Below, in pieces: positions 1 to 64,000 of a stretch of DNA of 64,000 nucleotides; the stretch's first letter is position 1; each line of letters starts with the position of its first letter. Under the pieces are notes generated by a model. It was not told the DNA's origin. It did not search any database and worked only from the letters and a program-made list of their open reading frames with translations. The position numbers and the translations under genes are program-made. This stretch comes from Flammulina velutipes. Lineage: Eukaryota; Basidiomycota; Agaricomycetes; Agaricales; Physalacriaceae. The stretch spans positions 744,001-808,000 of the forward strand of contig CM022372.1 in the NCBI GenBank assembly GCA_011800155.1, in the 5' to 3' direction.

Positions 1-663
1 TGAAATCAAAAACCCAACCTGTCCCTTTGCTATATCCTTCAGCGCATGAACAACAATCACACCTTCCTTCTCCCTCCACGAATAAACAGCGTTGAAGGCC
101 CCCGCACAGCCGTGGTTCAGCCTCGCCATCGTAGGGAACACACCCACCGCGTCTCCCGTAGCAACCGCGTTCGTGCTGATAATCGCCACTGCCACCTCCG
201 CAGGGTGCGCTAGCGGGTCCAGGTCCGGAGGGAAGTGCACGTACGACAGGTTATAGAGCGCCGAGCGCGCGTCAGGGTCTAACGCCAGGAGTCTTTCGCT
301 CACGTACGTAGCTGGGTTGAACCCCTTCCCCGTTAACGTGCGGGGAATGACTAGGATAGGCTTCTCGCGTATCACCAGCTCGCCTTGCTGGTAATCACCT
401 TGTTATGAGCGCTCGTATGGACGAGGGGCGGATGTACTAACTTTGATATCTCGTAGAGCCATAACGCCCTTGCCTCTCCCAGGCAGGTCGACTACTTGGA
501 ACATCGGAGCCAGACTTTTCGGAGCCGGAGACGGGGATGGAGATGTAAGATAGAAATAGCCCAGCAGCGAGCTGCATACCCCCAGAACGAGGACAGCCCA
601 AAAGCCGAAACGTTTGGGCGCTGGCTTGGGTTTAGAATTCGAATGTTTAGGAGGACGCGCCAT
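1..663 (-). CDS. SET-domain protein with N-terminal membrane anchor (partial, left edge)
   Basis: The start codon is at 663, and the gene runs off the left edge. The first exon encodes a basic N-terminus (MARPPKHSNSKPKPAPKRF), then one hydrophobic segment at about residues 20-40 (FGFWAVLVLGVCSSLLGYF), a proline-rich stretch, and the start of a SET domain (DLPGRGKGVMALRDI). An intron of about 50 bases beginning GTTAGT follows near 440-390. The second exon continues with QGELVIREKPILVIP and the SET core LNHGCAGAFNAVYSW, then VVHALKDIAKGQ. The NHGC...N motif corresponds to the NHSC..N S-adenosylmethionine/lysine-binding motif of SMYD-like SET proteins. A protein-lysine methyltransferase is therefore likely. 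The predicted anchor would tether it to a membrane, which is unusual. The C-terminal part lies outside the window. Confidence 0.75.
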
Positions 664-982
664 CAAGAAAAGACGTTAGGAATCTATGATAAGCGCAGCT
701 TCATAGAGTTGTAGAAAACCAATAGATGGAGGCAAAAGGAAAGTCGCGCATCAAACACGGTCTGCTCCTGTTCGCGACACGCTCCAACATAGTTTTGATC
801 AAGTTGTGATTCCATTCAGTATTACAGACACTTGAACGGTCCATCTATAAGCTATATAACTATGCGAGGGTGGGGTCGTGATATCGTAAGAGGTCGTCAA
901 TGGTTAATTTAGGTATATAAAGTCAAGACGGAGAAACCAAACACTGTATGTACGTTCGAGTGCGGAAAAAAACGAGAATAAG
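664..982. other. Intergenic region, promoter side of the SET gene
   Basis: This 319-base gap lies between the start of the SET gene and the stop of the antiporter gene, both on the minus strand. I see no credible coding exon. TATA-like A/T runs occur near 850-860 and 911-920. They could serve the minus-strand SET gene but are not diagnostic. Confidence 0.4.
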
Positions 983-3900
983 TTAAAATGGCCACCAGGA
1001 GAGGAGGTACCATCGAGCGTATTGAACACCCGTTAGCGATGAGAATTCCTGGACTGCCGAGCTTATGCCATATGAATCAATACCACCTTCCTTCAACCCA
1101 GGTGCATAGTAGAAGCCAGAAGTAAGGACGAGGTAACTAGTGCAAATATCAGCTTTGTTTCTAGATGCTAGTCGAAAGATGCGTACCTGAGAATGAGAAT
1201 GCTTCCACGATGATAATTGCTTTTCGCCTCAATGTAGGTGTAGGTCATCAAGAACATGGAGAGAATAATGGCGATAACATCCCAGCGAGGGAAGATAAGG
1301 CTACACGCCGTCAGTACGACATTCAAAGAAGGTCAAAGGTAAAACATACGTAAAAGTTTTCGCAACCTCGCCCATCTTATCAGGAGCCCACCAAGCGGAA
1401 AACGCAACCATGGCCGGGATCTGAAGCAGGCAGACCTGAAGGGCATACGCAGAGCCGATTTCCATACTACACGAAAGTCAACACATGTCTCGTCCAGGAG
1501 ACGAAGTAGACGTACCTCAAAGCGATGTTTCCATTCAATGCAAAAGACATTGCATTCATGAACTCAGTCGTATTCGGAACAAGAGCGAACAAAGTAACAC
1601 CGAGGAACTTTTCGTCAATTCCGGAACCTTGAAGAATAACATCCACAACGTCGACGAGAATTTCTAGACACGTTGGTAAGCAGGGAGAAGACAGGCCAAG
1701 GAAATGGGCATACCAGCAATGATAGCATACAACAGAGTGCATCCCATGAGGACACTAGCACTGGTGGTCCTATTCCAAGAAGGAGCATCGTGACCACCAT
1801 GACCACCTCCAGCGTCATGCTCAGCGCTGGATGTTCTCGCGGGACCGGGCGAAGGAGGGATCGCCTGCTGGTGACGAAGAGCGCTGACAGTAGCGACAGC
1901 GACAGCCCGTGTGAAATCATCCGTCGTCATAGCCGGGGGAAGATTCATAGGCTGCATGCCAGATGTCTTCATAGCCTGATCAACACTCTCGAGAACAGGC
2001 GTAAACCCAGGAGGAGGAGGGAGAGCTTGGTTAGCGTACGACACGCGACGGTGCATGACTGGGGATGGAGGACGCCTCGAGGACTGAGGCACCGGGGTTT
2101 GAGAACGCGAGCCACCAATGTTGGCGTGACTTTCTCTGCGATTCAAAGAATGCGAAATGCCCGAAGAAGCTAGCCGGTGATAAACCGAGTGGCGATTGTG
2201 AACTGGGAGTTCAGGCTGCATCAATTGTTGAGGATTCTGCCAGATTTGCGACGCATGCGTGCGAAGAGAAAACCACAGTCCGATCAAATAAGACTGAAGA
2301 CAATATAATGAGTATGAAAAGAGCAAGGCGAGGAGCGACTTACGAATACAAGAATAATTGCGCAGAAATACATCAACTGCTTAACGGTGGACTGGTAGAA
2401 CGGATCATCGACGGGGTCCGGGTGTTTGTAGTAGCACTGGTCACAGATCCAAGGCATATTCGAACCTCCAGGACCTGGAGTGGAAGGGCAGCCTTTGCAG
2501 ATAAGTTGGAACTATCCAAAGCGTTAGTCGAAATCGACAGATTGAGAGGAATCCACTGACGTTGCCATATGTTTGATAGAACAAGGTCGGTGTCAGCGTT
2601 CCAATAATCGCCATGATCAACATCATGCTGGTGACACCCGCACTCTTTGCGTTGAACTTTTGCTCCTTGCGTCGGAAAGCCGCGCTGACCATACTCATGC
2701 CAGGCATGAGCAAGACACCGGCTAACAAACTACCCACGATAGATCCTTCGACGAGATGACCCTTGTTCTGCGCAAGAGCCATGGAATAGAGAATAATCTC
2801 GATGATGGAACCAAAAGTCGCGTTGATGACAGCTCCCATACCGATAGATGACTGAGCAGAGATGGAGGCGACAGCCATACCGATGAAGTACGACAGAGGA
2901 ATGACACTAAGCAAACTGAGGACAAATATGACGGCCTGTGACGCTACCGCAGCTAGGATGGGCGGGATGTGTTGGTGGTGTTCCTCCCTGCGCTCAACCA
3001 ATGGCAGGAGCACGAGGCCGTCCAGAATAACGAAAAACACGACAGGCATAAGGTTGACGAACAGGATATTAACTCCCCCAACCGTGTATTTGTAGTATTG
3101 TAGTCCGACGGCTCGGTACGTGCAGAGGAGAACCTTGGATGATCCAGAAGGTGCCACTTGCCCAGCCGAAATTCTGGGATGTTTGACAGAGAAATGCGAG
3201 ACGCCGATGTCAGCTGTGGAAGCATCTTGGGACGGTTCGGCTTCTTCAGCGACCACGACGGCGGGGGGCGCAGCGCAGAATCGAATGGCATCGGGCTTGG
3301 AGAAGAGATGCTTAAGGAGAGCCCAATTGAGTTTGGCCATGGGGATAGTAACGACCAGTCCCCAACAGATCAGGCAGACGGCGAGCATCAACGGAGTGAT
3401 GAGGCAAACGACGAATAGCCAGAAGCACACTTTGCCCAAGATATCGCTGTTGTTCATTTTGGCGATGCCAATCGAGTCTTCAGAGGATGTGGTAGAGAGC
3501 GTCGCGCCGTATGACTTTGACGGAGGGGGACTGCGAACCTCTGATACGGATTGAAGCAGGGATGTTTGCTCGCCGGGGACGGTGACTGGATTCCATGAAA
3601 CACTTTGGACGTGTCGCGGGGTGACAGGGGACGCGTCGCTGGATGGACCGCGAATGGTACTGCTATCTTCGGCAATTCGCACGGTTTGAGTTGAATCGCC
3701 GCTCATCTGGCGTTCCCGTCGGCCATCAGTGTCGGGCTCGTCATCATGTTCGTCGTTGTCGTCCTCGTCCTCGAAGGATTCGCCTTCAACGTATTTTCCA
3801 AATGGCCACGCAAGGTACCAACCCAGGCCGAAAAGCAGGGAAGAGTATCTCCTTCCCCCCTGCGGTACGACGTAGAGAATAGCAGAGGCGGCGAAGATGA

Positions 3901-4540
3901 CAAGGGCGAGCCACCATCCAAAAGCGAGAACCCAGAAGATATTTCCAGGGAGAAGATGGCGCTCCGCCTGCGCAGAGGGAACGGAGTGGAGGGCCTCGTC
4001 TGCGTAACGCGTGACCGAACGAGACTTTTTGTAGAGCGCTGGTTTCCAGATCGGTAGACCAAAGGGATGCTCGACATTGATAAGCGATTGTCTGTCCTTG
4101 AGTGTTATCGGATCCTTGTCTTCGTCGTCGTCGTCGCCATCTGCGTCCTCATCATCGTCTTCCTCAACGGCAGCAGCCTTGCCACCCCGTCTCGAAGTAT
4201 GCTCGACACCATCTTCATCCTCATCTTCGTCCTGCTCGCTCAAGAGGTCGTCGTCGCGGAACGCGCGAGCCGCGCTGCTTACGCTCGTGCTGCGGTTCCC
4301 TCTGTGCATTGAGGCAGCAGAAGAGCTGCGTACAATGATTGGGGTAGGTGCTTGTCGTGGCATGGACGGTGACGAAGATTGCGAAAAGTAAGACGTTCCC
4401 TGGTTGTGGTGTGGCGGTCCTTCCGACCACGGGGAGCCGTGGCTGAGCGAACGGTGCATATGGCTGTGAGGAGTCGGAGTCGACGAGACACCGCCGTCGT
4501 TGTCGTTGTCTTCAGCCGACGGTAGACGATAGTTCGACAT
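983..4540 (-). CDS. Vacuolar cation/H+ antiporter of the CAX/Vnx1 type
   Basis: This is a CAX-superfamily antiporter, most like the fungal Vnx1 branch (vacuolar Na+,K+/H+ exchange). Exon 1 (4540-2561) carries a serine-rich N-terminus, long acidic Asp/Glu runs at about residues 100-150, the Vnx1-type segment [17 protein letters not shown], and the first exchanger repeat with [14 protein letters not shown]. Later exons give the second repeat: [14 protein letters not shown], then a long serine/proline loop with a histidine/glycine patch (GGGHGGHD), then [21 protein letters not shown]. The tail contains SAWWAPDK and [16 protein letters not shown]. The two alpha-repeats with conserved glutamates in GS.IE and NTTEF are the family signature. 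The last exon ends WYLLSWWPF with a stop at 983-985. At least five GT-AG introns are visible. Length is roughly 1000 residues. Exact ion specificity is inferred. Confidence 0.88.
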
Positions 4541-5254
4541 CGTGGGCTACGATAGCGAAGGGCTTTTGTCGTCGTTGTATAGTGTCGTCGCCCAGCGAAA
4601 CAAACAAAAATGAAGGTGTCGACGTCAAGTGAAGGTGGGTTGTCAAGAAAGGAAAGGCGCCTGGAAGACGTCACACACAAGACTAGACCTGTCACACACT
4701 GGGAACGTCGTGGTTATTGAGTAAGGAGTACAGGAGTTCCCTTGACGTTTGGCGGTCTCCTTATGCGGTAATTGTGCGTTATGGGCTCCGGGAAACGTGT
4801 GCGTAGACTGCCAAAGCGCGGACGAACTATACGATCAGAATTTGAGAGGGTATAAGCACGCCTTAAGGCCAGAATTAAAAATCGGAGACAGTAGGATGAA
4901 TAGTAAATGATAATACACAATACTGACACATACATTTCAATGCCAATGGCATGGCGAGGAATGTAATGCCACTGTAAATACGACGCCACATTCGCGGCAA
5001 CTTCCGTCCGCGGCAATCACCGAGTCACCAATGACCATCGAGTCATCGACCATTGACCACTGACCAGTCTGCAAACGATTCGATTTCCACTCTCTTGGAC
5101 TTAGGATCTTGGTGAAAGACTAAAGTGGTTGCTAACAATGAACAGGCGACAAATAAGCGCTAACAATTCCCGTGACAAAACACGGTACACGTGGCTTTTC
5201 CTAACACAAACCGTCACGCGTCGATCTGTCACTTGCATTCACCACTTGACTTTC
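4541..5254. promoter_or_regulatory. Divergent promoter region, antiporter / CHL1
   Basis: This 714-base region separates two divergently transcribed genes, so it should hold both promoters. An ACGCGT hexamer lies at 5216-5221, close to the CHL1 start. I see no supported open frame here. Confidence 0.5.
5216..5221. promoter_or_regulatory. ACGCGT (MluI cell-cycle box-like) site upstream of CHL1
   Basis: The palindrome ACGCGT ends 33 bases before the CHL1 start codon. In yeasts this hexamer is the MBF binding site in front of G1/S genes. Similar sites precede the two other replication/repair genes of the window. Function here is inferred. Confidence 0.45.
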
Positions 5255-8200
5255 ATGGCAATGTCCTTAGAACTTCCAACGCCCGACGCGTTCCCTGCGT
5301 TTCCTTTCTCTCCGCCGTATGACATCCAAGTCGATATCATGCGCCATCTCTATGCCTCCATCGAACAGAAGAAGGTTACAATCGTGGAAAGCCCTACAGG
5401 CACTGTAAGCGCGCCTGCTCTGGCACGTTCCTTCCAATTGAGATTTCCTCTAGGGAAAGACACTCAGCCTTCTATGTGCGAGCTTGACGTGGCTCAACGA
5501 TGAACGAAATCGCGCCAGAAAGGGTAAAATGGCAGCTTTTGCGGGTCCAGAGGAGGGCGAGTTTTTGTTCTGGCTGCTTCTTGCGCCCTTGTTTAACACT
5601 GCAAACTAGATGAAGACTGGGTGTCCAAGCAAACTCGCGAACGCATTGCTCTTGAACTCGACTCCAAAGAAAGGGACTACAGGGAGAAACTTGAGATTGC
5701 TCGGAAGAAGGAAACCGAACTAAAGAAGAAGATGGGTGCGCGTGTGCTCAAACGACCAGTAGGTTCTTTCCTTATATTTAATTCAGTGACTAAAAATCTG
5801 ACCTTCTCATTAGAGGCTCGCCAACACAGAGACGACCTCTCAGGCTGCAGAAGAAAACGATGATATTTTCTTACCTGAATCCGAGGAAATTGACGAAGAC
5901 GATAATCTTTCACCTGCAGTGAAGGCTCTCATGGCCAAGTAGCCCATTTTCTCGCCTATTCCGATACTATCTCATCGCACATCACATAGACTCGCTAAAG
6001 GATCTAAACACGGCTCAGACGAAGAGGAACTAACGTGCACGAAGATATATTACGCCTCGAGGACGCATTCACAACTCATGCAGATCGTTCCTGAACTCCA
6101 GCGACTAAAACTACAGGTTCTGAAGAATGGTCTAACACCTTCGTCTCCGCCATCTCTGGGCAAACGAGGGGTAGTTGCCCTGGAAGAAGACGAGGGGCCG
6201 ATTTCCTATACTCGAACAGTATCCCTTGGCTCTCGTAAGCAGCTGTGTATCAACGATAAACTGCGAAAGAAGACCAAAGACATTGATGAGGCTTGCCGTG
6301 AGATTCTGGATGGTACGTCTACACCTCTCCGAATCTCGCCTGCTTCTCACCAAGAATCACAATAGAGAAGGGCGATAAGCGCTGCCAATTTCTTCCTCCT
6401 ATGGATGAGGAGGAGAGAATGCTTGATTTTCGAGATCAAATTCTGGTGAGCGTTCCCGCCGGTTGTACACCAGCTCCCTAACAATGAGTAGGCGGCACCC
6501 AAGGACATTGAAGAACTTGCCAGTGCGGGACATATGAATAATTTGTGTCCTTACTTCGGATCGCGACGCGCCATACCCCAGGCGGAACTGGTCACTCTCC
6601 CGTATAATCTCTTGCTGCAACACTCTGCCCGAGAAGCTCTCGGTATCGACCTCAAGGACCAGATCGTCATCATAGATGAAGCTCACAGTACGTCAAATTG
6701 CACAAGAAGAAGGAAATGTCTGACGTTATAGATTTAATACCAACCCTCCTTTCGCTATCGACGCACAGACTCTCCCTCAGCATCCTTTCGTTGTCTTTCC
6801 AACAAATCTGCGTGTACGTTGCGAAGTTCCGGAATCGACTGTCTCACTCCAATATGCTGCATCTGAAGCGCTTGGTTGCGTTCTTGGACGCGCTGAAGAA
6901 ATTCGTTGTCAGTTGGAAAGATGATGCTAAACGAAAGTCACAGCGAACCGAAATCATGTCCGTGGCCGATATTGTGGGAAGGTTAGGCACGAAAGCAGCA
7001 TCCATTAATCTGCTAGAGGTGACAAAGTATTTGAAGACGAGCAAGGTATGTACCAGTGGCTCAAATGTCATGTCCAGAACGACTGAGAAATTCTGATAGG
7101 TGGCAAGGAAGATCGCTAACTACTCTGATAAGGAGGCCGAGAAAGCTGCTCAGGCTGGTACGCTTCCTTCGTTGCAATCATTTGATGCCCTTTGCTGATC
7201 AACAACTTCAGGTACCACAAAATCGACGAAACAATTGAGGAAAGGTGCTATACCACCATTGCATCGCGTGGAAGAATTTCTCGTTTCTCTTACAGCAACG
7301 AACGATGGTATGCGGCTCTTCACTTCGTTCGTTGTACTGAATGAACGACCTCATTGTCAGATGGTCGCGTCAGCTTATCCATGGTGGGCACCCCAGGCCA
7401 AGAAGACGTGGAGATTAAGTACCAGCTGCTCAATCCTGCGCCGCATTTTCTCGAAGTGGTTGAGGAGGCGCGCTCCGTTATATTAGCAGGAGGAACGATG
7501 TCACCTGTCCGTCCTTATACCCAAACTCTTTCTATACACCAACTAACCGGTCTGAACCTCCAGATCATCGACGTAATCAACCAACTATTCTCTACTGTTC
7601 CTGCTGAGAGGATAACTAGCTTCTCCTGCGGTCATATCATACCTAGCTCCAACTTGCTGGGCTTGACGGTGACCAAAGGCCCATGTGGCACGGAGCTAGA
7701 GTACAAAGCAGAGAAACAGGGCGATAAAGCTGTGGTATGTATATCTCGAAGCTTGATCTTCGGACGAGAACTAAATGCCCCGATGTAGATCAACGAGCTT
7801 GGGCAGATCGTGTCAAACTTGGTCGCCATCTGTCCCGGTGGCGTCATTGTGTTCTTTCCTTCTTACAAGTTCCTGAATACGGCTAAGGAGTCATGGAAAA
7901 CCAGTGGCCATCTACAAAGATTCGGGAAAAAGAAAACAGTGAGTGATGAGGCTCTTGGAGTGCTACGGGGTTATAATGTATTTTTTAAAAAAGGTGTTTT
8001 TCGAACCGGAGGAGGCAACAGCGGTTGAAAGTGTAATGCAAGAATATGCTTCAGCAGTCCGTACTGGCGTAAGCTCATCTCCTCGTGACGTCGTTTAACA
8101 ACTCATAAAGTTCCAAGCCAGGTGCTGTGCTGTTTGCAGTTATTGGCGCCAAATTATCGGAAGGGTTGAATTTTGCCGACGATCTTGCGCGGTGTGTGGC

Positions 8201-8602
8201 GGTGGTCGGGCTTCCGTTTGCGAATCTGGGGTCTGTTGAGCTTCAGGAGCGTATGAAGTATGTCCGGCGATTGGAAGAGAAGGGTGCCATCAAGAAGGCA
8301 TCGGGTCAGAAGGACGCCGCCGCGGAGCTGTATGAGAATATGTGTATGAATGCGGTCAACCAGAGCATAGGTGGGTGTAATCGACGTCTTCTATTGATAT
8401 GTCGTATTCACGTCATTCAGGACGCGCTATTAGACATAAGGGCGACTGGGCGGCGTTGGTGCTATTGGACAAACGGTACGCGTCGAGTTCGATAAGAGGC
8501 AAGTTGCCCAAGTGGATAGCCTCGGACATGAAGATAGCGCAGACGTTTGGACAGACGATGCAACCATTAGCTAGTTTTTTCAAGGAGAAGAGGGTCGTAT
8601 AG
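5255..8602 (+). CDS. CHL1: ATP-dependent DNA helicase Chl1/DDX11
   Basis: This is a superfamily 2 helicase of the XPD/FANCJ/DDX11 group, which supports sister-chromatid cohesion and replication-fork processing in the nucleus. Walker A is ESPTGTGKTLS, interrupted by an intron between GT and GKT. Next come a DDX11-like WVSKQTRERIALEL helical insert, motif Ia YYASRTHSQL, and four cysteines in QLCIND, EACREI, RCQF and NLCPYFGSR that fit the Fe-S cluster. The Walker B DEAH box is IVIIDEAH. The C-terminal helicase half contains VILAGGTMSP, GGVIVFFPSY, the SEGLNFADD motif V region and NQSIGRAIRHKGDWAALVLLD (motif VI). The protein ends MQPLASFFKEKRVV. About a dozen small introns interrupt the gene. 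The start at 5255 (MAMSLELPTPDAF) precedes the usual FPFxPYxIQ motif. DDX11 order and length match, and FANCJ-specific extensions are absent. Confidence 0.92.
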
Positions 8603-8735
8603 CAACAGGCATAGTTAGAAGTCTATTTGATTTACAGTTGACAGTCACGGAGACCAAACAAATGTTGTTGGTGATTTGTTTGTTCCGCTTCTCTTTTCCC
8701 TAAACCACTTGGACGACGGATTATTTGCGGTAGAA

Positions 8736-10689
8736 ATGGGTTTCTTTTCGTCCAGGAAACCAGACGACGACTACACGCACACAGACAAGTCCGTCGTCCA
8801 TGTTATACGGTCTCGTTTCGTATGTAACTGCTTTCATTTATGGTGGTCGATGCACTGATAGCATTTCGTTTCATTACCCCATTCGCGTATTTAGTATGGC
8901 AAGAACAAAGGAAAAGAACGCGAAGAGGCCAATGGGACCTTTGTTGATCCCGCGACTTCAACGGCACAAACTCTATCTCATCCTTCGAAGCCCATCCATT
9001 CAAGCCCTTCCGTGCTCTCTCCATCTCATAAAAAGACTGCCAGCAATTCGCAGCAGATCCATGGCGCATCCACCTCCAAGTCTGCCTCGACAATGTCGCC
9101 TCCTCCGCCACCGTCAGTCCGAGCAGCCTCGACGCGTTCAACCAAAGAGAACCGCCACACCGCGCCTGCCTCTCCCAGAAAGCCCGCCGACAATGCAACG
9201 TGCGTCTCCAAACCCTTTCCCACGCTTCACCTTTCCAACTCAGTTACAGTGTTACTCTCGCGCAGCGCCTCAATGAACTGGCGTCCGCAAACGCGGATGG
9301 CCTGCTAAAGTGCGCAATCATCATCAATTTAATTTCCGGTTCTTATTGAACGACGTACAGTGACGATGAATACCGAATGCTGCGCCAAAACCTTTTTGAA
9401 CGGTTCTCTACGAATACCACTGTCCCTTCTGAATCCCCAGTCGTTCCCGCGACACCGCGACACCACCCCCAAGGTAGCGAGAGCAGCCGGAGTACGTCAA
9501 CTTCCGTGCTTGTCATACCACGAACTAACAGAATCCAGTGTCCACAACCTCCCGCCCATCCTCAAATTTCGTAGTCGAAGTCCCCCGTTCCCCTTCCATT
9601 CGTTCACGCAGCTCGGTCTCCTCCTTCTTCCGTCGAAATAATTCCATACGACATGCGCCAGGCAGTTCGAAGGACTTGAGCGACACTTCCAGCATTTTCT
9701 CCTCCACCTCAGGGTCTACCAATTTGTTCAGGCGCTTGAATAAAAAGTCTAGCTCTGGCTCTTTGTCTTCCGTCAAAACGGAGGCGTCTCGTCCTGCGGA
9801 TGCCATGTCTATAGCGTCGCGTCGGACGGCGGACCGCGAATACAACAGCTTACCTCACATAAATTCTCCCGCACGCTCTACTGCATCGAGCATCCGAAGA
9901 TTTGCCAACCCACCCTCATCATTCCCCGGCACACGGGCTCTTCCTTCAGATTCAAAACACGACGTGTTTGACGAGGATAGTCTGAACAGTTCAGCAGCAA
10001 TTAGAGAAGAGATGGCCGCAGTGGAGGCGGAGCGAAAGCGATTGATGGATGCCTTTAATGGGCTGGAGCTGTCGACGTTGACGAAGCGGACCCAGAGGCA
10101 GGGCAAGATGCACGAATCGGGGAGCATGGACGCCTCGACGTGGACGCTCATTCCGGATTCGAGGAGTTTACGACGAGTTGGAGGTGACAGTGATGCGACA
10201 TCCGTGCGATCTGGAACGTCGATGAGTACGTCGTATACTGGACGTAGAGTGGTGCGGCAGAAGACGAGTTCCAGCCTGGCGACGACATCGTCGAAACCCG
10301 CGTCGCTGCATCGCAAGAACTCGATGTCGAGTATGTCATCTGGGAAAGGATTCGGGGGGCAGCATTCGGCTGGCCTTGCTCCACCTGTACCTTCAATACC
10401 CGCTGGACTGCTGTCATCGGGTTTCAACGGCAGCTCGTCCAGCATTAACATGGCACGCAGTACTGGCCATTTGCCGATGTCTTCTGTTCCGGAGGACGAC
10501 GTCAATTCGGTGGTGTCTTCCTCGAGTGCTGCAAGGCACGCTAGGGAAGTCGACTTGGAGCTGGAGAGGGAGATGCAGGATATTCGACGTCGGCGAGAGG
10601 AGGTTGGCTTGCGGTATGATGGGCGACTGGAGTACCTGCGAGCCAAGTTAAAGGGAGCACAGTTGCACGAGAAATTGATGAAAAAGTGA
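8736..10689 (+). CDS. Conserved serine-rich protein of unknown function
   Basis: I do not recognise a catalytic domain. Exon 1 (8736-8819) reads MGFFSSRKPDDDYTHTDKS and ends VVHVIRSRF. A GTATGT intron (8820-8894) follows, and exon 2 continues YGKNKGKEREEANGTF. This splice joins two open frames cleanly, so I prefer it over the ATG at 8896, which lies in a different frame. Two more short introns follow near 9200-9350. The remainder is low-complexity and rich in Ser, Pro and Arg (FRRNNSIRHAPGSSKD, NLFRRLNKKSSSGSLSS). A predicted helix lies at IREEMAAVEAERKRLMDAF, and the C-terminal coiled coil is LELEREMQDIRRRREEVGLR. Many RxxS sites suggest regulation by phosphorylation. It could be a cytoskeletal or signalling scaffold, but nothing here proves that. 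Confidence 0.7.
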
Positions 10690-11153
10690 TGCTGGATACC
10701 GTATTATGATACCCTCTTGTTTATAACTTGGATTATAGTCGCTCTTTTATTTTGTTTTTATTCAACAAGTACGTTGGTTCACCGACAAGTTTTGGCACGC
10801 TCTCGCAATCTAATATCTGGGTCGATGTAGCGTCGTCCATCTACAAGTTCCGGAGATTTGACTCCATGCAACCTATACCTACTTTATTCTCTGCTGATTC
10901 GGCCTCGTATGTCTAATCTCCTATTGAACACACTTGTTAACTTAGGTAATGAATGTACTACGGGACATATGCATAGCATTTCTTTTGACTCTGAAACCAT
11001 CCTCAAACAGCTACAGCGCCACAATGATGATGCATATGAGAAGTTGAATCTACCAGACACAGTACGTTGTCTTGGGACAGCTTTGATATATAAGCCTCTC
11101 AACAACAACGGCTTCCCAAATCCCACCTCTGTAGTAACCCATCCTCAAGGCAA
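10690..11153. other. Intergenic region
   Basis: This 464-base gap lies between two plus-strand genes. An open frame overlaps it but lacks codon character and is out of frame with the secreted protein. I see nothing else. Confidence 0.35.
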
Positions 11154-11536
11154 ATGCGATTTTCAGCCTCCGCCCTCATGCTCTGTCCTCTGGCAGCTTT
11201 TGTCAGCGGCAGAGCAATTGTCGTTGAGAGAGAAGTCCCGGGGCCTTGCTCGTGCATGTACGAGGACGATGTGGGCTACGGATGCTTTGCTCCCAAACAA
11301 CTCCCGAACAACATACTGGCATGTGTGACGGTCAGAACTGGCGTGTATCGATTCTGCTGCCCGGAATGCGGTACATATATCTATTTCTCCTCCACGCCAG
11401 GTGTACTGACGATTGATATGTTCTAGTTTGCAATGAGGGGATCCCTTCTCTTCCTAAGAAGGAGTTTAAGAGACTGGTAGCAGAGAAGGAAGCGGAGATA
11501 CAATCGACGGGAAATGAGAAGAAGAGGAATGAATAG
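11154..11536 (+). CDS. Small secreted cysteine-rich protein, unknown function
   Basis: Exon 1 starts MRFSASALMLCPLAAFVSGRA, a good signal peptide with likely cleavage after SGRA. An intron starting GTACAT (about 11372-11426) joins CCPEC to VCNEGIPSLPKKEF. The protein is about 108 residues. The mature part has eight cysteines in the pattern CxC, C, C, CCxxC, C, which would allow four disulfides. A charged tail ends GNEKKRNE. The even cysteine count, small size and signal peptide fit fungal small secreted proteins. The spacing does not fit a hydrophobin, where two CC pairs are expected. Its function is unknown, and an effector-like or cell-wall role is only a possibility. The splice phase keeps the frame. 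Confidence 0.65.
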
Positions 11537-11708
11537 GAACGACAACATACATAGACTCTGGCACAAGATAATTGCCATTTCGCGCAACGTTCAACTTGAG
11601 GAGAAATTCCACGATGTTCCGGTAGTTGTCGGGCCGACTATCGGCTGAAGTCGGCTAATAATACATCGTTGTCAGCATTCTTCAGTTCGTTCTATCTCGT
11701 CTCCCACC

Positions 11709-12062
11709 ATGTTTAGCCGCAACAGCGCGCGCCTGCTCCTGAGCGCTAAGCCATCTGCATCGCGACGAATGATATCTAATAACAGGCCGGCTCCCCCTGC
11801 GTTACCCCGGGAGCAGCAGAGAGAGTTCGAGGAGCTCCAGCGTCTCGCTCAGCAGCCACTGTTGGCGAAGGGAACGCGACAGGAATTGGAGGCTGAGCTG
11901 GCGTTGCATCCCGATGCACGGAAGCCTGTGAAGCCTGCGTTTGAAGGAGATGTTAACCCGGTAACAGGTGAGGAAGGGGGACCGAAGCAAGAGCCGGTAC
12001 GCAGGTGGAGTGTGGAGGACGAGGGTGATTGGAGCTTCAAAGGACGTGTATCAGATTTTTAA
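11709..12062 (+). CDS. SDHAF4: Succinate dehydrogenase assembly factor 4, mitochondrial
   Basis: This single-exon gene of 117 residues belongs to the SDHAF4/Sdh8 (DUF1674) family. That family binds the flavinylated SdhA subunit and promotes assembly of complex II in the mitochondrial matrix. The N-terminus is arginine- and serine-rich without acidic residues (MFSRNSARLLLSAKPSASRR), as expected for a matrix-targeting signal. The family signature is at the C-terminus: NPVTGEEGGPKQEPVRRW, then GDWSFKGRVSDF and the stop. The terminal GDW..KGRVSDF block is the most conserved part of the family and is intact. It lies 172 bases after the secreted-protein gene on the same strand, with no functional link apparent. 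Confidence 0.93.
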   Translation: MFSRNSARLLLSAKPSASRRMISNNRPAPPALPREQQREFEELQRLAQQPLLAKGTRQELEAELALHPDARKPVKPAFEGDVNPVTGEEGGPKQEPVRRWSVEDEGDWSFKGRVSDF

Positions 12063-12890
12063 AAATGGTGAGTATACTTACTGTGTCTGGCGGTGAACAA
12101 TGATTGATTCGGAATGTAGGCCTGCAGCTTGCAGGTAGAATGCAATAATATCTCCTGAGCAAGCATCATTGCAATTTGAGTGAGGATCTTCGCTATCGCG
12201 GAAGTATTACAGTGGTCGTCACGTTTTACGTCGTTTACATTCCTTGACATTGCATCGGAAACTGTTCGATATACATCTGAATTGGTGACGTTAGTATTTG
12301 ATACGGGGGCAGATAGCAATTGGGTACGGGGAAACGATAGGTATACTGCGCTGGAAGTTGGATAGGCAGTATGTGGGAAAGAGGAGTGGACTTGTGCGCA
12401 TCTTGACTGTCAAAGCGTGTTCGAGATATCCCGGGGCTTCGGATAGAAACAAATGACAACAAAATAGTCTCACGTGGGATTCCGAGAAAATAGCCGAGGC
12501 GTCCTGAATTCATTCTGCTTGCCCCTCGTCGTTTTCTTACCGAGCTTAGTCGGCCTCCACATTCTTTTATCTTTTTCCGCGACCGCACAGCCGTTTATTT
12601 GCTTGTTACCACTTTCTTAGACGAACTTTCGACAACCAGCCTAGCCGACATTCCCTTGACATATCCTACACGTGTGGTCTCCTATTTTGACCTCCCGCTT
12701 GAGTGGTCGTAAAGTTAATAAAACATGTGCGTGCTCTTTCTTTTTTCCAGCGCCTCCTCCTCCTCACGCCTGTGGCGCAGGCTATATTGCTCCCTCGCAG
12801 CTATCCTACGCTTGTAAAAATTAACTGCATTGTGCGCACCTATTTCCCTCTCATCTTTGACGCTAATTCCAGTCGTAGAATCATCGGTCC
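12063..12890. other. Intergenic region with a short peptidase-like relic
   Basis: This 828-base gap holds no intact gene. A 30-residue open segment at 12271-12365 resembles an aspartic-peptidase active site and is listed separately. Pyrimidine-rich sequence just before 12890 is the likely promoter/5' leader of the next gene. Confidence 0.4.
12271..12365 (+). pseudogene. Possible relic of an aspartic (A1) peptidase active-site region
   Basis: One frame reads YTSELVTLVFDTGADSNWV followed by RGNDRYTALEVG and a stop. This resembles the first catalytic motif of pepsin-like peptidases (hydrophobic-DTG-S/A-xx-W-V, then a K/R-Y-x-x-T stretch common in basidiomycete members). No start, second DTG motif or flap tyrosine region is seen nearby, and stops close the frame on the right. 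It is either a decayed fragment or a chance match, since the length is small. Confidence 0.3.
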
Positions 12891-15800
12891 ATGTCTTTTG
12901 CATCTTCCAGCTCCGACCTTGATCGCCAGTCGCGCAGACTACATTCCACTCTTTCTCCCCCTACGCGCACCGAACGTCCCGTAACGGCAGACAGACCCGA
13001 TAATTCTTCCAACAATTCACTGCGCGTCTCTCTCTCCCACAGATCCGTAACTACCAGCGCTAGTCATGCCCGACCGCCTTCCAATCGCGCCCCGATGGAC
13101 CCGTCCTCGGTCGCCAACCGTTCACGCACACTGTCCAGTCCATCCATGCCGTCCAAGTCACACAGACCGTCCACGGCACCGGGCCTCTCGACCATCCAAG
13201 CCAGACAATTCTCTGCGCACACTTCCCGCGATACTACATCCGCACTCAAGCAAAGCGGCAGATCCCAGCCCAGTAAATCTTTTCTCCTTGTCGTTTTCCT
13301 ATTCATTCACACACGCGCTCGCAGACGATGGATCATCTAGAGCTACTTCCTTTACGTTGTCCAAATCACGTCGGTCCCGTAAGTTTATCAATCGCTCTCG
13401 TTATTTGCGTGTGTCAAGACCTTTTTTTGATAGCTGAGCGCAAATCAAAAACCTTGCCTACGATACATGGTGCGTCTTTGCGCGCTGTCTGACATACCAT
13501 GTTAACCCGCTTGACAGCGCAATCCTCGTCGGATACAAGCTTTACCATAGCACAGGCACCAAGTTGTAAGTCGGGCAAAACAATGGCCGACCACGACCAA
13601 TGACTGATATTGCATCTAGCCTCATCTTACAAACGCGCTGGGGATGTTTCACGAGGTACGCACTCATGTAATGTCGCAACGCAGAATTTCATATTGACGT
13701 GTAATAGAAGCTAACCTATCTGGGCAACACTCGTCACCGATATCAGAGGGTGGTAAGGCATTCATCAACCTCAAGCCGTTGCACAAATAACACCCAACCT
13801 CACAGTTGCGACCACATCGAATCAAGCCCGTGCTGCCTCCAGTTCCTCCGGGATCTCAAGAACTTTCTGTGCGTGTCATCGGCGTCATATTTTATGTTTG
13901 CTCATAACGTTTCTAGCTCTCTTTTCCCAAAAGTCCGTGTCTGATCTTCGCTCTGGTCCTTCCAAGCCAACACAGCTACCCTGTATGTTATCCCTAGGTG
14001 GTTGTTCTCATACGCTAACACATTCATTCAGTGTCGGTAGAGGTTCCATCCTCCTCAACGAGAATCAATCGCTCTACTTCATACTCTCTGTCATCTGCTT
14101 TGCCTTCAGGTTCCCAGCCGGACCAGACACTATCTCCTGCCTCATTAGCGCCTCTACGCAACTCTCCAGTCTCCCTCCGAACTGCATCCACGTCGTTCTC
14201 TTCCTCTCCATCTCCGATTCGACGGACCGACTCCCCACGCAGCCACATATCTATAGCGTCCCCAGCACTCGACGCAATTCCCCAACGACTAGCAGTGGAC
14301 GACATGAAACGTTTATTATCCAAGCCTGCTTCTGTCCTATCCGGATCTGATTCCGAAGGAGGCTATCGTTCATTAGGCGGACCAGCCAATGGAAGGCGAC
14401 TGGGAGGCGGGGCGCTTAGCAGTGATGACGATGTAACTGGCGGGTACCGGAGCTCTCCTGGTAGACTCTCCGGCGCGTTCCTGTCAAAATCCTACCCGAA
14501 ACTCCGCGTTACCAGTGAGCAATCTCATTCGGATGATGATGGCCCGACTTTCCTCAATCAAAGCCCGGTGCTGCCTACGTCGAGCAGTACGATGAAACGC
14601 TCCCCGTCATTTGATAAGAAGAGGAATCTATTAAAACGTCGGCCCAGCGCAGAGAAGAAGGCTGCGAGCATGGGTATCTTTCCTGCCTCATATACGAAGT
14701 CGCAGAAGAGTGGCTCATCGAAATCTCGATCAGTGTCCTTGAACCCTCTTACCCGGAATCGAGATGGTGGCGCGTCGGAGGACAGTAGCGGATTGACGCC
14801 TGCAGGTGCTTTGGCTCTCGCCTACAAGCAGCGCCAAGAGGAAGAAGAGAGGAGAATGAAAAGTAAAGAGGAACAAGAGAAGAAACTTTCACCAGCAGAT
14901 CTTCCTAGACCTCCTGCACTTGCTTTACGGGATCCTGATTCAGGCCCTTCACCTTCCCCAATCTACTCAAGTCCCGACCCAGGTCTCCGGACTGCCGCCG
15001 ATCCTGGACTCGACGCACCTACGACACCTTGTTATTCGATCTTTGGCTCGACATCAGGCAAGCTGGTCGCTTTGGGTGGACCCGAGGATTCCTGGACCGA
15101 ACTCAGTCTGGGTGCGGGATTCGTACAAAGTCTAGGTGCTGGCCTAGGGATTGACCCACTGGAGCGCACTACCACCACTACCACCACCATATCTGGTGGC
15201 CTTCCGAAGGCGCGCCCGGCCAAAGCGTCTTCCCACTCCATCGGAAGGTCGCTCTCTCGCAAAATGTCTGGACGCTGGCGGAAGGGCAGTTTCACAGCTG
15301 CGGATATCGAGTGGGAGAAGGTGGAGCCCCCTGTGAACAAGGCGGTGGACAAGGATCTTGAGCATATTCGAGAGCATGATCGTGTGCACGTTCTTCCTCT
15401 CCAGCGGGAGACGACGGAGGAGAGGGGAAGGCCGAGTTTACAGGAGAGGCGAGGTCAGCATCGCAAATCTGTTGTCACTGGCGGGGAGCTGCGCGTGTCT
15501 GTCGAGCAACATGCGATGCCTGCGGAGAATACGAGTGCGCAGATCGTTTCTAGTCGACAGGCGACGCCCAAATCAGATTCGAGTGCTATGGACTCACCGC
15601 GCTCTCGCAAGTCGGAAGGTGGTGCTGGTAGTGGTAAGCTGTGGAAACTCATGAAGCGCATCAGCACGGGAGGTCTGCGAGACAAGTATGTGGACGACCT
15701 ACCCTATGAGCCTCCCCCACCTGTACCTGCGTTGCCGAAGGATTACCTCGATATGAGTGGTGGCCCTAGGTCGATGGACGGTCACGGCCATGGCGCTCAA

Positions 15801-16850
15801 CCGCCCAACATATTGACGAAGTTTACACAGTCTCGGCCTTCGATGGCAGTTCCAAGGTCTTCATCTGCATTACCCTCAGGTGCACCTCCACCTGCCAGTA
15901 GTCGTCCGGTCACAACGACGTCTACGGTCTCTTCAACCGCCTATCGTCAAAGCACTACTACTCGCTCATCATCTCCGGTATCGTCAGACGTTGCTTCATC
16001 CAAGTTTTTCAACCGAGCCCATTCACAGCGCTCCTCAACATCTTCCTATGGTGAAGAAATTCCTCCTGTGCCGAATACGGTTGTCGGGGAGCATATCATC
16101 CCTCCTCACGAGTTGTACAAATTGGCGATTGGCGTTACGCCCTCCGACGACACGAGCAGCAAGGGCAAGTCGAGTTCACGCAAGGGCCATAGCACGCCTC
16201 GCTCAGCGTCATCTCCCGAGAAATGGACCACACCGCCTAGCAGTGGTATGGGGGTCGACCCACCGACTTTACCGTCGCTGCCTGTCCCGCCTAGTCAGCG
16301 CCGGAACAAGTTGACGAAGCCTACGCGGGAGCCGTCCCCGACTATCCCTGCATTCTCTACTGAAGCTCCCATCAACACCTTTGCGAGCAGGAAGCCGGCC
16401 CCACCCGTTGAACCTCAGACCCTCCGTGCGGCTTCTCCTCCAAGACGTCCGTCTCGCAGCCCTCACCGACCTAGCCCGACGACGTCTACGACAACCAGTC
16501 GAGTGACGTCTCCCCTCCCCTCCATTCCGCCTTCTCTCCCTGAATCGGCGACCCAGAATTCCACCTTTGATGCGAAACGGGCGTCCACAGCTTCTCATGC
16601 TACAGCGCGTCCTCGGTCGTATGCTAGCACTTTTGGCGGCAACGGATCGATTGCAACTGCTCAGTTCCGCGAGAAGACGGTGCCGGTTCCTGTTCGGACT
16701 GAGCAGGAGAAGGCAGATATGTGGGACGATTTGTTGGAGAGGAGTGCTCGAGCTGGGGGGACGCTTCATCTGAATGGGGGCGACGGACTGGCGTCTGACC
16801 TGCTGCGGTTCTCTGGTGTCAGCACTGACTTGGAAATTGACTTTTCATGA
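12891..16850 (+). CDS. Large intrinsically disordered protein with seven symmetric micro-exons
   Basis: The spliced product is 1182 residues. Exon 1 is 12891-13272. Seven micro-exons follow at 13325-13378, 13434-13469, 13518-13565, 13620-13655, 13708-13752, 13806-13868 and 13917-13982, and the last exon is 14032-16850. All eight introns are phase 1 and GT-AG, and every micro-exon is a multiple of three, so the frame stays open throughout. The protein is dominated by Ser, Pro, Thr and Arg. Recognisable pieces include a charged helix (KQRQEEEERRMKSKEEQEKK), HSIGRSLSRKMSGRWRKGSF, and GSGKLWKLMKRISTGGLRDKY, which looks like a basic amphipathic conserved block. Polyproline SH3-ligand-like motifs (PPPPVPALP, EIPPVP) are frequent. 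No known domain is visible. A signalling or polarity scaffold is one possibility. Confidence 0.75.
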
Positions 16851-17234
16851 CGGGGCTGACCATGTGCATAGTACATTCTTTATCGCCTACAATTTAGTGT
16901 ATACAATATCTATCTGGCATTTTACCCCCATTTCGTTTTAGATACCCTCCTCCCTTTGCTCTCTGTACGCATGCCGCTTCGCTGCTTTATATACTTGACC
17001 TTCCTTTGTGTAAACATGGTTCTATTGCATTCACACTACTCCTACAGTTACATAGCTATATGTATGGACATGACGCTGTAAAGAAAGATACGAACGACGA
17101 GCTGAAATCCATTCGGACGCGTTATTGATGGATGTGTACGCGGTCCGATCGAGCGTGACTTTTGTTTCTCCTTCTCCACGTCACTTCAAAATCCGTCCGC
17201 TCGTTGTTCTCCTTCTCCTTACTCTCCTACCACC
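16851..17234. other. Intergenic region
   Basis: This 384-base gap between two plus-strand genes contains A/T-rich 3' sequence of the first gene. A pyrimidine-rich leader lies directly before the ATG at 17235. An ACGCGT hexamer lies near 17116-17121. No coding exon is supported. Confidence 0.35.
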
Positions 17235-18312
17235 ATGGGTCACGCTCAGAGCAGCATTCTGGAGAATACTTCTGTCGAATCTATCGCGACAGCAGCCGCT
17301 GTCGTGTTCGCCGTGGGGCTTGCCGTTATACACCAAACTCTACCTAGTGAAACACCCAAGGAAAGCTCTCAGCCTCAGGAAGGAAAGGCGGGGTCCTCTT
17401 CTTCAAAGAAGAAGGCCAAGGCAAAGGGGAAGGCTAAAGAAGAGGAACCGGTGACGGAGCCTGCCCACACGGTCTCTGCGATTCCTGGTGGCTTTGACGC
17501 TCCCAAGTCGGACGTTGAGTCGGAGAGTGGTGCTGCTACTACTGCTACAAAGGCGCCAAAGAAGAAATCGAAAGGCAAGAAGAAGAAGGCGGGGAGTGAA
17601 GCTGCTACCTCCCCGGAGGCATCCCAAACGCTGTCGTCGTCCGAAGCACCACCACCGCCTCTGCCACAAGTCCAAGTGGCACCGGCCCCTTCCCAGCCTG
17701 CTCCAGAACCGACGACTAGCTCTACCCTACGGCCTCCATCTTCGAACGAGGCTGAATCCGACTCGTACGTAGCGGCTACAGCTTTCAATTCAATTCAGCT
17801 CACATTCCCATTTGGTTCTTAGGGGATCACAAGGTGGTGCTGCGACGCCCACGCGGTCTACGAGTACCACGTCTGAAGGTGCTGCGCCTGCTGCGGGATT
17901 CTCGTGGGGCGACTACGAAGATGCCCACGACGTCGAGGACGACGACGAGGGCTGGGGTGTCGTCAAGAGCCGCGGCCGCAAGACTCTTACTGTCATACCC
18001 GCCACTGCCAATAGTGAGTTCCCGTATCTCCTTTCAGCATCCAAGGTGCTAACGGCGAGCCCCCATCCAGAACCGGCGACGTCTTCCAACCAGGCGCTGA
18101 CAAAAAAGCAACGGCAGAACGCGAAGAAACGAGAGGCGGAAAAGGCTGACAAGGCCGTGGCGGAGAAGGAGAGACAGGCTGCGTTGGCGAAGCATAAAAG
18201 GGAGCTGGAGAAGGCTAAGATTTTGGAGCAGGCTTCCAGTGGTAAAGCATCCAAGGTTAGTGGGGGTATGAAGGCGACTGTGGATGACAATGGCAAGTTG
18301 GTTTGGGAGTAG
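17235..18312 (+). CDS. Lysine-rich single-pass membrane protein, unknown function
   Basis: Three exons encode about 320 residues, with introns near 17770-17822 and 18014-18070. The N-terminus MGHAQSS fits the MGxxxS/T myristoylation consensus. It is followed by a hydrophobic helix (SIATAAAVVFAVGLAVIH) at about residues 16-33. After that come lysine-rich low-complexity runs (SSSKKKAKAKGKAKEEE, KKKSKGKKKKAG), a proline/serine stretch, and a conserved-looking acidic-aromatic motif (FSWGDYEDAHDVEDDDEGWGVVKSRGR). The C-terminus is a coiled coil starting LTKKQRQNAKKREAEK. The N-terminal anchor plus W-containing acidic motif plus basic coiled coil resembles fungal ER-anchored proteins of unknown function. 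I cannot assign a role. The start is supported by ACCACCATGG, a good Kozak context. Confidence 0.72.
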
Positions 18313-18489
18313 GAAGACGCTGCTGGGGCTGTTTATTTTGGATAACACTTTTTATATATCAAGGACGGGACGCATACCCACATATCCTACTTAGTTTCTG
18401 CTCGTTTGTTAATGCTGGTTTTCTCTCCATAATTTGCCGCCACAGTATTGACATTGTGCACGTGGCGTGACAGATTGATTGGGTAAGGA

Positions 18490-18495
18490 ACGCGT
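18490..18495. promoter_or_regulatory. ACGCGT (MluI cell-cycle box-like) site upstream of the Dpb3-like gene
   Basis: The hexamer ends 34 bases before the ATG at 18530. It is one of three such sites placed just upstream of replication/repair genes in this window. Cell-cycle control by an MBF-like factor is inferred. Confidence 0.45.
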
Positions 18496-18529
18496 CTTTC
18501 ACCATCTACCACCATCTCGAACAACTTTT

Positions 18530-19343
18530 ATGGAATCCGCTGTGGAAGATGTACAAGGTATCCCGGAAGCTGTGACGGAGACGCCGTCGGGGGCAGGTGA
18601 CGCGTCTTCTAGCAAGAAGAAGAGAGAGAGAAAACCGCAGGAAAGTGTCGCTCGAGAACCTGGAAAGTCACTCTTCCCAGTGTCTCGAGTCCAAAAGATC
18701 ATCAAAGCAGACAAGGCTCGTAATGATTCATTTATCTGTGTTTCTTCGACGTGTTGACAGTGTTCTTTGTAATCAGGACATTCCCATTGTTGCAAAGGAA
18801 GCTACCTTTCTCATCGCGCTAGCTACGGAGGAATTCATCAAGAGGCTTTGCGAGTCGGCTTCTCAGGTAGCGCAGCGAAATAATCGTTTGACTGTGCAGC
18901 ACAAAGACGTTGGTTCGTTCTGTTTTGCTCTTTATGTGCGCCACATTACTGACGATCGACGCAGCGACCATTGTCAGAAAGGCAGACGAGTTTCTCTTTC
19001 TTGAGGGTGCGCATGTTCTCCTTTGTGCTGGGGGTTTGCTCACCGTTGCATAGACATCATACCATGGTCGATGCCAGAGGCACCTGCGCCCAAGAAAACG
19101 AAGAAGGATGTGGTGGAGACGGGGCAGGGGCTGTTGGATACTCATTTTACGACTGTGAAAACCTCTGGAGCGCCGGAAGATGGGAAGGAAGAGACACTAG
19201 AAGATCGACGGGATAGCGATGTTGAGGATGAGGATGAGGCGGATGGTGGCGATGAGGATGTCGACGAAGGAGACGGTGAGGACGACGTTGACGAAGATGG
19301 AGACATAATGATGTTTGAGGACGGGACGATGGGGACTGGATGA
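18530..19343 (+). CDS. Histone-fold subunit, Dpb3/POLE4/CHRAC-like
   Basis: Four exons encode about 190 residues. The core is an H2A-type histone fold of the CBF/NF-YC class. It reads SLFPVSRVQKIIKADK, then (after an intron near 18715-18777) DIPIVAKEATFLIALATEEF and IKRLCESASQVAQRNNRLTV. After a further intron it continues QHKDVATIVRKADEF, with LFLEDIIPW completing the last helix. The LFPVSRV.KI...D entry and the HKDV/ED..IPW end match the DNA polymerase epsilon small subunit Dpb3 and the related chromatin-accessibility subunits POLE4 and CHRAC1. The C-terminus is a long acidic tail of Asp, Glu and Gly (DEDVDEGDGEDDVDEDGD), common in this group. The protein acts in the nucleus with a Dpb4-like partner. 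NF-YC/Hap5 is less likely because its characteristic heme-activator region is absent. A near-upstream ACGCGT fits S-phase expression. Confidence 0.82.
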
Positions 19344-19620
19344 TTCTCGCCTTGAATCTTTTGTGTGACTTGTTGACTTTCTGGAAGACATGTTCGAGAC
19401 GGTGCGTGGAGGTGTATGAACAACGAGTCATACAACTAGTACGAATTTTTCTGACATTTTACAGTGTTGCTTAGACGCAGCTTTGTGTGGGTCCAGATGG
19501 ACAAGGTGATGCGCTCGTGGGAATATTGCTGACACAGAGGATGTTGTCATCTGTTTGGCAATGCGCACTAATCCAAGCGGCCACTAAGAGCGTCTTCTCC
19601 CATGCTTGTTTTCAACCTCG

Positions 19621-22447
19621 ATGTACCCAGCAGCCCCGTCCTCGTCGTCGTCCCATACGACGCCTAAGCCGTCGCTCATCCCGCAGAAACGCTCCCTCGA
19701 CACCAGCGCCGACGAGGGCATTCGATGCAAGTGTCGCTACAAGCACGACGACGGCTTTTCCATTGGCTGCGATGAATGCGAGCGATGGTGCCACGGCGCC
19801 TGCTTCGGTATTTTTGCAGGCATAAACGAGCCAGAGCACTGGCTGTGCTGGGAATGCGAAAAGGCGGCCAAGGCAAAACACAAGCGCAGAAAATCAAGCC
19901 CACTCATCGTGGTTGACGACCAGGAAGAGGAGAAGACCTACGTTTCAATCACCCAAGATACCATCGCCCAAGTCGAGACCAGAGACAAGCTGCGGGAGCA
20001 CGCATCTTCGTGGCGCGGAGTCACCGCCCTTTCGCCATCACCCTCCCATTTGCGTGCCACGCCTGACTCGAATTCGTCTATTCTTCCCCCATCGTACACC
20101 CTTCATACCTCCAGCTCCGTCGCACCAGAAACTTATCTCACGCCCTACCCGTCGTCGATCACATCCTCCGCCTCTTATCTAGCCGACCCGCTCAACGCCT
20201 ACGCCCACCTGGGGATGCCCAAACCCTTCGTTCACCTCCTCGGCCCACCACTCGACGTCGCCTTGGACACACGCATTTCGGGCGGTCAATCTCGATGGGT
20301 TCGGTCAGGCTGTCGCCCGAATGCAGTCCTTCGGCCTATGCTTTGCGAGCCATCATCAGAACAACTCAGTTTTGGTTTGTTTGCAACCAGGGCGCTCGAG
20401 AAGGACGAAGAGATTGTTTTAGCTTGGGAATGGGATGACGGGAACGTGGTGCATCAGTTGCCTGCTTTGCTCAGCTGTCCCGACACGTTCAAGCCCATGG
20501 AAAAGGAGCACATCAAGAAGCAGATGCGCAACGTCGTTCATGCCCTCGAGTCGACCTTTGCGAAATGCGCCTGTGGGAAAGCGACAAAGGAGGCCTGTGC
20601 AGTCGAGAGGATGAAGCGATTTGTGGATGGCGAAGAGGGTGACGGGCATGTTGATCTCGGACCGTTGGTCGGTAAGGAGAGGGGATTTAGGACCCAGGAA
20701 AAGGTTCCCTGCAGTGGTGGTATGGGTGGCGTCGAAATGCTCAAAACGCCTGGGCCCGTATCAAAACCACAAGATATTGTTCCTCCGAAGATGCGGAAAG
20801 GTTCTTTGAGGATGTTCGGGCAATGTGCGTCTACCTGTCATCGTTATCTATGCATCGCTCAATTCACGTTTAGCACCCACTTCCCCTACCAACGTTACGA
20901 CATCCCCTAGCTCCGCATTTGCTAGTCTTTCCTTGGCATCTCCCTTTGTGCACACACAACCTCCCCACAAGCAGCGGCGCATGGATGTCGACGGGGATAC
21001 TCCTTCCACACCCAGCCTCATCTTCACTGATGACTCGGCGACAACGAGCCCTTCCTTCGCTTCGCCGCCTACCACAAGTTTGCCTACCCAAGAGTTGGCG
21101 CACAAAGATTATTCGCCCCCGTCCATCCCTGCTGCGTTTTCCAGAAGGCGCAATTCCCGAGCCGCTGGAGTGCATTTTGACGTCGAGATGGTTGACGTTG
21201 AGACAATATCGCCTCAAACAGTACCAATCAACTTGTCTCCTCAATCACCTACGGATATACCGACACCTCGTTCGTTATCCGCCCCTCGTTCGGTTCAATT
21301 GGACTCCAATCCTCCGTCACCGAACTTCATGGATGTCGACCTACCAGCAGAATCGAAAATACATTCGCCGCGACCAACCTGCTCGCCGCCACCAGGGATA
21401 ATCACACAACTCACACCTCCTGCGGAAACTCGCCTACTATCACCAGCATTTGAAGACAACTCTCCGTTACTCGTCTCTCCGCAACGTACCGTCCTACCCG
21501 AATCGTACTGCCGATCGTCCGTCGCACAGCCTGTCACACCCAGTCCTACTCCTCCCCCAGACGCTTCCTCTCGCGATACTGCCCCCGCTCTCAAAAGTCC
21601 AGGACTACCCTCCACTTCACCAATCAATCGCCCTAACGAGAATTCCCCTCCAGCGTCTCAGAAGGCGGCGGTGAAGAAGCTGACGTTCAAGGATTATGCA
21701 CGAAGACGACAAGAGCAACGGGAGAAGGAGCAGCAGGACCGGGTTTTGGGAGGGACTGTCAATTTCCATACGCCCTCGGAGCCTCCAGCAGTCACTTCAA
21801 TCGAGCTCACGGAAGGTGCGCCTCCATTGGAAGGCAACCACCTGACACAGCCATCCGAACCAGCCTCTTCGCCTCCTCGGTCGACGTCAAATTGGACGAT
21901 GAAAGATGCGTTGCCTCCGGAATTACAGATGGATCGTAACTCTCTTCTTTCTCCGACCGCCTACCCTCATGCGCAAGCTGACTGTCCAGTTATCAACATC
22001 AAAGTCGATACTGCAGACGAGCGGCCTTGGTCATCGGTCCCCTCAGTCTCCCCGTCCTTCGTTCCCAAAGCTGAAGACGTGCGTACCTTGGGACGCGAGC
22101 TCGCCCAACGCTACTCCTACGACTCTCCCACTCCACCGTCCCAGCAGATTACGCATCATCTTCCTGCCAAACCGACAGCACCGCCGGTCGCGACGCACTT
22201 ACGACAGCGGTCTAATTCGCCTCTGTCTCCGATGGGAGATTACGCCCGTCCTGGGAAGACAGCCCCGAGGTCGATATCCATCACGCGTCGGTCTCCGCCC
22301 CCTCCCCGGCAGTTCGTGTCGAAGTTCTCGCCTGAGGATGGGGAGATTGTGCAGCCGCCTCGGTATCCGCGATCGATGAACCTTGCGCCTCCGCCGTCTG
22401 CCAAACCTATACCTAGTGGACCGCGGGCTATGCGGGGGCTTCGTTGA
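19621..22447 (+). CDS. PHD-SET protein of the Set3/Set4 (KMT2E-like) family
   Basis: Exon 1 starts at 19621 (MYPAAPSSSSSH). An intron near 20825-20871 joins SLRMFGQ to SPTSPTNVTT in the same frame, and the protein ends at 22447 after about 925 residues. Residues about 35-85 form a C4HC3 PHD finger (CKCRYKHDDGFSIGCDECERW, then CHGACFGI and HWLCWECEK). The SET domain begins around HLLGPPLDVALDTR and includes RWVRSGCRPNAVLRP and LFATRALEKDEEIVLAWEW. The SET core has GCRPNA where active enzymes have NHSCxPN. The Set3 group is likewise considered non-catalytic and works as a histone-reading scaffold of a deacetylase complex. Downstream sequence is proline/serine-rich and contains a basic helix (KKLTFKDYARRRQEQREK), which looks like a Set3-type C-terminal motif. 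Function as a chromatin co-repressor subunit is inferred from the family. Confidence 0.85.
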
Positions 22448-22880
22448 GCGTCCTCTTCCTCACTTTTTTTTTCGGTATAAATTATACTCTACAGTATGGC
22501 CTATGGATACGATAAGAAATGTATTAGAATGTGTATTAGTGTATGCAATAATGTCAATGTGGATTACCTAGCTCGTTCTGCTTATTGGTGTTTCGTATTG
22601 GGAGTCTGTGTAATATGCAACTTCAAGCTTGAGGCATGAGGACAGACCTCTCTCGGCGACGGCGCTCTGCTCGACCTCGTAACTCACTAACTAGACGTCT
22701 CAGAATTCACAAATTGTGCACAATATAGAATAAAAATGGAGGGCGTACCGTGCTCGATCGACTATCATCGACGTTGGGAAGGTTTGAGTCTAGTATAAAC
22801 AATACGAACTCATTCAATTCCATATAAGTACCACAATACAGTACAAGTAGTACAAAAAGTCCAATCCTCTCCAAATCCCT
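22448..22880. other. Convergent intergenic region
   Basis: These 433 bases lie between two convergent genes. The sequence is A/T-rich with poly-T at 22464-22472 and no supported exon. It presumably contains both 3' ends. Confidence 0.35.
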
Positions 22881-24309
22881 CTAAGCGCCCAACGCCTTAC
22901 TTCCAGTTCCGGTATAGATTTCTGAACTACCTGAATCTTGGACTACGTCCATTTTCGACGATTGGAACTCATCCGTTGGTCCATGGGACGTGGTGTGGAC
23001 GATGCGGTCGAGGCGAATTTGAACGTCGGTAACGGCGTCGCGATCGCCTACGCGTCCAGACCAGTCGCGCCGCGCGCCTGTGTTGGTGTTGGTATTGGTG
23101 TCTCCGTACGATTGGCCACGGCTGATGCGGATGATGATGTTGGAGAACTATATGTAGAGAATTGTCAATGAGCAATGAAATAGATGACGCATGTTGCTTA
23201 CAACGATGCCAATAAGTGGGGGACACTGCAAGCAAAGAGCTATTAATGAGCAGATAGTGACGGAACGGTAAGGACCAACCAGATCTATGAGCACGTAGTT
23301 CACATAACTTCCGAGGAATGTGGTTATGACAATTGCAAGAGAAACGACGGTCCATATAGCGGCTGGAGGTCCGTCAGCTCTGAACAAAAAGTTCAGGGGA
23401 AAGCTGGGCATACCTGATTCTATGATGGTGGCGACGAGGCTGGTGAGGGTATCGTTTTTCACGGCAAAGCCGGCTACTCCCCGTTGAACGCTAATGATAT
23501 GCCATGCAATCAACCCTAAGCATGATGAAATCTTGCACGTAATCTCTGACAGCTATGAACACTAACCTGAGCACGCAATGTTGGTCGCCACAGTGAATGA
23601 ACAGAAGCATTTTGTGGCGGTGGCCAATTGGCTTGCGAAAAACGTGCTGTCGTCCGTGATTTGAGTGAGACAGTAAATGAGCCATATTCCCATGGCTATG
23701 AAAATTCGAATTAGTAGGATTGCATGAAAGACCTGGGAAAGATTACCTGTGTCTGCAATGACCAAGGCGATTGGAAATGCGATGAGCAACAGTCTCTTCT
23801 TCGTCACAATGTAGGCACGATAGACCTAGGGAGATTAATGTACTGCATAAGACGACATACGGGCTGGACATACGATGAAGATGTCAGAGACGACGATGCT
23901 CATCATCCAGGGAACGTTGACGGTCAGGCTTATGGGGGAAGCAAGCTTGCCAAAGTCGAATATGCCGTCTGAGGAACGGTTAACTATCCCGCTAACTGTT
24001 CTATGGAGAACGGCAATGCATCGCTGCAGATACAAGTCAATATAGGCCAGTTAATAGGCTTGATGCTACTCACGACACAAATAAGAATGAAGAGGATAAC
24101 ATGCGTGGCGAAGAGGTATATATGGACCTGATGTTTTGTCCTGTAACGCTGGTATAGAAGTTCGAAGCATTGGAACGCGACGTATAGGTAGGCACCTGAT
24201 ACCACAGTATTCAGTACTAGTGACGATGCCAACGACACGACGTACCGAATAAAAGTGTCGACATAAAGGCGCCAATGATGGACAAATCGACATCTGTGGG
24301 GACAGGCAT
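22881..24309 (-). CDS. Multi-pass membrane protein of an Agaricomycete-expanded family
   Basis: The start at 24309 gives MPVPTDVDLSIIGAFMSTLL. An intron near 24240 is followed by AYLYVAFQCFELLYQRYRT, HVILFILIC, a loop, VPWMMSIVVSDIFI, VYRAYIVTKKRLLLIAFPIAL, IAMGIWLIYCLTQITDD, IACS, LIAWHIISVQRG, ATIIES, AIWTVVSLAIVITTFL and FSNIIIRISRGQSYGD. The gene ends KALGA at 22881. There are about seven hydrophobic segments, and the order matches a large uncharacterised basidiomycete membrane family. That family has an N-terminal DLSIIGAFxxxxLFGAY block, a VVSDxFxVYRxYIV motif and a closing FNIIIIRVxRG-type motif. About ten small introns occur. Possible roles are a sensor or small-molecule-binding receptor, but no biochemical role is known to me. 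Exon borders in the middle are approximate. Confidence 0.72.
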
Positions 24310-25663
24310 TGGGCAACCTTTCCTTAGGAGAACGGAAAACCTACGAGGACTTTAAATGCCTCAGAGCAGGGAATTTGTCTGTGAGTCTCACTCACGATTT
24401 GATTAGCTGTCAACCCGTGGCAACTCCGTCGACTCAGGTGTTGTTGGTTCAGGTGTTTTGTCCATTGCGGCGTAAATCTTTTGAGTTAGGATTGCGTGAC
24501 CTTTCGGTGTAAATTGCCAGGATACATTCTCGCGCGTGAAGGCTTGTAATATGACTGCAGCATCGATGCTTTGAGCGATAGAAATGGTTGCCTAGACCGT
24601 CTCGGTAGACTCTAAGAGGAGGTGGTGGAGTTGGGTCACCAGTGGCGCCCCTGAAATTTGAATAATTAAATTTCAGGCAAAGCGGTCACATGACTCCTTT
24701 TAGTGCCTACAAAGGCGGGCTCGCATTGCCCCAGACGTCGAGCTACAGCCTGCCGCAGTGTATGCAGTGAAAGGTGAAGATGGACATACAATTGGTTTGA
24801 ACATCTGTCATCAGTGTCAAGGATCAAGCTCAAGAACGACGATTTTCCCAGGCCAAGCCGGTATACCGTGCTTTGACCATGACCTCCGTCTATTATCCTT
24901 TCTTTCAGTCCTGGAGGCATTGCTGTTCAGCGACACGTACCATTAGCATTGATATACAGATCATGATCTTTTTGCTCGTACACAGCTGTACACTGAATCA
25001 CGATAGATATATACGGGCGCCAGTCACTAGTACAGGCTTCAAGGTGGGTAGTGGTAAGTCAGCGGAACTTTGAAGTTCGAGATGAAGCTGTTCAAGCGCT
25101 CAAGTTTGGCATTCAGCCAGTGGTCCGTGCAGCCCGCGTATGTGGCGTTGAACTCGCCTTGTAGACGAAAGCGGTGCCATCTTTTCCGATGTATGTGAGC
25201 AATTCTATCCAAATTCATACTGGTTCCGCTGAACCACAGCTTTGAGTCATCCTTACCCACATGGTTATTATGTATATTCGTACAACGGAGAAACCCCGAC
25301 GAACTACATCAGTGAAAAAACTAGTGATTGCGTGGATCTGTCATTTAACGTTCAACAACCATCCCACCATTCCACCATTCTACATTCTATTGATTAATTA
25401 GAGTATGATCCACAAGGCTTTCACAGTGACATGAGGTCAGAAAGCTACCAATGTTTCTTTTCCATCTGATTTCCAGCGCTGATTGGCAGCGCTAAGAGAC
25501 CCAGTCGATCGGGTCGTGCGCCACAAACTCGAAGGTATTCATTCCATGGAATAAAACTTAATCGCACGCCGTATTGCAGAATTCCCAAGCACCGTGTTCC
25601 CATTAGCGTCTACAGTACATACAACATAAAGTACAAATTCTAGTATGGCCTTCAGAAAGAGTG
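24310..25663. other. Intergenic region with a short palindrome
   Basis: This 1354-base gap lies between two minus-strand membrane protein genes and contains no supported exon. Open frames here are short and show no recognisable motif. A 10-base inverted repeat with an 8-base loop lies at 24650-24677. A short CCACCATT-type tandem repeat occurs near 25365-25380. Confidence 0.35.
24650..24677. repeat. Perfect 10-base inverted repeat
   Basis: CCTGAAATTT and AAATTTCAGG are separated by eight A/T-rich bases. A hairpin or a binding site for a dimeric regulator is possible. It lies about 340 bases upstream of the minus-strand gene starting at 24309. Confidence 0.6.
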
Positions 25664-27439
25664 TTAGATTTGCCTCTTGAAATCCTTGCGTTCCTGCTTC
25701 CTCTCGATCGCATCTTGGCGCAGTTCCATAGCCCTCCCAATTTGGGTCCTCCGCATATTGTCAAGACGGCGGCTCACAGGATCATCTCGGTCGTCCATAG
25801 ACATTTCCATGTCTTCAACGTCCTTCGACACCTCGGTGGCCTTCATCACCGGCGAAACGGGCACGGGCGTCCCGTCGTCCAACACACGAACTTCGTTGAG
25901 CTCGATGTGGACAGTGATCTGGCCGCTGGACATTGTGCCAGGGTTCGTCTTGGGACCATTTGTGCTCGTGTCGTCGGAGGACATATCGGTCTTGCCCATG
26001 ACTGAGCGCCAGAGCGATGTTACGGCGCGGACCAGAGACTAATAGGAATTTGTTAGGGGAAAAAAGGAGTCGTGCATGAGAGCAGCGTACTGGATCTGTC
26101 GCGGCTAATAACGAGTAGACGATGGGACGGCCACCATAGCAAACATCATCTATAGGGAATGTCAGAACGTATACATGCTACGTTGGAAGAATACGCACTA
26201 AGGAGGAGCATGTTATACGCCTAGATATCGGGTTAGATGAATTATATGGACGGCCGATTATTGACTCACAGTTCGCGAGGTCACTCCTCCTGAGAAAGAG
26301 GCGTAGAGATCGCATGCCACGGTAAGGGTGCTTATGATTAAACCAGCGAGAGGGTAAAGAGCTATATAAGGGTGGTGATGAGTTTCATTGTCGGTATACT
26401 ACGAGATGAAGGCTCACCGATACGCCCAATGACACCTCGATAGGTGTTGATATGGGTCTTGGGAAGTTGAACGTTGGCAGTGCCCACTGAAGCAGCACGA
26501 GATCGTGTTCCGGTCGACGTTGAGCGGCTTCGAACGGCTTGTCCGTGCAGGATCTATAGATGAGAGTGTTAGAATGACTGATGATAACGACTTGAGCTAT
26601 GCTTACCTGGTGGCGCATCATATAAGCCAGTACGACTATGAACATGATGACCTCTCCGCAAACACTTGCTATGCTCCACATGATTTGAGTTGGGATCTAT
26701 TGTAGCGCGTTAAAGATGCACTGATAGGTAAAGAGACGCATGGACGTACCTGCCACTTTAGTCGCTGAATAGTGTCAGAGCTCGTGTACCAACACGCCAC
26801 ATTGATGGGATCCCATCTATCCAGAACGCGTCAGTATGTCTATGGTTGGCGCTCACTGAGTTGAGAGACTTACCCATACTGATGCGCGGCCAACGGGGGT
26901 ATCGTGATAGCAAGGGCTCCGCCAACGCTGCAGATATAGTACCATTTCTCCGCGGCTTGTCCATTCACACCATGTACAAGAACCAGCCTATCGGTATCAT
27001 GAGCATGCTATCATCATCGATCCAACGTGTATGAACTAACTGCAGGTTCAAAGCAACGCAGAACAGGAGAAATGTGGAAATCTCCAGAGTGAGCTATAAT
27101 AAGATCAGGATCTTCGTATGTCGACGTGGTGCGCGATGCGTACCATTAATAAGAACATGGATATGTCGCAGGAGGTTCCAGGACCGGTTTGCAGCCCGCT
27201 GGAGGCCGATGCGATGCCAAAGATCATACTAGCGAAAATTTTAGCATCGACAACCGAGGACAGATTGGAGGACAAACTTTGCGACTAGCCCCCAGGTCAC
27301 TATCCTGAAGCTGACACGGTCGAGCTGTCGACGCGAATTGGGATTAATCATGGCAGCTGCTATGACCACTAGGACCAGGAAACAGCAGCCGGCCCCGACA
27401 CCGGATGTAGATGCCCATAAAACGTTACTGGTAGACATT
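25664..27439 (-). CDS. Seven-transmembrane receptor-like protein (fungal GPCR-like)
   Basis: The start at 27439 (MSTSNVLWASTSGVGAGCC) leads into TM1 LVLVVIAAAMI. A GTTTGT intron then joins TWGLVA to NMIFGIASASSGLQTGPGTS. Further exons give CDISMFLLM, LTLEISTFLLFCVALNLQL, EKWYYICSVGGALAITIPPL, an extracellular-type motif WDPINVACWYTSSD, QIMWSIASVCGEVIMFIVVL with AYMMRHQ, and a late membrane block near 26340. The cytoplasmic tail (25999-25664) is acidic and ends RKDFKRQI. The layout, with two cysteines that could bridge extracellular loops (TSCDI and VACWY), resembles basidiomycete glucose/cAMP-receptor-like GPCRs. The tail contains regular charged helices. The ligand is unknown. A G-alpha gene lies about 13 kb away, but a functional link is only speculation. 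Exon borders are partly approximate. Confidence 0.65.
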
Positions 27440-27765
27440 TTTGAGTATCGCGATGAGTTGAAAAGACAGGGAGACGAACGAGAGACGATTGTCGCGATCC
27501 GTGAAGACAAAGTCACCTTGCGGCATTATGGTTTATGCGGGTGGACGAAAACGTGAGCAGAGATGGAGCCTCCGAGCGCCTTATAACGCTCTGGCAACGA
27601 ATTGGTATTGCATATATTACGATGCATGGGAGGACGGATGATCCGCTTGTCCACCCAAATGGTGCTCCTGTGGCGTTAGTCCCTTAGGCCCGAGGTAGTT
27701 TTCTGGAACTTGTAGGCGCTGGTGTGGTCGTCCCATCAGGCGGCCGAACTTTTCCTTTGACGATC
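27440..27765. promoter_or_regulatory. Divergent promoter region, GPCR-like gene / CoA-transferase
   Basis: This 326-base spacer separates two divergently oriented genes. I see no open frame or strong motif that would be separately annotatable. Confidence 0.35.
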
Positions 27766-29554
27766 ATGCTTGTTTTCCGTGTGGTCCAGCGCCATACCCA
27801 GCGGAGATTCTTGCAGACCTACACTAGCCAATCTATCGGCACTGGCATTCCCCCACCTTTAAAGGGGGTAAAGATCTTAGACCTGACCCGAATCTTGGCG
27901 GGTCCAACTGCGACTATGCTTTTAGGCGACCTCGGCGCCGACGTTGTCAAAGTAGAGCAGATTGGGAAAGGAGACGATACGAGTAGGTTGCCCTGTGCCT
28001 TTCCAGGCGAGGCCCACTCAACTTGACAGGATCATGGCATCCACCATCAGCGCCCCTCACCCCTAACGCTGCCGCCGCTGACACCTCACCCGAATCTGCA
28101 TACTTTCTCGCCGTAAACCGCAATAAGCGCTCAATAACGGTAAACTTCAAAAGCCCAGAGGGTATCGCAATACTCCACAAACTCGTCGCCCAGTCCGATG
28201 TCCTCGTCGAGAACTTTATATCTGGCAAACTCGCGGAAATGGGACTAGGATGGGAAGAATGCAGCAAGATAAATCCTAGACTAATCTACACATCTATCAC
28301 CGGTAGGTAGGAAGGAGTTTCACGTGGAGTCAATATCCTCACCTCTCGCGTTGACAGGTTATGGGCAAACCGGTCCATATCGCAAGGCAGCTGGTTACGA
28401 CGTGATCATTGAAGGCGAGGCTGGCCTTATGCATATGTGCGTTATTTTCGTATGGTAGCTAATTTTTCCGCGACGTCTAACAGCTTTATCAGAACCGGGG
28501 AGTCCGATCGACCACCCGCCAAGGTTGGTGTGGCGGCAACGGATATTGCAACGGGATTATATGCACACGGTGCGATCATGGCAGCTCTAATCTCTCGTCA
28601 GCAGACCGGAAAAGGCCTTTGGATAGACTGTAATCTTTTTGAGAGCCAGGTAAGTTCGGACGTATCCTTATCGATAATTCAAGGATTTCTCACCTTGCGC
28701 CACTCCTAGATTGCGGGACTAGCTAATATTGCCTCCAATTATCTCATTTCGGGGAAAGAAGCTTCAAGGCATGGTACTGCACATCCATCTATAGTACCGT
28801 ATCAAGTCTTCCCGTGTAAAGATGGCTTTATCATGATCGGAGCGGGAAACGATAAGCAGGTGCGTGTGGCGCACAATTCGGTATCTTTATCAATAACTAA
28901 CCGTCCCACTTGACAGTTCATTTCATTCTGTACCAAAATCCTTGCCCGTCCAGACATACCTTGTAATCCAAAGTTCTCGTCAAATGTGAACCGAGTACGC
29001 CACAGGGAGGAGCTAGTTCAAACGATAACCGACATTCTCATGACTAGAAATCGCGATGAATGGCTCGAGATGTTCAAGGGTATCGGGTAAGTGCGCGCCC
29101 ACGCTATCGCGAACTCTAACTACAATCTCTGTAGGGTACCGAATGGACCAATCAACAACATCGAGGAGACATTCCGACACCCCCAGGTGCGTTCAGCCGC
29201 CCTTTGGATCTAACAATTGAAGTGACTTCTAGAACTTTTGCAGGCTATAGCTAGGAAAGTCACTGTAGAAGTTGATGTGAGTCCGCATCCCTTCTTCGTT
29301 ATCTATCATACCGACCGTTACTTGACTAGCATCCGAGGGCGGGAAAAATCAAGCTCGTAGCGCCTCCCGTATCTTACAATGGCCAGAAGATGTCAGTAAG
29401 GCTTCCTCCCCCGACTTTGTCGCAGCACACAGATGAGGTCGGTGTTTAACTCTTTTTGCCTCTGCTATATTTACCGAATGTTGCACAGATACTCTCCGAG
29501 CTTGGTTATTCTAGGGACGAGATTGAGGATTTGCGAGCGCAGGGTGCTATTTGA
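27766..29554 (+). CDS. Class III CoA-transferase (CaiB/BaiF family), SUGCT-like
   Basis: This family III CoA-transferase resembles mitochondrial succinyl-CoA:glutarate CoA-transferase. The N-terminus ([20 protein letters not shown]) is a plausible mitochondrial presequence. Family motifs in order are [83 protein letters not shown], then [18 protein letters not shown]. In that last motif the aspartate of TDIATG is the expected catalytic residue. Further motifs are [14 protein letters not shown] and [15 protein letters not shown], then [16 protein letters not shown]. The protein ends [14 protein letters not shown] at 29554. Nine or so small introns are visible. A role in glutarate/lysine catabolism is inferred from overall similarity. 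Other acyl-CoA specificities remain possible. Confidence 0.85.
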
Positions 29555-29649
29555 TGATGGAACGGGACTATTTTTAGTGTGGCGCCAGGAAAAAGGGAAC
29601 GCACACGTTCGATCGGCTGGGAAAATAGGTCTATTAAGCTCGTATAAAA

Positions 29650-30523
29650 TTATGATTCAAAGACGTTGGACGGCGCTTGTGTTTGCAACTGCGCCCTAGC
29701 AGCCTGTCGTTGTTGATCTGCGATGGCGGCCTTTCTTCTGCCAACGATAGCAGCCTTGATACGTCTTTGCCTGGCTGCGTGATTCTCGTCGTGGTCCTCC
29801 TTCCTAGCACGCTTCTCGGCCCGTGACCAGCGCGCTTTTACCGTCTTGAGCCTTCTGTGCTCCCTGCGAGTGCCCAAGTAGTCCTTGACTAGGACTTCAT
29901 GAACAGCCGCGTTCATCTTGTCCTCCTTGTATTTTTCGGCCAATTCGACGGCACCGAGGTATGCCATACGACGTTCGTTCATGATGAACTTTATCCGAGC
30001 CATGCCTTTCTTAACCTAGAGGAACATGAGACGTGGTACAAGGAACGGAAATAGGCTAACGCACGTCCGTTCTTCTCCAACCGAGCTGCTCAGCTTCTGG
30101 CGGTACACCGAGACGCTTTAATTCGAACCTTTGCGTCTCGAGGAGATTCCGTTCACGGATGAAGATGTACCAGAGAACATGTAGGTCCTCGAAGCTTTTT
30201 AGACGCAGTTCAGAAGCAGTCCATGCGCGTCCTGCAGTGCATGAGCTGAGGGTACAGACAAAGACAGAGGTTGGCTACGCACCGCCCTTTTCTGCGAGAT
30301 CCTTCATCGTTCCACCAATAGTCTCGTATTTTCCGTCGCCGTCCTTTCTGAAGAAGGCATATAGACCGTGATCCTCACGGACTGGAACGCGCGTTGTTGG
30401 CGGGGGGACGTCTTGCTCGTTGTCGGGAATGCGTGGTAGAACGTCGCTGACGGTGGCCAGAGACCGTCGAGCAGGAAGGCGCTGACAGCGACGAGCCGCC
30501 GTTGAACGGAACAGCGAGAACAT
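29650..30523 (-). CDS. MRPL4: Mitochondrial large-subunit ribosomal protein uL29m (MRPL4/MRPL47)
   Basis: The start at 30523 gives [20 protein letters not shown], a typical mitochondrial targeting sequence. The next exon carries the uL29m core: [20 protein letters not shown], then [41 protein letters not shown] and [15 protein letters not shown]. The C-terminus is a highly basic Arg/Lys/Ala helix ending PSNVFES at 29650. The SFEDLHxLWY..L.ERN signature is diagnostic of the MRP-L47 domain, which sits near the exit tunnel of the mitoribosome. Two or three introns occur (near 30250 and 30010-30060). It is transcribed divergently from RAD50 across a 95-base spacer and converges with the CoA-transferase gene, whose stop is 95 bases away. 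Confidence 0.92.
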
Positions 30524-30618
30524 GGAAGCCAGGAAAGAGATTTATTTTTGATTTATTTAATTTTACGGTCACGCTTCCGCATTGCACCAAGTCATAACCT
30601 GGCTTAATTAACGCGTCG
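30524..30618. promoter_or_regulatory. Compact bidirectional promoter, MRPL4 / RAD50
   Basis: Only 95 bases separate the two start codons. The spacer contains an A/T-rich patch (30540-30565) and an ACGCGT site at 30611-30616 ending two bases before the RAD50 ATG. Both promoters and leaders must be contained or overlap here. Confidence 0.65.
30611..30616. promoter_or_regulatory. ACGCGT (MluI cell-cycle box-like) site at the RAD50 start
   Basis: The hexamer ends two bases upstream of the RAD50 ATG. Position so close to the start would place it in the transcribed leader or core promoter. Function as an MBF-type site is inferred. Confidence 0.4.
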
Positions 30619-33600
30619 ATGGCGTCGCTCGACAAGCTTGCGATTCGCGGCATTCGCTCTTTCGACGACAAGACAATATCTGTTATCGAATTCTTCTCGC
30701 CGGTGACGGTCATCGTGGGCCACAACGGCAGCGGCAAGACGACGATTATCGAATGCCTCAAGTATGCGACAACCGGCGACCAGCCACCGAATACTCGCGG
30801 CGGCGCATTTGTGCACGATCCCAAGATGGCGAATGAGAAGGAAGTCAAGGCGCAGGTCAAGCTCAGGTTTCACGCCGCCAACGGCACGCGCATGCTCGCT
30901 GTGCGCAACCTCAGTGTTACCGCTAAAAAGACATCGGGGCTGACGATGAAGACGCTCGAGGGCATCCTCGCGCTGGCGGACACTAACGTTGAGAAAGGTG
31001 GAAAGGTGCGTTGCGCGCGTCGATACAAGCATCGTGCTCATCTCAGCCCAGAGAGGCGTTATTTCAACCAAATGCGCTGAGCTCGACACTGAGATTCCTC
31101 AGCTGCTCGGTGTCTCCAAATCCGTTCTTGAAAATGTTATATTCTGTCATCAGGAAGACTCCTACTGGCCGCTCGCCGAACCGTCTATCCTCAAAAAGAA
31201 ATTCGACGACATCTTTGAAGCAACAAAGTGTGTGGCGTCCTCCTTTCCTTTCCTCGTTGTTGAACGAGACCCAGGTACACCAAGGCTCTCGACAACATTA
31301 AGGTTCTCCGAAAAGAGCGCGTGGCAGACCTCAAAGCGGAGAAAGAACACTTGGAGGGCCTACGTCGCGAAAAGGGACACGCAGACAAACTGCGAAAGGC
31401 CCTCTCCGATCTGCAGTCCACCATCGCCGCCAAAGAAGTCGAGTATGATGATACCACTAAACTATACAACGACCTCACTGTCGCGAATAACAAATTCTAC
31501 GAATACGCCAGCAAGTTTCGCGAAAAGTTCCAGGAAATCGAACGCTGTGAGGAGAACATCAAACTCTTTGATAGTCAAATGAAGGAGGCAAAGATGAACT
31601 TGCAGAGCGAAATTCCAGGTTTGTCTACTTTACATCTTGCGACTGCACCGCTAATCCTTTCCCAGGTAGCGAGGAACAGTTGAAGAAGGAACGCGACAAC
31701 ATGGCGCATGTCCTTGACTTAAGGAAGGAAAAGCTCGCCGAAGAGAACGGCCGTCTGAACGATCTGGAGGAGACCATAGGTAGCCTACGACAACAACGTC
31801 AAGAACTCATTCAGCTTCAGACTCGACTCACAACTTTCATCAATGTGTGTCTGGTTTCCTTTTATTTCGATCCATGACTGATGTCTTGTCTAGCAACAAG
31901 CAAGTCGAATAGAAGAGCGAGACCAACTGGTCGCCGAGTTGGGTGATAAACATGGAATCAGAGGTTTCAACGTAGCACCACTCGACAGTTCAAAGTACCT
32001 GGAATTCAGATCACGGCTAGAGGACCTTTCTATGAAGCAAAAGGCTACTGTCCAAGCATACAAGGTGATACCAGATTCTTCATGGCGTGAAACCTACCTA
32101 ATGTTTCTCAACTCACAGCGCGAAGAGAAATTAAAACAGGACGACTACAACAACAAACGTCTCAAGCTCAGCAGCGAGGCAGAAAAGCACAAAGCAGAAG
32201 CTAGCAGTTCTCGGCAGCGCATAGTGTGTATACTCTCATCTCCCTCCATTCGTCCTAATCTTGGTTGCAGAGCGAATTTCAGCAAAAGATCAAGACCTCC
32301 GAGGCAGAAGCGGAAAAGATGGACGCACACTCACTTGACCTAGATACTTTGCGAGGTGACATAGACGAGAAACGACAGCGGTCGGACAAGTTGAAGTCTA
32401 GCATCGATGCTGCCAAGTACGACGAGCAGATCGCCGAAAGGTCGGCGCGTATACAAGACCTGGAAAGAAAGAGAGAGGCTGTGAATGGAGAAATGAAAGC
32501 CTTGAGTTCTCAAGGCAGCTCCAGAGCGAAACTTGAGCTGAAACGAGGCGAAATTCGGACCAAGGGGGCAGACATCAAACATACGTGCGTTTATCAGTAT
32601 CTTCCATTTGAGCGTGTTCTTACATTTGCTGCGTAGGGTGGAGAACATCAATGCAAAGTATCGTGCAATCACGAAAAAGGATGTCAAAGTCGAGACTGTC
32701 GTCTCTGACGTTGATGACTTGTTGGAGTATGCTCTTTGCGTCTTCGACCCGGATTAGCTCTAATAGTACGTTTACAGACGTTCGGAGAGTCAACTGGCAG
32801 AGTCGGAGACGAAGGCGTCTGCCTTGAATTCGACGCTTCAACATGCACAGGCCAACCTTTCTACCTTCCAAGGACAACTCAAGACCAAGCAAGCTGAATT
32901 GAGGAGTACGTCTGACAATCGTGCTGCACACGTACTGCATACTGATTTTTGTCATAGCGGGAGAGAAGGACCTTGCTGCCCAAACCGATGGCAAGCCTCT
33001 GGAAGAACAACTTCGAGATGCTGGTGAGCAGCTTGATGTGTTGAACTCGTAAGCTTCTTGTGGTTATCACGTTCCTTATACTTATAGTGGACCGGATCAG
33101 GCAAAAAGGACTGTGGAAGGCCTTCAACCAGTTGTTCAAAAAGGGATCGGAAACTCATACGTGCACTCTATGCAACCGTGGCATGGACGACGAGGCGTTC
33201 AAATTCTATCAGGATTATGTTCGTATCTCAAAAGAATCAGCTTTCGATACTGACATTTTGGTTTTAGTGCCAAAAGATGATGAAGAGAGCATCCCCGGAA
33301 TCGTACGAGGAGCACATGCGGGAGATTGAAGGATGGACGGAGGAGCTGGCGCGTCTCCAGGAGCTGATGCCTCTGCAAAAGAAGATAGAGGATTTGAAGA
33401 CACATGAAATCTCTACTTTGGAGACGCAAGTCAAGAAACTGAATGAAGAAATCGCAGAGGGTGCGCGAAAGGCGCAAGAGGTAAGTGATCTTCTTGTAGT
33501 TGCTTGCGAAACTCACTTTTGGTTTAGGCAGACGATGCGGTCAGTTCTTTGAAGAAACAGATTCGAGACGTGCAGACGTTGCAGGCCAGTTCGAGGAATA

Positions 33601-35598
33601 TCGCGAGGCTTCAGAAGGAGACCCAGAGGTTGAACGAGGAGATTGAGAGTCTTGTTAATGAGCTCTCGGCTTCGGGGTCGACGAAGACGGTGGACGACGT
33701 GCAAACAGAGTTGGATGAGATCTCTGCGCAGATGTGAGCGTTCATTCGACGGTTTTGCTTTTGCTTTGCTGATCTTTTGCAGTCAAGTTTTAGATAAGGA
33801 GCGCACGAACATCTCTAAAGAGAAAGATCGCCAGACTAAACTTCTTCACACCATTGAAAGCGATACGCATAAGATGCAACTCGAAGAACGGGACCTCCAA
33901 GCTAAGATCAAAGAGCGGGAGGATCTTATTACGCGTGTTGAATCGATGAAGAAGGATATTGTTATCCACACGCAGCATGCAAAGGCAAGTGGACTCATGG
34001 TATTGGGGAACAAACCAGTTGATGTATTTCATAGGATGCCGATGCTCAACTCCGTGAAGCACAAGCTCCCATTGAAGCGCTCAGAGAGGATTTCGATGTT
34101 ACTCAAAAGGCTCTCACTTCCCAAATCAACGAAGCTCAATCACTCGCCGAGTCATTAGCTCAAAGCGTGGACAAGCTCAACATGGCACATCAGGAGATCG
34201 AGAAGTTCGTTGTGAATGTTTCATGATACTAGTTATCTGACGCCACTTCCAGGAATGCCCGACTCGGATACCCGGCGAAATTGAGGAAGTGCGAAGAACA
34301 GCTCGCTCACGCCGAAGAGCAGGTGCACGAATGTGATACGGGAATCGCGGAGGCGCGCAAGACGGTTTCCGGCATCGAGCGGGATGTTGCGGGTGCTGAT
34401 GCCAAACGAGCTAATCTACAGGAGAACATTCGGGTTCGCCAATATGCTCGTCAGATCGAGGAGACGCAGAAGAAGATTGACGAGTTTGATATGGAAGAGG
34501 CTTCTAGGGCTCGGAGGAACTTTGAGGAGAAGTATTCGATTGAGAAGGAGAAGGAGACTAAGCTGCATGCGTCTGTGAGTTGTTCGAGCGGGGTGGGTGT
34601 TGGCGAATGGGTTGCTGATGATTTTCTTTGGTTTGTAGTGTTCACATTTGCAGGGAGAGATCACTTCGTTGCAGTCGCAGTTGAAGAACTCTCAGAAGGA
34701 TATGAAGGAGTTCAAGGATATCGACCAAAAGTATACCGACCAGTTGATCAAAGTCAAGGTGAGTCCTAATAAATAAGCCTGTGTTCAGCTCATAAACCCA
34801 TCATTTCTAGATGTCTGACGTTGCGAATAACGATCTAGAGCTGTATTCGAAAGCGCTAGACAAGTATGTGTGCTTACTTCCAGTGGATATCATGCTAAAC
34901 ATTTCTTAGCGCTATCATGAAGTATCACGGGCTCAAGATGGAAGAGGTGAATACGACAATGCGGCACCTGTGGAATCGTACATACCAGGGTACAGGTACT
35001 AACGGTCCTCTCCATCTTTTGCTATCGTCGCTGACGCAACTTGGTCAGATATCGACGGTATAAAGATCAGATCCGACGTCGAAGGTGGCGCTTCCAAGCG
35101 GTCGTACAACTATCGAGTGGTCATGACCAAAGACCAAGTAGAAATGGACATGCGTGGGCGATGCTCTGCGGGCCAGAAGATGCTTGCGTCTATCATCATC
35201 CGACTGGCACTGTCCGACTCCTTTGGGCAGAACTGTGGTATTTTGGCTCTGGACGAACCAACTAATGCGCTTGATCGAGAGAATATTGATGCGTTGGCTG
35301 CTAGCTTGGTGGAGTGCGTGATTCATTGTCAACTTAATCTTCTTAGTGTCTTTGGGTCTGACGTGTTCTATTTAGCATCATCGAGGAGCGCAAGGACCAG
35401 TCAAACTTCCAGCTGATCATCATCACGCACGACGAGACGTTCTTAGCGAAGTTGGGGCAAAATAACATCATGCAGCATTATTGGTATGTTTTTGCTCTTC
35501 GTCGGGGAGTGAGCTGGGACTTACTTTTGGGGTGTAGGCGGGTGTCGAGGGATGCTCGGCAGAAGTCTATAATTGAACGGCAGAATTTCTCGACTTGA
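30619..35598 (+). CDS. RAD50: DNA double-strand break repair protein RAD50
   Basis: This is an SMC-like ATPase of the MRE11-RAD50-NBS1 complex, which senses and tethers DNA breaks in the nucleus. The start [17 protein letters not shown] is followed by Walker A ([20 protein letters not shown]), then [20 protein letters not shown]. Long coiled-coil arms are interrupted by many small introns. The zinc hook lies near 33155-33185: [16 protein letters not shown], a CxxC motif. The C-terminal half holds the signature motif in [21 protein letters not shown] and Walker B with D-loop ([17 protein letters not shown]), then [10 protein letters not shown] and the end [13 protein letters not shown] at 35598. 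Length is about 1300 residues, as expected. All catalytic motifs are intact. An intron of about 50 bases separates KGGK from [12 protein letters not shown]. Confidence 0.95.
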
Positions 35599-36368
35599 TT
35601 GAAGTATGGGGGATTGGACGATTTTTTTCTATTTATTTGTTGCATGATTTACGCATTGTATTTTTATTTGCAATTTTTTCGTTGAAATGTGGTGGGACTT
35701 GAGCTGATCAACAGGTCGTCTTCTTACCACCACCACCACCTGATCTTGGATAAAGGGTAGTGATGCGCTTATCGGGTGAGTGGTTTGTATGATTGCCATA
35801 CTGGCAGCATGAATGTATAGCTAACGGCTTGAAAGAGCTACCTGAAGCTTTCCGCCTTTCTATGACTTCAGATCCATCGGATATTCATTTATCTCTGTAC
35901 TATTCCCACCCTTCCACCCCAGCATGCTAGTGTCATGAGCGGAGGACTTGATTTTCTCCGTGCGACAAATAGCTGCCTCTCGTCAGGGTCTCATGTCACT
36001 TGAACCGAAGGACGATAGTACTTAATGGGAGCTACACCTCGAGACACGCCCAAGTATCTCCTTGTGGTGCAATCTAGAACATACCGGATGTTCACTAACG
36101 AGTTTGTACCCGGTCTTTCTGTACGGCGCCACCTTCAAATGCGGGGTTAGAGTGGAATTACTGGCCTCGAAACATTCTGGATGTTCGCGACATGCAGCTT
36201 CATATAGTCAATCGGCGTTACGTTGAACGGACGAACAACTCCAAAGATGCGACCATCGTGGCAGGTCCCGAAAGGACTTGGATATAAAACCCCGGCGTTC
36301 ACAAATGGATTTCCCGAGTGGCGCTTTTGCCCACCGTGCGATTTCTCTCTTTCTCTCCTCTCGGTGCG
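35599..36368. other. Intergenic region
   Basis: This 770-base gap lies between two plus-strand genes. A short ACC repeat occurs at about 35726-35740. No coding exon or RNA gene is supported. Confidence 0.35.
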
Positions 36369-38253
36369 ATGGGTCTGACTGACAGAGTCTTTCCTCGTCG
36401 CTCTGATCGACCATTTACCAAACTCCGCTCCTTTCACCTGTCCCCCATCCAAGTCACCTTCGACGTAGCGAAGGATGCTGAGGAAGGCAACACCGTCTTT
36501 TCCCCTGGCTCCGCATTCTCGGAATACTCCTCGTCCTCGTCCGTTCCTTCATCTCCATTGACCGCGACGCAGCCCCCGTCTCCCCGTCTCACACCCTCGC
36601 GAACAAAGGCAAGGTCCATCAAAGCTACCATTCGCAGCTGGGCGCAAATCATCCCTCGGAATAAACCAGTGCCAATCCCCGCTGTTCTTATAGTCTCTCT
36701 CTGCCTCCTCCTGTCTTTACTGTTCATCATCGTTCTTGCTTGTGTTTTCCGCGGTGCAGATGCTGGAGAGCCTCCATTCAGGAAAATACTCAATGACCTG
36801 GCTGACAATCATCCTGGGGTGTGTAGGATATCTCTCTCTTCCGATTTTGTACTCATGATTCATACTATAGATCGTGTTAATAGGCGACAACGTCGATGTT
36901 GACGTGGACGAACCGTCTATCACCATTCGGTGGTCTATAATCGCATGTGGGGAAAGTTTTATTCTAGCTGGGTCAAATGGGACCCATGCAAGTTCTAAAT
37001 GCGGGCTGCCTTCCATGCCTCTGTCTGTCTTTTTTGACGGGTAAGCACAATATCCAACTACAGCGTCATTTACTGAGTATCGCTAGATCGAGAACACCAA
37101 CAGCAACGTATGATCCTCAAGATATTCCTTTCACGAGTGACAGCGGTACACGACGCAAGTTAGTATGTTTGTCTTTTCTCTCGAGGAACACTTTGTTCAT
37201 TTCCCCACCAGTGTCCAGAGCCTGATCGAATTTGACTCTGAGCATGCTCTTGACGTCGACAAAGCGCCTCTGTATCCTTTTGATACATATCATTTGACCA
37301 GCAGCGTGCGGATAGTCTCCTCGACACCCGGGAGTGGCCAGAACGATTCTGTTCCGGTTACAATCAGTAAAATTGCGACTGTGGATGTGACAACGAACTT
37401 CGCGATCAGGACAGAGGACGTGGAAAGTTATGCAGATACGTTGCGGGATGGGAGGATACCAACAAGGTACGGCTATCTTCAAGAGATGATACCTCTTCTT
37501 CTTCGATGACTCACTTTTCGTAGGGATTTTGAGATGTTGGTCCGCCGACCGACTGAAGTTCGTCTTTCGAGCATTCTTCTATTCGCCATGTGAGTATTTC
37601 GCCGGGCACCTCATATGGTCATTGATATCTCTAACAGGTGCTGGGTCTTAACCCACATTAGTATAGGATACACCATCCTTGCTCATAGAAGCCCCGCAGC
37701 GCACCCCATATTGAAACATCTCGCATTAACAGCCACCATTCTAATCATCCTACCCCAGCTCAGAGCGGCTATGCCTGACTCCCCGGGACTGGATGGATTT
37801 CTCATCGGTAAATTATTCGCAGTTCCAAGTATGGCCAAAGTTCAACAGTGCACAGATACCATTGGGTTCTTTCCACAGATGATCATCTGCGCCATCTGTC
37901 TTATCACTGTCCTTCTCAGTGCTGTGTCTAGAGATATCGACGCATCTCGCACTAACTCATCTGAGTCATCTCATCCACCGACATCACCTCCTCCTGCCTC
38001 ACGGGCACTTACGGTCTTTACCGGAACACCACCTTCATCCGGAGCACTCCATGATGAGCTGACGCCTTCCGAGATGAATCGTCTCGTCAAACATCTAAAG
38101 GGCGAATACGTATTTCCGCCTATCTCCTCGTCCCCTGCATTGGAAAGGAAGCTTGGTGAAATCGAAGGGCTCGAGTTGGGGCAGAACGCTAGGAAATTTG
38201 TCGGCGGAAACTCGCATCGGCGTGTGAGGACAATGGTAAGGGTGGTTGGATGA
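36369..38253 (+). CDS. Four-span membrane protein resembling the DUF4436 family
   Basis: The start MGLTDRVFPRRSDRPFTKLR leads into a serine/proline-rich cytosolic region. TM1 (IPAVLIVSLCLLLSLLFIIVL) follows, then a lumenal/extracellular domain and three more membrane spans. Splicing joins LNDLADNHPG to IVLIGDNVDVDVDEPSITIRW, then SVFFDG to SRTPTATYDPQDIPFTSD, then VQSLIEFDSEHALDVDKAPL. The last continues to YPFDTYHLTSSVRI, a proline-phenylalanine motif typical of the DUF4436 family. The C-terminal membrane block reads RLSSILLFAMCWVLTHISIG, LTATILIILPQLRAAMPD and MIICAICLITVLLSAVS. A cytosolic tail ends RTMVRVVG at 38253. Function is unknown. The order of one N-terminal span, an ectodomain and a C-terminal three-span cluster fits the family. 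The assignment is by motif memory only. Confidence 0.68.
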
Positions 38254-38357
38254 CAGCCATTATCATGACAAGGACGATTGGTAGAGCTTGTTTTGGACTA
38301 GTTTTAGTACCATAGTCCCTGAAATAACCAACAAGTGATTAACCACTTTGATACCAC

Positions 38358-38927
38358 CTAACAGCTTGACGTCTCCAGATCAACTCTATCGAGGAGTTTA
38401 TAGTTATCGTTCAGGGATCGTGGGTAGATCCATGCTCTTATAGCTGCGCTGGTAACTATACCACTGATTGAACATAAGCACAAAACGGACAGGCTGGACG
38501 ACATACGAGCAAATAACATGATCCACATAAGTCCCCTAAGGGCATTAATTTGGATACACCATCTCTCTATAAGGTGTGTTTCGGCCCTCGAACAGCGTAA
38601 TGGGACCCAAACCCATTTTATGGTGGAGAATGTATCGGCGGCGAGCCAGAGGATCGTGAGAAGGATGTACGTGGCCAAATGCACGGTCCGTCGGTTGACG
38701 TTCCTTGAAAGCAGCGATATGGGAAAGCTGAAATGTAGGTGCAGGAGGATGGGTAGGGAGACGACTGAAAGGGCGGCAGAGAGCATGTCTTCTGCAAAAT
38801 ACCATTCTTGAAATTGGTTAACACATAAGGAGAGGGCGAGGATTGTGATTGCGAGTAAGAAGAGCACCCCGGGGATCGAAGGGTGTGGCAGGTGCTGTGT
38901 TAGCTTCGTTAGAGACACTTTGAACAT
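38358..38927 (-). CDS. Small four-span membrane protein, unknown function
   Basis: The start at 38927 gives MFKVSLTKLTQHLPHPSIPG, then four hydrophobic segments: VLFLLAITILALSLCV, MLSAALSVVSLPILLHLHF, VHLATYILLTILWLAADTF and ALRGLMWIMLFA. The open frame is continuous, but a 51-base GTATGT...TAG segment after MLFA fits an intron whose removal joins MLFA to LTSAAIRAWIYP without a frame change. With the intron removed the protein is about 172 residues. The four-helix arrangement and size resemble MARVEL-like fungal membrane proteins, but I see no diagnostic residue. It is convergent with the DUF4436-like gene, with 104 bases between the stops. Confidence 0.55.
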   Translation of the reverse strand: MFKVSLTKLTQHLPHPSIPGVLFLLAITILALSLCVNQFQEWYFAEDMLSAALSVVSLPILLHLHFSFPISLLSRNVNRRTVHLATYILLTILWLAADTFSTIKWVWVPLRCSRAETHLIERWCIQINALRGLMWIMLFARMSSSLSVLCLCSISGIVTSAAIRAWIYPRSLNDNYKLLDRVDLETSSC

Positions 38928-40022
38928 GAGAATGCATCTGAATGAATGTGTGACCCCACAATTTTACGGAAATATAGCGATCAATGATCGCAACACTATC
39001 ACGTGGCGCATCATTTCGCTTCAAGCTTCGACGTTCGACCACCGCGCGACTCAAAGCGCTGAGCGAACACTGGTTGAAGGTCGATTTGAGTTCCAGTACT
39101 AGTAGAGAATCTCGCCGACGCCATATCTGTCAAAGCCCAAGTAGATGTGACTCGTCGCCCGTAAGCTTGCAGAGAAGACATCGTACATTTCTACGTGATT
39201 ACTACGCTCAGAATTCATAAAAGCGTAGTCTCTCATATTGGGAGCAGTGGGAAGGAAATTGTTATCTTACAAGCAGCCAGCGCGCTGATGATAATCATAC
39301 CTTTGACAGCAAAGACAGGTGTCAGCTACTCGTCGCAGCCATTTCAGGAAGGTACCGGGATATGTCGAGGTAATCGCATTCGCCGACCTAGACAAGCTTG
39401 GGGAACTTGGACGGTGAAGCCGTACAGCCCAGGACGATTAGACGGATAATTCTCATCACTATAGATTGGTATAGGCCAAAATCTGGGCTGGATTTGGCGC
39501 TGAGCATTGTCTACTTTGATGAGCTCGGGTTGGATGGACGGTTGAAATGGTGACGAAAGAGTAGCTGTCAATAGACATCATGAACTGGGGTAGGGACCGA
39601 GAGGAGACATTCCGGGGAACGGATTCGAAGGCAATCTTGGGACAGTAGAGACATCGTACACGAATGCCAGTGAACAGTTGGACTGAAGAGAACCTTTGAA
39701 CACATATGTAACGGTCCGCCCCGGATCGATAGATATTGATCAATTGATCTTGTTCCGACAATCATTCCGTTCTGGCCTCGCGTTCCATTTTCAAGCAGAA
39801 CCTTCCACATGGATAAATCCTTGACAGATGTCACTGACATTGTCCCACGGCAGCAAAGACACGAATCTGGCGACTCTCTGGCGGAACACAATCATCCGTT
39901 CACGTTCATCTGTTGGGTGCTGGGAGGCTGAGGAGATGCTTTTCGAATTTCGCTGGCCATTTCACACACGCCGACGAAATTAACGCTCACATTCTATACA
40001 ACGCTAGGAGGGGCGCAGGAGG
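38928..40022. other. Intergenic region between the four-span protein and the G-alpha gene
   Basis: This 1095-base divergent spacer holds both promoters. A 75-codon minus-strand open frame at 39344-39571 has no recognisable motif or clear splice partner, so I do not call it a gene. Nothing else is supported. Confidence 0.35.
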
Positions 40023-41287
40023 ATGGGCCTATGCGCATCAACGCCTGAAGCCTCCCGAGAATCTACTGAAATCGACAAGGTACTCGAAGCGGATGGAAAG
40101 CGGTTCAGAAAGGAATGCAAGATCTTGCTCCTCGGTACGTTTCCCATTGGTATCGGACCTCTTCTCTTTTTGATCTCTCGTCAAGGCAGCGGCGACTCTG
40201 GAAAGTCCACCATCGTAAAGCAGATGAAGATAATACATCAAGGTGGCTACAGCGACACCGAATTAGATACATGGATACCCATTGTGTGGCGAAACGTGCT
40301 TGAATGTGCACGTGTTATAGCGGAGATGGCGAAGAAACTCGAACACGGGGACGAGAAGAGCCAGACGCAATCGCTCTCCGATATCATCTTATCCGTCGAG
40401 CCCCATTCGCCGTTAACGCAGGACCTTGCCCGTACAATACACACACTCTTTCTTGAGGACACCGTACAGAACCTCCTGGAGGACCCTTTGGATGATTGTT
40501 ATCTCCCTGACAGCGCCACATAGTAAGCCATTGACCATTCTCCGTGCCCTTCCCTGAATCTTTTTGTTCAGCTTCTTTTCCGAGGTTCTACGTATCAGCG
40601 GAAATAAATATCGACCCACAGAAATCGACGTGTTAAGAGCGCGCGCTACTACCACAGCTATAACAGAAACAAGATTTACCTCTGGGCAATTAGAGTAAGT
40701 GCTTCATTTGTTTTCGCCATCCTTTTCTTGGCTAACAAGAACTCCAGAATACACATGTTTGACGTAGGCGGCCAGCGCTCTGAACGACGGAAATGGATCC
40801 ACATGTTCGAGGCGGTCACCTCTATCATCTTCTGCGTCGCTCTATCCGAATATGACCAGACTCTCCCTGCACTTGAAGACCCCACCCGCACCAATCGCTT
40901 GGCCGAGTCGTTGACACTTTTCGAGTCGATCGTTAACTCCCGATGGTTCTTGAGGACAAGCATAGTACTCTTCCTGAATAAGACCGATGTGTTCAAGAAG
41001 AAGGTGAAGAGGGTGTTAATGAGTAGCATCAGGGAATTCAAGGATTATGAAGGGGGCAAGGACGTCAACAAGGCGGCGAAATATATCCTCTGGAGGTTCA
41101 TGAAGAAGAATCGGGCTGGTTTAAGAGTGTATCCTCAGTGAGTATCACTGCGATATCTCTCCTCTTCATTATCTGATTTTTTCGCAGTCTCACTCAGGCT
41201 ACAGACACTGAGAATATTCGCTTCGTGTTCAGCGCCGTGAAGGAGACTATCTTACAGAACGCTTTACAAGATTCGGGTCTGATGTAA
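40023..41287 (+). CDS. Heterotrimeric G-protein alpha subunit, divergent
   Basis: This G-alpha couples 7TM receptors to intracellular effectors at the plasma membrane. MGLCAS at the N-terminus carries the myristoylation Gly2 and a palmitoylation-type Cys4. A GTACGT intron splits the P-loop, giving [20 protein letters not shown] after splicing. Switch I reads [14 protein letters not shown], with the catalytic Arg but Ala where nearly all G-alphas have Gly (TTGIT). Switch II is intact ([17 protein letters not shown], with the catalytic Gln). The NKxD motif is FLNKTDVF. The base-contact motif reads [10 protein letters not shown], with Gln in place of the usual Cys of TCAT. The C-terminus is [11 protein letters not shown] if the TAA at 41285 is used. 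GTAAGT overlaps this stop and could be a last donor, giving a slightly different tail. No Cys is at position -4. About 350 residues and five introns. Confidence 0.88.
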
Positions 41288-41415
41288 GTCGCCGACTAAT
41301 GATTTACGGAGAGTCGGGACTGGTTATTGGCATAGCTTATGTATCCATGTTGTATTCTACTTAGTGGCACTACCTGTGGCTGGCTCTCTAATATGTATTC
41401 TCTCAACCATATGTA

Positions 41416-41501
41416 GCCTCCTTAGCTCAGTGGTAGAGCGCATCACTTGTACAAATGTTATGATTATGATGAGGTCAGTCGTTCAATCCGGCTAGGTGGC
41501 A
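41416..41501 (+). tRNA. tRNA-Thr (anticodon TGT) with a 14-base intron
   Basis: The acceptor stem is GCCTCCT (41416-41422) with AGGTGGC (41494-41500), with one T-T mismatch at the fourth pair. The D-arm is GCTCAGTGGTAGAGC and includes the A-box. The anticodon stem CATCA pairs with TGATG (41467-41471). The loop reads CTTGTA, intron, A, so the anticodon is TGT (Thr, reads ACA). The intron is 41452-41465, directly after position 37 where nuclear tRNA introns sit. The variable loop is AGGTC. The T-arm is AGTCG-TTCAATC-CGGCT and includes a B-box. Position 41501 is A73 or the discriminator base. A T5 run follows at 41525. All features fit a functional RNA polymerase III gene. Confidence 0.85.
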
Positions 41502-41524
41502 CGTAGTGCGTAAACACCGGGGAC

Positions 41525-41529
41525 TTTTT
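41525..41529 (+). terminator. RNA polymerase III T-run terminator
   Basis: Five T residues start 24 bases after the tRNA end, the expected position and form for Pol III termination. Confidence 0.6.
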
Positions 41530-42168
41530 GCCCTTTCAATGTTACAGTTTTACATGAATCATCGTTGTTATGTATGGGAAATACCGAGTCGTAGACAGAT
41601 AAGGAGAGCTTTGTCGATATATTGAGAAGTTGTTAACGGCCGATAGCAAATTAAGCACATCGTCAACGAGGTACGTCGACCTTAGGGAGAATCCATGAGA
41701 TAGGAATATGGACGCGACATGTACAATGCTCGGGATTTACCGAATCGTTCTTATTTCAAACCTCCATGTTCGACATCTGGGTTGCCCTCATCGCCCTCAA
41801 TATATCCGTGGCTCAAGTCTCAACAAATCGGCATATAGCAATCTATAGAAGTGAGCCGAATGGTTTACGTTCTACGTGGTTCGGAGGAGTTATGTCGGCC
41901 GTACTTATCGAGCACAAAGGCCTTTTATCTCACATGTTGTTTCCACGTCGTGATTTGCCTTGACGCAGGCCAAAACTGTGACATGGTATTGAGTCATTCA
42001 AGTCGAGGGCAGATATAGGCAGCATCGATAACTGTGGGCGAGGACGAATCGCGATTAAGACACCTTGGCTATTCTCTACCGACTTATGAGATGGGGACAT
42101 GTGAGTTGTGTCCAACAGTTATCATTCCGTACAAAACAAATCTTATTCTTCCAGTTTTCTTGCTGTGT
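41530..42168. other. Intergenic region
   Basis: These 639 bases lie between the tRNA terminator and the stop of THI4. A 65-codon open frame at 41766-41963 has a hydrophobic start but no motif or splice partner. No supported feature. Confidence 0.35.
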
Positions 42169-43815
<1,647 letters not shown>

Positions 43816-45096
43816 ATGTGGCGCAGCGCTCTGAGCTCGCTGACCAATCCGGCAAGTTCCCTCATCCGCACGATGGCCTCCCCCTATCAGGCGCCTTTAC
43901 TTGACGTTCAACTCGCTTTCTCATCAAACGCGCACAATCACCGCTTAGAGGCCCTACAAGTACGTTCGTCAGCTCTTTCAAGTTGCCCACCTCAACATTT
44001 TCAACTTCATAGGAAATGCAGTCCAATCTGACGGTTGGCAACCCTCTGTCCTTGGATCGCATTAGATCTGTCTTAACTAGACTTGAAGATACTATCATCT
44101 TCTCTCTCATAGAGCGCGCCCAGTTCGGCCATAATCCTCGTATTTACGAGCGCGGCGCGTTCAAGGAGCTCAGAGACATTGGATTTGAAGGAAGCTGGTT
44201 GGAATGGTTTCTCAAAGAGACAGAGTCCTTCCATGGTGCGCCGCATCTCATTTTAAGTAAACGGAGCTCATCTATCCATTCAGCGAAAGCCAGACGATAC
44301 ACAAGGTATACTCTACATCATTAAAGTGTGGCGATCATTTACAGAATTTGTTGCAGTCCCGATGAATACCCATTCAACAGCGACCTCCCGAAGCCCATAA
44401 TGCCAGCTTTGGACTTCCCGAAACTCCTCCATCCCAACAACGTCAACGTCAACCCATCCATCCTTTCGTTCTACACCCGCTCCATCGTCCCGAGAATAAC
44501 GCACGCATCCACTATCTCCCTTGCGTCCTTAAAACGAGCCAAAGGGATCATTGGAGACGATGAGTTCGAGGATGATGGCAATTACGGAAGCGCGGCAACA
44601 ATCGACGTCGAGGTTCTCCAGGCTATCAGCAAACGTGTCCACTACGGCGAGTCTAATATTTCATTGAGCGAACGATGGACCTCCTGACTATATCTCACAG
44701 GCAAGTTCGTCTCAGAGTCCAAGTTCCTCGAGAACCCTTCGGCGTTTGTGCCACACATACAGAACCCAAATCGGAAAGCGCTGGAGGACCTCATTACCAA
44801 ACCTGAAGTAGAGCGGCGCCTCCTAGTCCGCCTAGCAAAGAAGGCCGCCACTTATGCTCAGGGCCTTACTGCTGACGGGGGAAACCCTATCGCGACGAGT
44901 AAGATTGACGTCGATGGCGTAGTCGATTTGTACGAAAGCTACATCATACCTCTAACGAAAGAGGTCGAGGTAACTCACATTGTCACCGTGTTTGATTTCT
45001 AGACTGATGTACTTTGCTCTACAGGTTGATTATCTCCTTCAAAGACTGGACGGCCTTTCTGAAGAGGACATCGAAAAGCTGAAGGGCCCGCCCTAG
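43816..45096 (+). CDS. ARO7: Chorismate mutase, eukaryotic AroQ type (Aro7-like)
   Basis: This enzyme converts chorismate to prephenate for phenylalanine and tyrosine synthesis. Motifs in order: [19 protein letters not shown] with the catalytic-helix Arg, [70 protein letters not shown] with [39 protein letters not shown] and [20 protein letters not shown]. These follow the order of yeast Aro7, including the allosteric-loop region with NYGS. The first ATG at 43816 adds [20 protein letters not shown] second ATG at 43873 would start [12 protein letters not shown]. The extra N-terminus is basic and could target mitochondria. About six introns are present, and the stop is at 45096. Length is about 290-310 residues. 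Confidence 0.92.
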
Positions 45097-45630
45097 TCAC
45101 TGACTCAGGGAAAGACAACATATGTATCATGTATACTCATTTGTAAGTACTCAGATCTATTTTCCTATACATTGCGCAAGCAGCGAGCAAAGGCTACATA
45201 TTACAGCCTGAATCTGTGAGACGGGAGAGTACGACAGACGGTCGCATGCCCTCTTGGACAGTCTTGGATCCGACAACCGAACCAGCGCCACCACCAACAC
45301 CACCATCACTACCACCAAACGCACATAGGTTTTTTTTGCACATTCAACTATACCAGCTACGCATGATACGTCCCATCCATTTTCTCAGATATTCGTTTCC
45401 GTCGCATGATTTCCGAGTCTATGCTCATTCAAATTCGTCGCATGTTCGTTCTCTTTAATTCCTTCTTGTTGATCTAATAGACACTAGAATCATCCGAAAT
45501 ACAAAATCGTTATCTTCGAGTTCCCTCGTCCAGGCCGCCGGCGCCAAAGCCGGGGACCAGGTAGGAAGGAACGGAGGAAGAAAGATTACAAGGCACAGTC
45601 AAAGGAATTGTTGCTTATTCTCGTACCACT
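45097..45630. other. Intergenic region with a CCA-rich low-complexity tract
   Basis: These 534 bases contain a run of CCACCAAC-type repeats at about 45285-45325 and pyrimidine-rich sequence before the MFS start. No exon is supported. Confidence 0.35.
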
Positions 45631-47576
45631 ATGCATATGGCGTCGGAAGAAACACCATTACTGCACGACGACACGGAAATTGCTGCAATCAACGCGCATG
45701 AGGCTATCTATAGTCGGTTTTCGAACAAGACGAAACATATTATCGTGGCGCTGGTTTCTTGGAGTGCTGTACTACCCTGTAAGCCTCAGTCCTCTGCGAT
45801 AAGCCTGGAACTGAATTGCGATAGTGTTTGCTTCGGGGACGTTTATACCCTCTATACCCCAAATTGCTAAGGACTTGAACTCTGATGTGCAGACTATCAC
45901 GTATGTCCAACGATTCATTATCAAACCTCATAACGATTTCGATGATTTAGGTTGACCGTCAGCGTAGCGATTCTGTGTACCGCTATTGGCATGATGATAT
46001 TTGCCACCTATTCAGCCTTTTGTGAGTTCGTTTCATTTTCCTACGTCTCTAAAAATAACATTTATCTTTGCTCAGACGGAAGACGCGCCATGTATTTATG
46101 TGGTACCCCTCTCCTATTCTTCGGGTCTATGGGCGTGGCATTCTCGCGCACGGTGCCGGAGATGATTTTCTGGCGGTGCGTACAGGCAATGGGGACATCG
46201 GGAGGTACATCGGTCGGCGGGGCGATTATTGGGGACATTTACAAGGTAACGGAGAGGGGAACTGCTATGGGTATATTCTTCGGGGTTCGTTCACTTCATC
46301 TTCGTGTGCGTGATTTGTTGACCTGATTATCGACCAGGCATCCCTTGCTGGACCTGCTCTTGCGCCATTAGCAGGAGGTATGTGCATTCAACATATTTAT
46401 ACGAGATATTAACATTGGTGGTAGGTTGGGGAGCGCATTATGCGTCCTGGAGGTGGACACAGATATGTCTCGGCATTGCTGGCCTGTTGACATTTGTGTT
46501 GCTCGCTATCTTCTTGCCAGAGACTAGCCATCCGGGATCCAGGGGTATAGACAAGTACCGGAGAGCGAAGGGATATGATTCCAGTTTTGAGGTATTCAAG
46601 TGGGTGTGGTTGAATCCATTCAAGTGCTTTAGGCTTCTCAAGAGTCCAAATTTGCTGCTTACGGTATGTTACCGCAATTTTGTCAAGAGTGAACTAGGGG
46701 GCTAACCTTTGGTCTAATCTAGACGTTGTGCGGTACAGTGACTTTGGTGACTGATTTTGGTGAGTAAGTCTAATTCAAGTTGGATGAAAGGCTAATGGGA
46801 TATTTGACTAGTTCTGCTTGTGCCTATCGCGTATACCATTGTTCGTATCAATCTGCGACATTCGAGTTAGACGTTTAACTTTCTCATAGGGACAGCGATA
46901 CAACATCACGAACGAACTGATAATTGGCGCTTGCTTCATACCCGCTGGATTTGGCAATGCTGGTATGTCTCAATCTATCCTAGATGGTTCTTAAGTCTCT
47001 AACACTTCCCGTCTAGTTGGAGCACCGATATCAGGTCGTATCTCTGACCTCTACGTCATTCGTGCCATAGTAAAGTACGGGAAAGACCACTGGCGTCCTG
47101 AAGAACGCCTCAAAGGTGCCATCTTCGGATTGATGATTCCCGTACCGTTATCTGTACTAGCATCTGGGCTCGTGACGACCTACGTCGCTGGACCCATAGG
47201 GCTGACACTGAACCTGTTATGTTTCTTTGTTAATGGCGTCGGGGTTGACCTGGTCCTCACACCTCTGGCGGCGTACGCTGTGGACATCATGCGCGATCAG
47301 AGCGCCGAGGTTATGGCAGCTTCCATGTGAGTAGATTTTCTATCGTTGTCCCTCACTCATCAGTGGATTTTTTGTAGGGGATTACGGTCTATAATTCTTT
47401 CATTGGGTATTACTCTAGTCATACCAGGCATTCAAACCATAGGTCTCGCCGCGACAGATGCGATCGCTGCTGGTATATCATGGCTCGGCCTTGTCATCGT
47501 CATTATGGTGATAAAATACGGCAAGTCTATGCGGGGGCTCGTTGATATGGGATATACGAGCGCTAAGACCAATTGA
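45631..47576 (+). CDS. MFS drug:H+ antiporter-type transporter (DHA1-like)
   Basis: This is a major facilitator transporter with about 12 membrane spans. The start is ATG at 45631 (MHMASEETPLLHDDTE), with an in-frame ATG two codons later. The protein has an acidic cytosolic N-terminus and TM1 near HIIVALVSWSAVLPFF. TM2 is ITLTVSVAILCTAIGMMIFA, followed by the MFS loop 2-3 motif YGRRAMYLCGTPLLFFG. Further motifs are WRCVQAMGTSGGTSVGGAI with GDIYKVTERGTAMGIF (motif C-like segment following), GPALAPLAGGWGAHY-SWR, FLPETSHPGSRG, a central loop, NAVGAPISGRISDLYVI, NLLCFFVNGVGVDLVLTPLA and LRSIILSLGITLVIPGIQTI. It ends SAKTN at 47576. GP.LAP..GG is typical of DHA1 transporters such as polyamine and multidrug exporters. 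The substrate is unknown. Ten or so introns. Confidence 0.87.
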
Positions 47577-47865
47577 GGAATATGGAAGCAGCTAGGGCAT
47601 GTTGAGCTCTTTATACAGTCTCATTCATGGGTAGCTATACTTCGATGACAATGTAGGAATGTTGCACTCTTCAAGAAATGATATTCCTCCTCTGTTTCTG
47701 ACACCAAAAAGATGACTGACTCAAGTTGCCGCTATTTGGGTTGATGTTATCTCGATAGCCTAGGCTTCTGGTGGCTGTATAAGCAAGTATCTGTATCCCG
47801 AACTAGTCAGAATGGGATTGATTTTCTGTAGAAATGTAAGCATTCAATAAAGGATGACCATATTG

Positions 47866-47891
47866 ACATCAGCAAATTCACAAATGTCTAA
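47866..47891 (+). repeat. Left terminal inverted repeat
   Basis: 26 bases beginning ACATCAGCAA and ending GTCTAA. It matches the right end at 24 of 26 positions, with differences at positions 11 and 14. Confidence 0.75.
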
Positions 47892-48381
47892 GGAGGTATA
47901 TCGTGGTCTAAAGGGGTCTAAAGTGGTCTAATGGCTCTAAAAGGTATAATGGGTATGGTGCCTACGGTTTAGACCGATTTTAGACTGCCATTTAGACCGA
48001 TATTATGCCATAATATACTTCCTGTTATACATTGAGTTCTTTATGATGTTAACTAAATCAGAGTATTCTGAAGTGATGGTCCCTCATTTACAGTGATGAA
48101 GGAAGGACTGTAGGCAGAAAAGTTAGTCGAACGATGTGGCGCCACCGGGATCATTTCCTGACTCAGCTATTTGTAATTGTTGATGTACGTTGGACTTGCG
48201 AGTTTTTCATTTCTTTCCTTCCCTCTTCCATCTGCTCTGCGCCTCTGTTACTCCCACGTTCCCGAGTCTTTAGGCTGACCCTCCAACGAACGTCTCTGTT
48301 CTATCTGTGGCACCAACACTAGGACAATACGATCCAATTTAGCTGATGACTGGATGCGACTTGTGACGACTGTCAAGGACT

Positions 48382-48500
48382 GGGCGATACAATCTGACAC
48401 CCGGAACATACAACACGACACGGCAACTAGGCGATATGACACGATGACTTGGACGATACGAAACCATGGGCGATACAGCACGACGACTCGACGATCCGAC
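48382..48500 (+). repeat. Degenerate GCGATAC-type repeats inside the element
   Basis: Six or so imperfect units of the form (G/A)CGATAC/T followed by A/C-rich sequence occur in 119 bases (GCGATACAA, GCGATATGA, ACGATGACT, ACGATACGA, GCGATACAG, ACGATCCGA). Spacing is about 15-30 bases. Confidence 0.45.
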
Positions 48501-49211
48501 CCTTCAATTGCCCGCACGACACCAGCCCATTCTACCACCAGGATGCGCTCTTAGATATAAAACTTCAATGTTTCATGCAGGTTGCTTGTGATACGGTATG
48601 TGGCCTTCTTACCTCCTACCTATCATTTACTCTCTCCTAGATATTCATCGTGTCGCACGCTTTTGTCATCAACATCGAGCGCGGAAATGGCTCCTACTCG
48701 TCATGGATCATCTAGATTTTCCGCCAGTGCCCGAACGACAAGATGGGCACAACAATTCATTAGCGACTTGCCGAGGACAGCAACCAGCAGAACTCGCGTC
48801 CAGCGAGTGTTGCCTCCATGTAACATCACCGCCGGCGTAAGGAAAATTTGTCCACATTTTGCAGTCCAATCTAACTCTGACCCATAGTAGCACGCAGTCG
48901 ACAACTTGAGGCGATAAGCGGTGGGAGAAGAACTGTTGTAGTTGCTAGCTGTCTTGTCTAGCTGTTATATTACAGTCTGAATATACATGATTTATCCTCG
49001 TCTAAAACGGTCTAATAATGTATAAAACCACGCCTCTCGAACGTGTCTAACCGGTGAATATGACGGGTCTAACGATGGTATATGATGGTCTAATCACGCT
49101 ATAATTTTAGACCAGCGAAGTGTAAAATTATCGGGGTCTAGTGTAAGATTAGACGGGGGAAAATGGTCTAAAATGGTCTAAATGGTATAATATTAGACCG
49201 TTTTAGACCGT

Positions 49212-49237
49212 TTAGACATTTGTTAACTTGCTGATGT
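49212..49237 (-). repeat. Right terminal inverted repeat
   Basis: The reverse complement of these 26 bases begins ACATCAGCAA and ends GTCTAA, pairing with the left end at 47866-47891. Confidence 0.75.
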
Positions 49238-49661
49238 TATTCCAGAATTGCTCCACCTTTTAGATGAGACGAGTCAGCTTCCATGCCAGCAGGTTTTCAC
49301 GATGCCACATTTTATGGGACTTGCCGAATCAACCATGTTCATATCATTCTTTCAGAATTCAAACGTCCTGTTGGTTTGAGTTGACATGATTCAACGTTGA
49401 AAGTTGGAATATGATTATGTAAGAGCATGATGCCAACTTACAAGATTGAAGAATGGCGATCGTATACTGAGAATTCGATACCACTGGTACGAAATCAATC
49501 CGACTGGGAAAGTCTTGCACTACGAAGCCTTTTGCTGGTGGTACATATGAAATGTGGATTCGAATGCCTATCAAACCCGTTCCGATGGACAGACCTGCAA
49601 AGGTCGAATAAAAATTAGATAGAATAGCTATACTTTTCAAGTAGCAACAGGGGCGCTCTGG

Positions 49662-51903
49662 TCATGCATCCGTGATACACCCCATACTCGCGTCCTCCAC
49701 GTTCTTAATATACTTGAACAGCGTACCCTGCGTCACCTTGAGTGGCGGTGGCACCCATCCCTTCCTCCTCTGCTCCATCACCTCCTCCGTCACATGCAGC
49801 TCAATCGAATTCTTCACCGCATCAACAGAAATCACATCGCCATCCTCCACAAACGCAATGGGCCCACCGACTTGCGCCTCGGGAACGACGTGCCCGATGC
49901 AGAACCCATGAGAACTCCGGAATGTCTCAATACGATGTCATGCGGAGGAGCTAAGCTGACTCACCCGCCACTGAACCGTCCATCGGTCAAACACGCCACA
50001 TCGAGACCCAGACCCGCGCCCATGATCAGACTTGTGGGTTTGAGCATCTCCGGCATACCTTTCGAAGACAATCAACGTCGTGGGAGACAGAGAAGAACGG
50101 AAAGACTCACCTGGTCCACCCTTGGGACCTAGATAGCGCAGGATGACGACGGTCTTCTCTCCCTTCTTGATCGATCCAGTCTCGACGGCCTTGACCATGT
50201 CAGCTTCCGAGTTGAAAACTCGCGCTTTGCCGGTAAATCCAAGCCCTTCTTTCCCAGTAATCTTCGCCACCGCGCCACCAGGTGCCAGGTTTCCCTTCAG
50301 TATGCGCAAATGGCCGGTGGCTTTGATAGGCTGTTCGAGAGGCCTGATAACGTCTTGGCTGGACATGCTCAGCTCGCCGTATTTGTGCACCCAGCGATCC
50401 AAGTTCTCTCCGAGGGTGTTTCCTGTGACGGTCATGATATTACCGTCAATCAATTTGTTCACCAGTAGGTAGTGTAAGATTTCTATGACTGGTGTCAAGG
50501 GCGGAAGCAATGATAGAAGGAGTTCTTACTGGGTATACCACCCAACTTGTAGACGTCCTCCATAACATACTTGCCGCTAGGCTTGATATCTGCGATGAAG
50601 GGTGTACGGTCGGAGACATTCTGGAAGTCATCGATGGTAAGTTTGATTCCTACGGAGTGTGCGATGGCGATGAGATGTAGCACGGCATTGGTCGAACCAC
50701 CAAGAATCATGGTGAGGACCTGCAGGGCGCGTCAGAAAAAGGTCGATACTTTGGGAATGCTCCATACCATCGCGTTTTCGAAGGCAGCGCGTGTCATAAT
50801 GTCCCGCGGAAGTATGTTCTTTGAGATAAGATTATACATCACAGGTCCGACGGAAGCACATTCGTCGAGTTTTTCTTGCGATTGGGCTGGGAACGAGGAC
50901 GAGCCAGGGAGTGACATGCCCATTGCTTCCGCCGCACTGGCCATGGTATTGGCGGTGTACATCTGTAGAAAAGGATTAACGGAAGAAGAGACGTTGTACA
51001 GGATAGCTTACTCCTCCACAAGCACCTGGTCCAGGACACGCGTGTCGAACGGTATTATAACGTGTCTTCTCGGCTGATTCTGTCCGTCCATCTTGCAAAT
51101 ACTGTCCATACGATTGGAATGCAGAAACGATATCCAATTGAGGAGCGCCTTCGCATGATCCTGCACGAATTGTCCCGCCGTAGAGCATGATGCCAGGCCG
51201 GTTGAGGCGCCCCACTAAACATTGTTATGGTTATGAAAAATACGACCTGGCCTAAAAGAGACACTAACAGGCCATCAAAACACCTGGCATGTTCTTGTCG
51301 CAGCCGGGAATGGTGACCATCGCATCGAGATGGTGCCCGCCAGCCGCGGTCTCAACCTGGTCCGCGATGAGATCGCGTGACTGGAGCGAGTAAGACATTC
51401 CAGCGGTGCCCATGCTAATCCCATCACTAACGCCGACAGTCCCGAACTGGTAGCCAATAAGACCGGCGTCTGTCAGTGACTTTTTTACCATCTGTCCAAG
51501 CCCGAGGATGTGGCGATTGCATCTGCGAAAATATGAGAAGGAAAAAGTACGAGCAAGACGCGTTCGTACGGATTGCCTTCGTACCTATCAGAGGCCAGGA
51601 ATTAGTGACCGTATTTAATACACTGCGCGCGCGACGTACCACACACTGGCCACACCAACCATAGCCTTGTTAAAGTCCTCGTCAGTCGTAATACCGTCCG
51701 TCGCGTACAGCATAGCCTGGCACAGACAAAATTGTTATTATGAGTCAAAATTTCAGAATGTGTCAAACCTGGCTGGCGCCTTGGTCCTTTGGCTGCGTCA
51801 CCAGACGACTATAGCGGTTCATTACGGGCTGTTCGCGACATGTTGACGCGGTGAAAAACGTTCGGCATCGCGTCGGACGACGAGCAGATGGTCGGAGCAG
51901 CAT
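49662..51903 (-). CDS. ILV3: Dihydroxy-acid dehydratase, mitochondrial (Ilv3)
   Basis: This Fe-S enzyme carries out the third common step of valine, leucine and isoleucine synthesis in mitochondria. The start at 51903 gives [17 protein letters not shown], an arginine-rich targeting sequence. After it come [20 protein letters not shown] and [20 protein letters not shown]. The cluster cysteines are visible in [20 protein letters not shown] and [18 protein letters not shown]. Further conserved blocks are [15 protein letters not shown] [76 protein letters not shown] and [21 protein letters not shown]. The C-terminus ends [10 protein letters not shown] at 49662. About ten introns of 45-60 bases. 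Length is about 600 residues, as in yeast Ilv3. All catalytic motifs appear intact. Confidence 0.95.
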
Positions 51904-52769
51904 TGCAAGCAGAACGGCGGAGTTTCAACCGATCGACTAAATGGAGTCGTTAATTACCTAATATTGTTTGTAACGTAATTTGACTTTCTCGGAATCACCT
52001 CGAGGCTCCGACCTTCCCAAAAAGGGTTTTGAGCGTGTCGAAGAGATACCACAAAGGAAAAGGACGTGAAAAAAAAAAGTGCGGCTTCCGGGGTTTCGAT
52101 CGTCCATTGCTCTGTCAATGTCTTGTGTCCCCGTGGAAGATGATCCTTCCGCGAACTCGATTGAATCCACGGCAGAGGTTGTAAAAACCTCCACGGCTCA
52201 GGAATATAAAGTTGCCTTTTAGCGTACCACAGTTTAGGATCACTATGCCCATTTACGGTCAGATAACTCAGGGGAGGCTCGCCCCAAAAAGCCGATCATG
52301 TTTCGTTCCGAAAGCCCTAGCTTTTTAGCAGCTTTAGACTGACATTGGACGTCCTTTAGATTCTGACAGTGTCAGAAAATCCCAAAAATGAGGCGGATTG
52401 ATGCGGAGAGAACTGTGTCACAAATACCAATTTGTGATTCAAATTATGGGATCGAAGAGAGACTTGCTAACCCCCTTTTTACCGCATTCTGCCATCCTCC
52501 TCCACTCGAACCGTCGATGCGGACTCCAGAACGGAGGTAAACGCTGTGCAGAGCCGTAGGGGATTGTCAGTTTGTGTTCACTTTGTGCCTTTTATTCCTC
52601 CGCAACGATCGTCTGCCTCCACAGCGACGGCACTTATATATTTGAGAGCTGGATGGACTTTATATTTCGCTATCCCGCCTTTTTTACTTTGACCCCTCCG
52701 CGTCCCCGACGTCCGCTTAGCGTTTACTCCAATCCGCGTTGCGCAGGTGCTATCTATTGACGGACAATA
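51904..52769. other. Divergent intergenic region, ILV3 / Zn2Cys6 gene
   Basis: This 866-base spacer carries both promoters. Poly-A at 52070-52078 and pyrimidine-rich leader sequence before 52770 are visible. No coding exon or RNA gene is supported. Confidence 0.35.
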
Positions 52770-54254
52770 ATGAACAGACAACCCTACGACGACGACGATG
52801 AACCTCGGAGGAGCTCCTTACCGCAAAGCCTTCGGCCACTCCTTCTCAACACCGCGCGCGACAGCTCAACCAGGACGACGATACCGACAGCGGAGGACGA
52901 TGAAGATGTCCGGGAGGCTGATCTCCAACCCTCGCCAATTCCATCACCATCCGTTTACGGTCACATTCCTTCGTTGACTACGTCAATGTATCACCACGAA
53001 AGACGACGCGGCTTGCTGCCTTACGCCACTTACGATACACCTGCGCCACTTCTACCAGAGCTGGACCCGCCTTCTCAAAGTCGACACGGCGGCGCGGGAC
53101 CTTCTTCCATTTACCATGGTCATGTAGCCGCGGAATACCATCCAAGAGCTCATCCCTATTATCCGCCCTCTGAGCCTGCATACGACTGGCAAGAAGGTGA
53201 GGCGGGCTCGTCCTCGACGCCATACACGCCCCACTACGATCCAAGAGGCGCCAGACTCGCCCGTCCCGGACATGTCCCTCCGGGCCTCTCTCGCTCGGCC
53301 TACTCCTACGACGACACCCCGCTGCCCGCGCACAGAAGAGAGACGGTACCATATCCCCAGCAGAATTACCGTGCGTCTCCTATATCTTTTTTGCCTTCTT
53401 TCAGGGACTTACGCCACACTGATAATAGACGCATCCTATAGTGGTCGGCACGACCAACCGTATCCGTCCTCCTCCCTTCCCCCCATCTCCGCTCCAGAAA
53501 GGACGAGTGGGTACTACAGCGACCAGCCACGTTTAATGCAGAGAGACGAGCAGATTGAATACGCCAGACTTCCGTCTATAGTTCCCCCAAGCGTGCGCTC
53601 TTGGTCAACACAAGAGGTCGATCAGTGGGCAGTAGACGAGCGCATGCCGTCTTCGCCTGACGACGACAGAGACGACGACGAGTACAAACCCTCGGGAGCG
53701 TCAAATAGACGAAGGCGTGCCGCCCCTGCGTCAGATCAAAACCCGAAGCCAGCGAAGATCCAAAAAGTGGCGATAGCGTGCAATTTCTGTCGAGGTAAGT
53801 CGAATCACGTTCAGAACAAGAACCCCCTTGCTGAACATCTTCACAAGGTCGAAAACTCAAATGCGACGGCGCGAGACCGGCGTGTTTCAATTGCAGAGGG
53901 CGTCCGAACCAAGATGTGTGCGTCTACGCGACGGAACAGAAACGTAGAGGAAAGGGTAAGGAACCTAAACGGAGGGTAGGGTCAGCTCAGAGAGGGAGAG
54001 GACAGAGGGGGTCAGAGTCGTTACCGCGCAGCAGCGTGTCGATGGACGTTGAATCGCGCCCATTGGAGCCTCTTTTACGACTGGCTCCGACGACAATGTC
54101 GCCCTCGGAGCCATCCTCACCTCCGTCACACAGGCAGCCATCATCTTCGCGGTACCTTGATAATGATTCGCCACGCGGACGTTCGGCCCATCGGAATACA
54201 AGAGCGATTCCGTCTCCGCCAGACAAGGACAAGTCTCCGAAGAGAGAGTACTAA
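52770..54254 (+). CDS. Zn2Cys6 transcription-factor-type protein
   Basis: The start gives MNRQPYDDDDEPRRSSLPQS. A 58-base intron near 53371-53428 joins QQNYH to ASYSGRHDQPYP. A phase-1 intron at 53795-53847 splits the DNA-binding cluster. After splicing, the cluster is ACNFCRGRKLKCDGARPACF, with NCRGRPNQDVCVY. All six zinc-binding cysteines are present in the order CxxC, C, C, CxxC-type spacing. A basic region follows (EQKRRGKGKEPKRRVG) with a serine/proline tail ending DKSPKREY. Total is about 450 residues. The cluster lies in the second half, not at the N-terminus as is common in ascomycete members, and no fungal-specific TF middle-homology domain is seen. The cluster sequence and its intron position match the two clusters of the next gene, so these share origin. 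Confidence 0.82.
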
Positions 54255-54742
54255 GGTCGTTCAGATTCCTGTCGTCCGCTGCTGCAAACATCGTCGGAGT
54301 GGTTTCCCCATAATGCGTCGCCCCTGGTCGGCTTTTTTCCTTGATAGATCCTCCAGATTTCTTCTTTACGTACCCGTTGCCATCCGCTCATTTTCTGCGC
54401 GGATTATTATATGTGTACTCCGCACTCCGGACGCATACGTTCCCACGATAATACTCTTCGATTATTAGTTCACCTGTTATCCTAGTCCCCGTAGTTTTAT
54501 TTAGAATGTTGTAATCGTGTAGTCTGCAGAGGCAGACGTTGTATCCATTATTTTTGAACGACAAGCGGGAACGGAATGGAGACAAAAGAAAGTTTGAACC
54601 TCGGATTGATCTGATTGGTTCGGTTCAGATCAGAGTTTGCAAAATCACCGCGTCCTGTTGCGGGAGACTGACCTAGACACAGACTTGTTACTGAGATCGA
54701 CTGACCGACACCGTCGAGCACGACGAGGACGACTCTTGCTCG
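54255..54742. other. Intergenic region
   Basis: These 488 bases lie between the Zn2Cys6 gene and the septin fusion gene. The sequence is A/T-rich around 54400-54560. No exon is supported, so I keep the two genes separate. Confidence 0.4.
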
Positions 54743-57536
54743 ATGATGCCTGGACGACACGACGGCGACGGCGACCGAGCGCCCAACTACAACATTGCGT
54801 TCACCAAGCGCGGCAACGGGCACGGCGGCAGCAGCCACAGTCATTTAGTCGGATCTGAGCTCAGTGTTTCCGGTACGCGGTCTTTGTGTCTTCCCACCAT
54901 ATCACACAGCGAGCTGAATGCCTTGCGCACGAGCAGACAATGCGCTATCAGAGTTTACGGTGCTCGTCGCTGGGTGCCGCGGAGGTGAGATGCATTTACC
55001 CCGCTTTATTGTCTGCGCCCAGCTGAACGCTTCGGATCAGGCAAAACGTCGTTCCTCCGCCTCCTGCTCGACACCAGCAACGTATCGCCCAACGTGCCAC
55101 CCGACGACATCGTATCCGTCGCCAAATTCGTTCAGGGGTGCAGCAGCCATACTACGCATATACGCACGGCCTCTATCGACGTGGACATCGATTTGGACGG
55201 GCCTGGCAGCTACCAGCGGCTCGGATTGAATCTCATAGATACGCCTGCGCTGGACTATCAGGACGAGCGGGCAGCGGAGAGGGTCGTTTCCGACATTATG
55301 CATCTAGTCGAGGCGCGCTTCGTCGACACCATGGAGGATGTAAGCTCACTATTTCTTCGCGTCGTTGGCACTCTGACGGACCCCCGCATGCAGCCCAGAA
55401 AGATACACGGCGCTGGAGGATTCGTTCACTTGTGAGTTCCGCAGCCCCGCCTCTTCCGCTTTCGTGCGCCGACGCCACATCCCGATTAGATGTCTTTATT
55501 TTCTTGACCCGGACCAGATCGCCCCGCCTCGCATTCCAGCTTCGGCTGCACCGACTCTCGCTCGGGTCCGGGGCAACAGCTTCTCCCAGTCCGCTCAGGA
55601 GCTGGATCCATCATCGCCTCATAATCCGCTATTCAATCGTCCGACCCTGCCTCTAGGCGATGTCAACGCCATCCGAAGACTGTCCACAAAGTGTAACGTT
55701 CTCCCTGTTATCGCAAAAGCCGACACCCTTTCCAACGACAGGCTCGCCGCAGTCAAGATTGCTGTCCGTCGTGACCTCGCCGAGGGTGGCATAGGATTCG
55801 GTATATTCGACGACCCTGTACACCGTAGCCAGGCAGAGGTCTTGCTCAAGAATGGAGACTACCGAAACGGGTCGTCCTCAGCCGTCAATTCTCCTCCCAC
55901 TTCTCCCGTCTCCCCCGCTCCCAGGTTGCCATATGCCCTCATATCACCCGACGCGTACTCTCACAGCGACGGCGTTCTCAGGTCAACCCCTTCACGGCAG
56001 CAACTCATAAATCAATACACTCCTTTGTATTCGTCCCCACCTTCCAAACTCGTCCCCGGCGTGTACACTCGTTCATTCCGCTGGGGTGTCCTGGATGTCC
56101 TAGATCCGGGCCACTGCGACTTTCTGCCCCTCCGAAATGCTATATTCCATCACATGAATGTACGAACCGTCTTGGTGCCTTCATCTGGTTCCATGCTGAT
56201 TCTTCTGTCTAGACTTTGCAAACATATACAAGGGACTATTTGTTCACCAGGTTCCAACAGGAATATACTGAGCGTCTCCCACCACGCCCGAGCTTATCTT
56301 CCGTCCATCTACCAGGTCCTCCTCCCGGCGCTTTATCCACTCGCCCGGTCCTCGCTATAGATACGGCCGGCCCTCACTCTACAATCAACCGAAACCAATC
56401 AGTTCCTGTCTCGAGAGAGATGTCCGCGGGACGAGACTTGCATTCCGTGTCCATAGGCAGACCACTGTCAGATATTTCTGTCAGTGCATCCACTAAAGGC
56501 CTTCCCAGTATGTTATCTTCCACCCTATCCAGAGATTCCCCTGATCAAGCTAAAGAAGCGAAGCAACGGGCAAAAAAGATCCCCGTTGCGTGCAACTTCT
56601 GTCGATGTACGTCTTCCCTTATTTTGAGGGGACCTTACGAAATGAATACTCACGTTTGTTATTCCTTCTTAGCCCGAAAACTCAAATGTGATGGTGGCCG
56701 TCCGGCGTGCAGCCAATGCGTGAAACGGCAGAACGCATGTGATTATATGGCGCAGAGCAAGCGAAGAGGAGGTTTGCGAACGCAGAGTGATAGTGACAGT
56801 GGGGAGGACGACCAGAACGAGACTACGCCCATCTCGGAGGCACCGTCGCATTCTCACTCGTACCACCATCCACGGCGTGCGTCGAATGCAGGACGAATGA
56901 CGCCAATGCCGATAAACCTTTCTGCTGGCGAGGCATCGACCTCCTCTAGCCATTCGCGCTCGCTCTTCCGTGATAACGAATTACCACACATCGCTACGCT
57001 CGCACTACCTGAGCGAGCGCCCCCCACTCCACTTCCCATGTCCGCTCCCCCTCTTCCCCCATTACGTTCACCCGAACAACCTACACGAAAACGTGCGCTG
57101 ACAGCACCAGGTGGCAAGAATGGCCGCCACCCATCCACCTCTGGGCCCAAAGTAGTGGCGTGCAACTTCTGTCGAGGTATGCACTCCGTCTTACCATCCC
57201 CAACATCACATCACTGATAGTTCCTTCCATTCAGCGCGGAAAACAAAATGCGATGGTGCGCATCCGGCGTGTTCGAGCTGTGTGCGACGGAGTTTGGCGT
57301 GCAACTATGTGAATGATCGGGACAACAACAACAATGGGGGAGATTCTGGGGGGAAGAAGTCGGGCAAGCGGACGTCTACTTCTGCGCGGCCGTCACCGCC
57401 TACCCCGCCGTCTTCGCAGATGGCTAGTGCTGGGGAGGATAGAGATGATGATAGGTATTTGGATGAGTATGAGATGAAAAGGGGGGTCGAACACGCTGAT
57501 ATGCGACCTTCGAAGCGGATGAGGATGGATAGGTGA
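54743..57536 (+). CDS. Septin-type GTPase fused to two Zn2Cys6 DNA-binding clusters
   Basis: Eight exons (54743-54872, 54937-54984, 55041-55339, 55394-55431, 55490-56159, 56213-56606, 56673-57176, 57235-57536) keep one frame and give 794 residues. The septin-type G domain covers about residues 45-400. Its P-loop is LVAGCRGGKTSFLRLLLDTS, G3 is NLIDTPALDYQDE (Ala where septins have Gly), and VHLCLYFLDPDQI follows. G4 is VLPVIAKADTLSNDRLAAVK, followed by a disordered insert. The septin C-terminal block is RSFRWGVLDVLDPGHCDFLP with TRDYLFTRFQQEYTERL. Without a stop the frame continues through a serine/proline linker into cluster 1 (VACNFCRSRKLKCDGGRPAC) and cluster 2 (VACNFCRARKTKCDGAHPAC). The tail carries Lys/Arg-rich NLS-like ends (KRMRMDR). 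Septins polymerise at the cortex, while Zn2Cys6 proteins bind DNA in the nucleus. The combined role is unknown. Confidence 0.82.
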
Positions 57537-58517
57537 GTGCGACTCGGAGGCGTGCTTTCTCCTTAGGTGTCCACTGTATACCCAAGGCGTTGTAGATTAT
57601 CAGTTTACCTTCATGCTTTCCCCCCTCTTTTTTTTTCGTTCATGTTGTTTTTTACATAGGGTTGGGTCGGACATCTAGCAGTCATGACCTAGTGCATGGG
57701 ACTGTATAGCTGTATTTTGTTTTCGTGTAAAGGAAGTTATACATAGTTGATTTCTTATGGACTGTTTAGTGTGGGGTGGCGGTATGAACCATAAACTGGG
57801 CGTAATCTCTTCCCGTTTTACATAGATTCGAGTTGAAGTCGAGTTGGGAGCTTGTAACGCGTCTTGAAAGTCTATGAGACTGTCAAATATATATTTGTCA
57901 CATTTTGAGCACCTTGATTGTTTCTTTTCCTGTGGATGCGCAAGGAGAACGAGCGATAGGTGTGGCGCTGACAGAAGCTGTGACCAACTGTGATGTGTGA
58001 CCTTTTCAGACATCGTCCAGCTACTACTGGGTACAGCTGCTTGCGCATGAACAAGAAAATTAATACGAGTCCTCCAAATGTGCTATACATGTTGTACCTG
58101 TCGGTAACGAACGCTCCCAGATTTTTAAGAGCCATCAATAGGTCGATTCGTTCACTAAAAGATCACTTCGACTCGAACTCACCTCCATATATAAACTACA
58201 GATTACACACCGTTATAGAGAAGCTGTTATATGTCAAACGAGGAAAGTTCACAGCCAGTACTGGAGATTAATCCTAAACCAATGAGTGCGAGAGCGTGGT
58301 CACCGATATTATGCCGGCCGGGCAATATTGATAGTTACCCTGTTCATTTGTCTTTCAACTTTGAAGTCACTTTGACCAGTGAGCTTCAAAGGCCCCTTTG
58401 CGATATCAGAGTCAAGTACTCCAAGGCGCCTCACTCTTTCCTTTCCTTGATTTTTTCCTCCATCTCTCTTTGCCACTGGTTCTTTGGTTTCCTATTCCCC
58501 CCATCTTCTTTGCAACC
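57537..58517. other. Intergenic region
   Basis: These 981 bases lie between the septin fusion and the second septin-like gene. Poly-T at about 57628-57637 may be 3' end sequence of the fusion gene. Overlap of GTGAGT with the stop at 57534-57536 leaves open an extra short 3' exon. No other exon is supported. Confidence 0.4.
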
Positions 58518-60663
58518 ATGTTTTCTTTCCGGCGCAAACCCAGCAAACAACCAGAGTCGCCTCAAATTCGCTCGCGCCCCTCCCTCCCCGAGCTTAACAG
58601 TCAAGGCATCCCATGGCCCGAGAATTTGGTGGACTTGGAGAGTATACGGGACTCTGTGGATCCCGACACACCGACGACGACGTCTCCCAAAGGTGCGGCC
58701 AAAACTTCTTTCGGGACGGACCCCCAAAGCCCTATACCATTCCACAAACCATTTCGGCCTGCAGGTGCAGGAACCCCTAGCAGTATCTCGGCCATGTTCA
58801 TGACGAGCCCCCCGTCTGCCTTTGACAACTGGAAGAATGCGCCACCGCCCTCGAGCAGCAAGTACAGCCAGCGCCGGGCAAGGCTCCCTCCAACCTTCAA
58901 CCTGATGGTGCGTCGGCGTCGATCCCCCACTGTGTGATTGGCGGTTTTAAATTTTCCTTTTAGGTCGTTGGCGGACAGGGAACTGGGAAGACGTCGCTTC
59001 TTCGGTTGCTTCTGGAAACAGCGGACATCTCGCCTGCTGCCACCCCCGACCAACGCGCGGCTCTAGCCCAGTTTCTCAAGGGGTCCCCAAAGTCGACTCA
59101 GGCGATCAACACCGCGAGCGTGGAGATATGCGAATCCCGGTTCGACCGTGTTATGTTTTCTGTGATTGACACGCCTGGCTTGGATTTTATCGAAGGCAGA
59201 GAACTCAAGCTAGAGCGCCAAGTGACGAGCATCCTGCGCTATGTGGACGCAAAGTACGCTGATACTATGAGCGAGGTACGTGACTGTTTTTACTGCGGGG
59301 ATCATCCACTGAATATCTTATGTAGGAATCTAAAGTCGTTAGGAAAAGTAAAGGAGACCAACATATCCATTTGTTCGTGCTTGCAGTGGCCTTTTGCGTT
59401 ATGATACTGACGAATGCATAAAGGTGTATCTACTTGATTGACCCATCGTCTATCATGTCCGCTGCCCAACGTCGAGTGCAATCGACTCTTCCGTCGAGGA
59501 CACGATCCGAGGCTACCGTCTCCAACCGCAATCCGCCTGACCTCGTCGCGGACACGTCGTCCGTCGACTCTGACGAAGATGAGGCAGAAGCGCCTCTAAC
59601 GATGTCTCCCGCTGAACTCCGCGTCATTCGCAGGCTTTCTGCTCGCACCAACATCCTCCCCGTCATCGCGCGCGCCGACTCCCTCACGGACGACAACCTG
59701 GCCGCTGTAAAGCAGGCAGTGAACATCGGCCTGGCAGAGGCATCCTTGGACTTTGGTGTGTTCTCCCCGCCAAAGGAAAGGGAAGAAGCGCCTTCGTCTC
59801 GACGAAGGAAGCGCGTACAGAGCCACGGGGAGCCTCATGTCAATGGGAACGGGAACGGGATTTCAAACGGGAATGGACATGTCCCCGAGGAAGAAGAACC
59901 CAAAGATGAAGGCGCGGATGTCGAAGAAGAGGAAGAGGAAGAGGAAGAACGCCAGTCTCGGCCGGTCATCAAGCTTCGTCCTTCCCGCCACGGCAGCGGC
60001 CGCAACCTCTCGAGATCCCGCTCTCGTCGTGATCTCTCCGTAGCAGCCGATGATGACAGACGACCCGTCACTCCCGACATGGCAGACAGAGACAGTGTTG
60101 CGAATGTCCGCTTCTCCGCGCACGTCGTGGCCAAAACAGACTTGACGTCCCTCATGCCTTTCGCAATCATTGCGCCCCAGCCGGGGAGGTTCACCAGACA
60201 CAAGGCGTCCGACCGTGATGCGCTTAGCACTGCCCCATCGTCGCCTGTTCCACATTCCAATTCTGAAGACGGGCACGCCCCATCCCCCGTCACGCTCAAA
60301 ACACCTGCGTCGATCCACAGCTCTCACAGGCAGCTCAGCTTCCTCCAAGGCCCGCCTGAAGATCTCAAAGGTGTCTTCATCAGGAAATACCGCTGGGGGA
60401 CTGTCGACGTCCTAGATCCCGACCACTGTGACTTTGCCGCTCTGCGAACGGCTGTGTTGTCTACTCATTTGAAGGTGCGTTTTTTCTTTTTTCATCACAC
60501 ATGACTGAAGGTTCAACCGTTCGCGTAGGTTTTGAAAACCCATACTAAGGAAGTGTTGTATGAGAAGTATCGAACGGAGAAGCTCCTTGCTCGCCGCGCC
60601 ACCCGCCAAATTACGGAAGACGAGCGCGCGAAGATAATGGAGGGTGCGTTGAATGAGTCGTGA
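58518..60663 (+). CDS. Septin-like GTPase with long disordered N-terminus and acidic insert
   Basis: Five exons (58518-58907, 58964-59275, 59326-59372, 59424-60474, 60529-60663) give 644 residues. The N-terminal 125 residues are disordered (MFSFRRKPSKQPESPQIRS). The G domain starts at FNLMVVGGQGTGKTSLLRLL (P-loop). G3 is VIDTPGLDFIEGRELK, then HIHLCIYLIDPSS. G4 is ILPVIARADSLTDDNLAAVK, with ARAD instead of the usual AKAD. A roughly 200-residue insert follows with an Asn/Gly repeat (NGNGNGISNGNGH) and an acidic run (DVEEEEEEEEE). The septin C-terminal block reads GVFIRKYRWGTVDVLDPDHC with LKTHTKEVLYEKYRTEKLLA. There is no long coiled-coil tail. Three introns coincide with those of the upstream fusion gene. 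It is non-canonical, so filament assembly cannot be assumed. Confidence 0.86.
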
Positions 60664-61360
60664 TTGTACTACGGGAGCTTACGGGAAGTTTAGAGATGGG
60701 ATTGTGATTTTTTCTTGCTTCATTCTAGCGCCTCCATCTATGTTCTCTTTTTTTTCTTGCTTAACCTTATTCTAGCCCACATACCCCCAGCCCATCCATC
60801 ATTCGAGGTCATATCCTACCCTTTGCCCCTTTGTATCTACTTACGTTACTGTGCCAACTCAGTGTCCATCCTATTCTTTCTCTCTTCGTGTGTTTTTTGT
60901 TCATGTTTTGAGGACTACTGAATACAAATAAATACCAATGGTTGCTAAGTTTCTAGCTCAGACATTTCGCCTTGGATAAAGTGGCTTCGTTTTCAAGTGT
61001 GACAAGGGAGAAGTATTGTCTGGAACACCTGGAAGAACCGTCCTAGACGTAGAGTATATCATATATACCATTTCACTCAAGCAAGGCTTAAATCTAATTT
61101 CCGGAATATTGAAAAGAAGGCAGCAGCCTTGATATATTGCTGTGGGATGAAATCAAGAGTACGTTCGACATAGGCGGACATTGAATGAGGCAAGCCAATG
61201 AGGGAGAATAACGAATGTACATCCGGCAGATTCCGACATTGTGGCGTCAATCGCCTTATCATTTACTACGCTTCAACCTGTCTTCAACTGTGATTCATAA
61301 CGCATACAAGTTGAGCATGCATTGTTTCTCAAACATTCTGCGCGTGGAGTACCACAATAA
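60664..61360. other. Convergent intergenic region
   Basis: This 697-base gap lies between the septin-like gene (plus) and the secreted kinase-like gene (minus). T- and C-rich sequence occurs at 60710-60780. No exon is supported. Confidence 0.35.
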
Positions 61361-62421
61361 CTAGTTGACCTCCGGCATCCTAGCACTATTTTTACTCGGC
61401 TGGTCGTTTGGCCTACAGAAATCGAATTCATGAACCAAGTCAAGAGGCTCGGAGAGGCACTCTTACCTTAATTTTTTGCCGCGTTCTTCCAGAAAATGCT
61501 CAAGTTCATTGATGTCTATCTCTTCAAGGTCGTCCTTCAAGTTTGTGAGGAATTCCGCAAGATGCTCCTTTCCTTCTTCATCTTTGGTAACTTCTACAAC
61601 ACCTCTACCAATCGCACCCCAATCTATCGGCATGGCATTCTTAAAACCCGCATCGAAGAACACATTGTGTAGATGGGCATCGTAATATCTATTCGGAAGG
61701 ACTCAGTTCCGATGGAACACTGCAGTATGAGAGCAACGTACAACAGACCATCTTCTGTGGCGAATCTTTTCAACCGCTCGTATAGGGTCTCTTTCAGCGT
61801 CATCATCATCTTTTCTCCTCGTAGGCTCTTGTCTTTGAGATACCATTCATAGGCAGGCTTGTATATTGTGTCTCCCTGCTTTGGGAAGCCATTTCGAACG
61901 TTTCGCATTACGAGGTAGTAATGTGTCTTGGACATAGAATGCTCGCTGTGCAAAAGTAGTCCGACCTGACATTATCTCGATTAGCAAGAATTATGATACG
62001 GTCAGGATGTTCGCACCTTGAGCAAGAATCGGATTTCCAACTCCGTCTTAGTAAATCTCTCTGAACCTTCGGGTGCCAAGACGACCTTCAAGATGGCGGC
62101 AACCATCCCTCCAGAACCAGCCGTCTTGTCCTTGAAGCCGCCGTCTAAGATATTATAAGCCTTGGAGAATGCACCCTGATCTGCTTCTGGGAGGAGTTCG
62201 ATACGGTACTGCGTACCATCCAGATTAATGGCTTGGGCTCTCCGATAAGGTTGTCGCCCAGAGATGGTAGACGAGTTGCTGAGGATAGGCCTACAGGAGG
62301 GGGTAGAAATGAGTGAGTACACGGGGGAAATGAATAGTACATACAATGCATTGACACCGCCAAGAGTAGCTGAGAAGAGAGCAAGAACAATGAAGATGAA
62401 ATGAATGCAAGAGAGCTTCAT
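61361..62421 (-). CDS. Secreted protein-kinase-like (phosphotransferase-fold) protein
   Basis: The start at 62421 gives MKLSCIHFIFIVLALFSATL with GGVNA, a good signal peptide. An intron near 62294-62340 leads to PILSNSSTISGRQPYRRAQA. The next blocks are IELLPEADQGAFSKAYNI, a glycine-loop-like segment, and MVAAILKVVLAPEGSE, where the Lys of AILK could be the ATP-contacting one. Later exons hold TKTELEIRFLLKVGLLLHSE, SKTHYYLVMRNVRNGFPKQ and LKRFATEDGLLYYYDAHLHN. The sequence YDAHLHNVFFD ... MPIDWGAIGRG resembles a catalytic loop and DFG-like motif (D-x-H-x-x-N ... I-D-W-G). A last 54-base intron at 61413-61466 is plausible (GTAAGA...TAG), ending PEVN at 61361. Without it the gene stops at 61463. 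Length is about 280 residues. Kinase activity is unproven. Confidence 0.62.
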
Positions 62422-63084
62422 ACTGAACGAGGCCAGCTCGCGCGCGAACGGCGGGCAGCAAAAGCAAAGCCTATTATAAAGTCTCTCGTCAATGTAATAA
62501 ATCAGCTCAACTGACGTTGTATGATCTCAACGTTCCTCGGCGTAGTACACTGCTGTAGTACAGAGGCCCAGAATAATGTCACCGCTTGTGAACTGAGATA
62601 AGTGTGGCACATCGGTGTGTATTATCCAAGTCGCCGAGCCCTCTCCTAATGCCCGGTGATGGGTCAATAGATCTGTTGAAATTATGTCCGAGATGAGAGC
62701 CATTTACTGTGAGAGCGACATGTCGTTGAATGGAGGTAGCAAGTTTGGGACTAGACAAAGAACACTAAACGAGCGACTAAACGCGATCGGTCACAGCTTG
62801 TCACGCTTCAACTGTGGTAATAAATTCGAAATGGCGTCCGACACAAGAGATACTATGCAGCAGCTTTCGTAGTCGAGAATCCTAGTAATTTAAAGTGCAG
62901 GCCTCGAGCGCACAACATTTCTTGAATGTAAAAAACGAGTACTGTATCTCAGATCATGTGACAACTTGGTTCTAACTTCTAACTTCTTCGTCGGCACCTG
63001 CCATCATTCAAATCGCAAAATGGGCTTGCCGTCGCAGCTAGAGCGTACTGGGAGCGCCAGCTACACTCTCTTCCATCTACCACC
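62422..63084. promoter_or_regulatory. Divergent promoter region, kinase-like gene / ALDH
   Basis: This 663-base spacer lies between divergent genes. The ALDH start sits in CTACCACCATGAC, a good context. A 62-codon plus-strand frame at 62684-62872 has no motif and is not called. Confidence 0.4.
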
Positions 63085-64000
63085 ATGACTGAGTCGCTCC
63101 CATTCACGCCACTTTTCATCGATGGAAAACAAGTTCCTTCCAGCGCAGGCTCGACTTTCCAAATCTACAATCCTTTCACAGAATCTGTCGTCGGAACATG
63201 CGCCACTGCCACGTCAGACGACTGTACTGCTGCTCTACAAAGTGCAGCGAGAGCGTTTCCAGACTGGGAAGCCACTCCTCTCGCCAAACGGCAAGAAATT
63301 GTCTCTCGTGCGGCTGCCATCTTCGAGGAAGAGGCAACGAAAAGTAGGATACTGGACGCCGGACGAGCAGAAACAGCTGCAACGGACGCATGTATCAATG
63401 GGATGAACAAGGACATCGCACAATACATGAGGGCCAATGTTGAGTATTCTATGCTCATGGATCAAGTCGACTCGTCGCCTTCGACGCGTGTCCAAGGTGC
63501 AAAGGTGGAAGTTAGGCGGCGCGCCATGGGCGTTGTGTACGTACCCAGTAACAGATCGGAGTTACTTAAATTTACTAGTGCTTTCTAGCCTCGCCATCTC
63601 TCCGTGGAACGCACCAGTGTATCTCTCCATCCGCGCTATCACCGTCCCACTACTTTGTGGCAACACTGTGATCCTCAAAGCATCCGAATACACTCCCCGC
63701 TCGCAAGCCATCGTCGCCGAAGTATTTCACCAAGCAGGAATCCCCCCAGGTGTATTGAACTATATCTCAATGACTCGAGAGGCTTCCCCTTCTCTCACTG
63801 CCCAGCTGATAGCACATCCTGCCGTCCGCAAAATCAACTTCACTGGCAGCAAACGCGTCGGTACTATCATCGCGACCGAAGCCGCAAAGCACCTCAAACC
63901 GTGCGTCCTCGAGTTGGGCGGAAAGAGCCCAGCGGTGGTTCTCGCCGATGCGAATATAGCACTTGCTGCTCGAGCCATTGTGTTCGGCGCCTTCTCGCAC
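63085..64000 (+). CDS. Aldehyde dehydrogenase (partial, right edge)
   Basis: This NAD(P)-dependent aldehyde dehydrogenase oxidises aldehydes to acids. The start gives MTESLPFTPLFIDGKQVPSS. Family motifs are FQIYNPFTESVVGTC, ALQSAARAFPDWEATPLAKR, VEVRRRAMGVV, then a GTACGT intron of about 60 bases (63537-63589) joining to LAISPWNAPVYLSIRAITVP. Next come LLCGNTVILKASEYTPRSQA, PPGVLNYISM, VRKINFTGSKRVGTIIATEA and the catalytic-Glu motif CVLELGGKSPAVVLADANI. The catalytic cysteine lies beyond the window. SPWNAP, KASE and GGKSP are as expected. The sequence is most like the vanillin/salicylaldehyde dehydrogenase branch of fungal ALDHs, which take aromatic aldehydes. That preference is inferred. 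The gene runs off the right edge. Confidence 0.9.

Follow-up and report, generated by a model that had tools for sequence, protein, structure and literature searches.

Septins are cortical scaffolds whose usual role is to form filaments along the cell periphery, and the locus described here raises the question of whether a septin-like domain and two Zn2Cys6 clusters are made as one protein and, if so, what that protein might do. The locus lies in a 64,000-nucleotide stretch of Flammulina velutipes DNA (hereafter the window), which corresponds to G000:C5:744001-808000 in a genome of 38 Mb and 23 contigs. In our gene model (window positions 54743-57536, + strand) eight exons joined across seven GT-AG introns keep one frame open over a coding region of 2370 bases, that is, 789 codons and a stop. 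An earlier note on this DNA had described eight canonically bordered exons in a single frame, and in this the gene model agrees with it; its coding sum of 2385 bases is off by 15, and the doubtful element is the acceptor of exon 3. An acceptor at 55041 gives 2370 bases and the P-loop reading VAGCRG-GKTSF; one at 55023 gives 2388 bases and six residues more. Because relatives, including the transcript-like open reading frames (ORFs) P0007 and P0057, read VAG[C/S]RGGKTSF, we adopted 55041 and discarded the acceptor used previously. No second copy of the fusion was seen in a search of the 38-Mb genome.

Exon 1 (54743-54872; 130 bases) encodes a variable, poorly conserved N-terminal tail, and exon 2 (54952-54984; 33 bases, phase 1 at both ends) encodes strand beta-1 and the start of the P-loop, EFTVLVAGCRG, and is kept in relatives. 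The P-loop continues as GKTSFLRLL in exon 3 (55041-55339; 299 bases), which also carries the G3 box, DTPALD. Exon 4 (55394-55431; 38 bases) is bordered by two introns that both match those of the downstream gene (see below) in position and phase, and exon 5 (55490-56159; 670 bases) holds the G4 box AKAD, a variable insert, and the RSFRWG and HCDF blocks. The join itself is in exon 6 (56213-56606; 394 bases), where the septin C-terminal block, a linker with the motif RPVLAIDT and the first half of zinc cluster 1 follow one another with no stop, within the limits that the earlier note had given. The rest of cluster 1, a spacer with the motif NELPHIATL and the first half of cluster 2 are encoded by exon 7 (56673-57176; 504 bases), and exon 8 (57235-57536; 302 bases) supplies the rest of cluster 2, a Ser/Pro-rich tail, the basic C-terminal motif KRMRM and the stop.

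The 33-base exon, which begins and ends in the same phase and codes for beta-1 and the leading half of the P-loop, could be skipped with the frame intact, and the models P0032, P0060 and P0079 are devoid of this segment and join directly to GKTSF. These models may hint at a regulated isoform produced by in-frame skipping of the P-loop exon, but gene callers often miss small exons. The P-loop pattern is matched by 99 of 120 homologue models; of the other 21, most have, by eye, an incomplete or scrambled beginning, and in two of them (P0082 and P0120) the residue before the Lys is changed.

The predicted protein passes the Pfam gathering cut-offs for two families, matching Septin in three stretches (E 7.5e-26) and Zn_clus in two (E 1e-18). 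Pfam identified no domain beyond these two (fungal_trans was not found), and NCBIfam, a prokaryote library, gave no match for P0001 and P0007. A homologue search scored 7984 candidates, 207 of which had E <= 0.001. When relatives were searched for the two domains, a check that the earlier note had proposed, both families were found in 120 of the 120 homologues listed (the best 120 of 207). Species names accompany 116 of these 120 entries, all of them, we presume, Agaricomycetes, and looking up six genera placed them in at least six orders: Mucidula in the Agaricales, Jaapia in the Jaapiales, Trametes in the Polyporales, Russula in the Russulales, Serpula in the Boletales and Athelia in the Atheliales. 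The closest homologue among the matches listed is from Mucidula mucida (Physalacriaceae, Agaricales), at 67% identity. The fusion architecture is conserved in Agaricomycetes.

The earlier note had held that no protein class with this combination had been described, which does not stand: at least 120 database proteins carry both Pfam labels, and the combination was already reported in 2020 for PoZCP55 of Pleurotus ostreatus (PMC7295025, PeerJ 2020). According to the accessible part of that article, PoZCP55 shows Septin Pfam matches with two zinc clusters C-terminal to them and forms a separate clade within the zinc-cluster proteins of P. ostreatus; by this description of its architecture, it is very probably an orthologue of the fusion. 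There PoZCP55 figures as one gene in a family survey, and the accessible part of the article discusses neither its function or mechanism nor the G domain, its gene neighbours or its distribution. PMC7295025 was the only paper retrieved by a search for both Pfam accessions and, likewise, by a search for the name PoZCP55, and, judged by the titles and opening lines of abstracts among the matches listed, no other account of a septin-like plus zinc-cluster architecture was found in a literature search that lay mostly outside subscription journals; neither PMC4035324 nor PMC12194055 proved relevant to it.

Several lines of evidence bear on whether the two parts belong to one message. Six transcript-like ORFs (P0007, P0057, P0063, P0241, P0273 and P0286; sources lgn and jgi), all on contigs of 5153 bases or less, run from the septin C-terminal block into both clusters with introns absent; P0007 and P0057 represent the whole protein, and the remaining four begin within it. 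In P0243, a close relative from contigs of up to 21.5 kb, the linker and cluster 1 each contain an additional stretch at a place where P0007 is uninterrupted, from which we strongly infer that the six ORFs derive from RNA. Scored with a codon table from the downstream gene, the linker reaches -0.03 in the predicted frame, in line with the remainder of the gene; its other five frames give -0.23 to -0.50, and the next intergenic stretch, read in its three forward frames, -0.42 to -0.51. The linker motif, RPxLxI[D/E], occurs in 113 of 120 listed homologues, in all 113 before a cluster and in 112 beyond the RxYRW block.

The competing explanation is that two neighbours have been wrongly joined, with one message, septin-like, that stops within the linker and another, for the zinc clusters, that begins near the ATG at 56420. 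Annotations split in this manner, with adjacent locus tags, exist in Termitomyces (P0121/P0248) and Tricholoma furcatifolium (P0122/P0254), and there are short named models that are zinc-only (P0255, P0347) or septin-only (P0123, P0124, P0140, P0144, P0157, P0236). In addition, most entries listed by length-limited homologue searches (best 120 of 259 and best 120 of 194 matches) are unnamed one-domain ORFs, although length limits and introns could equally yield these. However, the zinc halves P0248, P0254 and P0255 begin downstream of cluster 1, so that cluster 1 falls outside both halves, and these models are more simply explained by an erroneous split. Moreover, the six transcript-like ORFs cross the join, the linker codons score as coding in frame, and the linker motif is present in 113 of 120 homologues, whereas of the 109 aligned members 11 have Met at the residue encoded by the ATG at 56420 (Met460). 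The zinc-cluster gene models of P. ostreatus were, according to the accessible part of the Pleurotus study, checked against RNA-seq reads and corrected (PMC7295025). We consider wrongly joined neighbours exceedingly improbable, and a gene-model error was rejected on the transcript-like ORFs, the linker conservation and the coding score. The septin-like domain and the two zinc clusters almost certainly form a single protein, and the fusion is not a gene-calling artefact; the in-frame fusion that had been proposed for this locus is borne out by the relatives that carry it and by the transcript-like ORFs that span the join.

Two models depart from the common arrangement. P0347 (Suillus lakei, 244 residues) consists of the zinc part alone, its second cluster disrupted, and by eye is perhaps a decaying partial duplicate. 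P0138 (jgi, 507 residues) runs in one open frame from the septin block through a linker of about 20 residues to a half-cluster, VVACNFCRG, and perhaps represents a lineage with a different join.

The septin-like G domain spans approximately residues 44-405, and the septin fold is predicted with confidence by a structure model, in agreement with the profile match. We examined its motifs in an alignment of the 109 of 120 listed members with 700-880 residues (the 11 of other length were excluded). The first position of the P-loop is Ala in 101, Thr in 1 and a gap in 7, giving AxxxxGK[ST] where GxxxxGK[ST] is expected, and the P-loop Lys is kept in 105. In septins and Ras-like GTPases the glycine of the G3 box, DxxG, is the gamma-phosphate sensor; it is replaced in every aligned fusion (Ser in 105, Ala in 3, Thr in 1), with Ala in the window protein, and we therefore use the label septin-like and do not call the domain a canonical septin. 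The G4 box is present, as AKAD in the window, with Asp in 109 of 109 and a second position that is Arg in 90, Lys in 12, Cys in 6 and Thr in 1. Mean identity to the window protein across the alignment is 0.58 for the G domain up to G4 and 0.64 for the C-terminal septin blocks.

Three septin-wide interface residues (R360, W364 and H374 in Cdc3 numbering; PMC6323724) were located in the fusions by the spacing W-4, W, W+10. The Arg and the Trp are kept in 109 of 109 aligned fusions, and the His in 100 of 109. The same spacing is found in SepA of this genome, which we take to be Cdc3-like. Compared with septins (PF00735; Cdc3, Cdc10, Cdc11 and Cdc12 types), the fusion is 27-31% identical to this genome's five, lacks the G3 glycine, and has long inserts, one of them separating G4 from the RxxxW block, together with the attached zinc clusters. 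It is also without two further septin features, namely the polybasic stretch alpha-0 (the window protein has 4 Lys/Arg in the 49 residues preceding the P-loop) and a long helix past the G domain (the structure model of P0001 has, beyond the G-domain C-terminal helix, which ends at residue 375, just two five-residue helical turns). Two of the ordinary septins (C3:2997889-2998947 and C2:1853655-1854801 of G000), presumably of Cdc11 type, have GASGTGRT P-loops and are 82% alike, and the genome seems to have two Cdc11-type copies.

According to the accessible part of PMC6323724, Group 5 fungal septins are, with one exception, devoid of strong coiled coils, show low interface conservation and yet keep D289, R360, W364 and H374, and are described there as having no evidence for core septin binding. 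The fusion resembles Group 5 in the traits as described in that source and is at most a candidate member of it.

The two complete Zn2Cys6 clusters start at residues 517 and 685, and both read CX2CX6CX6CX2CX6C, which conforms to the binuclear pattern CX2CX6CX5-12CX2CX6-8C. The strict cluster pattern occurs twice in 109 of 120 listed relatives, three times in 1 and once in 10. At mean identities of 0.84 and 0.86 (109 aligned), the clusters are the most conserved part of the protein; the linker stands at 0.33. With its flanks, cluster 1 matches clusters whose structures were solved with DNA: Cyp1/Hap1 (E 6e-09 to 2e-08), Gal4 (E 2e-06) and Put3 (E 4e-06). The fusion is like these regulators in its six-Cys spacing and in the basic loop from Cys2 to Cys3; unlike them, it carries its two clusters towards the C-terminus, yields no Pfam match to fungal_trans, and has the septin-like domain in the place of the regulatory domain. 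The zinc regions were predicted with low confidence by structure modelling, as expected for short zinc-held modules modelled with zinc absent. A NELPHIATL-like motif is present in 96 of 120 listed homologues (its location between two intact clusters was confirmed in 87 of 120), and a loosely defined basic motif falls within the last 60 residues in 115 of 120.

The genes on either side of the fusion, both on the + strand, each resemble one of its parts. Upstream (52770-54254) is a lone Zn2Cys6 gene of about 454 residues (first donor site uncertain; Zn_clus E 1.8e-07), whose cluster is split by an intron at a place and phase matching both fusion clusters. The shared intron place in three clusters had been considered as unique proof of duplication, a claim that we weakened to consistent with duplication: the intron-split cluster DNA pattern has 7 occurrences in the genome, this locus accounting for 3, and 5 in a reversed control, and other zinc-cluster matches likewise begin at profile positions 8-10. 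Downstream (58518-60663) is a lone septin-like gene of five exons and 644 residues (Septin E 1.6e-48) with the P-loop GGQGTGKT, the G3 box DTPG and the G4 box ARAD; GxxxxGKT and DTPG are retained in both downstream-type proteins examined (that of the window and that in P0008). By exon lengths, three intron positions and phases are common to this gene and the fusion (before P155, inside L167 and before T391, fusion numbering). A tree built from 12 sequences over 238 columns combined fusions, the two downstream-type proteins and the five ordinary septins of this genome (stitched by eye and used only as an outgroup). The fusion and the downstream gene fall there in one divergent clade with support of 100, apart from the ordinary septins, and the fusion branch is long. 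The downstream gene is a tandem paralogue of the septin-like part of the fusion.

The gene neighbourhood is visible in five run-on models among the 120 listed: P0015, P0017 and P0021 have an upstream zinc cluster preceding the fusion, P0104 has, by eye, half of such a cluster, and P0008 runs on from the fusion into a protein with 57% identity to the downstream gene. These models suggest that the three-gene neighbourhood is old. Elsewhere in the window, candidate exons for a dihydroxy-acid dehydratase (Ilv3; by eye) lie at approximately 49660-51860 on the minus strand, beside the upstream zinc gene. Positions 47866-49237 have 26-base inverted repeats at the ends (92% complementary), are rich in GGTCTAAA-type repeats and look like a small non-autonomous DNA transposon, and the + strand of 63085-64000 carries the start of an aldehyde dehydrogenase gene, two pieces of which match Aldedh (E 4.7e-14 and 1.1e-37). 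What makes the locus surprising is that two such folds are paired, that all aligned fusions have lost the G3 glycine and that a putative partner lies in tandem; the fusion is real, conserved and nearly unstudied.

The reading that we favour, with a probability of roughly 0.55, is that the protein is a nuclear DNA-binding protein in which the septin-like domain would serve as a nucleotide-stabilised platform for dimerisation, and not as a cycling switch, with itself and perhaps its neighbour as partners. The clusters and basic motifs make it likely that the fusion binds DNA in the nucleus, where the tandem clusters would make sequence-specific contacts. The retained nucleotide pocket and interface residues point to nucleotide-stabilised dimerisation, and we give a role as dimerisation platform about even odds; loss of the G3 glycine suggests that switching would be weak or absent, although the loss of this residue alone does not demonstrate loss of hydrolysis. 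The likeliest partners would be the fusion itself and the adjacent septin-like protein, which retains G3. Pairing with the latter, which adjacency, common origin and the retained residues suggest, is put forward tentatively. The septin-like domain would thereby substitute for the coiled coil or regulatory domain of other zinc-cluster regulators.

A true GTP switch, in which GTP loading would alter assembly or DNA binding, would make the fusion a GTP-regulated transcription factor, as the earlier note had suggested. Such a switch would be consistent with the confidently predicted septin fold, the P-loop Lys and the invariant G4 Asp. The suggestion is nevertheless weakened by two replacements: every one of the 109 aligned fusions has another residue in place of the septin switch's G3 glycine, and 101 of them have Ala in place of the first P-loop glycine. 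We regard it as unlikely. Less probable still is that the fusion is a cortical septin whose zinc clusters contact proteins or membranes and not DNA, or a dual-location reporter from cortex to nucleus. The earlier note had also proposed a cortex-to-nucleus sensor and a DNA-tethered septin, which here are conjecture. The septin fold and the conserved R/W/H residues would suit a cortical protein, and, to our knowledge, DNA binding has not been demonstrated for every zinc cluster. Against this stand the long insert between G4 and RxxxW, the 4 Lys/Arg preceding the P-loop of the window protein, the mere helical turns past residue 375 in the P0001 model, and the clusters as the most conserved part. 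It is very improbable that the septin-like domain is a degenerate remnant beside clusters that alone matter, since free decay, with which the long branch and the altered P-loop and G3 might agree, would not be expected to leave a G domain with 58% mean identity to the window protein over 109 members and an invariant G4 Asp, Arg and Trp.

Beyond the favoured reading of a nuclear protein with a dimerising septin-like domain, we offer as a speculation of low probability that the G3-less fusion and its G3-intact neighbour might form a nuclear septin pair that assembles on DNA through septin interfaces. In such a pair, oligomerisation gated by the nucleotide state of the partner would set spacing and cooperativity at zinc-cluster sites, for which the lone zinc protein would compete or which it would share. 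Were this so, a septin assembly would act as a transcription scaffold in mushroom-forming fungi. The tie between a septin-like domain and DNA-binding modules makes it testable whether a septin-type assembly can act on chromatin, and the occurrence of the fusion in at least six orders of Agaricomycetes, with no second copy seen in this genome and with adjacent paralogues as genetic partners, makes that question open to genetics.
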